From contig JABLUY010000193.1 in NCBI GenBank assembly GCA_013306675.1, positions 1-64,000 on the forward strand: a DNA stretch of 64,000 nucleotides. Reading direction: 5' to 3'. This document shows positions 1 to 64,000 of the stretch, piece by piece. Both the position numbers and the translations under genes were made by a program. The DNA is from Thraustochytrium sp. TN22 (Eukaryota > Sar > Bigyra > Thraustochytrida > Thraustochytriidae). Positions within the stretch are counted from its first letter, which is position 1; each line of letters begins with the position of its first letter. The notes beneath the pieces are model-generated. The model made no database searches. It was not told the DNA's origin and saw nothing but the letters and a program-made list of their open reading frames with translations.

Positions 1-6
1 GGCGGC

Positions 7-60
<54 letters not shown>

Positions 61-293
61 TTCGCGCGCGGACCGCCGTAGCGGCCGGCGCGGAACGGAG
101 CAACGAGAAGTGGCTGAAGTGAAGTGGAGCGGAGTGCAGCGAATCGCGCGGCGCGAAGCAGCGAGGCAGACGGGCCGTCCCGGCGCCCGTCTCCAACTGC
201 GCGCGCGCAGAGGCGGGCAGGCGTCCTGACGCACGCAGTCTCGTCTCCCGGTCCCGCGACGAGCCAACTCCAGGCACGACAGGAGCGCCAGCC
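1..293. repeat. GGC triplet repeat and GC-rich leader upstream of the first gene
   Basis: Positions 1-60 are an almost pure GGC repeat. The remainder to 293 is GC-rich with no convincing ORF. It directly precedes the + strand gene at 294 and is probably its promoter and 5' leader. Several other genes in this window also carry triplet repeats just upstream of the start. Confidence 0.6.
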
Positions 294-1085
294 ATGGGCA
301 GCAAGCGGGCGCTCCCGCTGGAGGAGGAGGAGGCGGAGCGCGGGCGCAGCGGCCTCGTACGCGAATCGCAGGACATGCTCGGCGCGGACTCAGGCGTAAA
401 GAAGATGCGCATGGAGAGCCCTGTGCTGGGCGAGCCAGCCACAGCCTGGGCTATGAACACGGACCCGGGCCGCGAGGTCGCCGCCGAGTACGCGAATTGG
501 AATAGCGTGCTTAGGAGGCTGCATGCAGAGCGCATGCTCCGACAGCGCCATGCTGAGCGCCCGCACGCCGCGCCCGTAGGCTTCCAGGGTGGCCGCGGCC
601 TTGTGGGCACGCGTCTCGACGGCGCACAGCCACGCTGGGCGCACCCGGCAAGCTCGCAGACGCCCCACTCTTCGCCACAGACCTCCGTCCTCTCCCACGC
701 CGACGATAGCGAAGACCTCAACACCTGGAAGGTGCCAACCGCGCCTGTGACAGCCTCCTCCTTCCCCTCCTCCTCCTCATCATCATCGTCGTCGTCTTCT
801 TCGTCTTCGTCTTCATCGTCTATCTCATCAACAGCGCTTGCATCTGGCACCATGGCTGGCGCCGCCTCGCATGTGGCGCAGCAGCTGGAAAAGCACCGCG
901 ACCGTGGCATGTACGGGCTCTTGGGCGGAGCTCAAGCTACCAAGCGGCAGCGAGAGTCGGACGCCATGTCGGACGGCGGCCAGAGCCGTGAGGCCACTTT
1001 CGTAAGCATGCCGCCAGGCGCTAAGAGGAGAAGAGAAGGCGACGCGAGTGACGCAATGTCCGACGTCGGCCACGGGCCCTCATGA
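294..1085 (+). CDS. orphan low-complexity protein with polyserine tract
   Basis: A 263-residue ORF whose ATG lies in a strong context (gccATGg). I do not recognise the family. The N-terminal third holds the most protein-like part, a basic amphipathic stretch around residues 65-90 (NWNSVLRRLHAERMLRQR). A polyserine tract encoded by tcc/tca/tcg repeats occupies about residues 160-180. Near the C-terminus a short unit of the form KR.RE.DAMSD.G occurs twice (about residues 220-260), suggesting an internal duplication. Lys/Arg clusters such as KRRRE could be nuclear localisation signals, which is an inference only. It converges on the LRR gene with about 210 bp between stops. Confidence 0.6.
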   Translation: MGSKRALPLEEEEAERGRSGLVRESQDMLGADSGVKKMRMESPVLGEPATAWAMNTDPGREVAAEYANWNSVLRRLHAERMLRQRHAERPHAAPVGFQGGRGLVGTRLDGAQPRWAHPASSQTPHSSPQTSVLSHADDSEDLNTWKVPTAPVTASSFPSSSSSSSSSSSSSSSSSSISSTALASGTMAGAASHVAQQLEKHRDRGMYGLLGGAQATKRQRESDAMSDGGQSREATFVSMPPGAKRRREGDASDAMSDVGHGPS

Positions 1086-1295
1086 AAAGGGGGCCGCGAC
1101 CTAGTTTGCGAGAGATACCGGCGGGTAGCACCAGAGTGGAGAACGGGGCAGTCTCCGCTCACCGATTGCTCGAGTCGGCAGCCTTGCATTGTGTGTACAT
1201 TTCATGCCAGCGCCACGCACTCGGTTATGCCCAGCGACGCTGGGGCTGTGCTGGGGGCTTATGTGATCCAGTTCTAAGACTTCATACATGCTAAC

Positions 1296-2636
1296 TTACT
1301 TCTTCTTCTTCTTCTTCTTGCCACCACCACCATTCTTCTTGTCGCCGCCCTTCGACGATGAGCCCTTTGCGTCCTTGGCCACGGCCTTGAGCTGCTGGCT
1401 CGCCGGCAAGGGCTTCCAGTGTGGCATGAGCCCGCCACCATTGATAATGCCGACAGGCGCATCGCGCCGCCGGAGAATGGCGAGCCCCGGCCGGCGCTCC
1501 GCGGCATCCTCCAACACGGACCGAGGCAAATTCGCAAAGCAACCCTCCACATGGATGGTGCGCAGCGCCGGCGCGGCCGTGATCTTCGCAAAGGTCACCT
1601 TGTCGAGCGTGTCCAGACCGTTCAGACTGAGGTTTTCCAACGCAGGGCACAACTCGGGTAGCTGCGCGAGCGCGGCGGCCGTGACGGAGCGGCAGCTCGC
1701 CAGGTCCAGCTCCCGCAACGTGCCGCCCACCGAGGCCGCCACGGCCAGCAAACCGCCGTCCGTCACGGCCGAGCAGCCCGCGAGCGAGAGGTGTGTCAAG
1801 GGCGGGGCCTCGCGGGCCAGTGCCTTGAGCGCCTCGTCGCCCAGAGATGGATTCCACGACAGGTCCAGCGCCTGGAGCCCCGGGCAGCGCTTCACGAGAG
1901 CCGCCACGCCCTGGTCGTGCACGCTCGCGCACCCGCTCAGATTCACCTCCCGAAGCCTTAGAGTTGGCGGAAGCATCGCAAGAAAGCGATCCGAGACGCC
2001 CCGCACACCGCCCAGCCGCAGCGTGTGCAGCTGCGTTGCGACGCTGCCCAAAAGGTCCGCGACGCCCTGCAGGGCACGTTCAAACTCTGCCTCCAAATTA
2101 CGACGCGAGTGCAAAGTGTTGAGCGCGATCGCTTCGCGCAGCATGGGCGGTAGGCTCGCCCGGAAGAGCGCGAGCAGGTCGTCGTCCTCGCAGCGGTCCG
2201 GCAGGCTAAAGATGCTCGGATTTCGGCTCAAGTCGAGTTCCTCAAGTCGCGCGCCGCACGCCAGTACGCGCAACACGCCCTGCAAGGTGACCTGTGGACA
2301 GCCGCGTATCCTAAGCGCGCGGAGCTCCCCGCCCGCGTGGAACGCGAGGCGAGCCAAGCAGTCGTCGTCCACGGCCGCGCACCTGTCGAGGCAGAGCTCC
2401 TGCACGCTCGCGCAGCGTGGCGCCATGTCTTTGAGCGTATCCGCGTCGATCCACGACATGTCCGAGAGATCGACCCTGCCCAGGTCGCGGTCGCGCAGCA
2501 TCTCCAGCAGCACCTCTCGCGTCACGAGCGGCGTCAGTGTGACGCCGGCATCAGGGTCCGTCACCAGCCGCGCGAAGCGCACCTCCTCGCCATCGCAATC
2601 GATGAATCGCGGTCCTGCCACATCCGCGCACTGCAT
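1296..2636 (-). CDS. leucine-rich repeat protein (cysteine-containing, AMN1/F-box-LRR type)
   Basis: A 446-residue protein counted from the first true ATG at 2636. The open frame continues upstream to 2723 but only from a TTG. Most of the length is LRRs of the cysteine-containing type, for example LREVNLSGCASVHDQGV, LQALDLSWNPSLGDEAL and LTHLSLAGCSAVTDGGL. This pattern is typical of AMN1 and FBXL proteins, which act as ubiquitin-ligase adaptors. No F-box can be made out, so that role is not shown. The C-terminus is a low-complexity tail ending in seven lysines after a Gly run. The upstream in-frame residues (VQELRAESAKLKSRGRRRE) look coding and may belong to an earlier exon or a non-recognised start. 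Confidence 0.8.
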   Translation of the reverse strand: MQCADVAGPRFIDCDGEEVRFARLVTDPDAGVTLTPLVTREVLLEMLRDRDLGRVDLSDMSWIDADTLKDMAPRCASVQELCLDRCAAVDDDCLARLAFHAGGELRALRIRGCPQVTLQGVLRVLACGARLEELDLSRNPSIFSLPDRCEDDDLLALFRASLPPMLREAIALNTLHSRRNLEAEFERALQGVADLLGSVATQLHTLRLGGVRGVSDRFLAMLPPTLRLREVNLSGCASVHDQGVAALVKRCPGLQALDLSWNPSLGDEALKALAREAPPLTHLSLAGCSAVTDGGLLAVAASVGGTLRELDLASCRSVTAAALAQLPELCPALENLSLNGLDTLDKVTFAKITAAPALRTIHVEGCFANLPRSVLEDAAERRPGLAILRRRDAPVGIINGGGLMPHWKPLPASQQLKAVAKDAKGSSSKGGDKKNGGGGKKKKKKK

Positions 2637-3108
2637 CGTCTCGCGACGGCGGCCGCGCGACTTCAACTTGGCGCTCTCTGCACGCAGCTCTTGTACTCGC
2701 GCAGCAGGTTCCACGGACTGCAATGCAACCTGAAAGAGCGGGCACGACGGTCGCGCGCGACCTTGGTCAGGGCTTGCGCCGCGCTCGAGCTCCGAATCGT
2801 GCCAGCGCCGCGCGCGCGCGTGCGCGCCCGGTCGGCCCGGACTCGACCTCGACGTCGAACTCGAACTCGGACTCGGACCGCAAGGGACCTATGACCGGAC
2901 ACCTCGCAATTAGGCCGCTTGGCCCTAGCGCGAGCTCCCGAGCTCGAGGGCGCTGACCTCGCGTAGCCCTGTCGCTGCGTGCGGTTGCGGGCGCGGGGGG
3001 GGGGGGGGGCCCCCGCCGCGCCGCGCCGCGTCGCGCCGCGCCTCACCGCTCCGCAGTGTGCCGCACTGCGCTGCGCCGCTGCGTTACTCGACACCCCAGC
3101 GCAGCATC
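2637..3108. promoter_or_regulatory. divergent intergenic region with a 15-G run
   Basis: Shared upstream region of the leftward LRR gene and the rightward small gene at 3109. It contains alternating pyrimidine/GC-rich sequence and an uninterrupted run of 15 G at 2995-3009 followed immediately by five C, which could form a hairpin or quadruplex. No RNA gene or further ORF is convincing. Confidence 0.4.
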
Positions 3109-3462
3109 ATGGAGCTGCGCTTCTTGGTGGACGGCAAGGAGGTGCACGTGGTCAAGGCGGGCGACGCAGCCGCGGCGCCGGGCGACGCCGCGGAGAGGCC
3201 AGCGGACGACGAGGTGAAGGTTACCGAGGACGAGGCCTTCTCCACCGGCTTCCACGGCAAGCACGACCACGGCCCGCTTCCGGGCCCCACGCCGAGCCCA
3301 GCCTTCGAGCCACTCGCGGACTTTCTCGTGCGCGCCAAGGACGCCACCAACGCTTTCTTGGCGCCGCTCGTTGAGGAGGAGCGCCTCGAGCGCGAGGCCG
3401 CTGCGCAAAAGGCCAAGAAGGCTCGCAAGGACAGCGCTGCCGCCAAGGAGGGAAGCAACTGA
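3109..3462 (+). CDS. small acidic/charged protein, possible Gon7-like KEOPS subunit
   Basis: A 117-residue protein starting at the ATG at 3109 (MELRFLVDGKEVHVV); the frame is also open from 3058 but that part looks like leader. The N-terminus looks like a beta-hairpin. A Pro/Gly-rich acidic middle follows, then an amphipathic helix around residues 66-92 (LADFLVRAKDATNAFLAPLV) and a Lys/Ala/Glu-rich tail. The overall plan (short strands, linker, one helix ending in a hydrophobic-PLV motif, charged tail) resembles what I remember of GON7, the small KEOPS subunit that binds Pcc1/LAGE3 in the tRNA t6A pathway. This is a pattern match made by eye and could be coincidental. It converges on the next gene with 78 bp between stops. 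Confidence 0.65.
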   Translation: MELRFLVDGKEVHVVKAGDAAAAPGDAAERPADDEVKVTEDEAFSTGFHGKHDHGPLPGPTPSPAFEPLADFLVRAKDATNAFLAPLVEEERLEREAAAQKAKKARKDSAAAKEGSN

Positions 3463-3540
3463 CATGCAACTTGGCCTACCACCATGGTGGCCAAGTTAAC
3501 TTTGAGCTTAGGCAAAAACCGTGAACCTATTGAATAGTCC

Positions 3541-5238
3541 TCACCGCCGCACATCCGCGTCTCGATGCCATGGGCGATGCACGTCGACCTGGTCCTGAAA
3601 TGGGTCATTGGGGTCAACCTCCTCGACGTCGTGGTCGTCCACCTTGGGCGGCACAATACGTAGGTAGCCCCCGGTGCGGGGTCGACGCGGGCCTGCGAGC
3701 GCCGGCACGGCGCGCAAAGTCGCCGCCTTGGGGTCGCGGTCGCTGCTGTTGACGACAGAGTGGAAGGTCTGATAGGTGTCGAGATGCTTGACGCGCTCTC
3801 GGGCCACCGTGGCGACCTGAGTAAACACGTGCAGAATCTCGCTGACGCGCAGCTCAATGACACCCAGGCAGTGAAGCATCTCTCCATCCGTCATGGCGTC
3901 TGCTTCGTAGCCTGCAGGGAGGGGCAGTGAGTCGCAGCGCGCCAGGTCGAAGATCTCGCGCACGAGCGGCTTGAAGTCGGCCAGCGAGCGGCCCAGGTCG
4001 TCCGATGTGGCCTCTAACCCACGCACCTCCTCGGTGATCACATCCGCCTGCTGCTGCAAGTTCTGGATGACGTGTCGCTTGAAGGCAGAATAGATGCTCG
4101 TCTGGCTGCGCGCTTCCTCGAGCTGGCCCTGTACGGCCGCCACGACGGCCTCGAGCGAGGTCATTTCCGTGTTGAGCGCAGCAAGGTGCTGAAAGGCACG
4201 ATAGTTCTTGTCTTCAGCCGCTGCCATGATCTCCGCCAGGTCCTCAAGGTTCGAGGCGCCCGTCATGCGCTGCACCTTGCCAAAGGCCTGGTCAAAGGTA
4301 TGGACCTTGTCGTTGTACACATGTGTGGCGATACGCGTGCGAGCGGTCGCCCAATTGCCTGCCACGACCGCGAGCTTGATGCGCTCCTTGTTCTTCTGCA
4401 TGTTGCGCAAAATGGAGGACTCCATATCGCGCGAGGTGCTCGCGGTGCCGACGCGCAGCTGCGCAAACTCCATCTTGTACCTTGCCTCCTTGGCGCGCAT
4501 CACCATCGTCAGCGCCTCCCACTCGCGCTCGAACTCTGCAGCAGCGTCCTCGTGCCGCTTTTTGAGCTGAGTGATCGCCTCCGCCGCCTCTTGGTGCTCC
4601 CGGAATGCGTTGCGCGACTGGCTCGCCAGCTGCGCGAGCCGCAACTTTTTCTCCGCCGCCTCGCGGCTCAGCTCTGCATGACGAGCGTCCAGCACAAGTG
4701 TCTCGCGGCGGCACTCATTGACCTCAGAGCGCATCTTGTCGTAGATACCGCGCAGCTCATCGCGCCGCTTCTCCGAGACCGCAATGCGACGCTCGAGCTG
4801 CTGAATGCGCGTCTGGAGCCGCGCTAGCATGCTGCCCCCGCCACGTACCTCTCGCAGCTCGCGGCGCAGGAGGGTCTCGCCACTCCGCGCACTGTAATAC
4901 TCCTCCTTGAGCCGCTCGCGCAGAGCCAGCTCGTGGCGGATCTTGTCCATGTAGAAGCCGCCCTCTTCGTGAAGACGGGTGAGCCCCTCGACGAGCGAGT
5001 TCGAGGTCTTGGCCTTCGGGCGTCGAACGGCGCGCTTCCCAGCGCCTTTTCTTCGTGCGGGTCGGTGTGCGGCCTTGGTGGCGGGCTCTTCGCCCTCCGT
5101 GCGCTCTGTAGTGGCCATGGCCTCATCCATGTCGGCGTGCTTGTTGTCGTCGTCAACCGACGGGGATGCCGAGAAGGCTTCCTCATGATGATGGCCAGCG
5201 CACGGTTCGGTCGCGTCCGTCGGCCCTGCGGCCTCCAT
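3541..5238 (-). CDS. outer dynein arm docking complex coiled-coil protein (CCDC114/CCDC63/ODA1-like)
   Basis: A 565-residue protein, predominantly coiled coil. I start it at the ATG at 5238 (MEAAGPTDATEP). The open frame runs to 5364, but the extra 42 residues come from a GC-repeat leader and are Arg/Ala junk. After a charged N-terminal region with basic patches (residues about 50-80), long heptad segments cover about 85-300 and 380-460. The block reading DQAFGKVQRMTGASNLEDL followed by a stretch with EDKNYRAFQHLAALN is the hallmark of the CCDC63/CCDC114 family (Chlamydomonas DC2/ODA1), which docks outer dynein arms on axonemal doublets. This implies a motile flagellated stage. The C-terminal tail is acidic and disordered. 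Confidence 0.85.
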   Translation of the reverse strand: MEAAGPTDATEPCAGHHHEEAFSASPSVDDDNKHADMDEAMATTERTEGEEPATKAAHRPARRKGAGKRAVRRPKAKTSNSLVEGLTRLHEEGGFYMDKIRHELALRERLKEEYYSARSGETLLRRELREVRGGGSMLARLQTRIQQLERRIAVSEKRRDELRGIYDKMRSEVNECRRETLVLDARHAELSREAAEKKLRLAQLASQSRNAFREHQEAAEAITQLKKRHEDAAAEFEREWEALTMVMRAKEARYKMEFAQLRVGTASTSRDMESSILRNMQKNKERIKLAVVAGNWATARTRIATHVYNDKVHTFDQAFGKVQRMTGASNLEDLAEIMAAAEDKNYRAFQHLAALNTEMTSLEAVVAAVQGQLEEARSQTSIYSAFKRHVIQNLQQQADVITEEVRGLEATSDDLGRSLADFKPLVREIFDLARCDSLPLPAGYEADAMTDGEMLHCLGVIELRVSEILHVFTQVATVARERVKHLDTYQTFHSVVNSSDRDPKAATLRAVPALAGPRRPRTGGYLRIVPPKVDDHDVEEVDPNDPFQDQVDVHRPWHRDADVRR

Positions 5239-5721
5239 CAGCCCTGTGGCGTTGGCCCAGCGCGCCGCAGCAGGAGCGCCCGCTGGGAGCAGCCCTTGTA
5301 CGTGTGTAAGCGCGCGCGCGCGCGCGCGCCGTGCGCCGCGTGCTGGCGCCACGTCTACTCGCAACTCAAATCCTGACCCAGACTCGGAGTGAGTGGCTCG
5401 CTTTTCTCTCTCACACCACTGCAGTCACTGCCAAGCTGTTGACTCACGGTGGGGTGTGCACCAAGAGGTTCTGGCACTGGCACTGACTCTGAGTTCGCTC
5501 TCGGCCGCTCTCGGGCAACCTCGGACGCCCTCGGGCGCCCTCGGGCGGGAGCCGCGGGCAGCCTCAGACAGGCTCAGGGGTAGTAGATGCTGGAAGCGGA
5601 CCGGACAAGTCAGCTTGCTAGTGCCTTCGCGCATCGCACTTTGGCATTCTGCCAGGTGCTTTTGTGCATTGCATACTTACGTTACTTCTTACATACTACC
5701 TCAGAGCTTCGCGTTGTGGCA
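5239..5721. promoter_or_regulatory. upstream region of the docking-protein gene and 3' flank of the BTB-kelch gene
   Basis: Contains a (CG)n run at 5310-5329 in the probable leader of the docking-protein gene, a CACTGCAGTCACTGCC segment near 5417, and a more AT-rich stretch near 5650-5720 that probably holds the 3' end signals of the leftward BTB-kelch gene. No ORF of interest. Confidence 0.4.
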
Positions 5722-5941
5722 TCAGTCGGCCGGCTGCGCTGTTGCGAAGCGAAAGTCGATGGAGAGCGAGAGCACAGAGTCCTGCAACATGCCATCCGTG
5801 GCACCACCTGCCACAAGAATGCAGTGCTCCGTGCCAGCGTCGGCTAGCGCGTAGCCAAAGTCACTTCGGGGCGATGGAAGGGTTTGTGCGACGAGCCTCC
5901 ACCGCAATGCGCGTTGATCCTGTGGCGCTGGTGACGTCGAA

Positions 5942-5974
<33 letters not shown>

Positions 5975-8235
5975 AACTCCGCGCGTTTCGTGAGTGCATT
6001 CGAGTTGAGCGAGCGAGCGCCGAGGCAGAGCTGCAGGACGCTTGCGAGGTCCGCGTCGGCCGCATCGCGCCCTCCAACGACCACTACTCGAAAGGTGTTG
6101 TCCGGAGCTCGGATGCCGAAAACACCCATGCAGGACCGCGGCCGTGGAAGATCCGGCAGCAGCGATGTCCACTGCAGGGCGACGAAGCGTGACATGGAGC
6201 AGGTGCTCTCGGGAAGGTGAAGCGTCTCGACAGACGCGAGCGTGGCGCCCGTGCGCGACTTGCCGCCAGCGATGATGACCGTGCGCTCGTCGAGGGCGCA
6301 GGTACCTGCCCACATGCGCGGCTCGCGCAGACTGGCGCTCTGGAACCAGCGCGAGCCGCAGGCCCAGACGCTGCCCGTGCCGGATGGCTTTTGCGTGAAG
6401 GGCAGCGCGAGCACCGAGCCGAGCGGTGCGTGAATGGAGGAGGACCCGCCTGCCACAATGAGCACATACTTGGCGTGCGAGCCTGAGCCGGCTCGGAGGC
6501 GGACCCAGGCAGCGCACGCGCCGGCGCGCGGAGCCGGGAGCGCCGGGAGTGCATACCAGACCTTGGTCCGCATGTTGAAAACGGACGCGGCCGTGAGCAT
6601 GAACTGACCAGTGACATCGTAGCCGCCCACAACGGCCGCGAGATGCTTGTCCGCCACTGCGATCGCGCTCTCGGCAATGTGCCGTTCATGGGAGCCGCAC
6701 GCGGCCTGTGCAGACTGCAGGCCAGCTGTCGCGGCTGGCGGCTGCTGCCGCGCTCTCTCCACGGGTGCGGGAGCGGGCGCTAACGCATCGCGCTGCACGA
6801 ACGAGGAGAAGATCTCGTGCATCTGGAGGCGCGGCCGGAGGCTGGCATCCCGGTGCACGTTCTGCGGCTCACCCCCGAAAGCAAAATAGCAGTTCTCGTA
6901 CGAGGCGAGACCGAGGTCACGCATCGGCATGGCGAGCGTACCAACGCGCTCCCACGCCTTGGAGGTGAGGGCCGACTCGCGGGATTGCTTCATGGCCGCC
7001 TCCATGAGCGCACCCAGGGCGCCGTGGTCCCGCGTGATGGCGCGCTGCACCGCCCGGAGAAGACGCGCGATGACGGGCGAGACGTCGTAGGCCGCGGCGG
7101 CCTCGCGCACCATCCGCAGCGCACCCTCGCGCTCATCCATGCCAACGTGCAGACTGGCGGCGATGCGCTCCAAGTCCGCGGTGTCGACGGCGTCGGCCGC
7201 GGCCTCTGCGTTGCAGACCCAGTTCACGAGCGACCGGAGCAAGGTAATTGCCGGGGTGAACGCAGCCTCGGCCTTGCGCAGCCACAGGGCGACCTGGCCC
7301 AGGTCGAGCTTGGCCCAGGCAGAGGTCTGTGCGACGCGGGCCAGGTGGCGCACGACGAAATCCTCGACGCGCTCCATCTCCTCGGCGCTGCCTACCTCCT
7401 TGGTGGTGGCGTAAGCGTCGAGCGCCACAGCCGGCGAGAGAAGAACTCGGAGCCGGCCGAGCGCCGTCTTGCACAAAAAGTGCATGCCCAGCGCCTGAGC
7501 CGCCAGCGCGAGCTGCGCGGCCTCAGCGTACGTTTCGCACGAGACCGCCTGCCCGTGCACGTGTGCGTGCACCATCTGGAGCGTGTCCTGATTGACGCAC
7601 TGCTTTTGACTGTGCACGCGAGCCTTGCCTTGCGCAACCGCCGTCGCCATGATCGCGGACTTGGTCGTCGCCAGGACCACGGGCAGGTCCACGGCCGTGC
7701 CGTCCGATCCCACAACGGTGAGCTGCTTCCCCTGCGCGGACTTGGCCAACTGGAGCAGGTCTGCAATGCTTACAGGCTCACTCGCGTCGAGCGTGGGGTG
7801 CTGATCCAGAGGGCGTTCCGGCTCCGGGGGCGACGAGGTCGAAAAGGACGAGGGGGAGGATGCTGTTTGCGAGATGAGTTTCGCACGAGCTGGCGCACTC
7901 GGAGTTGTGAATGCGGCGGTGCTGCCGTGCGCGAGCCCATCTGGCGAGGTCAAGGACGCGGGCTTGCTCACAGCGGGCGCCTGTGAGGCGGAGCCGAGCC
8001 CTCCTTGGGCGCGCGTGGGCGAGCCGGTGTGTGCTTCGGGCGTCGGCGCCTCGCTGGACTTTCGTGCGAGCAACTCCAGCAGCTGCTTGCGGAGCTCCTC
8101 CTGATTGGGCCCAGACGCGGCCATGGAGCTCGGCCCAACCTCCTTTGCTCGCTTCTGAACCGGTATGCCTTGGTCTTCTTTGGCGCTGCTCTCCTCGCGC
8201 GAGCGCTTGGAGGCAGCTTCGTCCCCGTGCTGCAT
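5722..8235 (-). CDS. BTB-BACK-kelch repeat protein
   Basis: An 837-residue protein with an ATG start at 8235. Residues 1-140 are Ser/Pro/Ala-rich and disordered with a basic KRSREE / QKRAKE region. A BTB-like fold follows at about 150-245 (LTVVGSDGTAVDLPVVLA and on), then an alpha-helical BACK-like region to about 440. From about 500 to the end there are kelch-type repeats, each with a GG doublet after hydrophobic residues: LAAVVGGYD, VLIVAGGSSS, TVIIAGGKS, VVVVGGRD and CILVAGGATD. Proteins with this order usually act as substrate adaptors for cullin-3 ubiquitin ligases; whether this one binds Cul3 is not shown. A run of about a dozen serines from a GAC/GAG repeat interrupts the last kelch region. 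Confidence 0.85.
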
Positions 8236-8658
8236 CGGCGTACGTGCGAGCGTGCCTGTGTGCCTGTTTCCACGTGCACCTGAAGGGATGGGGCCACGGC
8301 CGTAGGGAAGACCTGCACGCCCTGTGCAAGCTCTCTGCAGCGCTGGAGGTCCTCGCCCAAGGCTAGGCCAAGCTGATCGAGGTTTGAAGTTCGAATTGGA
8401 GCACGGTCAGCCGCAGGCACGGGCAGCATCGGTTTTTTCGAAAATTTGAACATGGCGCCCGGCCACCCCCAGGTTGACAGTGAGGTGAGGAGTTTGTACG
8501 CTCGGACGCAAAAGGAGCGCGACGACCATGAGGTGGAGCGGGGAGAGCAGGCGCGGCCGCGCGCCGCATCTAAGAAAAGGTAAGCTCACATCATCATCAA
8601 GTCAGGGAAGGAAAAAGAAAACAGGGGCCACGCTCAACCGAGAGAAAGCTCGCGACCA
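8236..8658. promoter_or_regulatory. intergenic: BTB-kelch promoter and CDPK 3' flank
   Basis: 423 bp between two leftward genes. Nothing beyond mixed-composition sequence is seen; a TTTTTTCGAAAATTTG segment around 8431-8446 is locally AT-rich. Confidence 0.35.
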
Positions 8659-10767
8659 TCACATGGTGGGCGAGGCGCTGCTGTCGATGATGGTCGGCGC
8701 GCGCTCCGGGTCGATGCTCTCGGTGCGCCTCGGCGCATCGCCTGGCTTCTCGTTTAAGCTGCTGCTGCTGCCGCCGCTGCCGCCGCCGCCGCCGCCGCCG
8801 CCGCCGCTGTTGACAGTGCTTTGGTCGTCGCTGCTGCCGCTGCCGCCGGCACCGGCGCCGCCTGCCGCGGCCGGATCGGTAGAGTCTGCGGTTTGTGGGT
8901 TCGCAGCTGCGGGGTCCTCGGTCTTTGCGTCGGCCGCCTCGCCGTTGCCGAGCTTCTCGCCCGTAGACGGAGCGTCGGTTGCGACGGCGAGCGAGTCGTC
9001 TACGTCGGCATGATCCACGCCCTCCGAGGCCAGCGAGAGGCCGTCGAGGTCGTCGACGTCAAGCGCCGTGGAAGGCATCTTGCGGATCTCCTCCTCGTGG
9101 CCCTCTCGCATAATAGCCATGAAGTCCTTGACGGTGATCTTCCCCTGCAGGCCGAGCGAGCTGTTGCGGCGGATGACCTCATCAAGGACCTTGGACGCAT
9201 ACTGGCCTTCGTCCTCCTCGAGGTGCGAGACGTACATGGTGCGCAGCTGGTCCACGTCGACGAGACCGTCATTGTCCATGTCGAGGCGGGAGAAGGCGTG
9301 GCGAATGACGGTCTCGTCGTGGTCAAAGCTGATGCTGAGCGCAGCGGCGACAAATTCGGTGAAGTGGACCTTGCCAGTGCGGTCAAAGTCCATGGCGTTG
9401 AAGATTCGGTGACATTCCGAGTCGGAGAGCTTGTGGTGGCTGGTGAGCTGCTGCGCGAGCTCCTCGGACGTGATGTAGCCGTCGCCGTCCTTGTCCAGGA
9501 TCTTGAAGGCGCTCTCCAGGTCTTTGATGTCATCGTGCGAGAGCTCGTAGGACACAGCCTGGAGCGCGATGCGCGTGAAGCTGGCCTGGTGCGAGTACTG
9601 ACGCAGGCTCTGGATGATGCCGTCATCTACGATGGAGGCAGAGTCGTTGGAAGACATGGAGCTGATGGCCTCGGAGTCGGAGGCGTCCGAGGAGAGATCG
9701 AGCTTGAACCACGGGTGGTCGAGCGCCTGGCGCGCCGTCATGCGGCGCTTCACATTGATGATGAGGCACTGGCGTACAAAGTCCTTGGCTTCCTCGGAGA
9801 GCGTGCGCCAGACCGGGCGATTCATGGAGTAGACGCCGCGCAGCGCCGAGGCCATGATCTTCTGCTCGGTCTCGCCCTTGAAGGGCGGCGTGCCGGAGAG
9901 CAGCATGTAGACGATGACACCGAGCGACCACATGTCGCATTCGACTCCATAGTTCTTTTTAAGGACCTCGGGCGCGATGTAGTACGAGGAGCCGACGATG
10001 TCGTGCATCTGGTCCGTGGAGGAGTGACCCGAGGATTTGTACTTGACGGAGAGCCCGAAGTCGATGAGCACAAGATCGGAGCCGCCCTGCTCGCGGTACA
10101 CGAAGTTTTCGAGCTTGAGGTCGCGGTGCACGATGCCGCGCGAGTGCAGATAGGCGATCGCGCTCACCATCTGGCGCGTGGTATTTCGCGCGTCGGCCTC
10201 GGTGAAGCGGCCCTTCTTGGAGTCCACGGTGAGGCGCTTGAAGAGCTCGCCGCCCTCGAGCAACTCCATGATGAGGTAGAGATTAAGGCCCTCCTCCTCG
10301 TAGGTCTCATAGAGCTTGGCGATGTGCGGGTGGTCGAGCTTGGACAGCACGAGAATCTCGTCGAGCAGCTCCTGGCGGCGGTGCGACGACATGTTCTTGG
10401 ACAAGCGGAGGATCTTGCACGCGAACTTGCGCTGGTCGTCGCGCCGCTTCACCACGCGCACCGTGCCCCAGTTCCCGGACCCGAGCCAGCCCTCCTCGGC
10501 GCCGCCCTGGGCGTCGCGACTGGACTTCTTGCGCTTGGCGGTCTGCAGTCCCTCGTACACCTTGCGGATGTCCTCGTTCAGGTGCAGCTGCACCATGGCC
10601 TCGTTCAAGGTCGTCATGTCCCTCTGGAACATCGCCTCTCCCGTGAGCGACCCGGACCGCACCTTGCGCCTCCGCACCTCTTCATCCTGGCGTCGCTCGC
10701 CGCCCTCGCCGCCGCTGAGCGCGGCATCGCCCGCCTTCTTCGTCAGTCGCGACCCCGTGCAGCCCAT
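8659..10767 (-). CDS. calcium-dependent protein kinase (CDPK) with N-myristoylation signal
   Basis: A 702-residue protein, starting at the ATG at 10767 so that it begins MGCTGSRLTKK. Gly2, Cys3 and Ser6 form an N-myristoylation plus palmitoylation signal, which is why I prefer it to the upstream ATG at 10938, whose extra 57 residues are Gly/Arg low complexity. The Ser/Thr kinase domain covers about residues 90-350: GSGNWGTV loop, ACKIL lysine, HRDLKLEN loop, DFG and APE. An autoinhibitory-junction region follows, then EF-hands near 425 (DKDGDGYITSEE), 460 (DFDRTGKVHFTE) and 497 (DMDNDGLVDVDQ). A fourth hand (about 530-545) has lost the acidic loop residues. The last 130 residues are acidic then Gly/Ser-rich and are not part of the usual family. 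This is a membrane-attached calcium-responsive kinase. Confidence 0.93.
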   Translation of the reverse strand: MGCTGSRLTKKAGDAALSGGEGGERRQDEEVRRRKVRSGSLTGEAMFQRDMTTLNEAMVQLHLNEDIRKVYEGLQTAKRKKSSRDAQGGAEEGWLGSGNWGTVRVVKRRDDQRKFACKILRLSKNMSSHRRQELLDEILVLSKLDHPHIAKLYETYEEEGLNLYLIMELLEGGELFKRLTVDSKKGRFTEADARNTTRQMVSAIAYLHSRGIVHRDLKLENFVYREQGGSDLVLIDFGLSVKYKSSGHSSTDQMHDIVGSSYYIAPEVLKKNYGVECDMWSLGVIVYMLLSGTPPFKGETEQKIMASALRGVYSMNRPVWRTLSEEAKDFVRQCLIINVKRRMTARQALDHPWFKLDLSSDASDSEAISSMSSNDSASIVDDGIIQSLRQYSHQASFTRIALQAVSYELSHDDIKDLESAFKILDKDGDGYITSEELAQQLTSHHKLSDSECHRIFNAMDFDRTGKVHFTEFVAAALSISFDHDETVIRHAFSRLDMDNDGLVDVDQLRTMYVSHLEEDEGQYASKVLDEVIRRNSSLGLQGKITVKDFMAIMREGHEEEIRKMPSTALDVDDLDGLSLASEGVDHADVDDSLAVATDAPSTGEKLGNGEAADAKTEDPAAANPQTADSTDPAAAGGAGAGGSGSSDDQSTVNSGGGGGGGGGSGGSSSSLNEKPGDAPRRTESIDPERAPTIIDSSASPTM

Positions 10768-11619
10768 CCCGCCGGAGCCGCGCCTCGCCCCGCCGCCGCC
10801 GCCGCCGCCTCCGCCCGCGCGTCGCCGCTGCCGCCGCGCCGGCCGTCCGGCCCGCCGCCGCGCGGCGTAAGACCGCAGAGAGGGAGGGAGAGAGGGGGAA
10901 GGGGGAGGACGGGATTCTGCTTCTGCTTCACTGCTCACACCGTGACGGTCGTCAGCCTGAAGCGGGCCAAGCGGCCAGCTCCCTGACCAGAGACTGCAGT
11001 GGACGCCGCGCGCAACTTTAGCTTTTAGAACCTCACTTGCGCGGCCGGCGCCGCCGGCTTGGACGGCGAACGCTCGACTTGCCAGTTGCTGTGCTGCAGT
11101 GCGGCCCTTCGCCTCCGGCCGAGTCTGAGCAGTAGTAGGCCTAGTAGGCCGCGTCTCGAGCCAAAGTCAGAGTGAGTCAGAGTCCGTGCAGTGTCACGGT
11201 CGCGCCCGAGCCTCGAGGCTCGCGGCGCGAGCTTGCTTCCTCGGACTCGGAGAGGCTGCAGTGCCACTGCACCACTGCAGCGCCGGAGATGACGCGGCCA
11301 GGAGTCGACAACAGTGTCGCCGATGCCAACGACTCTGCTCGCCGAGACGAGGAACTGGGAACCCACTGCAGTGCCGGCTGCGCCCGGCTGCGCAGTCGGC
11401 GCTGCGGCCTGGCACCGCGGCGGCGGCGTACGAGGCCGCCGTGGCCCGCGCCAGGGCCACGGGCAGCGAGCGCCACGCGCCCCTGCGCTGGCGATTGCGC
11501 TGTTCTGTGCCGTGCAAGGAGGGGCACTGGCAGAGCGGCCTGCACTGGCAGCGTGAGCGCGCGGAATCGCGCACAGCAGGAGCGCGCAGCGGCCTCGGCA
11601 GCGGTGCCGCAGAGAACGC
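10768..11619. promoter_or_regulatory. divergent intergenic region between CDPK and zinc-finger gene
   Basis: GC-rich, with CCG triplet repeats near 10793-10815 next to the CDPK start. Motifs of the CTGCAGTG/CACTGCAG type recur near 10991, 11195, 11261-11280 and 11367. No convincing ORF; the open frames here overlap both strands and have no family resemblance. Confidence 0.4.
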
Positions 11620-13209
11620 ATGGCGCCGAGGCAGCTCGAGTGCTGGGTCTGCGTGCGGGGCTTCGCCGGCAGGACTGAGCTGCGCGAGCACGAGCAGACC
11701 AGGGCGCATCTGGAGCTCGTGCTGAGGCAGGCGCTCGGCGAGGAGGAACGCGATGCTCAAGGCAGGCGCAGGGCGCGCAGGCGCAGGGAGCTCGCCGGCG
11801 TTGCGGAGAAGCGCACGGGCAGGGCGCACAACGACAGCGACGAGACCGACGCAGAGATTGGCACTGGCAGCCACGAGCGCCGCCTGAGGGCGCGCGTCGG
11901 ACCGCTGTGGACCGTCGAGGCCTACGCACCAGGCGCGCTCTCGCCCAAGCCGAACCTGGACAGCCACGCGAGCAAGCAGCACGAGCTCTTCTTCTGCGCC
12001 TGCATCCTCAATTGGCGCTTCGGCGTCTGCGCTCGTTGCGAGGGCGCCGACCTCGACGCACGCGCCCTCCGTCAGCGCATCTTCGCCAATCTCTGCGAGA
12101 AGGAGGGCATGGAACTGGAGCGGCTCGACCGTGCGCAAACCTTGCGCCGCGGCTTCACGGCAGCCCTCATGACCGACATCAACTTCGACGCGCACGCCGA
12201 GACGCGCGAGCGCGTGCGCTCCATGAAGGAGCCATCCACGATTCAGCGCCTCCGCCGCCGCATTGGCTATACCTTCGACAAGCGCTTCCGCATGCCCGAC
12301 GATCTCAAGCGCACGCGCAGCCCGCTCGTGACGAGCCGCGTGCGTGACCAAGGCCTGCGCAAGGTCTTCGTCCTGGGCCATGAGATGGACCACCCGCGCA
12401 TCATCGCCCGCCGCAACGCGCCCGAGCTCCCCAAGTCTCTCGTTGAGACCTGGGACCGTGCCAAGCTCAAGGCGAATCGTGTCGCTGCCCGCTTCGTACC
12501 CGGTGTCGAATCCGACGAAACTATTATGGAGAGCAGTCCACTCTTGCCGAGCACGAACCGCAGGCCGGTAATTACGCGTGGCGATCTCTTTGAGGAGCGC
12601 CTACATCGTCTTCGTGACGACCTCAAGCGAGCGTCATTGCGCGCCTCTATTGCGGGCAAGCCACTTTTCCTTGCCCAAAATCATGAGCGAGCTTCTGTTG
12701 CGGGCCAACACATTCCTTCCGCAGCAGACGAGCAGCACGAGCGACAAGATCAAGCACGAATGCTGCATGAGCGGCCTGCCAATGACAAGGCGGAGAGCTC
12801 ACACGTTGAGCCGCGCCCCGAAGAAGAGGACGACGCTCAGGTAGAGGAGCAGCCCCAAGCAGAGAAGACCACAAAATCAGAGGAGGTGCATCAGGCTGGT
12901 ACTCAGCAACAGTCCTCCCAACCTCAAGACAACGTGCAGCAGCAGCCATCACACGCTCCGGACGATGACGCACAGCAGCCGTCGTCGCAGCCGTCGTCGC
13001 AGCCGTCGTCGCAGCCGTCGTCGCAGCCGTCGTCGCAGCCGTCGTCGCAGCCGTCGTCGCAGCCGTCGTCGCAGCCGTCGTCGCAGCGACAGAAGCAATC
13101 TCAAGAAGGAAACCAGCACCTCAGATGTAAGCAGCAAGAGGAACTGCAGGAACTGCAGGAGCAGGAGGAGCAGGGGGACCAGGGGGGGCAGAAGCAACTG
13201 CAGCAATAA
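11620..13209 (+). CDS. C2H2 zinc-finger protein with Q/S repeat tail
   Basis: A 529-residue protein with an ATG start at 11620. The N-terminus carries a single C2H2 finger of the U1/matrin spacing: Cys8 and Cys11 followed by two His about 12 and 18 residues later (CWVCVRGFAGRTELREHEQ). Residues 95-360 form a conserved-looking but unrecognised region rich in Arg and Asp, with a Cys-rich patch CACILNWRFGVCARC at about 127-141 that could bind a metal. From about 370 the protein is Glu/Gln-rich; residues about 453-488 are nine copies of a 12-bp unit encoding QPSS. The protein may bind nucleic acid through the finger; nothing more can be said. Confidence 0.75.
   Translation: MAPRQLECWVCVRGFAGRTELREHEQTRAHLELVLRQALGEEERDAQGRRRARRRRELAGVAEKRTGRAHNDSDETDAEIGTGSHERRLRARVGPLWTVEAYAPGALSPKPNLDSHASKQHELFFCACILNWRFGVCARCEGADLDARALRQRIFANLCEKEGMELERLDRAQTLRRGFTAALMTDINFDAHAETRERVRSMKEPSTIQRLRRRIGYTFDKRFRMPDDLKRTRSPLVTSRVRDQGLRKVFVLGHEMDHPRIIARRNAPELPKSLVETWDRAKLKANRVAARFVPGVESDETIMESSPLLPSTNRRPVITRGDLFEERLHRLRDDLKRASLRASIAGKPLFLAQNHERASVAGQHIPSAADEQHERQDQARMLHERPANDKAESSHVEPRPEEEDDAQVEEQPQAEKTTKSEEVHQAGTQQQSSQPQDNVQQQPSHAPDDDAQQPSSQPSSQPSSQPSSQPSSQPSSQPSSQPSSQPSSQRQKQSQEGNQHLRCKQQEELQELQEQEEQGDQGGQKQLQQ
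12976..13083 (+). repeat. nine 12-bp tandem repeats encoding Q-P-S-S
   Basis: The unit cagccgtcgtcg is repeated nine times without a visible change, in frame inside the zinc-finger gene. Perfect identity between copies suggests recent expansion. Confidence 0.95.
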
Positions 13210-13584
13210 CATCAACATCAACAGCAGCAGTAGCAGTAGCAGCAGCAGCAACCGCCACCGCCACCGCCGCCACCGCAACTGCAACAATCACATCAACATC
13301 AACAACAGCAACAACAACAACAGCAGCAGCAGTCTCAAGATGGCAAGCTGGCTGCAACACGACACACATCAGAATTTTTGGAAATTCCAGACGCAGCGTG
13401 AAAGGCCCCAACACAAAGAGCGCGCCGGAGTTCGGACGTTTGTCGTCGAATGAATCGCACACGCACATGAGAAAAGAAAAGAAAAGAAAGCGGGACCCAC
13501 TCATCGCCGTCTTGTCTTCATCTCCCATTCTCGTCTGGTCTCGATAGATACGGCAGCTTTGCCTTCCTCGTCATTTACACTTGT
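13210..13584. repeat. CAG/CAA/CCG microsatellite cluster in a convergent 3' intergenic region
   Basis: Imperfect CAG, CAA and CCG triplets continue past the zinc-finger gene's stop (about 13210-13335), as though the Gln-rich coding tail once extended further. The rest up to 13584 is the shared 3' flank with TXNDC9 and includes an aaaagaaaagaaaagaaag run near 13471. Confidence 0.7.
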
Positions 13585-14346
13585 TTAGTCCCACCAGTCG
13601 TCATCCTCGTCGAGGTTAGCGGTCTTGCTACGGATGGACTTCTCCGTCTTCTCGAAGCGCGTGACCTTCTTCTCGGAACTAGTCGGGTCCTCGGGCGGCG
13701 TGCCGTCGTGGAATATGGCGCCATGGCGGCCAAGCACGAAAGCGCACATCTCTGTGCTAAAGTCTTCGGTGCCACCAAACTCGTCCAGGCCCGGGATGGT
13801 ATGCTGCGTCTTGCCATTGATCGCAATGACGATAGAAGGTAGCATCCAGATGTTGAGGCGCTCGACGAGGAAGGGGCTCTGCTCGGCGTTGACCTTGATG
13901 AACTTCGTCTCCATGTGCTTGGGGGCGAGATCGCCCAGATGGCGGTCGAGGACCTCGCAGCTGCGCGTGGAGCCACGGTAGAAATGGATGACGACGCGCT
14001 CGCTACCCTTGACATCCTTAAAGAAGTCCTTCTCGCCCTTGACCTCGCGGTACGCGCCGTGACCGAGGGCAGCCCACTCTTCGCGCTTGTTGGCCTGGCG
14101 GCGCATGGCCTGCAGCCGGCGCTCGCGCATCTCCTCCAGATCGCTCTCCTTCATGTCCTCCATGGCGCTGAGCTTGTTGAGGTCCTCGTCCATCTTGTCC
14201 TCGACGTGCTGCAGCGTCTTGAGCACGTTCTTGGCCATGGCGCGTTCCATGTACGCCTGCTGCTGCTCAATGCCGGCCTGCATCTGCTGCATCTGCATTT
14301 CCATAGCCAGGCGCTCGCGCGCCGCGGCCTTGTCCTCGTCCGACAT
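13585..14346 (-). CDS. TXNDC9: thioredoxin domain-containing protein 9 (phosducin-like)
   Basis: A 253-residue protein matching the TXNDC9/PhLP3 family in length and order. A helical N-terminus (about 1-85) includes LEEMRERRLQAMRRQ, and the family-typical GHGAYREV block leads into a thioredoxin fold (about 95-205). The usual CxxC is replaced by a single cysteine in YRGSTRSCEVLDRHL, as in the human protein. LETKFIKVN-type sequence is present as METKFIKVNAEQSPFLVERL. The C-terminus is the acidic DEDDDWWD. Family members modulate the CCT chaperonin during actin and tubulin folding. It lies divergent to ATM. Confidence 0.93.
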   Translation of the reverse strand: MSDEDKAAARERLAMEMQMQQMQAGIEQQQAYMERAMAKNVLKTLQHVEDKMDEDLNKLSAMEDMKESDLEEMRERRLQAMRRQANKREEWAALGHGAYREVKGEKDFFKDVKGSERVVIHFYRGSTRSCEVLDRHLGDLAPKHMETKFIKVNAEQSPFLVERLNIWMLPSIVIAINGKTQHTIPGLDEFGGTEDFSTEMCAFVLGRHGAIFHDGTPPEDPTSSEKKVTRFEKTEKSIRSKTANLDEDDDWWD

Positions 14347-15073
14347 CTTCTCCCGCTGCTGGCTGCAGCCGCTGCTTGCTCGCTCTCGCCGCCGGCGCTC
14401 CGGTGTCTAACCGCCTCGCGAGCCCGCCCGCCCTCCCGGACGGCGGCGCGCGCGTGTGTCGCGCGACGACCGCGACCGTCGGCGCTGGCAGCGCGGGCGC
14501 TGCGACGGCACGGCCCGCGGCGGCGGCGCGCGGCGCGCTTCGACCCGGCGGCGGCCTGGGCTAGCTCCCGACTTGCCCTTCTGCTTCTGTTTGGTCTGAG
14601 AGTGATGGCGGATGGGCTCGCGCCGCGTCCGTTTGACGCCGCCGGCGCTCGCGCGGAGCGCGCCCCCCCGGCGAAAAGAATCACCCGAGTCGGGGCCGGG
14701 CCCCAGTGGGCCGCAGGGGCCCCTACCACTGGGCAGCGCTCGGTCCGTTAGCACCGCCGCGGCACGCAGGGGCGCCCCCCTCGGGGGATCCCCGTCGGGC
14801 CATCACGGCCAGCCGATCACGCGCAGCCAAGCGCACGATGGCCCCCGCGGGATACCCCCCTTGGCGACTTCGTGCACGAAATATTTGAATGTTTCGTGCA
14901 CGATGTTGAAATTCTGATGTCGAGGTGAGATCGCCGACTCGACAGGCAGACGGCGGCAGATGCGCAGGGGACGCGCGCGGGCGCGGGCGCGGCGCGGCGC
15001 GCGGCGCGGCGCGGCGCGGCGCGGCGGGAGCGCTGCTGCGAGAGAGGCGTCAAGCTGACCTCGCAGCCCGCCC
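14347..15073. promoter_or_regulatory. divergent TXNDC9-ATM intergenic region with twin palindromes
   Basis: GC-rich on both sides of a small AT-richer island. The island has a perfect 12-bp palindrome TTCGTGCACGAA at 14869-14880 and a second TTCGTGCACGAT at 14893-14904, 24 bp apart. A GCGGC-type simple repeat lies at about 14990-15030 just before the ATM start. No ORF stands out. Confidence 0.5.
14869..14904. promoter_or_regulatory. pair of TCGTGCACGA palindromes
   Basis: Two copies of the 10-bp palindrome TCGTGCACGA, period 24 bp, about 170-200 bp upstream of the ATM start. The symmetry and spacing of just over two helical turns suit a dimeric DNA-binding protein; this is an inference. Confidence 0.4.
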
Positions 15074-18000
15074 ATGGCGGGCGCGCGCGGCTGGAGCGAG
15101 CTGCGTGCGGCGCTGGGCGAGGTGACCCGGAACAAGGGCGTCAAGGCGCGGCGCCAGGGGTTTGAACGGGTCCGAGCGGCGCTCGACGATGCGCGCTTGT
15201 GCGAGCAGGTGACCTCGCAGAATGCCACCGTGGCCTCGCCGAGCGCATGGGCTGTGGTCTGCTCCGGCCTGCTCGAAACACTCGAACAGCTGCTCGACTC
15301 CACGCGTGCACAGAACCCGGCTCGCACCCTACACGGGCCTGTGTCCGTGCTGAGGCTGGCCGTCACGCGCGCCGGCGGCATAGCCGGCCTGCGGGCGCCC
15401 GCACTCGCCTCTCAGATGCTCGAGTTTAGCTTGCGCATGCTCGACGACGACGACCACTTCCGCGAGCTCGGCGCTGAGTACGTGCAAATCGTGCGGCACC
15501 TGCTTGGCGCGGGCGCCGCCGGGGCGCGCGTCTCCGAGGCGCTCTTGAAGCGCGCCTTTGAGCTGTGCAACAGACGTCTTGGCGTCCTGCTGGCTGGGTC
15601 CGGGTCCTCCTCGTTCGCCGCCCTGATTTCCCCGACAGCCGGCTCCGCCTCCACGATGGCCCTCGAGAGCAGCAGTGGCGATCTGGCGTCGCAGATGGCG
15701 GAGATGCTCCTTCTCTTTCTGCGCGCGGCCCGCTTTCAGCTCCCGGACGACCTACAGGCACGCATCATTGGTCGCGTGCACGGCTGGGTGCTGCGCGAGG
15801 CGCTCGAGGATGAAGACGCGCGCCATCTTGCCGAGGCGGACCGCCTGCTCCTGGAGATTGTCGATGGCTTCATCGGCGCTCGCGGGCGCTCCTTCTTCCC
15901 TGTCCTCGCAGCGCATGCGCACCTCATTCCCACCTACGTGGCCAAGAAGGTCGTGCGCCTCCCGCCCACCTCACCGCTGCGCCTCAGCGCACTCCGCTGC
16001 CTGAGGAGCCAGCTGGCGCTCTACCGCGACCACGCGCGTTCATGGGGGCTCGCGCTGGGGCAGCCTCTTGGGCCCGAGACGGGCCACGGCTCTCTTCTCG
16101 AGCGCGTTGCGACGCTCGCCAGCCACCTTTTTGCGCCGGGTCAGATTCAGGAGATCGTTGCAACTTACGACCAGCGCCTGGACAACCCCGGTCTCCAGGT
16201 GCACCTCTCCCTCGTTGCTGACCTCGTGGACCTGCTTGCCGTGACCGACAAGGCCGGTGCAATTTCAGACATGGCCTCCATCCTGGATCACATCGAAAAT
16301 GACCCTGTCGGGCCGCGGTCTTTCGAGTCCAAGGCCGCCGTCGCCTGGCTCCAGCTCCTTGCCACCTATGTGGCGAGCTACCCATCCACCGGCTGGCATT
16401 CCCAGTCCAAGGACAACCTGGCCCGACTTGTGCGCGCCCTCGAGCAGCGCTTGGAGCGCTGTCTCGAGGGTCGCCAAAACAACGCGCCGGAGCTCCCCTG
16501 GGCGCTGCGCTGCTGCGTGCTCCTCGCGTGTGCCAACGCGGCGCCGCACACGGATGGCCTCTGGGACGGCGTCTGGCGCCTCGTCGTACGTCGCGCGCTT
16601 GTCGTGAGCCGCGAGCTCGGAACGCAGCGCAACGCAGTCCTGGTGCGCGAGTATTCGCTGCATACCGTTTGCGCCCTCCTCGAGCACGGGCGCATTGCTA
16701 CAGCCTCGGCTGGCGCGGCCCTTCCCCAGCTCTGCGTGAGTTATCTGGGTCTCGCCGGGAGCGCAGACGCCCCGCTCGACCTCGGTGCACTGGCACTCCC
16801 CGGCGAAGACGACGCGGATAGCCTCGCACTGGCTGGCGTCGCCAGCGGCGCGCAAGGCGAGGCGTCTGTTGCGCTGCTTGAGACACTCACTACCCTCTTC
16901 CGACGCGCCTCCATGCCCGACCGCGAGGATATTCACCTGCGCGGGGTGGTGCTGGGATGGGCCTTGGGCCGGCTGCCCGGTCCCAAGGCCGCCAGTGCGC
17001 AGACCTCTCTCGCGTCCCTGGCCGACCTCCTCATTGCCCTCACCATGCGCGACGCGCCGGCCTGGTACCCGAGCTCGCTCGACCTACGACCGCCCTGCAG
17101 CGGGACAGCAGCCGCCCTCCGTTCAGAGTCCTGCATCTGCACAGAGGCGCAGGACGCCGGAGAGCGCGTCTTGAAGACGACGCTCATCGGCGCGCAGCGG
17201 CTCGCACTCGAGGTGCTTCAAGGCGAATCCAGTTCCGTCCGCGGCGGCGCCGTGCGGCACGCGGCCCAACTCGCTTACATCATCGGTCGGCTGGCCAATG
17301 CCTGCGACGCGCAGACCTTTCTGTACCAGGACCTGCGCGTCCTCGCTGAGGAGCTGGTGGGCGCCGTCGCCGCCAGGCTCGACAGGGAGGTTCTGGGCAG
17401 ACGGGAGCAGCGTGCCATCATGGCAGCGCTCGCAGCGAATCCGGTGCTTCCAAGCTGGACCGCAGACGCCTCGAGCGCACCTTTCGTCGCCCAGGTGCCT
17501 CGGGGCACCGTGGACGCCATCTTGAAGATGCTCAAGAACATCGAGCTTCATCACCTCGTCCTGTACGAGACTTCCGTGACGTCAGCTTCATCACGCCCGC
17601 CGTCCGGCAGAACGACGCCGGCCGACCCGCCTTCCGCCAAGCGCCGGCGCCTGGGCGAGTCCATCTCCAGTGCGATCGAGAGAGGGGCCGAGTCAGCAAT
17701 GGACGAAAACGACAAGAACCACAGGCACGACGAGAAGGACGACGGCGACGATGATGTCGACGATGATGACGCCTTCGGCGACGACTTCGCCGACGAATTC
17801 GGCGAGGGCAATCAGTCTCAGCACACGACGTCATCTGCGGGCAGCCGGATCGCCGCGCGACGGCTGCTAGGGCGCGCCAGCTCGGCGACGAGCACCACCT
17901 ACAGTGACGCTGGCGCAACGGCGACCACCACCGCCGAGGGCCGGCCTCCGGACGACGTCGATGTCGGCGCGCGGCTGGATCCCGCGGAGGTGCTTCTGCT

Positions 18001-21000
18001 CGCGCGCAACATGCTGCGCGTCGCGTCTGCGCTGCTGCCATCCTCTACGATGCGCTTCAACTGCTTCAAGAATCTCCTGCACAAGACCGAGGAGGCAGGG
18101 CCCTTCAACGGGCCCTTCGTCGTTGTCTGCGTCGAAGCGCTCTGCGACTTCCTCTGCTGCTCCATCGCCGGGGTCGCCGGCGCGGGCGATGGTGGCGGCG
18201 CCTCGGGCGTCGTCGGCGTCGGCCTGGAGCTCCTGCTGCGTGCCGCAGATGACTTTGCAGACGACGGCGAGACTCTCGTCTCCATCGCGGCGGGCCTCGC
18301 ACGCGTCGCTGCAGAGCTCCGCGCCCTGAGCCGGGACGAGATGAAGGCGCGGTGGTGTGTTGATACGATGACGAAGGTGCGCAAGTTGCTGCTGGAGCCT
18401 CTGGAGTCCGCATTCTTCTCGCGCACAGACAACTACAACTTGACCGTGCGCTCACACCTCGCCAAGGGCCCGCAGCTGATGCCGGAGGAGGCGCGGCTGA
18501 GCATGCTGCGGTTCTCCATGGACCTCGCGGAGCTCTGGCTCGCGCAGGAGAGCAAGCCAGGCAGCAAGCTCGTACTGTACGTGATCTTCAACTGCTGCGT
18601 TGACACGCGGGACTTCAGCCTGCGCCGGCACGCCGCGGAGGCCGGCGCGCCCCTTTTGGCACGCCTGCGGGCCAACAAGCAGCAGCTTATGCTGCTCCGT
18701 GGTTTCATGCAGTGCTTCCCAGCGCGTGAGCAGACGCTGCGCGGCCTGCGCGAGAGCATGCCCATGGTCGATGGCGACCACGATGCCGAAATGTCCATGA
18801 GCAACAGCGAAGACCCTGCGGACGAGCCCAAGCTTATGGTAATGGAGGACGGCGAGGACGCGGAGCGCCTCGCGGCGATCGCGGACAAGACGGCGGCCTC
18901 CATTGAAAAGATGCGCGGTCTCAGCTCCGCGGACCGTGAGGCGCTGGTGGCCCATCTCTGGGCGGATGAGATGGTGTGGAGCAACTGGAATCTCATGGCG
19001 CACCTCGCGTGCGCTTGTGACGTCCTCGTGCGCCCCGTCCTGTTCCGCCTCGCAGTGGTCGCCGCCAAGAGCACTCGTGGCGAGTCCGCGCGCGGTCACC
19101 TCGCCGCCTGCGCCGAGATGAGGCAGTGCTTCTTGCGCGAGCTGGTGCGCCGCATCGGTGCGGCGCACGCGTGCCCGAACATCTTCATCGCCCACGCCGA
19201 GTTTCTTATCCTGTCCTGGATTTGCTACGGCCCGCATGCGCGAGCGGCGGTGGATCCGCTGCGCGGCTTCCCGCACGCCGTCTTCGACATCGAGACCAAG
19301 CCGCCAAACTTTAACAACGTGGCACTTCCACTCGCGTATGCCGGCCTGGTCCTCTTTCGCGGGTCCAAAGGCGCCGAGGCGCTCTTCCCGCGCATCAAGC
19401 ACGCCTACAAGGCTGGCGACAAGGACATGGCGCGCATTGTGCAGAGCTACAAGTGGCAGGTGGTCGGCCTACTTGGCGTCCTGGGAGGACAAGGCCCGTG
19501 CGGTGCGTGGGTCAAGGAGAACAGAATTGAGCTGGACAAGTCGGACGTGGACGGACAGACGAAGGCGGTGTGCTTCGCCTTTGATGTCGCGACGCTGCCG
19601 CACGGCGGCTTTGGCCCCTTTGCCATGATCTCCGGGTCCACTGCCTGCAAGTACGTGGACAAGAACTTCGACGCAAGCTTCTTCGAGAAGCGCGCCAACG
19701 CGACGGAGCTCCTGGTGCATCTGAACGCGCGTGCGAGCCTGAGCCCGGCGGCCACGCTCCCGGTGTTGAACGACGTCATCCGCTGGCTCGGCCATGCCAA
19801 GGTCCTGGCGAAGCAGCCGGCCGCCTTTTCGGTTTGCCTTCACATCGTTCTCTTCGCGCTACGCACGGAGAACAATCCTGACAAGGACCTCGTTCTCGAC
19901 CTCGCCACCAGCTGCCTGGAGACGTTGAGCAGCACGTGCATCAAGGAGTCTGGTTGCCTCGTGGCAATGACAAAACACGCGCTCGTCGTGTCGGTGACCT
20001 TGCGCGACCTGACGAGTGGCAAGGCGATGCTTCCGCGGCGCGGGGTCCTCCTGGACATTCTGCTGACATGGGAGGTAGGGCTTCTGAAAGCTCTCGCTCA
20101 GGCGGGGGATGAGGAGCGCCGGAGCTCTTTGGAGGAGATTCTGTGTCTTGTCCCTGGAGCCGGCGGGGGCGGCCTCGCGGCTCAGCGCGCTCCGCCGCTG
20201 CGCGCGCTCCTCGCCGTCTTTGTGGACGCCTTCCGCAACAGCGATCTAGCGCTCGAGCTTCAGCTTCGCATCAACCCAACCGTGTACGCGCCGGTATGCC
20301 TGGCTCTTCTGGACACGGTCCTGGCGCACGTGGACGCCAACACCGAGATGGTCCTGCAGGACGAGATGCTGGGTGCGACGACTCTGATTGTGGGCGGCCT
20401 GCTGCGCGATTCCGTGGCGTGCGTGCGTGAGAAGGCAGCCCAGTGCTTGGGCGCAATTGGGTGCTTCGATGAATCCCTCGTAGATCTGTACGCCGCGAAT
20501 GTGGAGCTCGAGAAGCTGCGGACCGAGGCAGACGACGGCGCCGCGGAGGTGATTGCCTATCTCGTCCGCGCCGTGACGAGCCCAGACGTGGCGGTCTCCA
20601 GCGCGGCTCTGAACGCACTCCGATGCTGCAAGCAGGGTCTCAGTGCAGACTTCGATGCGGCCGGGCGCTTTGCCGAGCTGGCGGAGACGTATCGCGAGGA
20701 GCAGTGTTCGGACCGACAGGACGGTCGCATCGACCTGGAGAACGCATATGCGACGCTGCTAGTACGGCGCCGCGTGGGCGAGCTGTTTGCCCACTTTCCT
20801 CACGAGAAGCGCCAGTGCCGGGGCGACTCGTATGCGGTGTGTGCCGGCCTGTGGAAGGCCTGGGACGCCCCATTCGAGGAATGGGTGTGCCGCGTCGGAT
20901 TTGCACTGTGCAACAACGCGTGGGGCGAACGCGATGAGCTGCTGCAGTACTGCGGGCCCCTTGCCGCCGTGGACGCGCGCTTTGCTCGCCTCGTGGTGCC

Positions 21001-24000
21001 GCGCGCGGTGAGTCGCCTCGTGGAGGTCGGCGATCTGGCGACGGACATGGCACCCATTCTCGCGGCAGGCCTCGACCCAGACGAGGGCGGCATACCCCGC
21101 GACAAGCTGCGTGTTGTGCTGGAGGTGCTGGCATTCACGCGGCGACGATACGTCAGCCAGAGCCCCAAACGAGCGCTGCGCGACCCGCTGGCCGCATTAC
21201 TCAAGCCGGAGCACGTCGTGGAGGCGGCGCTGCGGTGCGAGATGCCAGCGACGGCGCTGGTGTACCTGGAGCACTTCTCGGAGGAGGACAGCGAGCTGGC
21301 GGCACGCAAGGCAACGCTGACATTTGACGCCTACCGAAAGCTGGGGTCTGTGGACGACCTTGAGGGCGTGCAGCTCCCGCAGGCGCACGCGCAGCTGCAC
21401 TATGCAAAGCGAGACTGGCTGCGCGCTCTGGTGGGCGTCGATGGCACCCTGGCCCGCGAGGCCTCCGCGAGCCCGGCCCGTACGGCAATGCTGGAGGGCG
21501 CGCTGCGGCACCTTGGGCTTTTCCACCTGCTTGACGTGGTGAGCGAGCACTCGGCGGAAGCAGAGTGGCGCATGAACCAAACGCGGACGTCTGTGGACCG
21601 TGCGTTGGACTGGCGGTCCATGGACGTGGTGCTGAGCGAGGCGCTGCGCGCGGTGCGAAGCGACGCGCAAGTGCAGCTGGAGCGCGTCCTTGCGCGCGGA
21701 AGGCTTGAGACAGCCGCGCAGGCCTCGCTGGTGCTCGAGTCGGGCGAATGCTCGAACGACATGTACGCGCACCTGCGCGCCTTGCAGCAGCTGCGCGAGC
21801 TGAGCCAGGCCATGCACGCGGGGCTATCTGCCATGGCGTTCGACTGGGACCGAACGCTGGCGACGCGGCGCAAGCTGCGCTTTGAGCATGGCGAGGCGCT
21901 CATGACCCTGCGCACCTCGATGCTACAGGCGCGCAAGGCTCGGGTGGAGGAGCACGTGGTTGCCTCCTCGCAGTTCGCACGGCAGCGCGGCAAGCCGGAG
22001 ATTGCGCGCAACCTGCTTCTCCTGCTGCAGGACACCAGCGAGGTGGCGGCGAGCCCGGCGCTGCGGCTCGAGCGCGCCTCGGTGCTGTGGGCCACGGGCG
22101 AGTCCGAGGCGGCGATCGAGGCGGGCAAGGCACTCATCCCGGCGCTTGGGCAGAGCATCTCCCCGGAAGGGGTCAATCCGGACGCTGACCTGCAAGTGCT
22201 GGTGCGCGCACTGCACCAGACCGGGCAGTGGCTGATGGAGGTATCCTTTGAGTCGAGTGAGCGGATACAGGAGGACTACCTTGGACATGCCGTCAAGATG
22301 GCGCACGAGGTGCTCAAGTCTCCGGAAGAGGAGTTCGCGTGCCGGTCCACGCTGGCTCGGTACCTGGATGGGCTGTACCGCGCGCTGCAGACGCGCGTGG
22401 ACTCCCCAGAGTGGAAGCGGATGGTTGCTTCGCAGGAGCAGCTGGAGCACGACCTTCGCAAGGCGCAGAGGGAGCTTGACGAGGCGAAGAAGTCGGGCCA
22501 GCGTGACGTCGCACGAGACCTGCACCGCCTGTGTGAGCAACTCAAGAAGGTGGTGGAGCCCGCCGTGCAGGAGCGGGAGCGAATCCGATCGATGGTGACG
22601 CTCTATCTTCGGCAGACGGCGCACGAGCTGCGGCGGGCGATCCTGCTCGCACGGGAGGTTCCGCTGACCTTTGTGTTCCGACTCATGGGCCTCTGGTTCA
22701 CGCACCTGGAGAACGACGAGGTAGCCACGGAGGCGGAGGGCATTCCTCGCGCCAAGCTGTTGCCGCTCGCATATCAAATTGCGTCTCGTGTCGGCCTGAG
22801 CCAGCGCCTGGACAACTTCCTCGTGGAGCTGGTGCGGGAGGAGCCGGACGATGTCTTCCCGCACATTTTCGCCTTGGCGCATGCCGACTACATTCCGGAC
22901 GAGCAACGTTTGCGGCGGTTCGCGGCACACGACGCCGCCAAGCTCAAGTCGGCCAAAGCCATCCTGAGGCGTGCCCGGGACAACGACGCCAAGGTGCGCG
23001 CGATGGACGACCTGCTGTCCGGGCTAACGGAGCTGGCATACTTTTCAATGGGCAAGGGCAAGGGCAAGGGCGGCGCGGGCAGCAGTATGGACCGCCGCAA
23101 GGACTTCCCCACGTCGGAGTGCCCACCCTTTGCCGCGGCGCTCCAGCGCTACCGTAGTTCCAAAGTGCTCGTGCCGTTGCTGCGCAGCGACGAGCTGGTC
23201 ATGGACGTGGCATCTACCTTTCGCATCACGGACGCCGGCATCAACGCACCCAAGGTCGTGACGCTCATCATGAACACGGGTGCGCATCGGCGCATCCTGC
23301 TCAAGGGCACGGACGACATGCGGCAGGATGCAGTCATCGAGCAGCTCTTCGGGCTCGTGCAGGTCCTTCTGCAGAGCGTGCGGCTCTCAATCCGCACCTA
23401 CAAGGTGATCCCACTGACGCCGGTGGCTGGGATGATCGAGTGGGTTGAGAACACCGTACCGCTCGCCTCGTATCTGGTGAGCACAGCGCGCTCAAGGGAC
23501 AAGGACCCATCTGCACACGGCCGATACGGCGGTAGGGACGACCTGACGCACATCGAGTGCCAGAGGAAGATGCTGGAAGCGCACGACCGCGCCAAAAGCG
23601 CAAACCTCGCCGCCGCCAAGGCTGCGGCGCAGAGCGAGTCGGCCAGGTCCCGGTCGCGGCGCAAGGTGTCCATGATGAGCGAGGGCGACGCCAAGCCGAC
23701 GCGCGCGCCCCCGGAGAGCCAGGTGGTGCGTGTCTTTCGCGATATCTGCACGAGGTTCCAGCCGGTCCTGCGATTCTTTTTTCTCGAGCGCTTCCCGTCG
23801 CCGCCCGAGTGGTACATCCGTCGCAAGGCGTACACGCAGTCCGTGGCGGTGACGAGCATGGTGGGCTTTTTGCTGGGTCTTGGCGACCGGCACCTGTTCA
23901 ACATCCTCGTCGACACCTCGACTGCCGAGGTGGTGCACATCGACCACGGCGTAGTCTTTGAGGCCGGGCGTAGGCTAGCGACGCCAGAGCTCACGCCCTT

Positions 24001-24406
24001 TCGACTCACGCGTGACCTCGTGGACGCCATGCCGTTACGCAGCACCCGTGGCACCTTTGTCAAGACCTGTGAGCGCACCATGGGTATCTTGCGTGAGAAC
24101 CACGAGCTCATCATCACCATCTGTGACGTCCTGGTGCACGACCCTATCTACATTTGGACCGTGCGCAGTAAGCAGGACCGTGATGTGCCCGAAGGCGCCG
24201 AAGCGCATGTCGAGCGCGACAAGGACCAGAAAAAGAACGAGGTCGCCGAGAACGTGCTCGCGCGCATTCGTGACAAGCTGCACGGTCGCGAGGACGCCGG
24301 CGGCGAGAGCCTCAATGTCAAAGCCCAAGTCCACCGACTCATCAAGCAGGCCGTCGACCCGCAGCACCTTGCTATGATGTTCCCCGGCTGGGCGCCTTGG
24401 CTTTGA
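15074..24406 (+). CDS. ATM: ATM/Tel1-family phosphatidylinositol-3-kinase-like protein kinase
   Basis: A 3110-residue protein in a single uninterrupted ORF, close in size to human ATM. ATM is the DNA-double-strand-break checkpoint kinase. The N-terminus has a TAN-like stretch (residues about 15-35: EVTRNKGVKARRQGFERVR). Helical repeats follow to about 1950, interrupted by an acidic low-complexity linker near 870-915. The FAT domain covers about 1960-2610. The kinase domain (about 2690-3030) has KGTDDMRQDAVIEQLF, the catalytic LGLGDRHLFNILVD and HIDHGVVFE; the usual HIDLG/HIDFG is here HIDHG. A basic insert of about 40 residues precedes the catalytic loop. The C-terminal FATC reads LIKQAVDPQHLAMMFPGW, which is ATM-like rather than ATR- or TOR-like. 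Confidence 0.93.
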   Translation: MAGARGWSELRAALGEVTRNKGVKARRQGFERVRAALDDARLCEQVTSQNATVASPSAWAVVCSGLLETLEQLLDSTRAQNPARTLHGPVSVLRLAVTRAGGIAGLRAPALASQMLEFSLRMLDDDDHFRELGAEYVQIVRHLLGAGAAGARVSEALLKRAFELCNRRLGVLLAGSGSSSFAALISPTAGSASTMALESSSGDLASQMAEMLLLFLRAARFQLPDDLQARIIGRVHGWVLREALEDEDARHLAEADRLLLEIVDGFIGARGRSFFPVLAAHAHLIPTYVAKKVVRLPPTSPLRLSALRCLRSQLALYRDHARSWGLALGQPLGPETGHGSLLERVATLASHLFAPGQIQEIVATYDQRLDNPGLQVHLSLVADLVDLLAVTDKAGAISDMASILDHIENDPVGPRSFESKAAVAWLQLLATYVASYPSTGWHSQSKDNLARLVRALEQRLERCLEGRQNNAPELPWALRCCVLLACANAAPHTDGLWDGVWRLVVRRALVVSRELGTQRNAVLVREYSLHTVCALLEHGRIATASAGAALPQLCVSYLGLAGSADAPLDLGALALPGEDDADSLALAGVASGAQGEASVALLETLTTLFRRASMPDREDIHLRGVVLGWALGRLPGPKAASAQTSLASLADLLIALTMRDAPAWYPSSLDLRPPCSGTAAALRSESCICTEAQDAGERVLKTTLIGAQRLALEVLQGESSSVRGGAVRHAAQLAYIIGRLANACDAQTFLYQDLRVLAEELVGAVAARLDREVLGRREQRAIMAALAANPVLPSWTADASSAPFVAQVPRGTVDAILKMLKNIELHHLVLYETSVTSASSRPPSGRTTPADPPSAKRRRLGESISSAIERGAESAMDENDKNHRHDEKDDGDDDVDDDDAFGDDFADEFGEGNQSQHTTSSAGSRIAARRLLGRASSATSTTYSDAGATATTTAEGRPPDDVDVGARLDPAEVLLLARNMLRVASALLPSSTMRFNCFKNLLHKTEEAGPFNGPFVVVCVEALCDFLCCSIAGVAGAGDGGGASGVVGVGLELLLRAADDFADDGETLVSIAAGLARVAAELRALSRDEMKARWCVDTMTKVRKLLLEPLESAFFSRTDNYNLTVRSHLAKGPQLMPEEARLSMLRFSMDLAELWLAQESKPGSKLVLYVIFNCCVDTRDFSLRRHAAEAGAPLLARLRANKQQLMLLRGFMQCFPAREQTLRGLRESMPMVDGDHDAEMSMSNSEDPADEPKLMVMEDGEDAERLAAIADKTAASIEKMRGLSSADREALVAHLWADEMVWSNWNLMAHLACACDVLVRPVLFRLAVVAAKSTRGESARGHLAACAEMRQCFLRELVRRIGAAHACPNIFIAHAEFLILSWICYGPHARAAVDPLRGFPHAVFDIETKPPNFNNVALPLAYAGLVLFRGSKGAEALFPRIKHAYKAGDKDMARIVQSYKWQVVGLLGVLGGQGPCGAWVKENRIELDKSDVDGQTKAVCFAFDVATLPHGGFGPFAMISGSTACKYVDKNFDASFFEKRANATELLVHLNARASLSPAATLPVLNDVIRWLGHAKVLAKQPAAFSVCLHIVLFALRTENNPDKDLVLDLATSCLETLSSTCIKESGCLVAMTKHALVVSVTLRDLTSGKAMLPRRGVLLDILLTWEVGLLKALAQAGDEERRSSLEEILCLVPGAGGGGLAAQRAPPLRALLAVFVDAFRNSDLALELQLRINPTVYAPVCLALLDTVLAHVDANTEMVLQDEMLGATTLIVGGLLRDSVACVREKAAQCLGAIGCFDESLVDLYAANVELEKLRTEADDGAAEVIAYLVRAVTSPDVAVSSAALNALRCCKQGLSADFDAAGRFAELAETYREEQCSDRQDGRIDLENAYATLLVRRRVGELFAHFPHEKRQCRGDSYAVCAGLWKAWDAPFEEWVCRVGFALCNNAWGERDELLQYCGPLAAVDARFARLVVPRAVSRLVEVGDLATDMAPILAAGLDPDEGGIPRDKLRVVLEVLAFTRRRYVSQSPKRALRDPLAALLKPEHVVEAALRCEMPATALVYLEHFSEEDSELAARKATLTFDAYRKLGSVDDLEGVQLPQAHAQLHYAKRDWLRALVGVDGTLAREASASPARTAMLEGALRHLGLFHLLDVVSEHSAEAEWRMNQTRTSVDRALDWRSMDVVLSEALRAVRSDAQVQLERVLARGRLETAAQASLVLESGECSNDMYAHLRALQQLRELSQAMHAGLSAMAFDWDRTLATRRKLRFEHGEALMTLRTSMLQARKARVEEHVVASSQFARQRGKPEIARNLLLLLQDTSEVAASPALRLERASVLWATGESEAAIEAGKALIPALGQSISPEGVNPDADLQVLVRALHQTGQWLMEVSFESSERIQEDYLGHAVKMAHEVLKSPEEEFACRSTLARYLDGLYRALQTRVDSPEWKRMVASQEQLEHDLRKAQRELDEAKKSGQRDVARDLHRLCEQLKKVVEPAVQERERIRSMVTLYLRQTAHELRRAILLAREVPLTFVFRLMGLWFTHLENDEVATEAEGIPRAKLLPLAYQIASRVGLSQRLDNFLVELVREEPDDVFPHIFALAHADYIPDEQRLRRFAAHDAAKLKSAKAILRRARDNDAKVRAMDDLLSGLTELAYFSMGKGKGKGGAGSSMDRRKDFPTSECPPFAAALQRYRSSKVLVPLLRSDELVMDVASTFRITDAGINAPKVVTLIMNTGAHRRILLKGTDDMRQDAVIEQLFGLVQVLLQSVRLSIRTYKVIPLTPVAGMIEWVENTVPLASYLVSTARSRDKDPSAHGRYGGRDDLTHIECQRKMLEAHDRAKSANLAAAKAAAQSESARSRSRRKVSMMSEGDAKPTRAPPESQVVRVFRDICTRFQPVLRFFFLERFPSPPEWYIRRKAYTQSVAVTSMVGFLLGLGDRHLFNILVDTSTAEVVHIDHGVVFEAGRRLATPELTPFRLTRDLVDAMPLRSTRGTFVKTCERTMGILRENHELIITICDVLVHDPIYIWTVRSKQDRDVPEGAEAHVERDKDQKKNEVAENVLARIRDKLHGREDAGGESLNVKAQVHRLIKQAVDPQHLAMMFPGWAPWL

Positions 24407-24631
24407 TTGCGGAAGGAAACGTGGAACTCCAAGGCCGCGCGCGCGCGCGCGCGCGCGCGCGCGATTGAGAGTGCCCGATGACCGGCACAAGCGAGTCGCC
24501 GACTCACCTGCAGGTCGCCATGACCGAAAGGCGGCTTGGAATAGAGACCGTTCTTTCAATCACCACACTGCACAATCATCTTAATTGGGTACCACCCACT
24601 GCACACCCGCGACAATTTGATTCCCCTACTT
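24407..24631. repeat. convergent gap with (CG)14 run
   Basis: Positions 24436-24463 are 14 perfect CG dinucleotides, a Z-DNA-prone tract, in the shared 3' flank of ATM and the peptidase gene. Confidence 0.8.
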
Positions 24632-25408
24632 CTACGCGCTCTGCGCAGGGGATGTCCTCGCGGCCTCAAGCTGCTCATAGGTTGTGATGCGCATGGAAGA
24701 ATCGTGCGCGGCGCTCCAGGCGGCGCGCTCCTCGTCACTTGCGTCGGCACCGAGCGCCATCCGCAGCGTGACCGCGCGAGCGTCCTCGTCGCTGTCCCCA
24801 GCCTTCGCATAGCTTTCTGCGAGGCTGGTGCTCGCGAGCTTGTCCAGCACACGCTCCACGATGGCAAACTGGATCTCCTCGCGGGTGGTGCTAAAGTCGG
24901 GCACGTGCACAAAGAGCACGTTCGGACCGTGCGCCAGCAGGCTGGTGTAGTACACGAAGTTGCAGACGAAGCGCCCCGGGTCGTCCGTCACGTTGATGCG
25001 CGCGAGAAAGTCGACATGCTGGCGCAGGTCAGCGCAGAGCGCGTCGAGGTCAAATCCGCACGAGAGCGAGGCCGGGCCGTCCGGCGCGATCGCCTGATGC
25101 GAGGGTTGCTCGCCGCGCTCGTCCGGTACGCGGAAGTCCGCCTCGTTGTAGGCCCTGTGCTCGAGTCGGACGCCAGGCGACCCGCTGTAGACGCCGAGGT
25201 GGACCCAGATCACGTCCTGCGGCGTCTTGCCTCGCTTCGCAAGCTCTTCCTCCAGCGTTGCCAGACCGGCGGCCACGCCCTGCATGGAGGTCTCCAAGAC
25301 CTGCGCCAGCAGCTGCGGCCGCTTCTCGCGCAGCAGCTCCACCAGGCGCGTCGTCGGGTTGGCCGCCACGCCATGGAACGCGCCGAACCCGGTCAGCACC
25401 ACCTCCAT
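24632..25408 (-). CDS. pyroglutamyl peptidase I (C15 family cysteine peptidase)
   Basis: A 258-residue protein starting at the ATG at 25408 (MEVVLTGFGAFHGV). The frame opens further upstream only through a GTG at 25432. Family marks: the N-terminal TGFGAF...NPT motif, the acidic-Asn region LEHRAYNEADFRVPD with the catalytic Glu, the nucleophile in GRFVCNFVYYTSL, and the catalytic His in VLFVHVPDF. The family removes N-terminal pyroglutamate from peptides in the cytosol. The C-terminal 40 residues extend past the usual family end as an acidic helix. Confidence 0.9.
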   Translation of the reverse strand: MEVVLTGFGAFHGVAANPTTRLVELLREKRPQLLAQVLETSMQGVAAGLATLEEELAKRGKTPQDVIWVHLGVYSGSPGVRLEHRAYNEADFRVPDERGEQPSHQAIAPDGPASLSCGFDLDALCADLRQHVDFLARINVTDDPGRFVCNFVYYTSLLAHGPNVLFVHVPDFSTTREEIQFAIVERVLDKLASTSLAESYAKAGDSDEDARAVTLRMALGADASDEERAAWSAAHDSSMRITTYEQLEAARTSPAQSA

Positions 25409-25809
25409 GTTTGCGGCCCCGCCCAGTGGCACTGCGCGGCGCGCGGCTCGCGATCGATCTGGTCTGCCGCGGTCTCTGGTCTGCCTGGTCTGCGATGAGA
25501 GAGAGCCTCGTCTTCGCCGCGCTCGACTTGAGGACGAACGTCAAGAGTCCCACTTGCGCGACCAGTGCGCCCCCAAGAGCAAGGCTGACATGTGAGTAAG
25601 TGGGGCACGTTCGTCAGCAAGTCAAGCTCTCCACATCTGGTGCTACCAGTACCCAGAACAAACACAGATCTTTGTCTCGCTGGCGCCAAGTGAGGTTCGT
25701 AATGGAGCAGTGAAGAGCGACACGGACTCGGCGGTCAATTTGCTTGGATGTCTCTTGAAAGAGATGACGATCAGCCTGGGGCCTTTTCAGGCTCGCGATC
25801 AGGCTCGCG
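25409..25809. other. intergenic, no gene seen
   Basis: 401 bp between two leftward genes: promoter of the peptidase and 3' flank of PRPF6. Relatively AT-rich near 25650-25780. No motif identified. Confidence 0.35.
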
Positions 25810-28665
25810 CTATGCGCTGGAGGACAGCTTGCGCAGGACGGCGTCGAGCTTGTCGCGTGGCGAGGCGAGGCGGAGGTGATCCTGCTTGCAGACGGAGGCC
25901 CAAAGGTCTCCGTGGCGAGGCTCGGCGTCGAGGCAGCGGCGCTGCACGGCGGCGGCGGCGTCGGCATCGTCAGCGACGAAGCGCTCAAAGTGGATGAAGT
26001 GGGCCCATGCGTCGCCTAGGTCCGGGTCCGCCTGGACGGCGGCCTCGAACCACTTTCGCGCGGTTTGCAGCTTGTTCTTGGAAGCGAAGAGGCGGCCAAG
26101 CGCGCAAAACACGTGCGGGTCATTGTCGCAGCGCTCCATGGCGTCGGCGGACTTGGCGCGCTGCTCGGGGCGCGGGGCGGCGAGGATGACGTCGGCCCAG
26201 AGGATGCCTGCGGACGGGCAGGCCTGGATGGCCTTGGCTGTGAGGGTGTCGGCCATGCCGGCCTGGCCTTTGTCGCGCTCGAGGCGGATGGACTCGCGCC
26301 AGAGCTCGGCGCTGGCCGGATTCTTGACGCGTGCGAGCTCGAGCACGGAGCGCGCCTTGACGGCGGAGACGAAATCGCGCTCGAGGCGCGCCGCAGCAAG
26401 CCACAGTGGGACAGCCTGCGGGCTGTGCTTGAGGCCATCCAGGAAGAGGCGGCGTGCGGTCTGCACGGCGGCCTCGCGCTCCGCGAGCGGCCTGTAGCGC
26501 AGATGCAGCTGGCCGGCCATGAGCCACAGCTTGGGCTCTGCGGGGAAGCGGCTGTAGCCCTCCTGCAGGAGGCGGTCGGTCTCCTGGAAGAGCGCCTGAG
26601 CAGCCTCGGAGGCCGGGTCGGCGCGGGCGAGTTCGACGCGCTCGAGGAGCGCGGACTTGAGCCAGACTCGTGGCGTAGGGCACCGTTCGCGCGCGTCGCG
26701 TAGCGCGTCGCGCGCTGCGCCGATGTTCCCAGTCTCCCACTCGAGCTTCCATGCAGCAAGCCAGACGCGCTCGGTGTTGTGGCCGGCCTCGTCGATGGCG
26801 CGATCGAGGAGCGCGCGCGCCTGCCGCGGGTCATCAAGCGTGGTCCAAGTCTCCTTGGCGGCCATGAGCCAGAAGAGTTCAGCGCCCGGGCAGCGCTGCA
26901 CGGCCTCGCGCAGGAGCGCATTGAGGGAGCTCTTGTCTCCCTGGCGGCTCTCGAGCGCGACAGCCTTGAGCAGGACGTCCCTGTGGCCGGAAAAGCGCGA
27001 GATGGCCTCGGCGAGAATCTCGCGCGCCGCGACGAGATGGCCGGCCTTTTCCATCGCGAGGGCGTCCGCAAACCAGACGGCCTTGCGGTCCGCCTCGGGA
27101 ACGTCGAGGTCCAGGGTGCCGCGCACCAACGCTCGACAGGACTCCGGGGAGCCGGAGGTCTCGAGTTCGCGCGCGAACTGGAGCCAGTCCTCGCGGGACG
27201 TGACCGGAGGCGGGCCGCCGCCCTCCGGCTCTGTGGCGGACGAGAGCGCGCGCCTGGCCTTGGAAACGATCTTGTCAAGCGTTGCGCGGAGCTTGGCACG
27301 CGCCTCGGGCGACGCGTTTGCCGGGAGCTGTGCCTCTTCGAGCGCGCAGGCAGCAACCCAGAGGCGCGGCTCGCGCGGCAAGTGCTTTCGCGCGGTCTGC
27401 AGTACGGCGCGCGCCTGCTTGTGGTCCTCAAGGCGCGCGAGCGCCAGCCAGAGGTCGACGCTGTCCGGGACACACTCGGTAGCGCGCGCCAGGAGCAGGT
27501 GCGCGTCGGCTTCGTTATCCTCCAGCTCGACAGCGGCTTTCCACAGGCGCTCGGAGCCCGGCAGCGTCTCTAGCGCGCGGCGCAGCACGCGTTTGCGGCG
27601 GTCCACCGCGTCGCCCTCGAGGTCGGCAGCGCGCAGCCAGAGGTTGATGGAGCGCGGCAAATGGCGCAGCGCGTTGTCCAGGATGACCTTGGCGTTGGCC
27701 GGCGTGTTGAGGCGCGCCGCCTCGAGCCAGACTGCCTCCTCGGTCGGGCACACCTTGCAGGCCTCCGCAATGAGGCGGCGCGCATCGAGCAGCTTGCCGT
27801 CGACCTCCTCGAGCCGCGCCGCGGCGATCCAGCCGGGCGCGTGCGTCGGATTCGTGGTGGTGACCGACTTGAAGAGCACGCGCGCCTTTTTGACGTCGCC
27901 CACGCGCGCCGCCGCACCGCCCAGCCCGTCCAGCGACGACAGGTAGTCCTCCGCGTTGATGCCGCCTCCGCCCGCGGTGACGGCGCCGTCGCCTCCTCCA
28001 TCGAGCCGGTCACGCATGGCGCGCCCGCGCTCCGCGCTCATGGCGCTGAGCGCACCGCCCAGACCTGCGGCCGAGAGCAGCACCGAGTCGCTCACTGGCG
28101 TGTATGTATCGTATCGCCGATGTTCGCGCACACCCGAGCGCGCCTCGGGCAGAGCGTCCCACTCCGCCCAACTCACGGTCTTAAGTTGCTGCTTGAGGTC
28201 CGCAAACTGGTCCGCCACGCGCACGGAGCCGCCGTTTTCGCTCTCTTCGCGCCGCGCGCGCTTGCGAGACCCGCGCTCCGCCAGCCGCCGCTCCACGGCG
28301 TCCCAGACCTCATCTGCCTCTCGGTCCGCCATGGATCCGCTCTGCAGAATGGCACCCGCCGTGTCGAGGCTCCCGGCCGCGCCGCCATTCTTGGCGCCGG
28401 CGTCGCGCACGGACTCCGCGGTCGGCTTGGTCTCACCGAAGCCGCCGGCGCCGCGGCCCGCGCCTGCCACGTAGCCCTTGGGTGCCGCGCCGAAGTCCGT
28501 GCGCGCGAGCGCGCCACGCCCGCGTCCCGCGCCCTGCGAAAGCGGCACCGCATCGCTGCGCGTCGTGAATGGCACTGCACCGCGGCCCAGGCCGGCCACA
28601 TACCCGGCCGGCGCGTTCGCCTTGCGAAAGGTCCGCGGCTGCTGGCGTCCATGCTCCTGCGACAT
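25810..28665 (-). CDS. PRPF6: pre-mRNA-processing factor 6 (U5/tri-snRNP HAT-repeat protein)
   Basis: A 951-residue protein, essentially full family length (human about 940). The PRP1 N-terminal domain is at residues about 15-150, with the diagnostic GYVAGLGRGAVPFTTRSD. An extra, related GYVAGAGRGA motif follows at about residue 64. From about 250 to the end the protein is a solenoid of HAT/TPR repeats with repeated LWLAAARLE-type signatures (LWLRAADLE, LWLALARLE, LWVAACALE, VWLAAWKLE). PRPF6 bridges U5 and U4/U6 in the tri-snRNP, so the organism splices even though no gene here has a certain intron. Confidence 0.95.
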   Translation of the reverse strand: MSQEHGRQQPRTFRKANAPAGYVAGLGRGAVPFTTRSDAVPLSQGAGRGRGALARTDFGAAPKGYVAGAGRGAGGFGETKPTAESVRDAGAKNGGAAGSLDTAGAILQSGSMADREADEVWDAVERRLAERGSRKRARREESENGGSVRVADQFADLKQQLKTVSWAEWDALPEARSGVREHRRYDTYTPVSDSVLLSAAGLGGALSAMSAERGRAMRDRLDGGGDGAVTAGGGGINAEDYLSSLDGLGGAAARVGDVKKARVLFKSVTTTNPTHAPGWIAAARLEEVDGKLLDARRLIAEACKVCPTEEAVWLEAARLNTPANAKVILDNALRHLPRSINLWLRAADLEGDAVDRRKRVLRRALETLPGSERLWKAAVELEDNEADAHLLLARATECVPDSVDLWLALARLEDHKQARAVLQTARKHLPREPRLWVAACALEEAQLPANASPEARAKLRATLDKIVSKARRALSSATEPEGGGPPPVTSREDWLQFARELETSGSPESCRALVRGTLDLDVPEADRKAVWFADALAMEKAGHLVAAREILAEAISRFSGHRDVLLKAVALESRQGDKSSLNALLREAVQRCPGAELFWLMAAKETWTTLDDPRQARALLDRAIDEAGHNTERVWLAAWKLEWETGNIGAARDALRDARERCPTPRVWLKSALLERVELARADPASEAAQALFQETDRLLQEGYSRFPAEPKLWLMAGQLHLRYRPLAEREAAVQTARRLFLDGLKHSPQAVPLWLAAARLERDFVSAVKARSVLELARVKNPASAELWRESIRLERDKGQAGMADTLTAKAIQACPSAGILWADVILAAPRPEQRAKSADAMERCDNDPHVFCALGRLFASKNKLQTARKWFEAAVQADPDLGDAWAHFIHFERFVADDADAAAAVQRRCLDAEPRHGDLWASVCKQDHLRLASPRDKLDAVLRKLSSSA

Positions 28666-29670
28666 TGTGGTTTTTGCGTAGAGCGCCGCGTTACTCTCGT
28701 GCGCTCGAACCAGTCAATGGCGGCCGTCACGGGTGGAGGCAGCGGCGCGTCTGCGCGTGCCGCGGCGCCTCGCTGCGCCCACGCCGCCGCCGCCCACGCC
28801 GCAAAACTCGCCCACGCCAGACTCTTGTTTGATCTGGCTGGACCGCTTGAGATAATCGGTGTAACCCATGTAAAAGGACCAATGGTGGACAAGCAGCCGC
28901 CTGAGCGGCGTCAGCCTGAGCACTGCTAGCACTTTGGCACTGCCCTGGCATGAGCACGGGCACGGACACGGACACGGACACGGACACGGACACGGACACG
29001 GACACGGACACAGGCCGATTGGAGTGACTTGCATGTTCGCCTTGGTGGCAACAGGACACGCAATTGAGAAAGAAAAGACTCAGGCGGCAACTGGGTGGCG
29101 GCTGGGCTTCATCCTTGCCCGTGGAAGTTCGCGTCAGTTCGCTCACATGGCTAAGCTCACAGCTCGAGCTGCAGAGTAGGTATAACTTTAGAATTTAAGT
29201 TTACTCTTTTCGAGGGACCAAGACATGGCGCCTCGCTAGGCCCAGGGCCACTTTGTCCCGGCGGCTGTGTGGGGCCTTCGCCCTGTTGTTCCTTGGAGGG
29301 AGGGAGACCCGAATCGCACATGTTCAAGCCAAACCAAAGCAGCGCAGCATGGCAGCATTGGCAGGGCCGACGGCGCCGCGGTGCCGCAGCCTGACTCGGA
29401 GGTGGTACGTCCGGCCGCTCCAAAGTCTTGGGCGGGTGGGAAGTCTTGTGCGCCGCGCGCTCACAGGAAGCCGCCCGCAACGCGCCACGCGGGTTGCTCT
29501 ATCTGTAGTCTGCAAAGTCTGCACTGCGCGGCGCACTGGCGGCGCGATGCAGGTGGCGCCGGGCGGAGCGAGCGGCGTCGGCCAGCAGTCCAGCATCCAG
29601 GCAACCTCTCTCGCCTCGCCTGGCCACAGTAGCAGCGCAGCACTGGCAACGAGCTACTCAGGGCAGCAGG
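28666..29670. promoter_or_regulatory. divergent intergenic region with hexanucleotide tandem repeat
   Basis: 1005 bp between PRPF6 and the first GNAT gene. A CACGGA repeat of about eight copies spans 28961-29012. Short ORFs across it are low complexity and not convincing. Presumed promoters of both flanking genes. Confidence 0.45.
28961..29012. repeat. CACGGA tandem repeat
   Basis: About 8.5 copies of a 6-bp unit, essentially perfect. Confidence 0.95.
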
Positions 29671-30168
29671 ATGGCGTCGAGCGAGGCCGCGGGCAACGAT
29701 GAGTACGTGCTGCGCAGGGCGACGCCGGAGGATGGCGAGACGCTGGCGCAGTTCAACATCGACAGCGCGCTCGAGACGGAGGACCGCAACCTGGACGGCG
29801 ACACGGTGCGCGCCGGCGTGCGGCGGCTGCTGACGGATGAGTCCGGCTCGATGGGCTTCTTCCTCGTGGTGGAGAAGGACGGCAAGGTTTGCGCCGCCGC
29901 CATGGTGACCTTTGAGTGGTCCGACTGGAACAACGGCAACTACTACTGGATTCAGAACGTCTACGTGGTCCCGGAGCACCGCCGTCGCGGCCTCTTCAAG
30001 CGCCTGTACGCTGAGATCGTGTCGCTCGCCAAGGCCGCCAAGGCCGCGGCCGTGCGTCTCTACGTGGAGCAGACCAACGAGCGTGCCCAGTCTACATACA
30101 AGGCCATGGGCATGGAGCAGAGCCACTACCTCATGTTCGAGGCCAGCCTTCCACCCTCGAGCTCCTGA
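29671..30168 (+). CDS. GNAT-family N-acetyltransferase, copy 1
   Basis: A 165-residue protein, one complete GNAT fold. The N-terminal YVLRRATPEDGETLAQFN is the typical first strand and helix. The acetyl-CoA pyrophosphate loop is VVPEHRRRGLFKRLY (the R/Q-x-x-G-x-G/A-like motif A), preceded by the substrate strand NNGNYYWIQNVYV. The C-terminal strand holds AVRLYVEQTNERAQSTYKAMG, with the Asn/Tyr pattern of motif B. The substrate is unknown; the YWIQ.VYV and YKAMGM.QSHYLMFE features suggest an uncharacterised small-molecule or peptide acetyltransferase. It is followed on the same strand by a close paralogue. Confidence 0.9.
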   Translation: MASSEAAGNDEYVLRRATPEDGETLAQFNIDSALETEDRNLDGDTVRAGVRRLLTDESGSMGFFLVVEKDGKVCAAAMVTFEWSDWNNGNYYWIQNVYVVPEHRRRGLFKRLYAEIVSLAKAAKAAAVRLYVEQTNERAQSTYKAMGMEQSHYLMFEASLPPSSS

Positions 30169-30250
30169 ACCCGGCCGCACGCCCAAGGCGACGCCACGAT
30201 GCGCGTTGCGTGCATGGGTGTATGTGTCGCGCGTTGCGTGCATGTGCATA

Positions 30251-30846
30251 TGTCGCGCGTGCGTGGACAAAGGCCGAGCTGACGAGAAAGAAAGTGCGGA
30301 CACGTGCCGCCCCTCAAACTTTCGCTGCGCCGTTCTTTGTGATGAAGAGTAACTCCGTAAATGCACCTGCAGCGCGTGGTGAGCGAAACAATCCTTGCCC
30401 TCCCGTCAGTCATATCTTGTTTTATGACTGTCATGGTTGGCTAGCTTGTGCTCAAGGACGCCTGGCCGCCTTCACGTGTTTTCCATTGCAACGAGCTGTG
30501 CGGGCAATGATTTCCCCTTCGCGAAGCCTTGGCCCGTATGTGCCGCGCGTGCGGCGACGAAGGCCGAGCTGACGACAAGAAAGATAGTGCGGGCACGTGC
30601 TCCCCTCGAGCCTTCGCTGCGCCGTACTCTGCGATGAAGACTAAGAATGCTATCTCACTGTCAGTAGATGCACTTGCAGCGTGTGTCGAGCGGCGAAAGA
30701 GCGCTTGCTCTCCCGTCAGCCATGTCTTGTTCATAGCTGTCATGGCTGGCAAGCTGTGATGCTGGCTGCTGGCTGCATCTACTCGTTCTCCATTGCAGCG
30801 AGTTGTGCTGCCAATGGTTTCCCCTTCGCGAAGCCTTGGCCCTTTT
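30251..30846. repeat. imperfect head-to-tail duplication, unit about 290-305 bp
   Basis: Copy A 30251-30540 and copy B 30541-30846, offset 290 bp at the left end and about 306 at the right because of small indels. The repeat is visible by eye from many shared 10-18 bp blocks. Neither copy appears downstream of the second GNAT gene, so it did not come from simple duplication of a gene plus its flanks. Confidence 0.75.
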
Positions 30847-31079
30847 GTTCGCGATCGCCCGCGCCGAGCCCTCCACGCCTCTGTGAGCCGTGCCGGGCTC
30901 ACAAGAAGGGACCAAGAACGCCGCGCCGTGCCGCAGAGCGCCGCCGCAGAGCGCCTTCGGGACTGACCGTGTACAGCCACGGACGCGCTCTCGCGCAGGC
31001 AACGCAAGGCAGCAGACCCGCAACGAGCCTCTGCCGGCAGCACACGCGTAGGCAGCAAGCGCAGCGGCAGCGGCAGCGG

Positions 31080-31080
<1 letters not shown>

Positions 31081-31128
<48 letters not shown>

Positions 31129-31129
31129 G
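31081..31129. repeat. CAG triplet repeat in the leader of GNAT copy 2
   Basis: About 16 CAG units ending 38 bp before the ATG at 31167. Confidence 0.9.
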
Positions 31130-31166
31130 CAGCAGCCGCCTCCAGAGCACCAGGAACAAGAGCGCC

Positions 31167-31685
31167 ATGGCATCGAGCGAAGCGGCTGCTGCCGACACCG
31201 GCAGCGGCGACGACTACACACTGCGCAGGGCGACGCTGGAGGACGCGGAGACGCTGGCGCAGTTCAACATCGACAGCGCGCTTGAGACTGAGAATCGCAA
31301 GCTGGATGGCGACAAGTCGCGCGCTGGCGTGAAGCGACTGCTGAGCGACGAGAGCGGGTCCATGGGCTTTTACCTGGTCGTGGAGAAGGAACAGAAGGTC
31401 TGCGGCGCCGCCATGGTGACCTTTGAGTGGTCCGACTGGAACAACGGCAACTACTACTGGATCCAGTCTGTCTACGTGGTGCCGGAGCACCGCCGCCGCG
31501 GGCTCTTCAAGCGTCTGTACACGGAGATCGTATCGCTCGCCAAGGCTGCCGATGCCGCGGCTGTGCGCCTCTACGTGGAGCACGACAACGAGCGCGCCAA
31601 GGCAACCTACAAGGCCATGGGCATGGAGCAGAGTCACTACCTCATGTTTGAAGCGGAGGTGCCGTCGTCGACGACCTCCAAGTAG
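31167..31685 (+). CDS. GNAT-family N-acetyltransferase, copy 2
   Basis: A 172-residue protein starting at the ATG at 31167 (gccATGg context, MASSEAAAADTG). The frame is open upstream to 30681 but that part is Gln/Ala-rich leader, and the chosen start aligns with copy 1. The two copies share most residues: FEWSDWNNGNYYWIQ, VYVVPEHRRRGLFKRLY and TYKAMGMEQSHYLMFE are the same. Differences cluster at the N-terminus, the LVVEKEQKVC loop and the C-terminus. Same family role and unknown substrate as its neighbour; a tandem duplication. Confidence 0.9.
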   Translation: MASSEAAAADTGSGDDYTLRRATLEDAETLAQFNIDSALETENRKLDGDKSRAGVKRLLSDESGSMGFYLVVEKEQKVCGAAMVTFEWSDWNNGNYYWIQSVYVVPEHRRRGLFKRLYTEIVSLAKAADAAAVRLYVEHDNERAKATYKAMGMEQSHYLMFEAEVPSSTTSK

Positions 31686-32663
31686 CTCAAAAGTGCAGTC
31701 GTGAGCAATTCATCATCGCCTGGGATTTCCCGGCGCAACGCTGCCGAGACTCGACTCCCGGCTACACGCGCTGGTCGCTGCTCTTTTTCTCCTTTCTGAT
31801 TCAATACGCGCTGCCGCCGTTTTCTACTGGCACATGGTCAATCGCCCTCCTCAAAATAACACGGTATTTCTTGCTCCCCGGTACAACTTCATTCTTCCTC
31901 TCTCCTTTTCAAAATAAGGTGCTCGCGTTCGTGTGCAGCGTTGTTTTTGTCTCCCCTGGCATCGATCGCACCACGCTCAGCCTCTCGCACTCCACTCGTC
32001 TTTGCTTGCTCTTAGTAGCTAGCTACTAGTTACCACAACGGGCATCCGCCCTTGTCTCATTCCCCACCCCGGGTCCCCCCCCTCTCACTGGTGACTGGAC
32101 CTGCTTCGGAACGCTATCTGTGCATCCATCCGGTCCATCCGGCTGCGACCGTGGCGTCGATCCGCCAGGCCAGGCCTGCAGGAAGCTTCGCGGTCAAAGT
32201 TCGCTTTTCATCACTGCACGCTGGTCGCTGCCAGTGGCGCGAAAGCCACAGTCGCCGCCGCCATCACGACTCCACGAGCGCAGTCCGCACCACAGGCGGT
32301 GGCGGCGCCGCGAGAAAGCAGCTTCTACAGCGTGGTGCGCGCGCGTACGAGCGTGCGCAGCGCGGCGCCCGGAGGTCAATTCGTTACACGGATGTGCTGC
32401 GCTGCGCTGCGAGGACGTCTTCTGGTTAGGTGCCACTATGCCGGTTCTCTTTCTACTAACTTAGTTTGTAGTGCTCAGCCATGGATGCGTCATTCAGCTT
32501 CATCTCGGCGGTATTTGGGATGAACGGCTCTTCTTCTCCATGCAAGTCTTGCAAGAGCCTGCTGAGAGGTGCTCACGTCGGCTTGCATTGCTGACAGATA
32601 CGAAGGCCCGCCGTCGGCCCGCGCCTTGGCGGCGCGCGGCCGCGGCGGCGGCGGCAGTGGCGG

Positions 32664-32694
<31 letters not shown>

Positions 32695-32767
32695 GGTAGC
32701 TGCGACGGCGAAAATCATGGGGAGGATCAGCCCCTCAATACGAGCAGTGAGCCCGTTGCGGGCCACC
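31686..32767. promoter_or_regulatory. intergenic region with GGC triplet repeat before the membrane-protein gene
   Basis: 1082 bp. The first part (31690-32060) is unusually rich in C/T and AT compared with the surroundings, with TTTTC-type tracts (3' flank of GNAT copy 2 and possible promoter). GGC repeats lie at about 32640-32700 next to the downstream gene's start. An in-frame GTG-initiated extension (32471 onward) crosses the repeat but is mostly alanine. Confidence 0.45.
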
Positions 32768-34810
32768 ATGAATTTCTCGAGCGACGCCTTCCACACGGCC
32801 GTGGCGACGCAACGAGCGCAGCAGCAGGCCAAGTCGTTCCAGAGGTACGCCGACCGTACGGAGCGCGAGCTTCAGGACACGCAATATGGGCTGCAGCAGC
32901 CGCACAGGCGTGAGTCGCACTTGCGCCTCTACCTGCCGGCGGAGCGAGCCATGGTGTATGCGAGCCAAAACACGGTGGGCAGACTGCTGCTTTCGGAGCG
33001 ATGGCAAGTGCTCCTCTTGTCGCGGAAGACGCTGTTCTATCGCTTCGTGATCTTCAACTTCATGTTGCTTGCCGGCGTTGCTCTGTATTTGTACAGCCTA
33101 CACGCTCCGGGTCCAACGGGACTAGGCGGCCTTCTTGTTGTGCCACCATCCCTATCTGGGATCCTCTTCATGAACCCGATGCTAGTCAAGCTTAGCCTAC
33201 GGCAGTTCAACTCCATCTTCATGATGGCAAACCTAATCGGCGTGTGGACGTGTATCGGCGTCATGTTTGAGGATAGAAGCATCACGGTCGGGTTCGTGGG
33301 CATTTTTCTCGCCGGAGTGGTATACATTTTCCAGGACGCGACGTCGCCGGCGTTCCGAGGTAGATACACGGCGTTCGCGACGGGAATCGGGGCGCTCAAT
33401 TTGATTGTGCTGGTGCTCATGTTCTTCCTCGGGGTGGCGCGGCCGACCAGGACGGTGCTGACGTTTCGCGGCCGCGAGTTCAAGCCCCTGTTGCGCATGA
33501 TCAACTGCGCAATAAACCTTATTGTCTACCAGCTGCGTGTTCTGGTGCAGCACTGGCTCAATCAGAGCCACAAGCTGCTCAATGTGCGTTCGACGACGCG
33601 GTCCGTACAGGTTTCGGTGCGCGAACTGGATGACCTGCGGGAGCTGACGCAGGCTCTACGAGATTTGGAGGCGAAAAAGCAGCTGCCGAAGCACGAGACA
33701 GTGCGCGTGGTGTATCCGGTCGTGGCGCCGCGCGTGCTGCGGCACAGCGATAGCGTGCTCGCAGCGGTCTTCTCACTGCGGGTCCATCAGGGAGTTTACC
33801 GGTTGGTCGTATACAATCGCTATGGCATCGCATTCATGACGCTGTGGTCAATCAGCACGGTGGTTGCGTGCACGCTGGCCGCGATGCACAGTCATTTTGG
33901 GGCCCTGGCGCTGCCCGCCGTGCTGTCTGCCATCTCGCTTAGCGCGGTTTTGATTGGGCTCATGAGCATGCGCATGCTTACGAGCATCGTCCGGCGATTT
34001 GACGTGGCCTTTACGCTGGGCAATCTGTCTGTACTCTTGTGCTGGGGCTCTCTCGCACTCAGTACGTGGAGCGCATACATCGCATGGTGCGCACTCGTAC
34101 TCAAGATCCAGCTCGTCTTCTTCAGCGACGCGCTCCCGGCCAAGCTCGCCACGAGTAGCGTGCGCAAGGGTGTTTGCTTGGGGTGCTCCCTTTGCGTCAC
34201 TTACCTCCTGATAGCCTTCCTCTTCGAGTGGGCCGACACGCTCTTGTATCGGCCCATCATGGTCATGGGCCGCGCCTACGATACTCTGGACGTCATGTTT
34301 GGCGGTCTCTCCACGGTCTCCGTTTTTGTGTTCAAGTCCTACATCTTCAGCATCAGTCATCCAGAGAGCCTTTCCCACTTGCGGCCTCTCATGGTGACTG
34401 CGCGGGTCCACAAAGACTTCGTCGAGCTCTTTGACGCTCTGGTCGACTTCGACACAACAACCTGCAGCACTGAATCTGTCCACGGCAGGGCTAGTGACCG
34501 TGGTCGTCAAAGCTTCTGGCGCAAAATTCATCGTCGTGCTGGCGTTGGTGTCTATGAGAATGACAACGAAGACGAAGACGAACGAAGCATTCTGGATCCT
34601 GGTGAGGAAAGAAGACCAACTGGCAGCAATGACGACCGCGATACGAATGACGACGACGACGACGACGATGATCATGATGGGAGAAGCATCGAACACGTCA
34701 CCAGCAGGAGCAAGGTCGTTGACCAAACGGGTAAAGGAGAGCAGTCGAGCCCTGACATTGAGGATCTGTCTCCGGTTTCCAAGCTGTCTGCGGTTTCCGA
34801 GAACATGTAG
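32768..34810 (+). CDS. orphan polytopic membrane protein with acidic tail
   Basis: A 680-residue protein from the ATG at 32768, which has an optimal context (gccaccATGa); an alternative in-frame ATG is at 32717. I do not recognise the family. A soluble, Gln/Arg-rich N-terminus of about 80 residues is followed by two groups of hydrophobic helices. The first has about five segments (residues about 90-260: RFVIFNFMLLAGVALYLY, IFMMANLIGVWTCIGVMF, VGFVGIFLAGVVYIF and others). A cytosolic-looking linker follows (about 270-350), then a second set of about five (about 355-540: LWSISTVVACTLAAM, LSAISLSAVLIGLMSM, GCSLCVTYLLIAFLF and others). The last 120 residues are acidic and Asp-rich. The two-block layout suggests an internal duplication or a transporter/receptor-like fold. 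A segment (codons covering 33722-33780) reappears inverted downstream. Confidence 0.75.
   Translation: MNFSSDAFHTAVATQRAQQQAKSFQRYADRTERELQDTQYGLQQPHRRESHLRLYLPAERAMVYASQNTVGRLLLSERWQVLLLSRKTLFYRFVIFNFMLLAGVALYLYSLHAPGPTGLGGLLVVPPSLSGILFMNPMLVKLSLRQFNSIFMMANLIGVWTCIGVMFEDRSITVGFVGIFLAGVVYIFQDATSPAFRGRYTAFATGIGALNLIVLVLMFFLGVARPTRTVLTFRGREFKPLLRMINCAINLIVYQLRVLVQHWLNQSHKLLNVRSTTRSVQVSVRELDDLRELTQALRDLEAKKQLPKHETVRVVYPVVAPRVLRHSDSVLAAVFSLRVHQGVYRLVVYNRYGIAFMTLWSISTVVACTLAAMHSHFGALALPAVLSAISLSAVLIGLMSMRMLTSIVRRFDVAFTLGNLSVLLCWGSLALSTWSAYIAWCALVLKIQLVFFSDALPAKLATSSVRKGVCLGCSLCVTYLLIAFLFEWADTLLYRPIMVMGRAYDTLDVMFGGLSTVSVFVFKSYIFSISHPESLSHLRPLMVTARVHKDFVELFDALVDFDTTTCSTESVHGRASDRGRQSFWRKIHRRAGVGVYENDNEDEDERSILDPGEERRPTGSNDDRDTNDDDDDDDDHDGRSIEHVTSRSKVVDQTGKGEQSSPDIEDLSPVSKLSAVSENM
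33722..33780 (+). repeat. inverted repeat arm 1 (inside membrane-protein CDS)
   Basis: 59 bp encoding VAPRVLRHSDSVLAAVFSL. Its reverse complement recurs at 34891-34949 with 4 mismatches. Confidence 0.9.
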
Positions 34811-35194
34811 CAATATGCGCGCACAATCCCGGTACTGATTGATCACGGCGTCATGGATTCGATTTACCACCAGTGATAAGATTGATCCGGCGCAGTGAGA
34901 AGATCGCTGCGAGCACGCTATCGCTGCGCCGCAGCACGCATGGCGCCACTATATCGGAGACACCACACCATGCGCACGCACAGTCTCGTGCTTCGGAGTT
35001 TCTCCCACACCATGCGCTGGCACATTCTCGTGTGCTTCGGAGTTCTTCCGAAAAACCAAGACTCGAGTTTCGAAGCTTGTGCAATTTTTTCATCGTGGTG
35101 CAATTTTCATCTTTCATCGTTCTTCTCCTCACTACTTCCTATGTACAAAGGTGTTGTTGTGGGTTTTGTTGGATACAGAAGAGGGCGCGCGTGA
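34811..35194. other. convergent intergenic patchwork
   Basis: Between the membrane-protein gene and the fusion enzyme gene. It holds the inverted copy (34891-34949) of the upstream coding segment and a two-copy direct repeat of period 42 bp (about 34964-35045, sharing CACACCATGCG and CTTCGGAGTT). The rest is AT-richer than its surroundings and probably carries both 3' end signals. Confidence 0.6.
34891..34949 (-). repeat. inverted repeat arm 2 (3' flank of membrane-protein gene)
   Basis: Reverse complement of 33722-33780 over 59 bp, 4 mismatches (55/59). Read on the minus strand it would encode VAPCVLRRSDSVLAAIFSL, with three amino-acid changes, so it could derive from this gene or a paralogue. 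Confidence 0.9.
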
Positions 35195-37615
35195 TTACTG
35201 GCGATTGCGACGCTCAATGTTGCGCTCGAAGGCCTTGCGCATGGTGTCGTTATCGATCATGAAGGCGTAAGTGTCGTTCTCCGGGTTGGCGGCCATCCAA
35301 CCGATGCGCTTGGCGAGGCCCATGGTCGCCTTGCCGCCGACAAAGTGCTTGTCGAACTTGAGGGTCTCGAGGATCTGGTCAATGGTCATCTTCTCCGGCA
35401 CGAAGCAGGGCAGGCCGGTGGCGCCGACGATGTCGTAATGCTCGTCGACAACAGACTCCTCGCAGATGCCGAGCAGGTAGGCGATCTCGGCGGACACGCA
35501 CATGCCGATGGCCACGGCCTCGCCATGGAGCATGGGCTCGTTGCCGTGGTGCCAGGAGAGGTGCTCGATAGCATGGCCGGGGGCATGGCCGTACTGGGGC
35601 ACCATCTCGTTGTAGGCGTGCTCGGCGTTGTAGTTGGGGCCGAGGGTGGAGACCTTCTTCTCCATGCACTCGATGATGAGCTTGAGGAGGTAGTCACCAT
35701 CGTGGAGGGCGGCCGAGAGCTCCTCGCCGGTCTTGCCGCGCAGGGGCTTGACGATGCGGTCGGTGAACTCGGTGCACTGGCAGAGCGCGTGCTTGAGAGC
35801 CTCGGAGATGCCGTTGAGCATGTGGCGGTCCGAGAGCGAGTAGAGCGCATCCGGGTCCATGATGAGATAGTCGGCCGGGTAGTAGCAGCCAAGGAGGTTC
35901 TTGCCGAACTCCTGCACATTGAAGGCCTTCTTGAAGTCGCACGAGGCATCGAGCATGGCCATGGAGGTGGTCGGGATGGTGACCATCTTGATGCCGCGGT
36001 ACAGCGTGCCAGCGATGGTGCCGGTGATGTTGTCGACGGTGCCGCCACCGAGCGAGATGAGGCAGGTGTGCTTGGACACGCCGTTGGCGAGGATGGTGTC
36101 GACGATGCGGTGGAACTGCTCCGAGTTCTTGAAGGGCTCCGTCGAGGGCTCGCCGGACTCGTCCATGGCGGCCGAGGGGATGACGATCTTCTCGACGCTG
36201 AGGCCGCAGTCGCGGAAGCCCTGGAGCACGGTGTCGCCGTAGATGCCGTCGACGATCTCGTCCGTAACGAGGTAGCACGGGGCGTTGTGGGAGTCCTCCG
36301 GGATGACGGTCTTGCCGACGGTCTTGAGGTTCTTGAGGATGCCGCGCTGGATGACAATCTCGGTCTCCAGGTACTTGCCCGGGCGCTCGAACTTGTTGCG
36401 GAAGCAGCCGTTGGCATCGACCTCGCACGGGGTGCGGAAGGCCTGGGTGCCCGGGTGGCCGCCGCGCACCGAGTACTCCGAGTCCTGCTCGAGGTCGAAC
36501 CAGGGCGGGCTGCAGAAGCGGAAGCCGCGGTCGAGGGCGTCGATGCGCTTCATCTGCGGGTTGGTGAGGCGCCAGTCGAGCACCTCGCGGTTGGCGCGAA
36601 TGCGGTCCGGGTTGAGGCTCTTGGGGATGACCGAGACACCGCGCTGAATGCCCCAGCGCAGGATGACCTGGCCGGGCGACTTGCCGGTCTCCTCAGCAAT
36701 GGCCAGGACGGTCTCATCCTCGAGGATGGACGGGTCGCCCTTGTTGCGGTAGCCGACCTTGCCGAGCGGGGAGTAGGCGACGACGTTGATGCCCTCCTTC
36801 TGGCAGAGCTCGAGCAGGCCCGGCTGCTGCAGGTACGGGTGCATCTCGACCTCGAGCACGGTGGGGCGGATGCGGCAGCGCTCGAGCAGGCCCTGGAGCG
36901 TGCGCGGGCCCATGTTGCTGACGCCGAGGGTGCGCACGACGCCCATGTCGACGAGGCTCTCCATGGCGGCGTAGGTCTCCATGATCTTCTCGATGTCGGT
37001 GCCGTCGTGGACGACCTCGTACTCGAACTTGCCGCCAAAGTCCGGCGAGACGAGCTTGCCGCCCTTGGCCATGCGGTTGGGCCAATGCATCATGTAGTTG
37101 TCAAGGTAGTCGACCTGGAGGTCGGCCATGGTCTTGCGGCAGGCCGGCTCGACGTCCTCGGGGGCGGCGTCCCAGCACCAGAGCTTGCTACAAACAAAGA
37201 GCTCCTCGCGCTCCACGTCGCCGTCCTCGAGCGCGTCGGTGAGGGCCTCGCCGACCTCCTTCTCGTTGCCGTAGAGGGCCGCGCAATCGAGCATGCGGTA
37301 GCCCTCGCGGAGCGCGACGGCGACAGCGTCCTTGACCTTCTGGCCGTCCTTGAACTCGTTGAAGGTGCCGAAGCCCAGCAGGGGCACGGCGACGAACTGG
37401 GAATTTGACGAGGAGCCGCCGCTGGTCTGGGACTTGGCCTCGGCGTCCTCGAGGTTGGCGAGCGAGTTGGAACTCGCGCCGCTGCTCATCTTGGTCTCGC
37501 TCTCCATGGAGCGGAAGCTGCTGGTGCTCAGCTTACGGCGGGGCTGGTCCTCCTTGCTCAGGGCCGGGGCCATGGCGAGAGCCTCGCGCTCCTGCTGCTG
37601 CTCGTAGATGGGCAT
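35195..37615 (-). CDS. fusion enzyme: aldo-keto reductase + dehydroquinate-synthase-like sugar phosphate cyclase
   Basis: An 806-residue protein with two complete catalytic domains. Residues 1-73 are a Ser-rich linker. Residues about 75-400 are an aldo-keto reductase with the full tetrad: Asp and Tyr in MLDCAALYGNE, Lys in CSKLW and His in MMHWPN, plus the cofactor-binding VIPKS. Residues about 430-806 are a sugar phosphate cyclase of the DHQ synthase superfamily: NAD-binding SLGGGTVDNITGTIAG, RGIKMVTIPTTSMAMLD, the divergent DFKKAFN in place of GGKTAIN, GKNLLGCYYP, GISEALKHAL, and metal-binding GHAPGHAIE and LHGEAVAIGM. The KKAFN...GKNLLGCYYP block looks more like 2-deoxy-scyllo-inosose synthases than true DHQ synthases; the product is unknown. 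The reductase could act on the cyclic ketone the cyclase makes (inference). Confidence 0.93.
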   Translation of the reverse strand: MPIYEQQQEREALAMAPALSKEDQPRRKLSTSSFRSMESETKMSSGASSNSLANLEDAEAKSQTSGGSSSNSQFVAVPLLGFGTFNEFKDGQKVKDAVAVALREGYRMLDCAALYGNEKEVGEALTDALEDGDVEREELFVCSKLWCWDAAPEDVEPACRKTMADLQVDYLDNYMMHWPNRMAKGGKLVSPDFGGKFEYEVVHDGTDIEKIMETYAAMESLVDMGVVRTLGVSNMGPRTLQGLLERCRIRPTVLEVEMHPYLQQPGLLELCQKEGINVVAYSPLGKVGYRNKGDPSILEDETVLAIAEETGKSPGQVILRWGIQRGVSVIPKSLNPDRIRANREVLDWRLTNPQMKRIDALDRGFRFCSPPWFDLEQDSEYSVRGGHPGTQAFRTPCEVDANGCFRNKFERPGKYLETEIVIQRGILKNLKTVGKTVIPEDSHNAPCYLVTDEIVDGIYGDTVLQGFRDCGLSVEKIVIPSAAMDESGEPSTEPFKNSEQFHRIVDTILANGVSKHTCLISLGGGTVDNITGTIAGTLYRGIKMVTIPTTSMAMLDASCDFKKAFNVQEFGKNLLGCYYPADYLIMDPDALYSLSDRHMLNGISEALKHALCQCTEFTDRIVKPLRGKTGEELSAALHDGDYLLKLIIECMEKKVSTLGPNYNAEHAYNEMVPQYGHAPGHAIEHLSWHHGNEPMLHGEAVAIGMCVSAEIAYLLGICEESVVDEHYDIVGATGLPCFVPEKMTIDQILETLKFDKHFVGGKATMGLAKRIGWMAANPENDTYAFMIDNDTMRKAFERNIERRNRQ

Positions 37616-38505
37616 GGTGGCTTTGTAGCTTGTGACTTGACTGCGGAATTCGAGAAGTCTTTCCAGGGGAATGTACTTCGCGTTCTGGTTCTCCGTGCGT
37701 CGTTTGTTTGGTCTTCGGGTTCTGGTTTTGCTCTGCCCCGCGCGCCGCCGCCGCGGTCCTGCACGAGGCTGGGACAGCCTCTGCGCGTCCCAAGCGGCCT
37801 CCCCCCCAGGCCGCGCCGCGCAACCCCCCTGAGCCCCACTGGGGTTCCCCGCCCAGGCCCCCGTACCTCTGGAGGCCTAGGACAGGCGACGAACTGCGCG
37901 CGCGGCCGGGAAGTCTGCCAGAAGCACCGAAGCCGGCCGGCCGACGTCGGCCAGAGCTCGCGCGGCTACCGGAAGCTCTTGCTGGTTTCGCGGACGTCGC
38001 GGCCGCCCCCCCCGGCGCGCCTCGCGCGCAAGCGCCGGCGCCGCGCGGAAAAAGCGCGGAATCGCAGTTCTGCGCCGAGCTCGCAAGCGGCCAGCCTGCC
38101 AGCGCGCACTTGTGACGCGCAGCGCCACTACGTCTGCCCGCGCGAGTGGCCTGCCTGCCTGCCTGCCATGGCTGCTGTGCTGTTCCGGCGCGCGCCACTC
38201 TGTAGTACTGCAGCGCAAGCACTGGCAGGGCAAGTGCCGTTCGTTCCGTCGCAGGTGCTCCGCGGCCGGCGCAGCGCGGGGCGGGCGCCGCGCCCCGACT
38301 GCCCCCCGCGCTCGCAGGCGACGCGGCCGCTGCCCCGTCACTGCGCCTCCGCGGTGACGCCGCCGCGTCGACGCGCCCCGCCTTTCCCCCGCCCGCGCCG
38401 CGCGCCGGGAGCAGCCCGTGGAACCGCGCGCCATGCCCCCCCGCGCTGCCCCCCTTGCGAACCGTCACGTCCGAGCCGACTCAGCCGAGGCCGCGATCCT
38501 CGCGT

Positions 38506-38563
38506 CGCATCGCATCGCGCTGCATCGCATCGCATCGCATCGCATCGCATCGCGTTGCATCGA
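38506..38563. repeat. GCATC pentanucleotide repeat
   Basis: About eleven imperfect copies of GCATC. Confidence 0.85.
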
Positions 38564-38963
38564 GTCCAGTCGGGTCAGGCTCGGCCAGGCGAGGCGAGGC
38601 GAGGCCAAGCCCCGCGCCCGCGCCTCGCCGTGCGCTGCGCGAGTTCTCCGCTGGGCTAGCTCAGGCTCAGACGCGCGGCGAGCAGCGGCGAGCAGCGGTG
38701 ACGAGGTTCCGGGAGGTCAGGCTGCTGCCAGTAGCCCAGCTTGCCCGCGCCCGCCTGCCAAGCAGTTGCTCGTTGCCTTTCCTCAAGTTTCCTGACGTTG
38801 ACTGACATTGCTTGCTCTTCACGTTAGGCCGAGTTTCTGTCAGTCAGTAGGGCACGCGCCTGCGATACCAGCGTGCCGACGCACACCGCAACGGCGGATC
38901 GAGCAGGCTGATAGGCGTCGTGGTCAGTGCAGCGCTGGAAGGCAGCGCGCCGAGGCTCGGCTT

Positions 38964-38991
38964 GGCCAGCCTAGCCTAGGCTAGGCTGGCC
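38964..38991. repeat. perfect 28-bp palindrome
   Basis: GGCCAGCCTAGCCT followed directly by its exact reverse complement, with no spacer. Could extrude a cruciform. Confidence 0.9.
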
Positions 38992-41714
38992 TTAGGCCTA
39001 GATGGCAGCCAGCGCGCTAAGGAAGCCAAGAAGATCGAGAACCAGCGCCCTCCGCCGGCCGGCTAGCAGCCAGGCCCACTGCCGGCAGGAAGGCAGGCAA
39101 GAACATCGGAGAAATGATCAAAGATCAGAGGCCAGCCACCCAACGGCGGCGGCGGCGCGGGCAGCGGCGCCGCAACCGCGCGAGCGGTGGCGGCTCGGAG
39201 ACGGTGGTGGCCCAGCGGCCAGCGGCCATCGCCGGGCGGCTCAAGTCGCTCGCTCAACGGCGGTGGTGTGTCGTGCCCCCCTGAGACTCCTGTGAACGAG
39301 GTGAAGCCCTGAGCATCAGCGGCTCGTGAAGCGCCGACCACGGGCGGAGGAGCACGGGAGGCTACATTTCCACCTGGCGCGCTCCTCAGACAGGCCGCGG
39401 GTGTCTCGATCCTCCTCTCGAACTCACACCCAGCGGCCACCTCGCTCAGGGGCACCGCCCGTCGGCGCCCGTGGCCGAGCACGTCCGACACACTCCGTCC
39501 GGGTCCCGCTCGCGGCCCACGAGGGAGTTTAAGCTACGCTTGGAAGTTGTCCTTGAGAGCAAGCAAGCAAGCAAGCAAGCTAACTTTAGCAAGCAACTAG
39601 CCCGCGACTGCACGGCCGCGAAGGCTTCTGCGCCCGCGCATTGGCGTCATCACGCAAAGGTTGCTAGCCGCTCCGGGGTCTGCAGCTCGCGCCCGCGAGG
39701 TCGGAGCACTCTGCGCGGCCGCCTAGGCGTATCCTGGACTTGCTCTGCACGAGCGGCCCCGGCTCGCCAGCTTGCGCAGCTCGCGCTGCATGATGATTTA
39801 GGCCGGCAGCCCAGATGCTGCACCGTGCTCCCCCGTTCCGCGCCTCGCGCGTCTACGTGTCCTCCTACGTCAGCCAGCCAGCTGATTGGCTGAGCGCCCG
39901 GCCAGTGCCACTGCACCAGCCTCACCCGAGGCCGAGAGCGCGAAGCTTCAAGTGACTCTAGAAGCCCAGCAACTGCTCCAAGCGGGTTGCGCTCCTTGAG
40001 GCTGCCGTGCACTGCGGTCCGTTGGCCTTGCAAGGCGCCGCTCTCGTCGACATGCGTCTCCTTGACAAGTTGACACTGAGATTCACTCACCCGCCCGCTC
40101 GCTCGGGCCGCTCTGTCCGAACGGCCGCCGCCGGCCGCCGCCGGCCCGGGCCGCCGCCGGCGCCCGGGCCAGCGCCCTCGCCGCGCCGCGCCGCGCCGCG
40201 CCGCGCCGCTTCTCAAGTTTCTCGAGCTCCTTCTCGAGCGCCAAAGCGGGCTCTCCATAGAGTCGCCAGGTGGACCTGTTGAAAATCCGGCGGCAGGTCG
40301 GGGTGGGCCGTTGAGTGCCCGGCTGCGAGCTGGCGCCAGTGACCGCTTAGCGTTCGTCCTACTTGCATCATCAGCGGGCGTCGCCGCCTCTGAATGCCCG
40401 GGGGAGGGCGCCGCGCCGGCGCACCCGGACGTCCCAGGACCCACGGTCCCGGACCGGCGCCGCGGCGGCGGAGGGGCAACGGAAAAGCCCCCGTTGGCTG
40501 GCCGCCCGTGGCCGCCCGTCCGTGCCTCCAGCCCGAGCCGCGTCATCAGCCCCGCGCTCGCAGGCGCTCGCAGTCCACGCGCTGCGCGAACGCCGCGCTG
40601 CCAGTTTCTGCGCGCTCCTGCGCGCTTCCGCGCGCGTGGCGGGGCCTGGCCTCGCTACGGAACGATAGCAAGGCCCAGCTGCCCCAGCACCTTACTGTTA
40701 GCGAGCAGGCAGGCATGCCAAAGCTTCCGCTTGCTGCGCACACGCCAAACGCCGCGTTGAACGCTGCGTCGCTGCTTGCGTGCCTTGCGTGCTCTGTTCG
40801 GAGCTCGTGTGGCCAATGGCTGGCGCACGCGCGGAAGCGCGCACAGCACGGCGAGGCCGTGGCCGACAAGGCCCGACGCGCGGCCCGAGTCTTGGATGGC
40901 CTTGAGAAACACGGGGCTACACGGGGTGGTGGAGCTGGTGGAGGGAGTTTGCTTCGAACGCACTGCGTGTGCATCTCGCGATGGCTCGCGATGCATTGCT
41001 CTGTTTTTTGTTCCGAGCAGCCAGTTGGACTCGAACAGAGAAGTCTCTGGACATTTCATGGGTGGGAGATTAGGTGTGAGCGTGCTGTGAAGTTGGCTGG
41101 GTGCTCAATCCAACTCGACTCGCACGCTGCTGAGGCTGCTCGCTGGTGGCGCGGCTTGGAATCGGCGTTGCAGCCGCAGCCATTCCAAGACGGGAACTCC
41201 GAGTCTCCGACCTACCTACTAGTACCTGCACAAGCTTGAAGGCTGCGTCGAGGTTGATGACGGGCCCTGGTGGCTGTAACCTCAACGCACAGGCTGCAAC
41301 TTGCAAGGGAAGAAAGATTCTTGCTGGCGACTCACGTCAGGCGTTTCGTGGGCGAGATGCGAAACTTCGAGCTCGACCTCAAGCCCGACCTCAAGCTCAT
41401 GTTGCATGAGCTCGACCTTTTGCACATCGTGCTCGAGCTTGCCTTGCAGCAGTTCGAGCGTGTGGCCATGTTCCCTGGAGAGCCAGGCTTGTTGTGCTTT
41501 CGCTGTCAAGTTCTGCGCCTGCAGTTTTGCCGCGATCATGACAGTGACGGTCAGCCGCTTCTCAATCACAACTTGAACTAGGGCCTAGCTAGGCCTACGT
41601 TTCACTTTCACTGTCAGCTCAGGCACGGCGGTGCGAGACGATGCTGCAGTCCCAGCTCCGCGCTCTCTTGAGGCCTATGATCACTTAGCTTCACTTGACA
41701 AGAACCAAATCAAA

Positions 41715-42749
41715 ATGGCTCGCGCGAATGAGCCGATGGTGGCGGCGGCGGCGGCAGCGGGTGCGGCGTTGAGCGTAGCCCTGCTGTACCGTGCGCACGT
41801 GCGCGCACGGCGCGCGGCGGCACTGGACGCGCTGGCGGCCTCGTACTGGCATGTCGTGGGCGGGCGCGCATCAGGGCGGCCCTTGCGCGGCGGCGCTGCC
41901 GACGTCAGTGCCGGGGCCACTGCGCCGAGCTTCCCGGCGCGCATCGTCGCGGACGAGCGGCTGGCACCGGACTCGGAGAACTTGGACCGCCTCGGGCTCA
42001 AGCCTGGCGCGACCTGGCCTGAGATCGACCTCGGCGGCGGAGGGCGGCGCAAGCTTGTGCTGCTCGTACGCCACGCCGAGGCGACACACAACGTGGCGGA
42101 GCGCGAGGTGGGCACGGAGGAGTGGAACAGATCTGAAAGCAAGAAGGAAATCTACCTGGACGCTCCGCTGACCGCCAAGGGCCGCCAACAGTCGCGCCGA
42201 CTGCAGGCCGCCGTGGACCGCGCGCTGCGTGAGGGCGGCCTTGAGGTCGACGCAATTGTGGTCTCGCCGCTTGCGCGCACACTCGAGACCGCGCGCATCG
42301 GCCTTGCCGCGCTTTGGGGCCGCCTGCCGCTCGTCGCCGTGGAGCACTGCCGCGAGCGCTTCGGCATCTGCCTCTCCGAGAAACGCCGCTCGGCCGACGC
42401 GGTGCGGGAGCAGTACCCCGAGGTCGACATGCGCATGCTTGCCTCCAACGAGGACTCCTGGCACCTCGACGAGTACCGTGAGACGCCGGCCGACGTGGAG
42501 CGCCGCGTGCACGCCTTCTTCGCCTGGCTCATGGAGACGCCCTGGGACCGCATCGCCGTCGTGACGCACTCCGACTACATCGCGCACGCGATCCAGGCGC
42601 TCGGCGCCCCCTGGCACAAACCGGCGAACGCGGAGCTCGTCCCAATCGTTGTCGAGGCGACAGCCGATGGTCAGGGCGAAGCCGCAGGCGGAGCCGCAGC
42701 CGCAGCCGCGGCCGCGGCCGCCGGCGCCGCCGCAAGCAAAAGAGATTGA
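41715..42749 (+). CDS. membrane-anchored histidine phosphatase (phosphoglycerate mutase-like)
   Basis: A 344-residue protein from the ATG at 41715 (aaaATGg). An N-terminal hydrophobic Ala/Gly/Leu segment at about residues 10-25 followed by basic residues (RAHVRARRAAA) looks like a signal anchor. The histidine phosphatase domain covers about 112-315: RHAEATHN with the phosphate-accepting His near residue 120, SPLARTLETA with the second Arg, the acidic VEHCRERFG and the second catalytic His in VTHSDYI. All four catalytic features are present, so it should be active. The Glu and Arg pattern resembles the broad-specificity phosphatase/6PF2K group rather than glycolytic mutase. The C-terminus is an Ala/Gly run. 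Only 34 bp separate its stop from that of the next gene. Confidence 0.9.
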   Translation: MARANEPMVAAAAAAGAALSVALLYRAHVRARRAAALDALAASYWHVVGGRASGRPLRGGAADVSAGATAPSFPARIVADERLAPDSENLDRLGLKPGATWPEIDLGGGGRRKLVLLVRHAEATHNVAEREVGTEEWNRSESKKEIYLDAPLTAKGRQQSRRLQAAVDRALREGGLEVDAIVVSPLARTLETARIGLAALWGRLPLVAVEHCRERFGICLSEKRRSADAVREQYPEVDMRMLASNEDSWHLDEYRETPADVERRVHAFFAWLMETPWDRIAVVTHSDYIAHAIQALGAPWHKPANAELVPIVVEATADGQGEAAGGAAAAAAAAAAGAAASKRD

Positions 42750-42783
42750 ACATCGTGAACATGTTTTCAAGAACCTCACCTCC

Positions 42784-44185
42784 TCACGCCGCGGCCGGAG
42801 AGTGTCCGCGCTCCTGCAGCTGCTGTAGAGCGCGCATCCTCTCCTCTAGGTGGCGAGCATCCTTATGTGAGGCACGGACCGCGGCATCTGCCAACGCCCG
42901 TGTGCGGGGTGAGGCCACCGGCGCCGCGCGGCGCAGCGCAGGCGGCCGTGCCTCAATAGGGAGGGGCTTGCGTTGACCAGGGGCCGGCGCACGCACCTTG
43001 GGCACACGGGATGCGTACTCCTTGCGGGCTTGCGAGCGTCCCTGCGCGCGCTCGCGCGCCTCTTCGAAAACGCGCTGCTGCGCTCGTTGCTCCTCCTTGA
43101 CGCGCTCCTGCACCTCCGCCGCGCGCTGTGTGATCTGCACGCGAGCCGGCGGCAACGGGCGCTGCGGGAGCGCGTGCACCTGCTCCGCGTACGCGCGCAT
43201 ATGCCCCTCGATCTCGCTCAAGCTCGGCTGCTTGAAGCGCTCGTGCAGCGCCGCCAGCTGCCGCTTACGCTCCAGCTCGCTGAGATACTCGCGAGACACA
43301 AAGGCAGCCTCCAGGCGCGCATGCAACGGCGGCGCGGATCGCTTCGCAGGCTGCAGCGTCGCCTGCAGCCGCTCCTGCCGCTCCTTGTGCTTCTCGCGCA
43401 ACTCCTGCATCCACGCCACACGCGCCACGCGCTGCGCTTCCGCCTCACGCTGCGTGCGCTCTTCCTCCGCCATGCGCCTGCGCTCCTCCGCTTCCTTCTC
43501 TGCAGCACGAGCGCTAGCTTCGCGCTCCGCTTTCACGCGCTCTGCGGCAAGCCGCTTCCGGCGCATCTTCGACACCAGCTTGCGTGCCTCGCGCGCCTTC
43601 TCCAGCTCCTCTTGCGTCATTTGCCGTGCCATGCGCTCCTTCCACGTCGCCAGCTGCTCGGCGCGTGCTTGCAGGCGGACCGCCTCGTGTTCCTGACTCA
43701 GGGCCTCCTGCTGTCGCGCAATGAGTTCCTGCAGTCCCGCGGGCATCGCCGGCGCGTTCGCGGCGTACTCGCTTTCCTCGTCTTGGCGCGCCGTCATCGA
43801 TTGCTGCACGGGCCTCAAATCAGCCGTAGCATGAAGCACATAGCTTGGAGTCTTCTTCATGGTCGATGGCTTCGATGCTTCAGGTGTGGTCGTTTCTGAA
43901 ACCTGCTGCGCTCCGATTTGCTCTGGCTCTCGGGAGTGATCCTCCCTTTCCTCCGCGCGCGTTTCCTCCTGGTCCGGCGACTTGAGTTCGTGCAGTTCCG
44001 CGCGTTTCTCCTCGCCTGCAGCTTGCTTGCCTTCCACATTCCCATTGCTCACTTCTTCACCCTGGGGTTTCCCATGATTCTCACTGCTCTCAGCGTCCTC
44101 GCCCCCCTCCTCGCCGCCCTCCTCGGTGCTCTCCTCGGTGCTCTCCTTGGTGCTCTCCTCGTCCTCGTTCTCATCATTGTCCTCG

Positions 44186-44276
<91 letters not shown>

Positions 44277-44421
44277 CGCCTTCCTCGCCGCCTTCCTCGT
44301 CGTTGTCGTCGTCGTCGTCCTCGCCACCTTCCTTGCTCCCGTCCTCCGTGGTCTCTTTGTGCTGCTCCCCAGCGCTCGCCACGGCGCTCTCGCGCGTCTC
44401 TGGGCCAGACGCGTCCGCCAT
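42784..44421 (-). CDS. acidic coiled-coil protein, family unrecognised
   Basis: A 545-residue protein with an ATG at 44421. The first 110 residues are strongly acidic, including an uninterrupted E/D alternation of about 28 residues from a CCTCGT-type repeat (about 44180-44274). Residues about 110-200 are Glu/Ser-rich and disordered. From about 215 to the end there is long Arg/Glu/Ala/Gln coiled coil (for example QLIARQQEAL-like, ERKRQLAALHERFKQ). A conserved-looking block SLSEIEGHMRAYAEQVHALP lies at about 400. The C-terminal 90 residues are basic. Such proteins are often cytoskeletal or centrosomal, but no domain is recognised. Confidence 0.7.
44180..44274. repeat. CCTCGT/CCTCGC hexanucleotide repeat in CDS
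   Basis: About 15 copies encoding the Glu-Asp alternation of the coiled-coil protein. Confidence 0.9.
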
Positions 44422-45144
44422 GCTCCAGCGGCGCTCGCGCCGTAGCCACGTCTGCGCGGCCGGCCGCCGTCTCTACTCTGGGCCCCCGGGAGCCCCGGCG
44501 CCGCGCAATGGCACTTGCTTGACAGCAGGCCCTGCGAACGGTCTGTGGCGCGGACCGCGGGCTGGATCCTGTGGACCCTGGATCCCGCGGCGTCGTTGCT
44601 TGGCCGCCGGGCTTGGCTCGCAAAACGTGGCTCGGAAAGAGCGCACACATCAAATTCGCGGACCCCGTCCCCGATGCAATGCCAGTGCGGCCATCATCTT
44701 CTTCTTCAGCCTGTAGAGCAAGCGGGCCTCGGCAGCGGGCCTCGGCAGACGGCAGAGACGGCGGCCTGGCAACCGAAAGTCGCCAGAAGCGTGGCACAAA
44801 CAGATGATACCAAATTGAAGGCGCTCACAGCACTTGGTGACGGCCAGACTCGAGAGAAGTCGTTTTTGGCATTGTGCTGTGCGGCATCGAGCAGGAGCGT
44901 AAGTGCCTGTACCGCGAGGCATCGCGAGAACAGCCAAGCCCTTTCAAAAAAGTCAAAAAAGGGCAAAGGCGAGAAGGGGCAAGGACTTCAGCAAAAGGTA
45001 GAGTACCGTGCTTCTTCTGCCGGTGGTCAGCAAGTAACGACGACGACGAAACCAACAAAATAATAGAAAAGGACCTGACCGTGACCATTCGATGACTTAC
45101 TTCTACTTGTGCCATAACAAAACGATACTCGAGGACACTCCTGC
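44422..45144. other. intergenic, no gene seen
   Basis: 723 bp: probable promoter of the coiled-coil gene and 3' flank of the b5-ACAD gene. Contains AAAAAAGTCAAAAAAG near 44946-44961. The short ORFs are not protein-like. Confidence 0.35.
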
Positions 45145-46677
45145 TTACAGACGGGCCTTGTCGGGGAAGTTCTTGAGCGCAGCGCGCACGGCCTGGGTGG
45201 CGAGCACGCTGGAGGCGCCACCAAGGACTGCGCCGTACTGGTAGGTGCGCTGGAAGTTCTCGAGGCGGGAGCCGAGACCGGTCTTGGTGAGGGCGCGGCC
45301 GCCGTAAATCTGGATGGCGCCATCGTTGACGACACGGGAGGCCTCGACCTGCTGGTTCTTGAGGAGGGAGATGGTACCGGAGAGCTTCTTGGTCTGCTCC
45401 TCGTAGGTCATGGAGTCCATCTTGTGAGTGACGTTGTCAATGAGAGCGGAGACAGAGTCGACGTATGCGCACATGGAGGCGAGGCGCTCCTGGATCTGCG
45501 GCTGGTGGATGAGGCGCTTGCCAAAGACCTTGCGCGAGTAGGCCCACTTGAAGCACTCCTCGATAATGAGGCGGTTGGCACGGTTGCCGCCAACAGCCAT
45601 GGACCAGCGCTCGTGGTTGAAGTTGGCCATCGCAAGCGAGAAGCCCACGCCTTCCTTGCCGAGCAGGTTGCTCGCGGGCACCTTGACGTTCTCAAAGGTG
45701 ATGAGCGAGGTGCCGGCGATGCCGCTGTAGGAGGTCTTGATGCGCTTGGTCTCGACGCCCTCGCCGCGCTCAATGAGCAGGAGCGAGAGGCCGCCGTGGC
45801 CCGGGCCGCCAGTGCGCACGAGCGTGGTGAAGTAGTCAGCGTACATGCCGCCGGTGATCCACTTCTTGAGGCCGTTCACCACGTAGTGGGAGCCGTCAGC
45901 GGAGAGCACGGCGGTGGCGGTCGAGTTGGCCACGTCGCTGCCGGCGTACGGGTCAGTGATGGCCAGGCAGATCCGCTTGTCGCCGCGCAGCACGGGCTTG
46001 GCCACGGTCTCGATGAGCTCGGGCGAGCCGAAGTTGAGCACGGGCGGCAGGCCGATGACGAGGCCGCCACCAAGGCCATCGCAGAGCGACCAGCTGCCGC
46101 AGCGCTTGAGCTCCTCATGCACGATGCGCTCCACCGAGTAGTCGAACTCCTCCGGGCTGATGCCGCCCGGCAGGCGGTCCACCATCTTGAGGTGCTTGCC
46201 GGGGCCCATGGACGCCGCCGTGTAGCCAAAGTCGGCCATGACCTTGGTGATGTGCTTGGGCAGGTCGCCGGCCTCCTCCCAGGCGGTCACGTTCGGGATG
46301 ATCTCCGTCTCCACGAACTCGCGGCACGCGCGGCGCACGCGACCATGCTTCTCCGTCTCGAAGGGCGAGATCCACTCGGCGTACGGGACCTCGCTCAGGG
46401 CGGTCAGATCACGCGGCTTCTCCACGGTGGCGCCCTTGACCGTGCCGATCATCAGCTTCTCGCGGAAGCTCTCCAGCACGCTCTGGCGGTGCAGGCTGTA
46501 GAACTCCTCCGTGCAGTCCGTGCCGGCCACCTTGACGAGCAGGTGCTTGGACCCCGGGTGGAAGTTCATGAACATGCTCACGTTCAGCACCATGCCGTCA
46601 ATCACAATCCAGGCGTCGCCCTCCTTGTTGTGCTGCTCCACCTCCGCCATGTCGATCTCGCGCATCTCCTTGCCCAT
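45145..46677 (-). CDS. cytochrome b5 - acyl-CoA dehydrogenase fusion protein
   Basis: A 510-residue protein, start at the ATG at 46677 (MGKEMREIDMAEVEQHN). The open frame continues 350 codons upstream but that part is antisense to the next gene and repeats. A cytochrome b5 domain at about 8-85 has heme ligands in FHPGSK and FYSLHR. An acyl-CoA dehydrogenase domain at about 105-510 has CLAITDPYAGSDVANSTATA, KKWITGG, the FAD-binding RKVFGKRL and YGGRALTKTG regions. The base used by medium-chain enzymes near the C-terminus is not at the expected place (GG instead of EG), but a Glu in NFNHERW occupies the position used in isovaleryl- and long-chain dehydrogenases. Fusions of this kind are known in fungi and other microbial eukaryotes. 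Confidence 0.93.
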   Translation of the reverse strand: MGKEMREIDMAEVEQHNKEGDAWIVIDGMVLNVSMFMNFHPGSKHLLVKVAGTDCTEEFYSLHRQSVLESFREKLMIGTVKGATVEKPRDLTALSEVPYAEWISPFETEKHGRVRRACREFVETEIIPNVTAWEEAGDLPKHITKVMADFGYTAASMGPGKHLKMVDRLPGGISPEEFDYSVERIVHEELKRCGSWSLCDGLGGGLVIGLPPVLNFGSPELIETVAKPVLRGDKRICLAITDPYAGSDVANSTATAVLSADGSHYVVNGLKKWITGGMYADYFTTLVRTGGPGHGGLSLLLIERGEGVETKRIKTSYSGIAGTSLITFENVKVPASNLLGKEGVGFSLAMANFNHERWSMAVGGNRANRLIIEECFKWAYSRKVFGKRLIHQPQIQERLASMCAYVDSVSALIDNVTHKMDSMTYEEQTKKLSGTISLLKNQQVEASRVVNDGAIQIYGGRALTKTGLGSRLENFQRTYQYGAVLGGASSVLATQAVRAALKNFPDKARL

Positions 46678-47202
46678 CTTCTTCGTCTCCGCTGTGCTCG
46701 ACCCGCCCTCTGATCCAGCTTTCGCGCCTTGGACCTCCCTCCCTCTCTCTCGCTCGCTCGCTTCTGGCGCGGCGATTGAATTGCGGGTCTGCCGGCGCCT
46801 GCCACCTTGCAGTGCAGCGCCGGTGGCGGGCCGGATCGGAGGGACCGTGACCGCTGCGCGCAGCGCGCTTTCAACAGGCCAAGCCAAGCCAAGCCAAGCC
46901 GCTGCAAGCCAAGCCAAGCCAAGCCAAGCCAAGCCAAGCCAAGCCTGCGCGTGAGCACGGGGCGGAAAGCAGCCCTCAACTTGCAGGCTGTTCAAGGCCT
47001 GGTGATTCCGCTCCTGAATGGGCCTCTTCCGCCGCGCCAGAAAGGGGCCAACAAGGGGGCCAAAAAAGGGTCCATGGGAATCCCCCGCGTCCGCGCGAGC
47101 ACGACGCGAGCACAGCGGATTTGCCCCGGACTTCCTGCGAATAGAGGAGAGAAGGCGCCGCGCGCGCGCATCCAAGCCGGGCCGGGCCGGCCCGAGATCG
47201 CG
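46678..47202. promoter_or_regulatory. divergent region with GCCAA tandem repeat
   Basis: Between the b5-ACAD and RPEL genes. A 5-bp GCCAA repeat of about thirteen copies spans 46878-46945, interrupted once. TTGCAGTGCAG lies near 46809. A CT-rich tract (46735-46762) lies just upstream of the b5-ACAD start on its own strand as a GA-rich leader. Confidence 0.5.
46878..46945. repeat. GCCAA pentanucleotide repeat
   Basis: About thirteen copies with one interruption (GCTGCAA) in the middle. Confidence 0.9.
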
Positions 47203-48474
47203 ATGGCGCGCGGGCGGCGGCGCGGGCGCGGCAAGGCCAAGGGCGGCGGCGGCGGCGGCGGCGGCGCGGGGCCCGGCGCCGCGGCGGCGGACAGGCCGGC
47301 GGAGCGCGCGGCCGGGGCCATGGAGGAGGAGGAGGAGGGCGCCGCGGTCGAAGTGGAGACGGGCGAGGCGGCCGCCAACGTCGCGGAGCTCGACCATGGC
47401 GAGGGAGAGGTGGAGTCGCAGGAGAGGAAGGGCGAGGAGAGCGAGACCAAGGCCATGATGAAGGAGGACAAGGGAGGCGAAGAGGACGCCGCCGCGGCGG
47501 AGCACGGAGCCGAGGCGGAGGAGGCGGAGGAGACGCAGGATTTGCTGCAGAGCGACGATAAGGAGCTGCAGAGCGACGACAGAGAGCAGCAGAGCGACGA
47601 CAAGGAGGAGACCGCGACGCTGGACCGTGAGGAGGACGCTGGTGAGGACACGGAGGACGCGCATACCATGGAGGACGGTGACGCCGAGGGTGGAGCCGGG
47701 CTCGACGAGGACGAGGACGACGCCCACATCGAAGGTGACGACACGAAGCGCGACGCCGTCATGGAAGCGCTGCAGCGGCGGCCATCCAAGCAGGAACTCG
47801 CGCGCAGCGGCGTCCTGGGCAGCGCGCCGGACGTGGCCGACAGCCTGCAGCCCGCTGCGGCGGAGCTGGACCGCAAGTTACGCACTGCTTCGTTGGACCA
47901 CAGCCTGGCGCGCCGGCCCTCAGCCTCGGACCTCGAGACTCGCGGGGTCCTCAAGAAGCACGACGCGCTCGGCGGCACCCTAGCGTCCACGGCTGACGAG
48001 CTCAATAGCAAGCTGCGCAAGGACCAGGTGGGCCACCTCTTGGAGAGCCGGCCCGACCCCGACGACCTGCGCCGCCGGGGCGTTATCGCTGGCGGCGAGC
48101 TCGCGCCCTCCCTCGAGGGCCCCAAGGCTGACCTTGAGCGTAGCATGCGCCGTGACAGCCTCTCGCGCGAGCTTGCCGACCGATCGCCGCCTGCCGATCT
48201 CAAGCGCCGTGGCATCTTGCCGCAGCCCGAGGCCATCGAGGACTCTGTCCTGCGCGCGCGCTTCGCCATCGCGCTCAAGGCTGCGCTGCACCTGGAGAAG
48301 CTCGGTCTCATTGACGCCCAACTCAAGGGCGTCATCAAGAACCTCGTCTTTGAGGAGGACCACCGCATCATGGACGCCGCTGCCACTTTCGAGACCGATC
48401 ACAATGTCAACGTGCTCCTCGATGCCATGCTGCGCGCGCTCCAAGCCCACCTTGAACCGGAAACCGCCATGTAG
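47203..48474 (+). CDS. RPEL-repeat (actin-binding) protein
   Basis: A 423-residue protein from the ATG at 47203; an alternative in-frame ATG at 47320 (gccATGg) would remove the Gly/Arg-rich first 39 residues. Residues about 40-190 are acidic and Glu/Asp-rich. Four RPEL-like motifs follow with regular spacing near residues 190, 235, 279 and 323: RRPSKQELARSGVL, RRPSASDLETRGVL, SRPDPDDLRRRGVI, and a weaker DRSPPADLKRRGIL. RPEL motifs bind G-actin in MRTF and Phactr proteins. A helical C-terminal region (about 340-423) has LKAALHLEKLGLIDAQLKGV. No SAP or PP1-binding domain is seen, so it is not a standard MRTF or Phactr. Confidence 0.8.
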   Translation: MARGRRRGRGKAKGGGGGGGGAGPGAAAADRPAERAAGAMEEEEEGAAVEVETGEAAANVAELDHGEGEVESQERKGEESETKAMMKEDKGGEEDAAAAEHGAEAEEAEETQDLLQSDDKELQSDDREQQSDDKEETATLDREEDAGEDTEDAHTMEDGDAEGGAGLDEDEDDAHIEGDDTKRDAVMEALQRRPSKQELARSGVLGSAPDVADSLQPAAAELDRKLRTASLDHSLARRPSASDLETRGVLKKHDALGGTLASTADELNSKLRKDQVGHLLESRPDPDDLRRRGVIAGGELAPSLEGPKADLERSMRRDSLSRELADRSPPADLKRRGILPQPEAIEDSVLRARFAIALKAALHLEKLGLIDAQLKGVIKNLVFEEDHRIMDAAATFETDHNVNVLLDAMLRALQAHLEPETAM

Positions 48475-48666
48475 AAGTTCATACCTGTCAGCTGACAACA
48501 ATGGTCTTGACTTGCGCCACACACCTCCAAGGAATCGACCACGTCTTCGCGCGCGCATCTCCTTTCTTGTACACCAACCATTCATGTCTTTCGTTTTCAC
48601 TCGCTCGCTCGCTCGCCTCCAAGGTCAGAACACCAGAAAAGGAAGAAAATAAGGTTCTCTCGACCC

Positions 48667-49329
48667 TCACATAGTCAGCTCCATAATGGCGTTGACGACG
48701 TCGCCGTCGTTGGCCTTGAGCACCTTGGCGGCCTTGGCCTTGGAGACCTTGCCCTGCTCCATGACAAGGGAGACATCCTTCTCGTCGAGACCCTCCATGT
48801 CGACCTCACCGTCGTCCTCATCGGCGGCCGAGGCGTCCGCGGAGGCGGCGGCCGAGTCACCGGCAGCCGAAGCACCGGCCGAGGCCTTGTTCTGCGCCTG
48901 GAGAGCCTCCATCTGCTTCTGCAGCTCCTGGAGCTTCTCCATGTTCATGCCATCGGCGCCGAACTGCTGGGCGGCCAGCTGCTGCGCGCGCGCCGCGCTG
49001 TCGTCCATGGTGGCCTCACCGAAGACGACAAAGGTGTCCGAGCTCGGCTGCTGGTAGACGTCCGGCTTGTCGATGGCGAACACCTCGCCGGTCTTCTTCT
49101 TGAAGGCGACGCGGTTCACGCCGGCGACGTGCTTCATGCCGATCTTCTGCACGGCCTTGCGCGCCTTCTTCTCGTTGCGGTTGGCGCGGCCCATGCCGGG
49201 CATGACATCGTCGTCATCCTCCTCGTCGTCATCGGCGCCATCCGCAGCGCCGGAGTCCTCCTCCTCCACCGCGGCGGCAGCCTCTTCCTCCGTAAGCTCC
49301 TGCACCTTCGGCTCCTCCTCGGTCGCCAT
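48667..49329 (-). CDS. NACA: nascent polypeptide-associated complex subunit alpha
   Basis: A 220-residue protein from the ATG at 49329 (MATEEEPKVQEL); the frame is open to 49425 but the extra residues are not conserved in type. After an acidic N-terminus (to about residue 45) the NAC domain covers about 50-125 with NRNEKKARKAVQKIGMK, VAFKKKTGEVFAIDKPDVY and VVFGEA. The C-terminal UBA domain at about 178-220 has KDVSLVMEQGKVSKAKAAK. NAC alpha pairs with BTF3/NAC beta on ribosomes and shields nascent chains. Complete and of usual length. Confidence 0.96.
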   Translation of the reverse strand: MATEEEPKVQELTEEEAAAAVEEEDSGAADGADDDEEDDDDVMPGMGRANRNEKKARKAVQKIGMKHVAGVNRVAFKKKTGEVFAIDKPDVYQQPSSDTFVVFGEATMDDSAARAQQLAAQQFGADGMNMEKLQELQKQMEALQAQNKASAGASAAGDSAAASADASAADEDDGEVDMEGLDEKDVSLVMEQGKVSKAKAAKVLKANDGDVVNAIMELTM

Positions 49330-50040
49330 CTTGCCCGCCCTCTCCGGGAGCTCCTTGCCCGAGGCGATCCTCTTCGCGACTGCCGCGCTCCAGCCCCCCG
49401 CCCTCAAGACCGCCCCCGAAGCCACGCACCGCCCCGCCTACGCTTTCCGCTAGCCAGACCCTACGCGCATGGCGGCGAAGCGCGTTCGCGATCCTTCCCG
49501 CCGCTCCCGCCTGCCCTGGACGCACCGGAGTGTACCCATGCGTGGAACTCTGCGAGGACACCTCCTTGGCTTCGTCTCCTCGCTCACTGTCAGCGCGGCG
49601 CTCTCCTCCTCGCTCAGCTCTCGTGGCAGCGAGCGTCGTTGGTGCGCGTGGAAAGCAAGAAAAGGGACGAGGCTGGCGCGCAAGTGGGGCGGGAAAGTAG
49701 CGTCGCGCCTCTTGTGCGGGTGCGACCGCTTGAGGCAGCCGGATACGCCCTCGCCCAGGACCGGGACCATCTGGCTGGATGACGGTGACCGGTTCGACTT
49801 CAACGGACACTGGGTCAGACGATTTCAAGTCGCAGTGCCTTGCGCTTGCTCCTACTACTGCGCTTGCTGCGTTCCGGGTGGCCCCTAGCTAGCTGGTGCT
49901 CTTGCTTCTAGCCTCGGACTTGGCTCGGCCTTGTGCGGCAAAGCGCCGCAGCGACCACGCTCGCGGCACGACGCAGCGCCGCGCCGCGCGGCGCGCTGTG
50001 GTGGTGCATCACCGCGTGGTCTCGGATCGCGCAACGAAGC
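49330..50040. promoter_or_regulatory. divergent NAC alpha - TTLL intergenic region
   Basis: 711 bp with several overlapping short ORFs on both strands, none protein-like. Presumed promoters of the two flanking genes. Confidence 0.35.
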
Positions 50041-52302
50041 ATGGAGCTAGAGAGCTCGCCACCGTCCTATGCAGAAAGCTCAACGCCGCGCCGCGCAGAA
50101 AGCTCTACCTCGCCCCGCTCGGAAGGCTCTCGATCGCCTCACTCGAGCAACTCGACCGCCGCAGATGCAAGCTCAGAGGCTCCGAGCTCACAAGCAGCGA
50201 GCGCACCAGCAACGCGCTCACAGGCAGCAATCTCGCAAGGAATGAGCTCACAAACAACGAGCTCACAAGCAACAAGCTCACAGGCAACAAGCTCACAGGC
50301 GAGGTCTAGTCTACAAATGGCACCAAGCTCGCAAGCATCATCTTCGCGCAACTCGTTGGCAGCGCGCGTGCGAAGCATGGCAGTACCTAGGCTCAACCTC
50401 AACGTCAACCACACGCGGTACGCCGTGGTGCGCGAGTGCGCCAGCACGCTCGACTGGGGCGTCGTGGAGTCCGCGCGCGGGGCGTGGAGCATCGCTTGGT
50501 ATGACTGCGGCGGCATCACGGCCGAGTCAGCCATTGCGGCGCTGAACCGGCTGCAGAAGATCAACCACTTCCCAGGCATGTCCAAGATTTGCCAAAAGTG
50601 CAAGCTAGGGCTCACGCTAGGCCGCCTCGAGGCAGCCATGCCGGAGCTTTTCGACTTTCACCCGCGCACGTGGTGCCTACCCAAGGAGCGCGAGAGCCTG
50701 CGCCGCTGGTTCCAGCTCGAGTTCGCCGCCCACAAGCAGCGGCCGGTACTTATTGCCAAACCCGACGGAGGCTGCCAGGGGAACGGCATCTTTCTCACCA
50801 ACGACCTCAAGGACCTCGACGACCTCCAGGGCCTGTCCGCCGTGCAGCACTACCTGCACAGTCCGTACCTGATCAATGGCTTCAAGTTCGATCTCCGCAT
50901 CTACGTGCTTGTCACCAGCTGCACGCCGGTCCTACGCGCCTTCCAACACCAGGAGGGCCTCGTTCGCTTCTGCACCGTGCCGTACGAGCGCCCACGCCGC
51001 GAGAACCTTAGCAACCGCTTCATGCACCTTACCAACTACGCCGTCAACAAGCACAACGCGGCGGCGGGCTCCGCGGACGGCGACGGTGACTACGACGAGG
51101 AGGAGGAGCCCGACGCAGGCCAGGACGCCGGTGCCCAGCCGGCGCCCAAGTGGGCGCTCGGTCGCCTCTACGACTATTTGCGCAAGCGGGGCCATGACGT
51201 TGAGAAGCTGCAGGCCAACATCCAGCACATCATCGTCAAGACACTGCTCTCCATCCAGCCCAGCCTCGCACAAGACTACCGCGCGTGCTTCGGTCGCGAG
51301 GATCACGCAGGCGCTGGCACCGAGGAGGGCTTCCGCTGCTTTGAGATCCTCGGCTTCGATATCATGCTCGACTCCGCTCTCCGGCCTTGGGTCATCGAAG
51401 TCAACCACTCGCCCTCTCTGCACTGCGACGCGCCGCTTGACCAGCGCGTCAAAGAGCAGGTCGTGCGCGAGGCGCTCGTGCTCGGTAGTATTAATGCAGA
51501 CGACCTGCTCGCCGGCGAGGCGCGTGCGCGCCCCACCACGCTCGCAGACCAACGTGAGCGCGTTGGAGAGCTGCTCGCACGCCGCCGCAGTATCGTCGCA
51601 GCGTCGCCCGCAGTCTCCTCCTCACCGCCCCCAGCCACCTCCACCTCGCCGCAGCCGGCAGTTTCCACGGAGGAGGCGCCGAATGTAGAGGAGGACGTCG
51701 ACACGGACCCGCAGCCGTCGCAGCCCACGCCCTCGGCGAACCAGCGCGATGAGGCTGCTCACGTGCAGGACCTGCGAACGCAATTCGAAGACGCGCACTG
51801 CGGTGGCTTTCGCCGCATCCTGCCGTACGAGCCCTCGCAGCCCCACGCCGCGGACTACGCGCGCATCGAGTCCTTCGAAACGCCGCTCATGAAGGAGAAC
51901 CCGGCCGCCATGCGCCGCCGCATGATCATCGCCAAGGAGCGCGAGCAATTCCAGGCCGAGCAGCGTCGCCTCCGCTCCATGGTTGGCGACCGCCCAGTCT
52001 GGGGTGGAGGAGCAGCCCCACGAGGCGCCCGTGCAGACGCTGAGGACGAGGAGGTGCGCCGACGCCGTGCGCTCAACCGCGAGCACTTCGTCAAGGAGTG
52101 CGCCCGTGCAGCGGCAGCGGGACAACCGCCGCCGCTACCCCGCGTCGCCTCCATCAAGCCCTTCCAGCGCAAGTTTCGCTCGGCACGTCCGCCCAAAGCT
52201 CTGGAGAACGCGGCCAGCACCGCTTCCCCGCGTGGGGAGCGCGAGGTGGTTCGCACCCAGGTGCCAGTCCGCATTCAGACGCTTCAGTTCGACGGCTTTT
52301 AG
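50041..52302 (+). CDS. tubulin tyrosine ligase-like glutamylase (TTLL6/13-like)
   Basis: A 753-residue protein from the ATG at 50041 (MELESSPPSYAES). The frame opens from 49933, but the extra 36 residues are not typical. Residues 1-110 are a Ser/Gln repeat-rich tail with SSQAT-type units. The TTL domain covers about 120-500: WYDCGGI, KINHFPGMSKICQKC (typical of glutamylases), KPDGGCQGNGIF for ATP binding near residue 239, FDLRIYVLVTS near 281, HLTNYAVNKHN near 328 and WVIEVNHSPSLHCD near 450. The strongest resemblance is to TTLL6/11/13 polyglutamylases, which add glutamate chains to axonemal tubulin. It is a second cilium-related gene in the window. The C-terminal third is disordered, Arg-rich and not assigned. 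Confidence 0.9.
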   Translation: MELESSPPSYAESSTPRRAESSTSPRSEGSRSPHSSNSTAADASSEAPSSQAASAPATRSQAAISQGMSSQTTSSQATSSQATSSQARSSLQMAPSSQASSSRNSLAARVRSMAVPRLNLNVNHTRYAVVRECASTLDWGVVESARGAWSIAWYDCGGITAESAIAALNRLQKINHFPGMSKICQKCKLGLTLGRLEAAMPELFDFHPRTWCLPKERESLRRWFQLEFAAHKQRPVLIAKPDGGCQGNGIFLTNDLKDLDDLQGLSAVQHYLHSPYLINGFKFDLRIYVLVTSCTPVLRAFQHQEGLVRFCTVPYERPRRENLSNRFMHLTNYAVNKHNAAAGSADGDGDYDEEEEPDAGQDAGAQPAPKWALGRLYDYLRKRGHDVEKLQANIQHIIVKTLLSIQPSLAQDYRACFGREDHAGAGTEEGFRCFEILGFDIMLDSALRPWVIEVNHSPSLHCDAPLDQRVKEQVVREALVLGSINADDLLAGEARARPTTLADQRERVGELLARRRSIVAASPAVSSSPPPATSTSPQPAVSTEEAPNVEEDVDTDPQPSQPTPSANQRDEAAHVQDLRTQFEDAHCGGFRRILPYEPSQPHAADYARIESFETPLMKENPAAMRRRMIIAKEREQFQAEQRRLRSMVGDRPVWGGGAAPRGARADAEDEEVRRRRALNREHFVKECARAAAAGQPPPLPRVASIKPFQRKFRSARPPKALENAASTASPRGEREVVRTQVPVRIQTLQFDGF

Positions 52303-52392
52303 AATTGCGGACTGCTCTGCTTGAACCTCGAGAGCTTTTAGGATTGCGGGCTGCTCTGCTTGAAAAACGAAGGTTGAAGTGGTATGTATCAG

Positions 52393-52444
<52 letters not shown>

Positions 52445-52643
52445 ACTCATCGTGAAAAGAAAGGATGCAAAGGGATGAAACACGCAGCACGGGCTGCCTC
52501 CAGTTCCCCCTTCTTGCAAAAGGCTGAAGCTACATTCGATTCTCTTTTCGTACGTGCGAGAGTGAGCCTCACGGCACCACTTCGCCCTCGCCTCTTTCTC
52601 TCTCTCTCTAAAGGTAGCTTGCTCTCTACCCTCTAGCGCGCTC

Positions 52644-52694
<51 letters not shown>

Positions 52695-52742
52695 GCAAAG
52701 GCGCAAACTAGAAATGGCCGCTCGCACATGTGGCACACGTGG
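52303..52742. repeat. convergent gap with two (AG)n tracts
   Basis: Poly-A then (AG)20 at 52392-52440, and (AG)24 at about 52646-52693, both in the shared 3' flank of TTLL and the receptor-like gene. The intervening sequence has CT-rich tracts. Confidence 0.9.
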
Positions 52743-54191
52743 CTAGTCGCGACTCACCTTGGGGGCGCGAACGAGGCCGCCGGCCCCCGGCAGAGCTCCG
52801 GCGTCCGCCAGGGTGGAGATCCTAAAGTACGTGCTGTGCTGCGACATGAACTGGTGGCCGAGCACGGCGAGCGAGGCAGTCTGCAAGAGCAGGACGCCGG
52901 CCGTGACAAAGGCGTGACGGTTGTAGTGCTTTAGCATGCCGGCGCAAAAGACGATGACGGGGAAGCTGAGGAACCAGAGACCGCCAAGCACCATAAGGCG
53001 GCGCAGAAACATGACGAGGCGCTCGCCGCCACGCTTCTCCTGCGAGCGGATCGTAAAGAAGAGGCTCGCCACGAAGGCCATGCCGAGTAGGAAGCGAATG
53101 GCCACGAGAATGTGGCCCGGCGTTGACTCGTGGTCGTGGAACTTCTTGAAGTCGTCGTCGTAGCCCTTGTTGGCGATCTGCAGCGCCATGGAGCCAATAA
53201 CCAGCAAAATGAGCAGTATGACCACCAGGTTGGGACCCTTGAGCATCGAGCCCGGGCTTCGCAAAATTGTCGCCACGCTGTTGGCACGAGAGTCGTCCGC
53301 GCTTGTCTCCACGAGCGTCCAACCGCTGGCCAAACAGATGAGCACGAAGGAAATAGTCGTTTGCGAGAGGCCCTCGAAGAGCTCTGACAAGAGGTCGAAC
53401 AGATGCACGCCGAAGCCGTTCGACTTGTAGACCTGCAGGTGGCCCAGCTCGAAGCCGAGCGAGATCAGCTGGCACAGGTACGCTGCCAGCAGCAGCTGCA
53501 CCACCAGGTGCACCTTGTGCGTCTCCTGGTAATGCTCCTTGAGCATACGCAGCAGGTACACCAAGTAGGCCGCCATGCTCACGAAAGTGAGCAGATAAAG
53601 CTTCGGCAGCCCGTACTCGTCCGCCGGCAGATGCGTGTTGCCCGGGTTCAGCAAGTGAAGCTCGTAGTCCATGGGCGGCACGCGCGCGTTGTACTGCTCC
53701 AGCGCACAGTCCGCCACGATCACGAACCAGCCCGCGGTCCGCGTGTCATGGTTGATGACCCAGCTAAACTCCCACTCCACGCGGCCGTCGTCCAGCGTGT
53801 TGAGCGCCGAGTGGTTCGCGCGGCCCAGACCCTCCGCCACGATCTGCTCGTGGCTCGCCGTGCGCCGCCCGATCGGGATGCTCGCGTGCGCAAAGGAGAT
53901 CTTGTCCACGCACGCGGGCGCGTCGTGGTACTGGTCCCACGCCTCGTCCATGAACATGTAGAGCGCCGGCGAGGTCATCCACGTCCGCGGGTCCTTGTAC
54001 GTGAACTTGCCCGACACCACGCCCTCGCCCACCGCAAAGCTAAACTTGGTGATCTCATACTCGGGCCCATGGTCGAAGTCGCCCGCCTCCAGCCGGAAGT
54101 TGCCCGTCACGGACTTGGCCTCCGCCGGCCCGCAGCAGGTTGCCAGCGCCAGCGCCGCCGTCACAGCCGCCGTCGCCGCCGCCGCCCTCAT
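52743..54191 (-). CDS. GPR180/TMEM145-like seven-helix membrane protein (GOST type)
   Basis: A 482-residue protein with an ATG at 54191 and a clear signal peptide (about residues 1-25, ATAAVTAALALATCCGPAEA). An extracellular beta-rich domain (about 26-185) ends with WFVIVADCALEQYNA and the DYELHLLNPGNTHLPADEYG block, which are characteristic of the GPR180/TMEM145 (Rhodopsin-like GPCR transmembrane) family. Seven hydrophobic helices follow from about 200 to 450, among them LYLLTFVSMAAYLVYLL, VQLLLAAYLCQLISLGF and LVVILLILLVIGSMAL. Family members act in the secretory pathway or at the cell surface; ligands are uncertain. An upstream frame beginning at 54630 overlaps the start. Confidence 0.87.
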   Translation of the reverse strand: MRAAAATAAVTAALALATCCGPAEAKSVTGNFRLEAGDFDHGPEYEITKFSFAVGEGVVSGKFTYKDPRTWMTSPALYMFMDEAWDQYHDAPACVDKISFAHASIPIGRRTASHEQIVAEGLGRANHSALNTLDDGRVEWEFSWVINHDTRTAGWFVIVADCALEQYNARVPPMDYELHLLNPGNTHLPADEYGLPKLYLLTFVSMAAYLVYLLRMLKEHYQETHKVHLVVQLLLAAYLCQLISLGFELGHLQVYKSNGFGVHLFDLLSELFEGLSQTTISFVLICLASGWTLVETSADDSRANSVATILRSPGSMLKGPNLVVILLILLVIGSMALQIANKGYDDDFKKFHDHESTPGHILVAIRFLLGMAFVASLFFTIRSQEKRGGERLVMFLRRLMVLGGLWFLSFPVIVFCAGMLKHYNRHAFVTAGVLLLQTASLAVLGHQFMSQHSTYFRISTLADAGALPGAGGLVRAPKVSRD

Positions 54192-55614
54192 CGCGCCTCG
54201 CCGCTGCCTCGCCGCGCTGCGGCTCCGCCGCGGCCGCGCAGCCGCCGCCGACGGTTTCCGAGCCCCAGCAGCCGCCGCGCCGCCTGCCGCCGACGCCGCC
54301 GACGCCGACGCCGACGCCGCCCGCCGCCGCGACGCGCGCCGCTGCCGCCGCCGCCGCCGCCGCCGCCTCCGCGCCCGCCGCCGCGCAGCGGATGCCGCTC
54401 TCCGCGCCCGCGCGCTGCCGCGCGACGGTCTCCTCGGCCGCCTTGGAGTCCTCCACGTTGGAGTTGCTCAGGCGGTTCCAGGGTGCCGGCGGGCCGAGGG
54501 TGCCGGCGGCCGCGCTTGCGCTCTGGTACGACCCGGCCCTGGGCTCGGACTCGGACTCGGCGGTGGGCGATGAAATGCAGGAGCGCAGCGGGTCGAGAGA
54601 GTCAAGGAGGACCTTGTTGCTGGATGCCATGCGGCGAGAGCGAACCTTTCAAGCAAACGTAACGTTAGCGCTGCATCGGCTGGGCCTGGATTTGTCACGG
54701 GTATGAAAGCGGTGGCTCCAGTCAGGCCCGAAGCGATGATTGGACAGAGTCGGGACTTGCAGGAGATGGCGGTTGAAGTGTACCACTGCACGGTACGGAG
54801 AAAATGAGGCGGACTCAAATGACGAAACGCCCCGGCTACGTCTTGGACCTGGTAAACGCCCCTGGGTCGGTGCTATACCCTGCGAGACATGCTGCGCCGT
54901 CCGCAAGAACTTTGGGAAAACAAGTCTGCGGGGCGAGCAAAGTCGTGCAAGATTGTGTCATGCGACTCTCTTGATGGTATGGGGCCTCTCACAGACGAGT
55001 TCATAATTCCAAGTCCCAAAGGGGCCTCCGGCAACGACGTGCAGAACTTGCTGTAGACGTAAGCATACGTGAGGAGCGCGAACGCAAATGAATCTCAAGA
55101 TAGGCGTAGCCGCGGCTACTACAGAACCCCAGCCCGCACTATCTGCGAGCCGCCTCTCTTTCATTCCATGATCATGCAGCATCTGGCGGAGCAAGAAGGT
55201 CACCACGCTGCCAGAGGCGCAATCTGCCACACAGTGAGCTCCCCCAAAACCGACCCTTGCGTCACAGGACTGGCTGGTCCCCACGGCAGGCACGGCCGGC
55301 CGGAGCGATGCAGGCGTGCAAGCTTGCTTGCAAGCAGTGATTTTGAGACCTCAATGAGAGCTGAGAGCTGAGCTAAAGAAAGCGACCCAACCCGAGTAAA
55401 GAGGCCCAACAAACCGTTTGCGATTTGGGCGCGAGAAGGACGCACACGAGGACTCGGAGCGCGGGCGCGCGCAGCAGCAGAGCGGGAGCGCGGGCGGCGC
55501 TGAGTCCGCAGGCGGGCCGCGCGCGGGAACGGCCCGCGCGCGGCGGCGCGAGCCGCTGACGCGTTCGGCCACGGCGGTGGCGGTGGCGGCGGCGGCGACT
55601 GCGGCTCCGGCGGG
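54192..55614. promoter_or_regulatory. divergent intergenic region with candidate upstream ORF
   Basis: 1423 bp between the receptor-like gene and the CRC-domain gene. On the minus strand an ATG frame at 54630-54055 (191 codons, begins MASSNKVLLDSLDPLRSC) precedes and overlaps the receptor start in another frame; its early codons are GC3-biased like real genes, but its end is Gly/Ala-rich. From 54640 to 55400 no ORF is convincing and composition is mixed. Confidence 0.4.
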
Positions 55615-56687
55615 ATGGAGGCGGCGTCCCAGGCGCAGGCCGCGGCGGCGGTGTCTAACGGCGGCGACATGGCGCAGCAGGCGACGGAGCCGCCGTCGCC
55701 GCCGCAAGCCGACGCGGAGGTGCCCTCGGCGACGACAGACGAAAGAGGTGAGTCGGGCCCCGCAAGAGGCGGCGCTCGCAGAGAGGACAGCGAGGCTAAC
55801 GCGGCCGCCGTGCGCGCAGCCGTGGCGAACGCGCTCCTTGGCGTGGCGCAGTCGCCATGCCCCAAGGGCCAGACGCAGTTCCTCCTCAGCTCCTCGCCCT
55901 TCTCCAAAAGGGCCTCCGAGGTCTCGCCCATGTGCATCAATTTGCCAGGCTCGCTCGCCGGGACGCCCGCCTTTCTGCGGCGCTCGCCGCGCCTGCAGCG
56001 ACTCCCGCAGACGCCACACGTAGATGAGCTCTGTTCGGGTCTCGTGTCCAGCAAGTCGAACGTCAAGTATAGCAATGGTAACGTCGTACAGGACCTTTTT
56101 GCGTCCACTGTTGCCACGCCGCGCGCCGCGAAGAGCAGCAGCAGCGGCACTGGCACTGGCACTGGCACTGGCACTGGCACTGGCAGCCGCGCCCAGAGCC
56201 CACCCACCACCATTCGGACGCAGTCGCACACAGCGAAACGACGGCACGGCCGCGGCCAGCACCAGGTTGGCCAGACACTGACCGCGTCTTCGGCGGGACG
56301 ATCCGTGCTGCAGGACATCCTCTCGGACTCTCCTGAGCAGCGCATCCCGTCCAAGTACGCCGCGCACATCCCAACGTCTGCCTCCAAGCCGCTTGGCTAC
56401 CTAGCGTACCAGCGCAGGGCACCGCTCTCACCCATCCCAGCGCCCTCTCCGCTCCGGTCACGTAAGCGTGCCCGTAGCGACGCATCCTCGGGCGAACTAG
56501 AGACGCCAACCGCCGCTGTCGCGAAGACAGCAGAGGCCTCAACACCAGCGCACGTTTGGAAGCACGCCCATCAATCGCGCCAGACGCATCGCCAGCACCA
56601 GCCGCACCCGCGGTTCTCGCATGCGCCTCCACATGCCAGCCAACTTCGGCAACAGCAAGAACCGCGTCCGCAGGTACAGCGTCATCA

Positions 56688-56728
<41 letters not shown>

Positions 56729-58077
56729 GGCAGCAGCAGCAGCAGCAACAACAACAACAACAGCAACAGCAACAGCAACAACAACTGTTGCCGCATCGAC
56801 AGCAAACATCGTCGCGTTCACGCGAGCTGCCGCCGCAGCCACAGCCGCAACAACAACCGCAGTCACAGCAACCACAACAGCTGAAATTGCTGCCGCAACA
56901 GCTTCCGCTCCAACAATTACAGTCCAATAAAGAGCTGGCGCAGCATGATCATCATCAGCAGCAACAACAGCAACAGCAACAAGAAGCAACCAGACTGGCA
57001 ACACAACCGGCACCAGTCAGCAGGGAAGCTCCCCAAGTGCTACCACGCAACAGGATCACCAAGATCGAGGACGCTGTGCGCTATAGCCGCGGAATTGCGA
57101 CTCGACAGCCCAAGATGCGCTCACAGACCAGGCACCAGCCGTGCCACTGCAAGCGGTCACAGTGCCTCAAGCTGTATTGTGAGTGCTTCCGCTTCTGCCT
57201 GTACTGCTCTGGATGCAACTGCACGAACTGCGCCAACACGCAGGCCAAGGAGCCGCGCCGCGCCGACGCCGTCAAAAACGTCCTTGACCGCAACCCGCTA
57301 GCCTTCGCACCCAAGATTGTGGCTGGGCCAACGCAGGCCGAGCCGCAGCACAACAAAGGGTGCGCCTGCAAGAAGTCGGGATGCCTCAAGCGATACTGCG
57401 AGTGCTTCCTATCGGAGGTACACTGCGGGCCGCGGTGCAAGTGTTTCAACTGCCGCAACTACGAGGGCTCCGATGAGCTCAAACGGCGGCGCGACGTTAT
57501 CGCCTCGCACGAAGCGCAGGCACGCGCCATCCAACAAGCGCGCGGCCAGCTCCAGGAAGACTGCAAGCGGGCCGAGCAGCAGATACAGCGCGTGCGCGAG
57601 GATCGCGGGCTCGCGTCGCGTTTGCTCAAGCAGCCGGCGCCTCGGCCGCAGGTCAACCTCGAGCCGGTGGAGAGCCCGCCAGTGGAGTCCTCGCAGGTGC
57701 CGGGCGCGCAGCGGGGCTGGCCCTTGCAGCCGCTGCACCCGCACGACGCTCAGGCGCACGTGGCGACTGGCCAGACGTCGGCCAAGCAGCACTTGGCGCC
57801 TGTCGCGTCCTCCTCGTCCTCGTCAGGCGACGCGCGCCGCAACAGCACAGGCTCCGCGCACTCAATGTCGTCGGCCCTGCGCACACCTAGCGAGCTCAGC
57901 GCAGGGCGCAATCGCAGCGCGAGCAGCGGCGCCAGCTGCAATAGTGACGGCACGAGCAAGCAGAGCCAGAGCAGAAGCGCGGATCGGGCCAGCGCCGGGA
58001 GCGGCAGCGGCGGGCGGACGCGCCGCACGACGCAGCACCTCGTCAAGTATGTCGAGAGCCGCATCAACAAGCGTTGA
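55615..58077 (+). CDS. CRC (CXC)-domain protein, LIN54/tesmin/TSO1 type
   Basis: An 820-residue protein with an ATG at 55615. Residues 1-150 are Ala/Ser/Pro-rich; GTGTGTG-type residues come from a CTGGCA repeat near 56152-56186. A long Gln/His/Arg-rich region covers about 325-480, including polyQ from CAG/CAA triplets (56690-56790). The CRC domain has two Cys-rich CXC units: near 507-540 (CHCKRSQCLKLYCECF...) and near 580-612 (CACKKSGCLKRYCECFL...), joined by a linker with NPLAFAPKI. This module binds the CHR element in LIN54 (DREAM complex) and plant TSO1/TCX proteins. The C-terminal half is Ser-rich and disordered. Likely a nuclear DNA-binding regulator. Confidence 0.93.
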
Positions 58078-58157
58078 ACATCATTCCTTTTGCGTACACC
58101 AACCTATAAAACTGCACATGCTTCGAAATACATAGCTTACATCGTTTGCAATCGAGC

Positions 58158-60875
58158 TCAGACCTCGCCGGCGCCGCGAAGGTCGAAGGGAGCATAGGGT
58201 TCAAGGTCAGCGCCGGTGGACGCCGCCGTGGCAGCGCCCGCCATGAAGGAGTCGTCATCGGAGAACGGCCGGCCGGTGCGCATGCCGAGGCGCAGCACGC
58301 CGCCCACGGGCTTGCGGTTTGCGCGGCCCATGAGCGGGAAGTCGCCCGCCACATGATTGTCTTCTAGCAGGGCCTTGAGATCGAGGGCGACTTTGCCAAG
58401 CAAGACGGGCTCGGGCGCGGGCGGCGGTGTACTCCGCCGAAAGCGCGAGAGCAGGCCCGAACCAGCGCCCGACTGCGGTGCTGGCGGTACCGCCAGCACG
58501 TTGAACTCGGCCTTGCGGCGCGCCACCCGGCGCACAATCATTCGTGCATGTTTGGAGTCGCCTCTCGGAACGGAAAGTCGCTGCACCTGCGCCACGTGCA
58601 CCGTATCGCTGAGGAGCGAGAGCGCGGAGCGCGTCGGTTCAAACGCGCAGACCATGTTGCCGTCGCTCTGCGATTCGGACGGCGGCAGGCCCACGACGCA
58701 CTCGACGCGGAGGGTCGAACCCTCTGGCGCGGAGCCGAGCGTCGAGATCTGCTGCGCCGCAAGCACCGCAACAACCGAGACATGGAGGTCGCCGTCCGTG
58801 CCGTCCACGTCGGTGCCCACGAAGGCCAACCCATTGCGGATGCGCTGCAGACCACTCCCGCCTGCCGCGAGGCGTGCAGGCGCCTCGGTCGGCGGCTGCT
58901 TGGCCAGCTTCCGGCACGAAGCGGCATACGTGGCCCACCCTGCGCAAACCTTGGAGCCAGCTCCGCGCAAGTCGTCGTGGCCAAAGACAGCAAAGTACTG
59001 GAAAAGACGGACCTGCTCGTCCGCCATCTCTGCCTCTTGGCGCAGCATGAGCGCCACCTCCTCCCGCTGTGCCTTGGCCCGCTGCAGCTGCTCCTGCTCC
59101 AGCGCCGCTTTGTATGCGCGGTACATCTGAGCCGCCTCTGGCAGCTTGTTTTCCTGCTTAAGGCGGATGGCCTCCTGCTTGAGCTCCTCGGCGGACTTGA
59201 CGGGCGGCTGCGGCTTGGCCGCCGCCTTGGGCTTGGGCGTCTCCGCCTTCTTCTTCCTGGGCCTGCCGCCCAAAAGCGCGAGGTCGTCCTCGTCAAGATC
59301 CGTCTCCCCGGCCAGCAGCGCCTCCACATCACCGTCATCATCGCCACCCTCGCCCGAACCATCCTCTTGGCTCTCCAGCATCTGGCGCAAAGTCTCACCT
59401 TGCTGCTCCATCGCCTTGGCCTCCCGCAGTGTTGCCTTGGCCTTTTCCATGTCGCCAGCCTTCTTGTGCGAGACGGCCTCCCGCTTGAGCGCCTGCGCCT
59501 TGGTCAAGAAGTCGTCCGGCGTCGGCACCTTCATGCCGATGGCGGCCATTTCCGCAAGAAGCTGCGGGTTCATCAGATCCTCCTTGCTCAGGTCGAAGCC
59601 GTCGCCTCCATCTGCGCCCTCGTCCTCAGCCATGCCGTCACCGGCGCCGCCCGTCTCACCGAAGAGATCATCGTCCTCTCCTTCACCCCCGTCGCTGCCA
59701 CCCGCACCGACGGCCCTCTTTGCCAGAGCCTCCACCTTGGCCTGCGCGGCTTCGAACTCCTTCGCGCGCCGCAACGCAGCCTTGGCAGCCTCCAGGTCTC
59801 CGGCACGCTTCTGCGCAAGGGCTTCCTGCTTGAACGCCAGCGCCTTGGCGGCGTAGGTCTCCAAGCTTGGGAGCGGCTCGCCGATCTCTAGCAGGTCGGC
59901 CAGCGCGTCCACGTCAAGAAGCTCGTCGTCTGTCATTTCGCCCGGCGTCCCATCACCCATTTCATCGTCACCGTCTCCCTCGCTGTCGTTCAGGAGGTCC
60001 TCGTCCAGGTCACCGTCCTCACCGCCAAGGTCTAGGTCTCCATCGTCGTCCAGGCCTCCGTGGTCGCCAAGTTCTCCGTCGCCAAGGTCGCCATCGCTCC
60101 CCAGAAGCATAGCCTCATACTCGCGGCGCACCTCCGAGGTCGTCGACTCCTCGTCCGAGTCGCCCCCACGGCTCGGAGACGATCCTGGCTGAGACGGCGG
60201 TGCAACAGGCGGGGCAGGTGGGGCAGACGTTGCAGCCGGCGCGGGTGGTAGCGGTCGAGGCGCAGCAGGCGATGATGGAGGCGCGGCAGGTGGTCGAGGT
60301 GCGGCAGACGGCTGCGTCATCTTTACCGCCGCATTGTAGGAAGGAGGAGGAGCGCTTGGCGGCGCTCCGAGAGGCGGACCAGGTCGTGCCGGCAGGGCTG
60401 GAGGCGGGCCTTCGGGCTCACTGTCAGGACGTGGAGCGCTTGGCCCTGGCTTTGACTCACTGTCAGCTGCAGGCTCTGGCTTCGACTTGGCAACAGGCTC
60501 GGGTTCCGGCGAAGCCGCGCTCGGCTTCTTCGGCTCGGAGTCGTCCCCTTGACGTTTGCGTGCCTGCGCGAGCTCACGAGCCTCCTCCTCCGCCTGCACC
60601 TGGTCCGCCGCCTGCGTGGCCTGCGCAGTCTGGTTCTCCAAGGCCTTCGCCTTGGCTAGCGCCTCGAGCGCCTCCTGCGTCCTGCCCCTGCGCTTGAGCG
60701 AGAGCGCGAGCTTCTTGAGCTGCAGCGGGTCCTCGAGATCATGCACGCAGACGCCCTCCAGCTCGAGGTCCCTCGCCTGCGCGAGCACGGCCTTGGCCTC
60801 CTCGAGCCTGCCCTCCCGCTTGAGCGCGAGCGCGCGCCGCTTCAGGTCCAGCGCGCTCTCGCCCCCCGCCTCCAT
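58158..60875 (-). CDS. CC2D1/Lethal giant discs-like protein with repeated DM14-like motifs
   Basis: A 905-residue protein with an ATG at 60875. Five helical-hairpin repeats of the DM14 type are spaced through it: near residues 8-36 (LALKREGRLEEAKAVLAQA), 52-80, 340-375 (ALAQKRAGDLEAAKAALRRA), 456-490 (AVSHKKAGDMEKAKATLREA) and 566-598. Acidic/Pro-rich linkers separate them. The C-terminal 270 residues look like the C2-type region of CC2D1A/B, ending with LLGKVALDLKALLEDN and KPVGGVLRLGMRTGRP, the family's typical ending. CC2D1/Lgd proteins bind the ESCRT-III subunit CHMP4/Shrub in endosomal sorting. The usual family has four DM14 repeats; here I count five. It converges on the CRC gene with 80 bp between stops. 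Confidence 0.8.
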   Translation of the reverse strand: MEAGGESALDLKRRALALKREGRLEEAKAVLAQARDLELEGVCVHDLEDPLQLKKLALSLKRRGRTQEALEALAKAKALENQTAQATQAADQVQAEEEARELAQARKRQGDDSEPKKPSAASPEPEPVAKSKPEPAADSESKPGPSAPRPDSEPEGPPPALPARPGPPLGAPPSAPPPSYNAAVKMTQPSAAPRPPAAPPSSPAAPRPLPPAPAATSAPPAPPVAPPSQPGSSPSRGGDSDEESTTSEVRREYEAMLLGSDGDLGDGELGDHGGLDDDGDLDLGGEDGDLDEDLLNDSEGDGDDEMGDGTPGEMTDDELLDVDALADLLEIGEPLPSLETYAAKALAFKQEALAQKRAGDLEAAKAALRRAKEFEAAQAKVEALAKRAVGAGGSDGGEGEDDDLFGETGGAGDGMAEDEGADGGDGFDLSKEDLMNPQLLAEMAAIGMKVPTPDDFLTKAQALKREAVSHKKAGDMEKAKATLREAKAMEQQGETLRQMLESQEDGSGEGGDDDGDVEALLAGETDLDEDDLALLGGRPRKKKAETPKPKAAAKPQPPVKSAEELKQEAIRLKQENKLPEAAQMYRAYKAALEQEQLQRAKAQREEVALMLRQEAEMADEQVRLFQYFAVFGHDDLRGAGSKVCAGWATYAASCRKLAKQPPTEAPARLAAGGSGLQRIRNGLAFVGTDVDGTDGDLHVSVVAVLAAQQISTLGSAPEGSTLRVECVVGLPPSESQSDGNMVCAFEPTRSALSLLSDTVHVAQVQRLSVPRGDSKHARMIVRRVARRKAEFNVLAVPPAPQSGAGSGLLSRFRRSTPPPAPEPVLLGKVALDLKALLEDNHVAGDFPLMGRANRKPVGGVLRLGMRTGRPFSDDDSFMAGAATAASTGADLEPYAPFDLRGAGEV

Positions 60876-62164
60876 GGCGCCGCCTCGGGCGCACCGACCA
60901 GGCCCGTACGCGGGCAGGCGCCTGGCGCGGCCGCGCGAGCGGGCGGGCCCCTGCGCCGCGCCGCGCCGCGCCGCCGCCGCCGCCGCCGCCGCCGCGCCGT
61001 CTCGTTGGAGTTTGCTCTCGCCGGGTTCCTCGCCTCCCAGGCTTCAAGTTCTCTCTCTCTCTCACAGTGTCCTCCTCACAGTCAAACCTTCTAAGTTAGC
61101 CTTCTTCTCTCTCTCCTCAAGTCGTCTCCAATGGCACATTCAAAACCCTATCTCGGCGCAACCGGGCGACCGCCGGCACCTCTGAGGAGGTTCCCCCGGG
61201 GGGACGCCCACTGCCCCTGCGGCGGCGCGCAAGCCCCCCCCCCCGCGGCAGCCCGCGGGCGAGTTGCGCCGAGGGGGGCGAGGTGGCCCCGAGTGGAGGC
61301 CGGCAGGGGCCGCGACGCGCAGTGGGCGCAGAGGGGGGCCGGCGCGAGAAGGCGGAAAGCTTCTCGACCAACGAGTTCAAGGGGCGCCGTGCAGGACCCG
61401 GGGCGGCGGCCGCGCGGAAGCGGGGCGGCGCGCCAGGTCCGGTGCGCGGCGCACGGGAAAGGCGGGCGAGCAGGGCGCCTGGAGCGACGGCGAGAAGGGC
61501 GCGAAGGCGGCGCGGCAGTCCGGCAGGAGCGAGCGCGAGCGCGGGCGCGAGCGGCGCGGCGAGGGCGGCGGCGGAGCGGCGGCGCGAGCGGCGGGCGAGG
61601 CTCGGCGGCGGAGCCCAGGCGCCCGCGGGCGAGCCGGCCGCGCCGGCCCGGCGGCGGCCGCTGCTCGAGCGGCTACCGACCGCTCGCTGGCCGCGGCGGC
61701 GGGCGGGCGAGCGAGCTCGCTAGCGTGCTGCCTGCGTGCAGCGCGCGGGCGTACGGCAGCGCGAGCGGACGAGCGGAGGCCGGCGAGCGAGCGCGCGAGC
61801 GCGGAGCGAGGGAGCGAGCGGGCGAGCGAGCGCGAGAGACCAGCTGCTGGGCGCCTGGCTGCCCGGCCGCCTGCAGCGAGCGAGCTGTGCGCCGGCGCTT
61901 AGTGGTGCCTTGCTTGCCTGGGACTACAACCGCCAGCCAGCCAGCCAGCCAGCCAGCGGGCAAGCGCGTGCGGGCGTGCGGGCGTGCGAGCGCGCGGGCG
62001 CGGGCGTGGGGCGCGGTGCAGCGTACGGGCGAGCGGGAGGGAGGGACGGCAGCGTTCAGGTCGAGCGTGCGCCGTGTTCTGCCCGGTGCTTGCTGTCGCA
62101 GCTGAGTGAGGAGGCGAGCGAAGGCTAGGATATTTGCGCGGCCAGCGGCGGCGGCGAGAGCAGC

Positions 62165-62201
<37 letters not shown>

Positions 62202-62203
62202 AG
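60876..62203. promoter_or_regulatory. divergent region with CT-rich tract, CCAG repeat and CAG repeat
   Basis: 1328 bp. A CT-rich stretch lies at 61050-61125; highly GC-rich sequence with Arg/Ala-rich ORFs (61131-62105) follows; a CCAG repeat is at about 61932-61956 and a CAG repeat at 62161-62200 next to the gene at 62204. The ORFs lack any domain and read as shadow frames. Confidence 0.45.
62161..62200. repeat. CAG triplet repeat in 5' leader
   Basis: About 13 near-perfect CAG units ending four bases before the ATG at 62204. Confidence 0.9.
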
Positions 62204-63924
62204 ATGAAGAACGGCGAGGATGGTGCGGCGGCTGCCGCGACGTCTTCGGGCGCCGGGACGGCGCGTAGCAAGATGAAGTTCGCGCCGGGCTGGTCCGCGC
62301 GCGGTGCCTCGTCCGTGGGTTTGGTTCGCTCGTCGAGCCTGTCTACAGGGCGGTCGACGTCGGCGGCGCCGGCGAGCGCGGCCGCGCCAAACGGCGCAGA
62401 CGCGTCTAGCGCGGCGCCGGTTGGCGTGCCTACACCTAACGACGCGGTGCCGCTGGCATCGATGCCGTACGCGAACATTGGCAAGCAGAGCGGCCTGCCG
62501 CGGCCGTCCAAGGAGGATCCCGCAGCGACGCGGCTCGCCCGCATCGGGCGGGTGCCCTCGTCGGGCGGCGCCGCGGCCGGCGGCAAGCTCACGATGCAAG
62601 CCAACCTTTACCAGCAGCACTCCAAGTCTCCGCGCGACCCGGGCCCGCCGGGGGGCGCGGCCCGAGTCAAGTATTCGCGCGACGAGCTCTACATGTTCAA
62701 CCCGACATCGGCTTCGCGGCCTGCCTTCCCCTCGTACGTCCCCACGGGCCTCCTCTCGAACGTCCCGCAACCCACGGCGCAGTCGCAGCCCATGGATCGC
62801 GAGACGCTCATCGCCAAGTGGCAGGAGGAGTCCGATAAGCGTGGCGGCAGCCGCAATGCCGTCGGCCTGAGCGGCGACCGTCGGGCGCCGGCCAGCGCCG
62901 GCACGCCGGGCCAGGGCCGCGGCCGCCGTCTGCCGGATGGCAGCGGCACGGCCTACGGCGGACCGGGCGGCGCGGGCGGGCCGGGTGGGCCTTCTGGGCC
63001 CGGTGGCTCTGGGCCGGGGCTGGGCGGGCCTCCGGGTGCGGCCGGCGAAGGGCCGGGCGCTCGCCGCGGCTTTGGCAGCTACGGCAATGGCGGCGGGAAC
63101 TGGCGCTCCGGCGCGCCTGGCGGCGCGCCCGGGCCGCGTGGCGACGGCGGCCGCTTCTCTGGCCTCATGCGCTCCTCGAACGAGCGTGGGGGTTGGAACG
63201 CGCAGGAGCGGGGTGGTCCCGGCGGTGGTGCCGGCTCTCGTTGGGGTGATGGTCCGGGTGGTGGTGGTGGTCTGGGCGGCGACCGTGAGGCGCGTCGCAT
63301 GGGCGAGGGCGGTGGGCCACCGAGTGCGCCGGGTGGCGCGCCCGGCAGTCGATGGGATCGCCTCGGCCCGCCGTCGGGCCGTTCCTTTCCTGACCGCACC
63401 CATGGAGGGGGCGGCGCGCCCGGCGGCCGCGAAGACCGCTGGGGTCGTCCCGGGGGCTCTGGCGGCGGCCGCGAAGGTGGCCCATTTGGCGCGCGTGGCG
63501 GCTTTGGCCAGGATAGCCAGGAGGAGCCGTACGATGACCGCGGTACCTTTTCCGAGGAGGCCATGAACGAGAGCTTTGGTCTCGAGAGCATGGCAGCGGC
63601 GGCGTCCAAGTTCCACGAGGAGATGGTGGCGGCGCGCAACGCCGCGTCGGGCGGTCCGTCGTCGCAGCAGGCGGCGGCGGGCGGCGGCAGCGGCGGTTCG
63701 GCGCCCGCCCCCGAAGATGCCGGTGGTAGTAGTCTGGGCGGAGGCTTCTTCGGACTGCAAGGTGCTGGCCCGGATACGGGCGGCATGAGCGGCGCCTTAG
63801 AGGAGGGCTTGGACCAGCCGCCGGCCGAGGAGACTGTGCCCCCCAACCAGGCCGTCGATTCGTCGACCCTGGGCTTTGGAGGTCCAGGCGCACTGGGAGC
63901 ACAGTCGCACCTCATGCAGCCGCA

Positions 63925-63955
<31 letters not shown>

Positions 63956-64000
63956 CAACAACAGCCTGTGTCTCAGCCCGGGGGTTGGGGCCAGAGCCCG
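62204..64000 (+). CDS. Gly/Arg/Gln-rich protein with possible eIF4E-binding motif, incomplete at right edge
   Basis: The frame opens at the ATG at 62204 and is open to the end of the window, giving 599 residues with no stop, so the C-terminus is missing. Residues 1-145 are Ala/Ser/Gly-rich. A conserved-looking block near 150-185 reads VKYSRDELYMFNP followed by PAFPSYVPTG; the Y-x4-L pattern resembles eIF4E-binding motifs of 4E-T and GIGYF proteins, though the next residue is Tyr where Leu/Met/Phe is usual. A long Gly/Arg region follows (about 225-440), with RGGF/GGRED units, then an acidic helical stretch EEAMNESFGLESMAAAASKFHEE near 450-475, and polyQ at 63917-63965. A translational-repressor role is possible but unproven. 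Confidence 0.85.
63917..63965 (+). repeat. CAG/CAA polyglutamine repeat in CDS
   Basis: Encodes about 15 glutamines near the right edge of the window. Confidence 0.9.

Follow-up and report, generated by a model that had tools for sequence, protein, structure and literature searches.

A thraustochytrid aldo-keto reductase fused to a sugar phosphate cyclase: a candidate bifunctional cyclitol synthase

A single reading frame in the analyzed window (the whole stretch of 64,000 nucleotides) encodes a protein in which an aldo-keto reductase (AKR) is joined to an atypical sugar phosphate cyclase. The first-pass annotation had described this fusion, and the frame occupies exactly 35195-37615; its assignment to the reverse strand is added here. 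Phylogenetic trees and active-site residues point to a cyclase from a deep lineage adjoining the bacterial 2-deoxy-scyllo-inosose synthases (DOIS). We propose that the fusion may be a bifunctional cyclitol synthase converting a hexose 6-phosphate via deoxyinosose to quercitol, a reading for which we see an even balance of confidence and doubt. A narrower version, in which it would be the thraustochytrid quercitol synthase that makes (-)-proto-quercitol from hexose 6-phosphate by DOIS-type cyclization, perhaps with inversion at C4, and subsequent reduction, is tentative, and we lean somewhat against it.

Gene model and conservation of the fusion

The Pfam matches Aldo_ket_red, DHQ_synthase (residues 491-599, 7e-25) and DHQS_C (residues 602-757, 1.5e-18) each exceeded their curated cut-offs (Table 1). 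The N-terminal half belongs to the AKR superfamily by its PF00248 match and the Asp-Tyr-Lys-His tetrad, and the C-terminal half to the sugar phosphate cyclase superfamily by PF01761 and PF24621 and the presence of E194, H271 and H287. Asp110, Tyr115, Lys144 and His177 are presumably the catalytic tetrad of the AKR half, residues 330-345 are taken to be its NADPH signature, and Glu605, His677 and His697 are assumed to be the metal ligands of the cyclase. The top solved relatives of the AKR half are named aldehyde reductase (E 8.4e-78), to which we presume the AKR1A label applies. The whole AKR domain, the tetrad and the NADPH signature are common to the query and aldehyde reductase (PDB 1cwn, 2alr), whereas the query AKR is fused to a cyclase and its C-terminus continues into the linker.

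The catalytic residues had been described as intact in both halves, and this was borne out by the alignment of the AKR tetrad with 1cwn and by the presence of the cyclase metal ligands. With an intact AKR and an intact cyclase within one frame, the protein appears to be built for two steps, as had also been suggested.

Table 1. Positions of the fusion gene and its features in the window
Feature	Position	Strand	Basis
Whole gene, AKR-cyclase fusion, 806 aa	35195..37615	-	ATG start, 0 internal stops
N-terminus, residues 1-74, Ser-rich, poorly conserved	37394..37615	-	49% aa identity with the paralogue over 71 codons
Aldo-keto reductase domain, residues 81-362	36530..37375	-	PF00248, E 1.9e-50
AKR Asp110, Tyr115, Lys144, His177	37085..37288	-	aligned with 1cwn
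IPKSLNPDRIRANREV, residues 330-345	36581..36628	-	match to the AKR NADPH-binding signature
Linker, residues 373-414	36374..36499	-	41/42 residues identical in the paralogue
Sugar phosphate cyclase domain, residues 415-806 and stop	35195..36373	-	PF01761, PF24621
GGGTVDN; last Asn at the Asp119 position of A. nidulans DHQS	36029..36049	-	alignment
DFKKAFN block	35918..35938	-	alignment
GKNLLGCYYP block	35876..35905	-	alignment
NEMVPQYGH: Arg264 to Glu, Leu267 to Pro, Asn268 to Gln; presumed metal-ligand His271 kept	35585..35611	-	residue fingerprint
Presumed cyclase metal ligands Glu605 (E194), His677 (H271), His697 (H287)	35525..35803	-	invariant in every fingerprint row displayed

A paralogue with the same fusion, 89% identical across residues 5-804, is located on contig C77 of the source genome (37.9 Mb, 453 contigs). 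A stop codon lies in this copy four codons 5' of the ATG equivalent to the start used for the 806-aa frame. The flanks of the two copies are unlike, and the gene alone matches (13 kb compared with 9.9 kb). Because an 89% identical copy with the same fusion is present on another contig, the 806-aa frame is unlikely to have arisen from chance, an assembly fault or read-through of two genes, the last of which had been raised as a concern.

Between the copies, dN/dS is approximately 0.20 in the AKR and 0.13 in the cyclase, so both halves appear to be maintained; on these ratios, the two dispersed copies are under purifying selection in both halves. The dS values are 0.38 for the AKR, 0.04 for the linker and 0.16 for the cyclase, and this unevenness suggests gene conversion.

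Placement of the cyclase domain

The TIGR01357 profile scored 185.9 bits at residues 420-777, below its curated cut-off of 305 for 3-dehydroquinate synthase (DHQS). Class profiles gave 175.9 bits for DOIS, 137.8 bits (the lowest) for the sedoheptulose 7-phosphate (S7P) cyclases, and 183-213 bits for DHQS, the last range coming from 12 draws of eight rows (all 95 rows gave 228.5 bits). When the DOIS members were left out in turn (n=8; this scoring covers the DOIS class only), they scored 384-525 bits, far from the 175.9 bits of the query. The query fits no class profile; assignment by profile score was rejected as a guide, and the tree and the residue fingerprint were used instead.

The fingerprint consists of 16 positions in A. 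nidulans DHQS numbering, counted by hand on the alignment in 8 DOIS, 8 S7P-cyclase and 95 DHQS rows. The DOIS rows comprise one solved enzyme, two annotated ones and five assigned by similarity, and the S7P rows comprise one solved, three annotated, one (Nostoc) matching 5tpr and three from a further search. The DHQS rows (76 best relatives from the genome-contig scan, 16 and 3 others) are defined as neither DOIS nor L066, and annotation exists for only some of them. L066, a single archaeal-named MAG row, was kept apart from the class counts. Loci L132-L144, L147 (internal TGA), L149-L152 (DHQS-level scores) and L115 (the gene of L109) were left out of the counts.

The query keeps the core residues R130, D146, K152, K161, N162, E194, K197, H271 and H287. 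Four states found in 95/95 DHQS rows are changed, namely D119 to N, R264 to E, L267 to P and N268 to Q; R264 and N268 are presumed to have roles in the DHQS active site. The S7P cyclases carry Met in seven rows and Tyr in one at position 250, and Pro at 275 in 8/8, compared with Lys250 and His275 in the query. These states uphold the earlier view that the cyclase is neither an ordinary DHQS nor an EEVS/DDGS enzyme. At position 119, Asn is present in both query copies, in 8/8 DOIS rows and also in L066, so that it is not exclusive to DOIS, and Asp is present in 95/95 DHQS and 8/8 S7P rows. The loss of R264 is likewise common to the query and DOIS. In contrast, the query has Gln268 and Lys356 where 8/8 DOIS rows have Glu and Asn, and Pro267 and Gln268 are states of its own. 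The DFKKAFN and GKNLLGCYYP blocks singled out in the first-pass annotation are present in the cyclase half; at the former, DHQS rows have GGKTxxx as a rule and DOIS rows xxKQAVN. We read this pattern as a DOIS-like pocket, altered in ways peculiar to the query, which would accept a substrate without the DAHP carboxylate.

In a tree of 44 rows, the query pair, the 8 DOIS rows and L066 were grouped at 99/98, and the query was joined to L066 at only 79/36. In a tree of 38 rows without L066, the query pair and the 8 DOIS rows were grouped at 98/94 and the 8 DOIS rows alone at 100/98, so that in this tree the query lies beside the DOIS rows rather than among them. When the 16 active-site columns were masked, the branch uniting the query and DOIS was retained at 94/81, below the 95 mark, and the grouping therefore does not depend on the fingerprint columns alone. 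The three trees overlap in most rows and are not independent, and the query branch is very long (2.7-2.9 changes per column). In AU tests on the first row set, the p values were 0.09 for grouping with the S7P cyclases, 0.12 for grouping with the genome's own DHQS, and 0.16 for grouping with Ebo, S7P and two further rows, so that none of these three placements was rejected; on the second row set with the 16 columns masked, the S7P grouping was rejected (p 0.026). The cyclase thus appears to form a deep lineage adjoining DOIS, which is its nearest class in the three overlapping trees. The claim that the cyclase is closest to DOIS was retained as far as the nearest branch and the common Asn119 are concerned; the profile score and the states at 268 and 356 do not make it a DOIS member.

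Compared with known DOIS (BtrC, PDB 2d2x/2gru; Sodalis praecaptivus), the query has in common the sugar phosphate cyclase domains, the presumed metal ligands, Asn119, the absence of Arg264 and a KxAxN block. The Sodalis enzyme is 29.4% identical over 79% of the domain and has the block GKNLLGCYYMP. The differences, besides Gln268, Lys356 and the far lower profile score, are the AKR fusion and the eukaryotic genome. DHQS (AroB and the DHQS domain of AROM) has in common with the query the superfamily, the NAD/metal core, Lys250, His275 and Lys356; it differs at the four changed positions, and the query has no shikimate gene among its scanned neighbors. The S7P cyclases (EEVS/DDGS) have the superfamily and the metal core in common and differ at positions 250 and 275. 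The EboD lineage of eustigmatophyte plastids and bacteria is an uncharacterized sugar phosphate cyclase lineage in a stramenopile (PMC5133447, in excerpt); it differs, in the one row compared, by His250, Asp119 and another tree branch.

Proposed reaction and alternative readings

Sugar phosphate cyclase products are ring ketones, a natural kind of substrate for AKRs, and deoxyinosose reduced at its ketone is quercitol. In the proposed route, the C-terminal cyclase would bind NAD+ and a divalent metal and close glucose 6-phosphate, or the 6-phosphate of an epimeric hexose, to deoxyinosose with loss of phosphate. The N-terminal NADPH-dependent AKR would then reduce the ketone of the ring, giving a deoxyinositol (quercitol). 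The fusion may pass the reactive ketone directly from the cyclase to the AKR, and the product may act as a compatible solute. DOIS uses glucose 6-phosphate as its substrate, with NAD (PMC6170601, in excerpt). (-)-proto-Quercitol would head the candidates, since its accumulation by thraustochytrids has been reported (Jakobsen et al. 2007, by its title as cited in excerpts of PMC11951076, PMC6923395 and PMC5794333). We infer the substrate, the order of the steps, the channeling, the product, its role as a solute and the production of quercitol by this strain. The first-pass annotation had foreseen an undescribed cyclitol; the cyclitol part of that expectation is kept, and the probable product is narrowed to quercitol, a known compound.

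By our reasoning, glucose 6-phosphate with plain DOIS chemistry and reduction would give scyllo- or vibo-quercitol. To arrive at proto-quercitol (1,3,4/2,5), C4 would have to be inverted, or the enzyme would have to start from galactose 6-phosphate or, using the opposite aldol face, from mannose 6-phosphate. The stereochemistry counts against the plain glucose 6-phosphate route, which does not yield proto-quercitol. One may speculate that the query residues differing from DOIS bear on this stereochemistry.

Quercitols are abundant in oaks and eucalypts, the plant pathway has not been elucidated, and bacterial synthesis has been proposed to start from glucose or myo-inositol (PMC8919412, in excerpt for all three). 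A quercitol route by other enzymes is therefore possible. Searches of the openly licensed literature found no report of an AKR-3-dehydroquinate synthase fusion in a protist, no report linking quercitol with 2-deoxy-scyllo-inosose, and, among the matches listed, no named gene for quercitol synthesis. The available portions of two thraustochytrid genome papers mention neither quercitol nor shikimate (PMC6050695) and neither inositol nor dehydroquinate (PMC12258536). With a specific gene in hand and an assay of just two steps, quercitol biosynthesis becomes open to experiment, and the fusion would offer a self-contained enzyme for cyclitol production. If it is the thraustochytrid quercitol synthase, a eukaryote would be using deoxyinosose chemistry outside antibiotic synthesis, and the formation of a major marine osmolyte would become genetically accessible.

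Other readings were weighed against this proposal. With the same two-step design, the protein might act on S7P or another C7 sugar phosphate and form a reduced, valiolone-type C7 cyclitol, in favor of which the S7P grouping kept an AU p of 0.09 on the first row set and the LGPNYNAE stretch ahead of the YGH motif looks, on visual inspection, like LEPNLWE in EEVS; however, Lys250 and His275 replace the Met or Tyr and the Pro of 8/8 S7P cyclases, the S7P profile gave the lowest of the three scores, and the masked second row set gave p 0.026, and we consider this reading unlikely. The related suggestion of gadusol or mycosporine-like synthesis would suit a marine protist, and the stramenopile Aureococcus is known to have both EEVS and MT-Ox (PMC4426668, in excerpt). 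The gadusol route that fish and some algae run with EEVS + MT-Ox is also a two-step system with a cyclase followed by a redox enzyme, but it uses two genes, an EEVS-type cyclase and, according to the excerpted literature, a methyltransferase-oxidoreductase rather than an AKR as the partner. As the query lacks the EEVS/DDGS fingerprint, with Lys250/His275 in place of the residues of the 8/8 S7P rows, the gadusol-like product named in the first-pass annotation was abandoned as very improbable. A diverged DHQ or aminoDHQ synthase of a shikimate or AHBA-like route also has little probability: DHQS profiles score slightly higher than the DOIS profile and grouping with the genome's own DHQS had an AU p of 0.12, but all four of Asp119, Arg264, Leu267 and Asn268 are changed, TIGR01357 falls short of its cut-off, and separate orthodox DHQS and EPSP synthase genes are present.

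The cyclase may instead close another sugar phosphate to a product beyond quercitols and C7 cyclitols, which the AKR would reduce. That no class profile fits and that Pro267 and Gln268 are the query's own states would agree with such a substrate; no positive evidence was obtained for it, however, and DOIS is nearest in the three overlapping trees; the chance of this reading appears as small as that of a C7 substrate. It is rather improbable that each half has a reaction of its own and that the fusion serves regulation or dimerization alone. AKRs are generally broad carbonyl reductases and the sequence bears no sign of channeling, but the linker is near-invariant, the fusion is retained in both copies, and cyclase products are ketones of the kind natural to AKRs. 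The conversion of hexose 6-phosphate to quercitol remains our preferred reading.

Genome setting and relatives

In a genome-contig scan built on two short peptide patterns, which misses relatives without these patterns, 266 stretches matched and 235 were related, with a best identity of 34% among the best 80 of the 235. These best 80 comprised three DOIS-like relatives, L066 and 76 counted as DHQS. The scans found no relatives in viral contigs; the 115 plasmid records were all below 60% identity (at most 31.4% among the matches listed), as were all 14 phage records. In 87 genomes of the phylum of L066 (E <= 1e-40), there was one better profile match, at 153.6 bits. It was set aside because on visual inspection it is an ordinary DHQS flanked by frames of the shikimate pathway. 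The fusion would add a eukaryotic lineage beside a cyclase class for which this analysis otherwise found prokaryotic members alone.

The genome has three DHQ_synthase-family genes: the fusion, its copy on C77 and an orthodox DHQS on contig C45, which carries GGKTGVN and KRALLNLGH. An EPSP synthase gene is located on contig C244. Because orthodox DHQS and EPSP synthase are present as separate genes, the fusion cyclase is, judging from gene content, not a shikimate-pathway enzyme. No shikimate gene or gene of a known cyclitol route was found in the 22 frames scanned out of the 89 others in the window that reach 200 aa. A cyclase firmly inside DHQS with shikimate-pathway neighbors, which had been named as fatal to the original idea, was thus not encountered in these 22 frames, and the orthodox DHQS and EPSP synthase genes lie elsewhere in the genome. 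Several of the 22 frames had no family match. The neighbors with families include a PRP1-type splicing factor, a GNAT acetyltransferase, a histidine phosphatase, an acyl-CoA dehydrogenase with cytochrome b5, a PI3/PI4-kinase-type protein with FAT and FATC domains, a protein kinase with EF hands, a tubulin-tyrosine ligase, a GPR180/TMEM145-type membrane protein and a CXC-domain protein.

A further gene pair in the genome points to a thraustochytrid source. Its 3044-aa PfaA-type PUFA-synthase frame, with 10 ACP motifs and a score of 2539.7 bits, is arranged divergently, head to head, with a 2083-aa OrfB-like ketosynthase-type frame, as OrfA and OrfB are in thraustochytrids.

Divergence between the two fusion copies

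The synonymous divergence (dS) between the gene at window 35195-37615 and its paralogue on contig C77 (L007) was strongly uneven along the gene, at 0.38 in the aldo-keto reductase (AKR) part, 0.04 in the linker and 0.16 in the cyclase, a pattern like that left by gene conversion. The TCGCA tandem repeat lies approximately 0.9 kb upstream of the fusion gene in the window.

Features recorded in and beyond the window
Feature	Location	Strand	Remarks
TCGCA tandem repeat	window 38500-38562		period 5, 12.6 copies, 81% matches
5691-aa open frame	own-genome contig C410, ~25857-39995	-	
TauD/TfdA-type dioxygenase + AKR fusion	L009:3742-5931, own-genome contig C22	-	
DOIS-type cyclase	L023:3755-4906, Streptomyces sp. 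NBC_00853 plasmid		annotated 'hypothetical protein'
701-aa frame with cyclase	L066:4097-6202, MAG named Thaumarchaeota archaeon DeMMO3_24	+	

Other frames in the same genome

Among the genome matches, the AKR half of the gene at 35195-37615 was, besides the paralogue, closest to the AKR of the second fusion (40%), in which Pfam detected the dioxygenase at 1.7e-36 and the AKR at 9.5e-47. The C410 frame contains several ketosynthase-like stretches and is additional to the PUFA synthase of this genome.

Cyclase loci in other organisms

The plasmid cyclase lies near genes for an inosamine-phosphate amidinotransferase and an aminotransferase, and the locus is perhaps an unlisted aminocyclitol cluster. 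The MAG cyclase has the DOIS-like Asn119; by eye, the N-terminal part of its frame looks like a sugar-binding protein fused to the cyclase, and a shikimate-dehydrogenase-like frame adjoins it.
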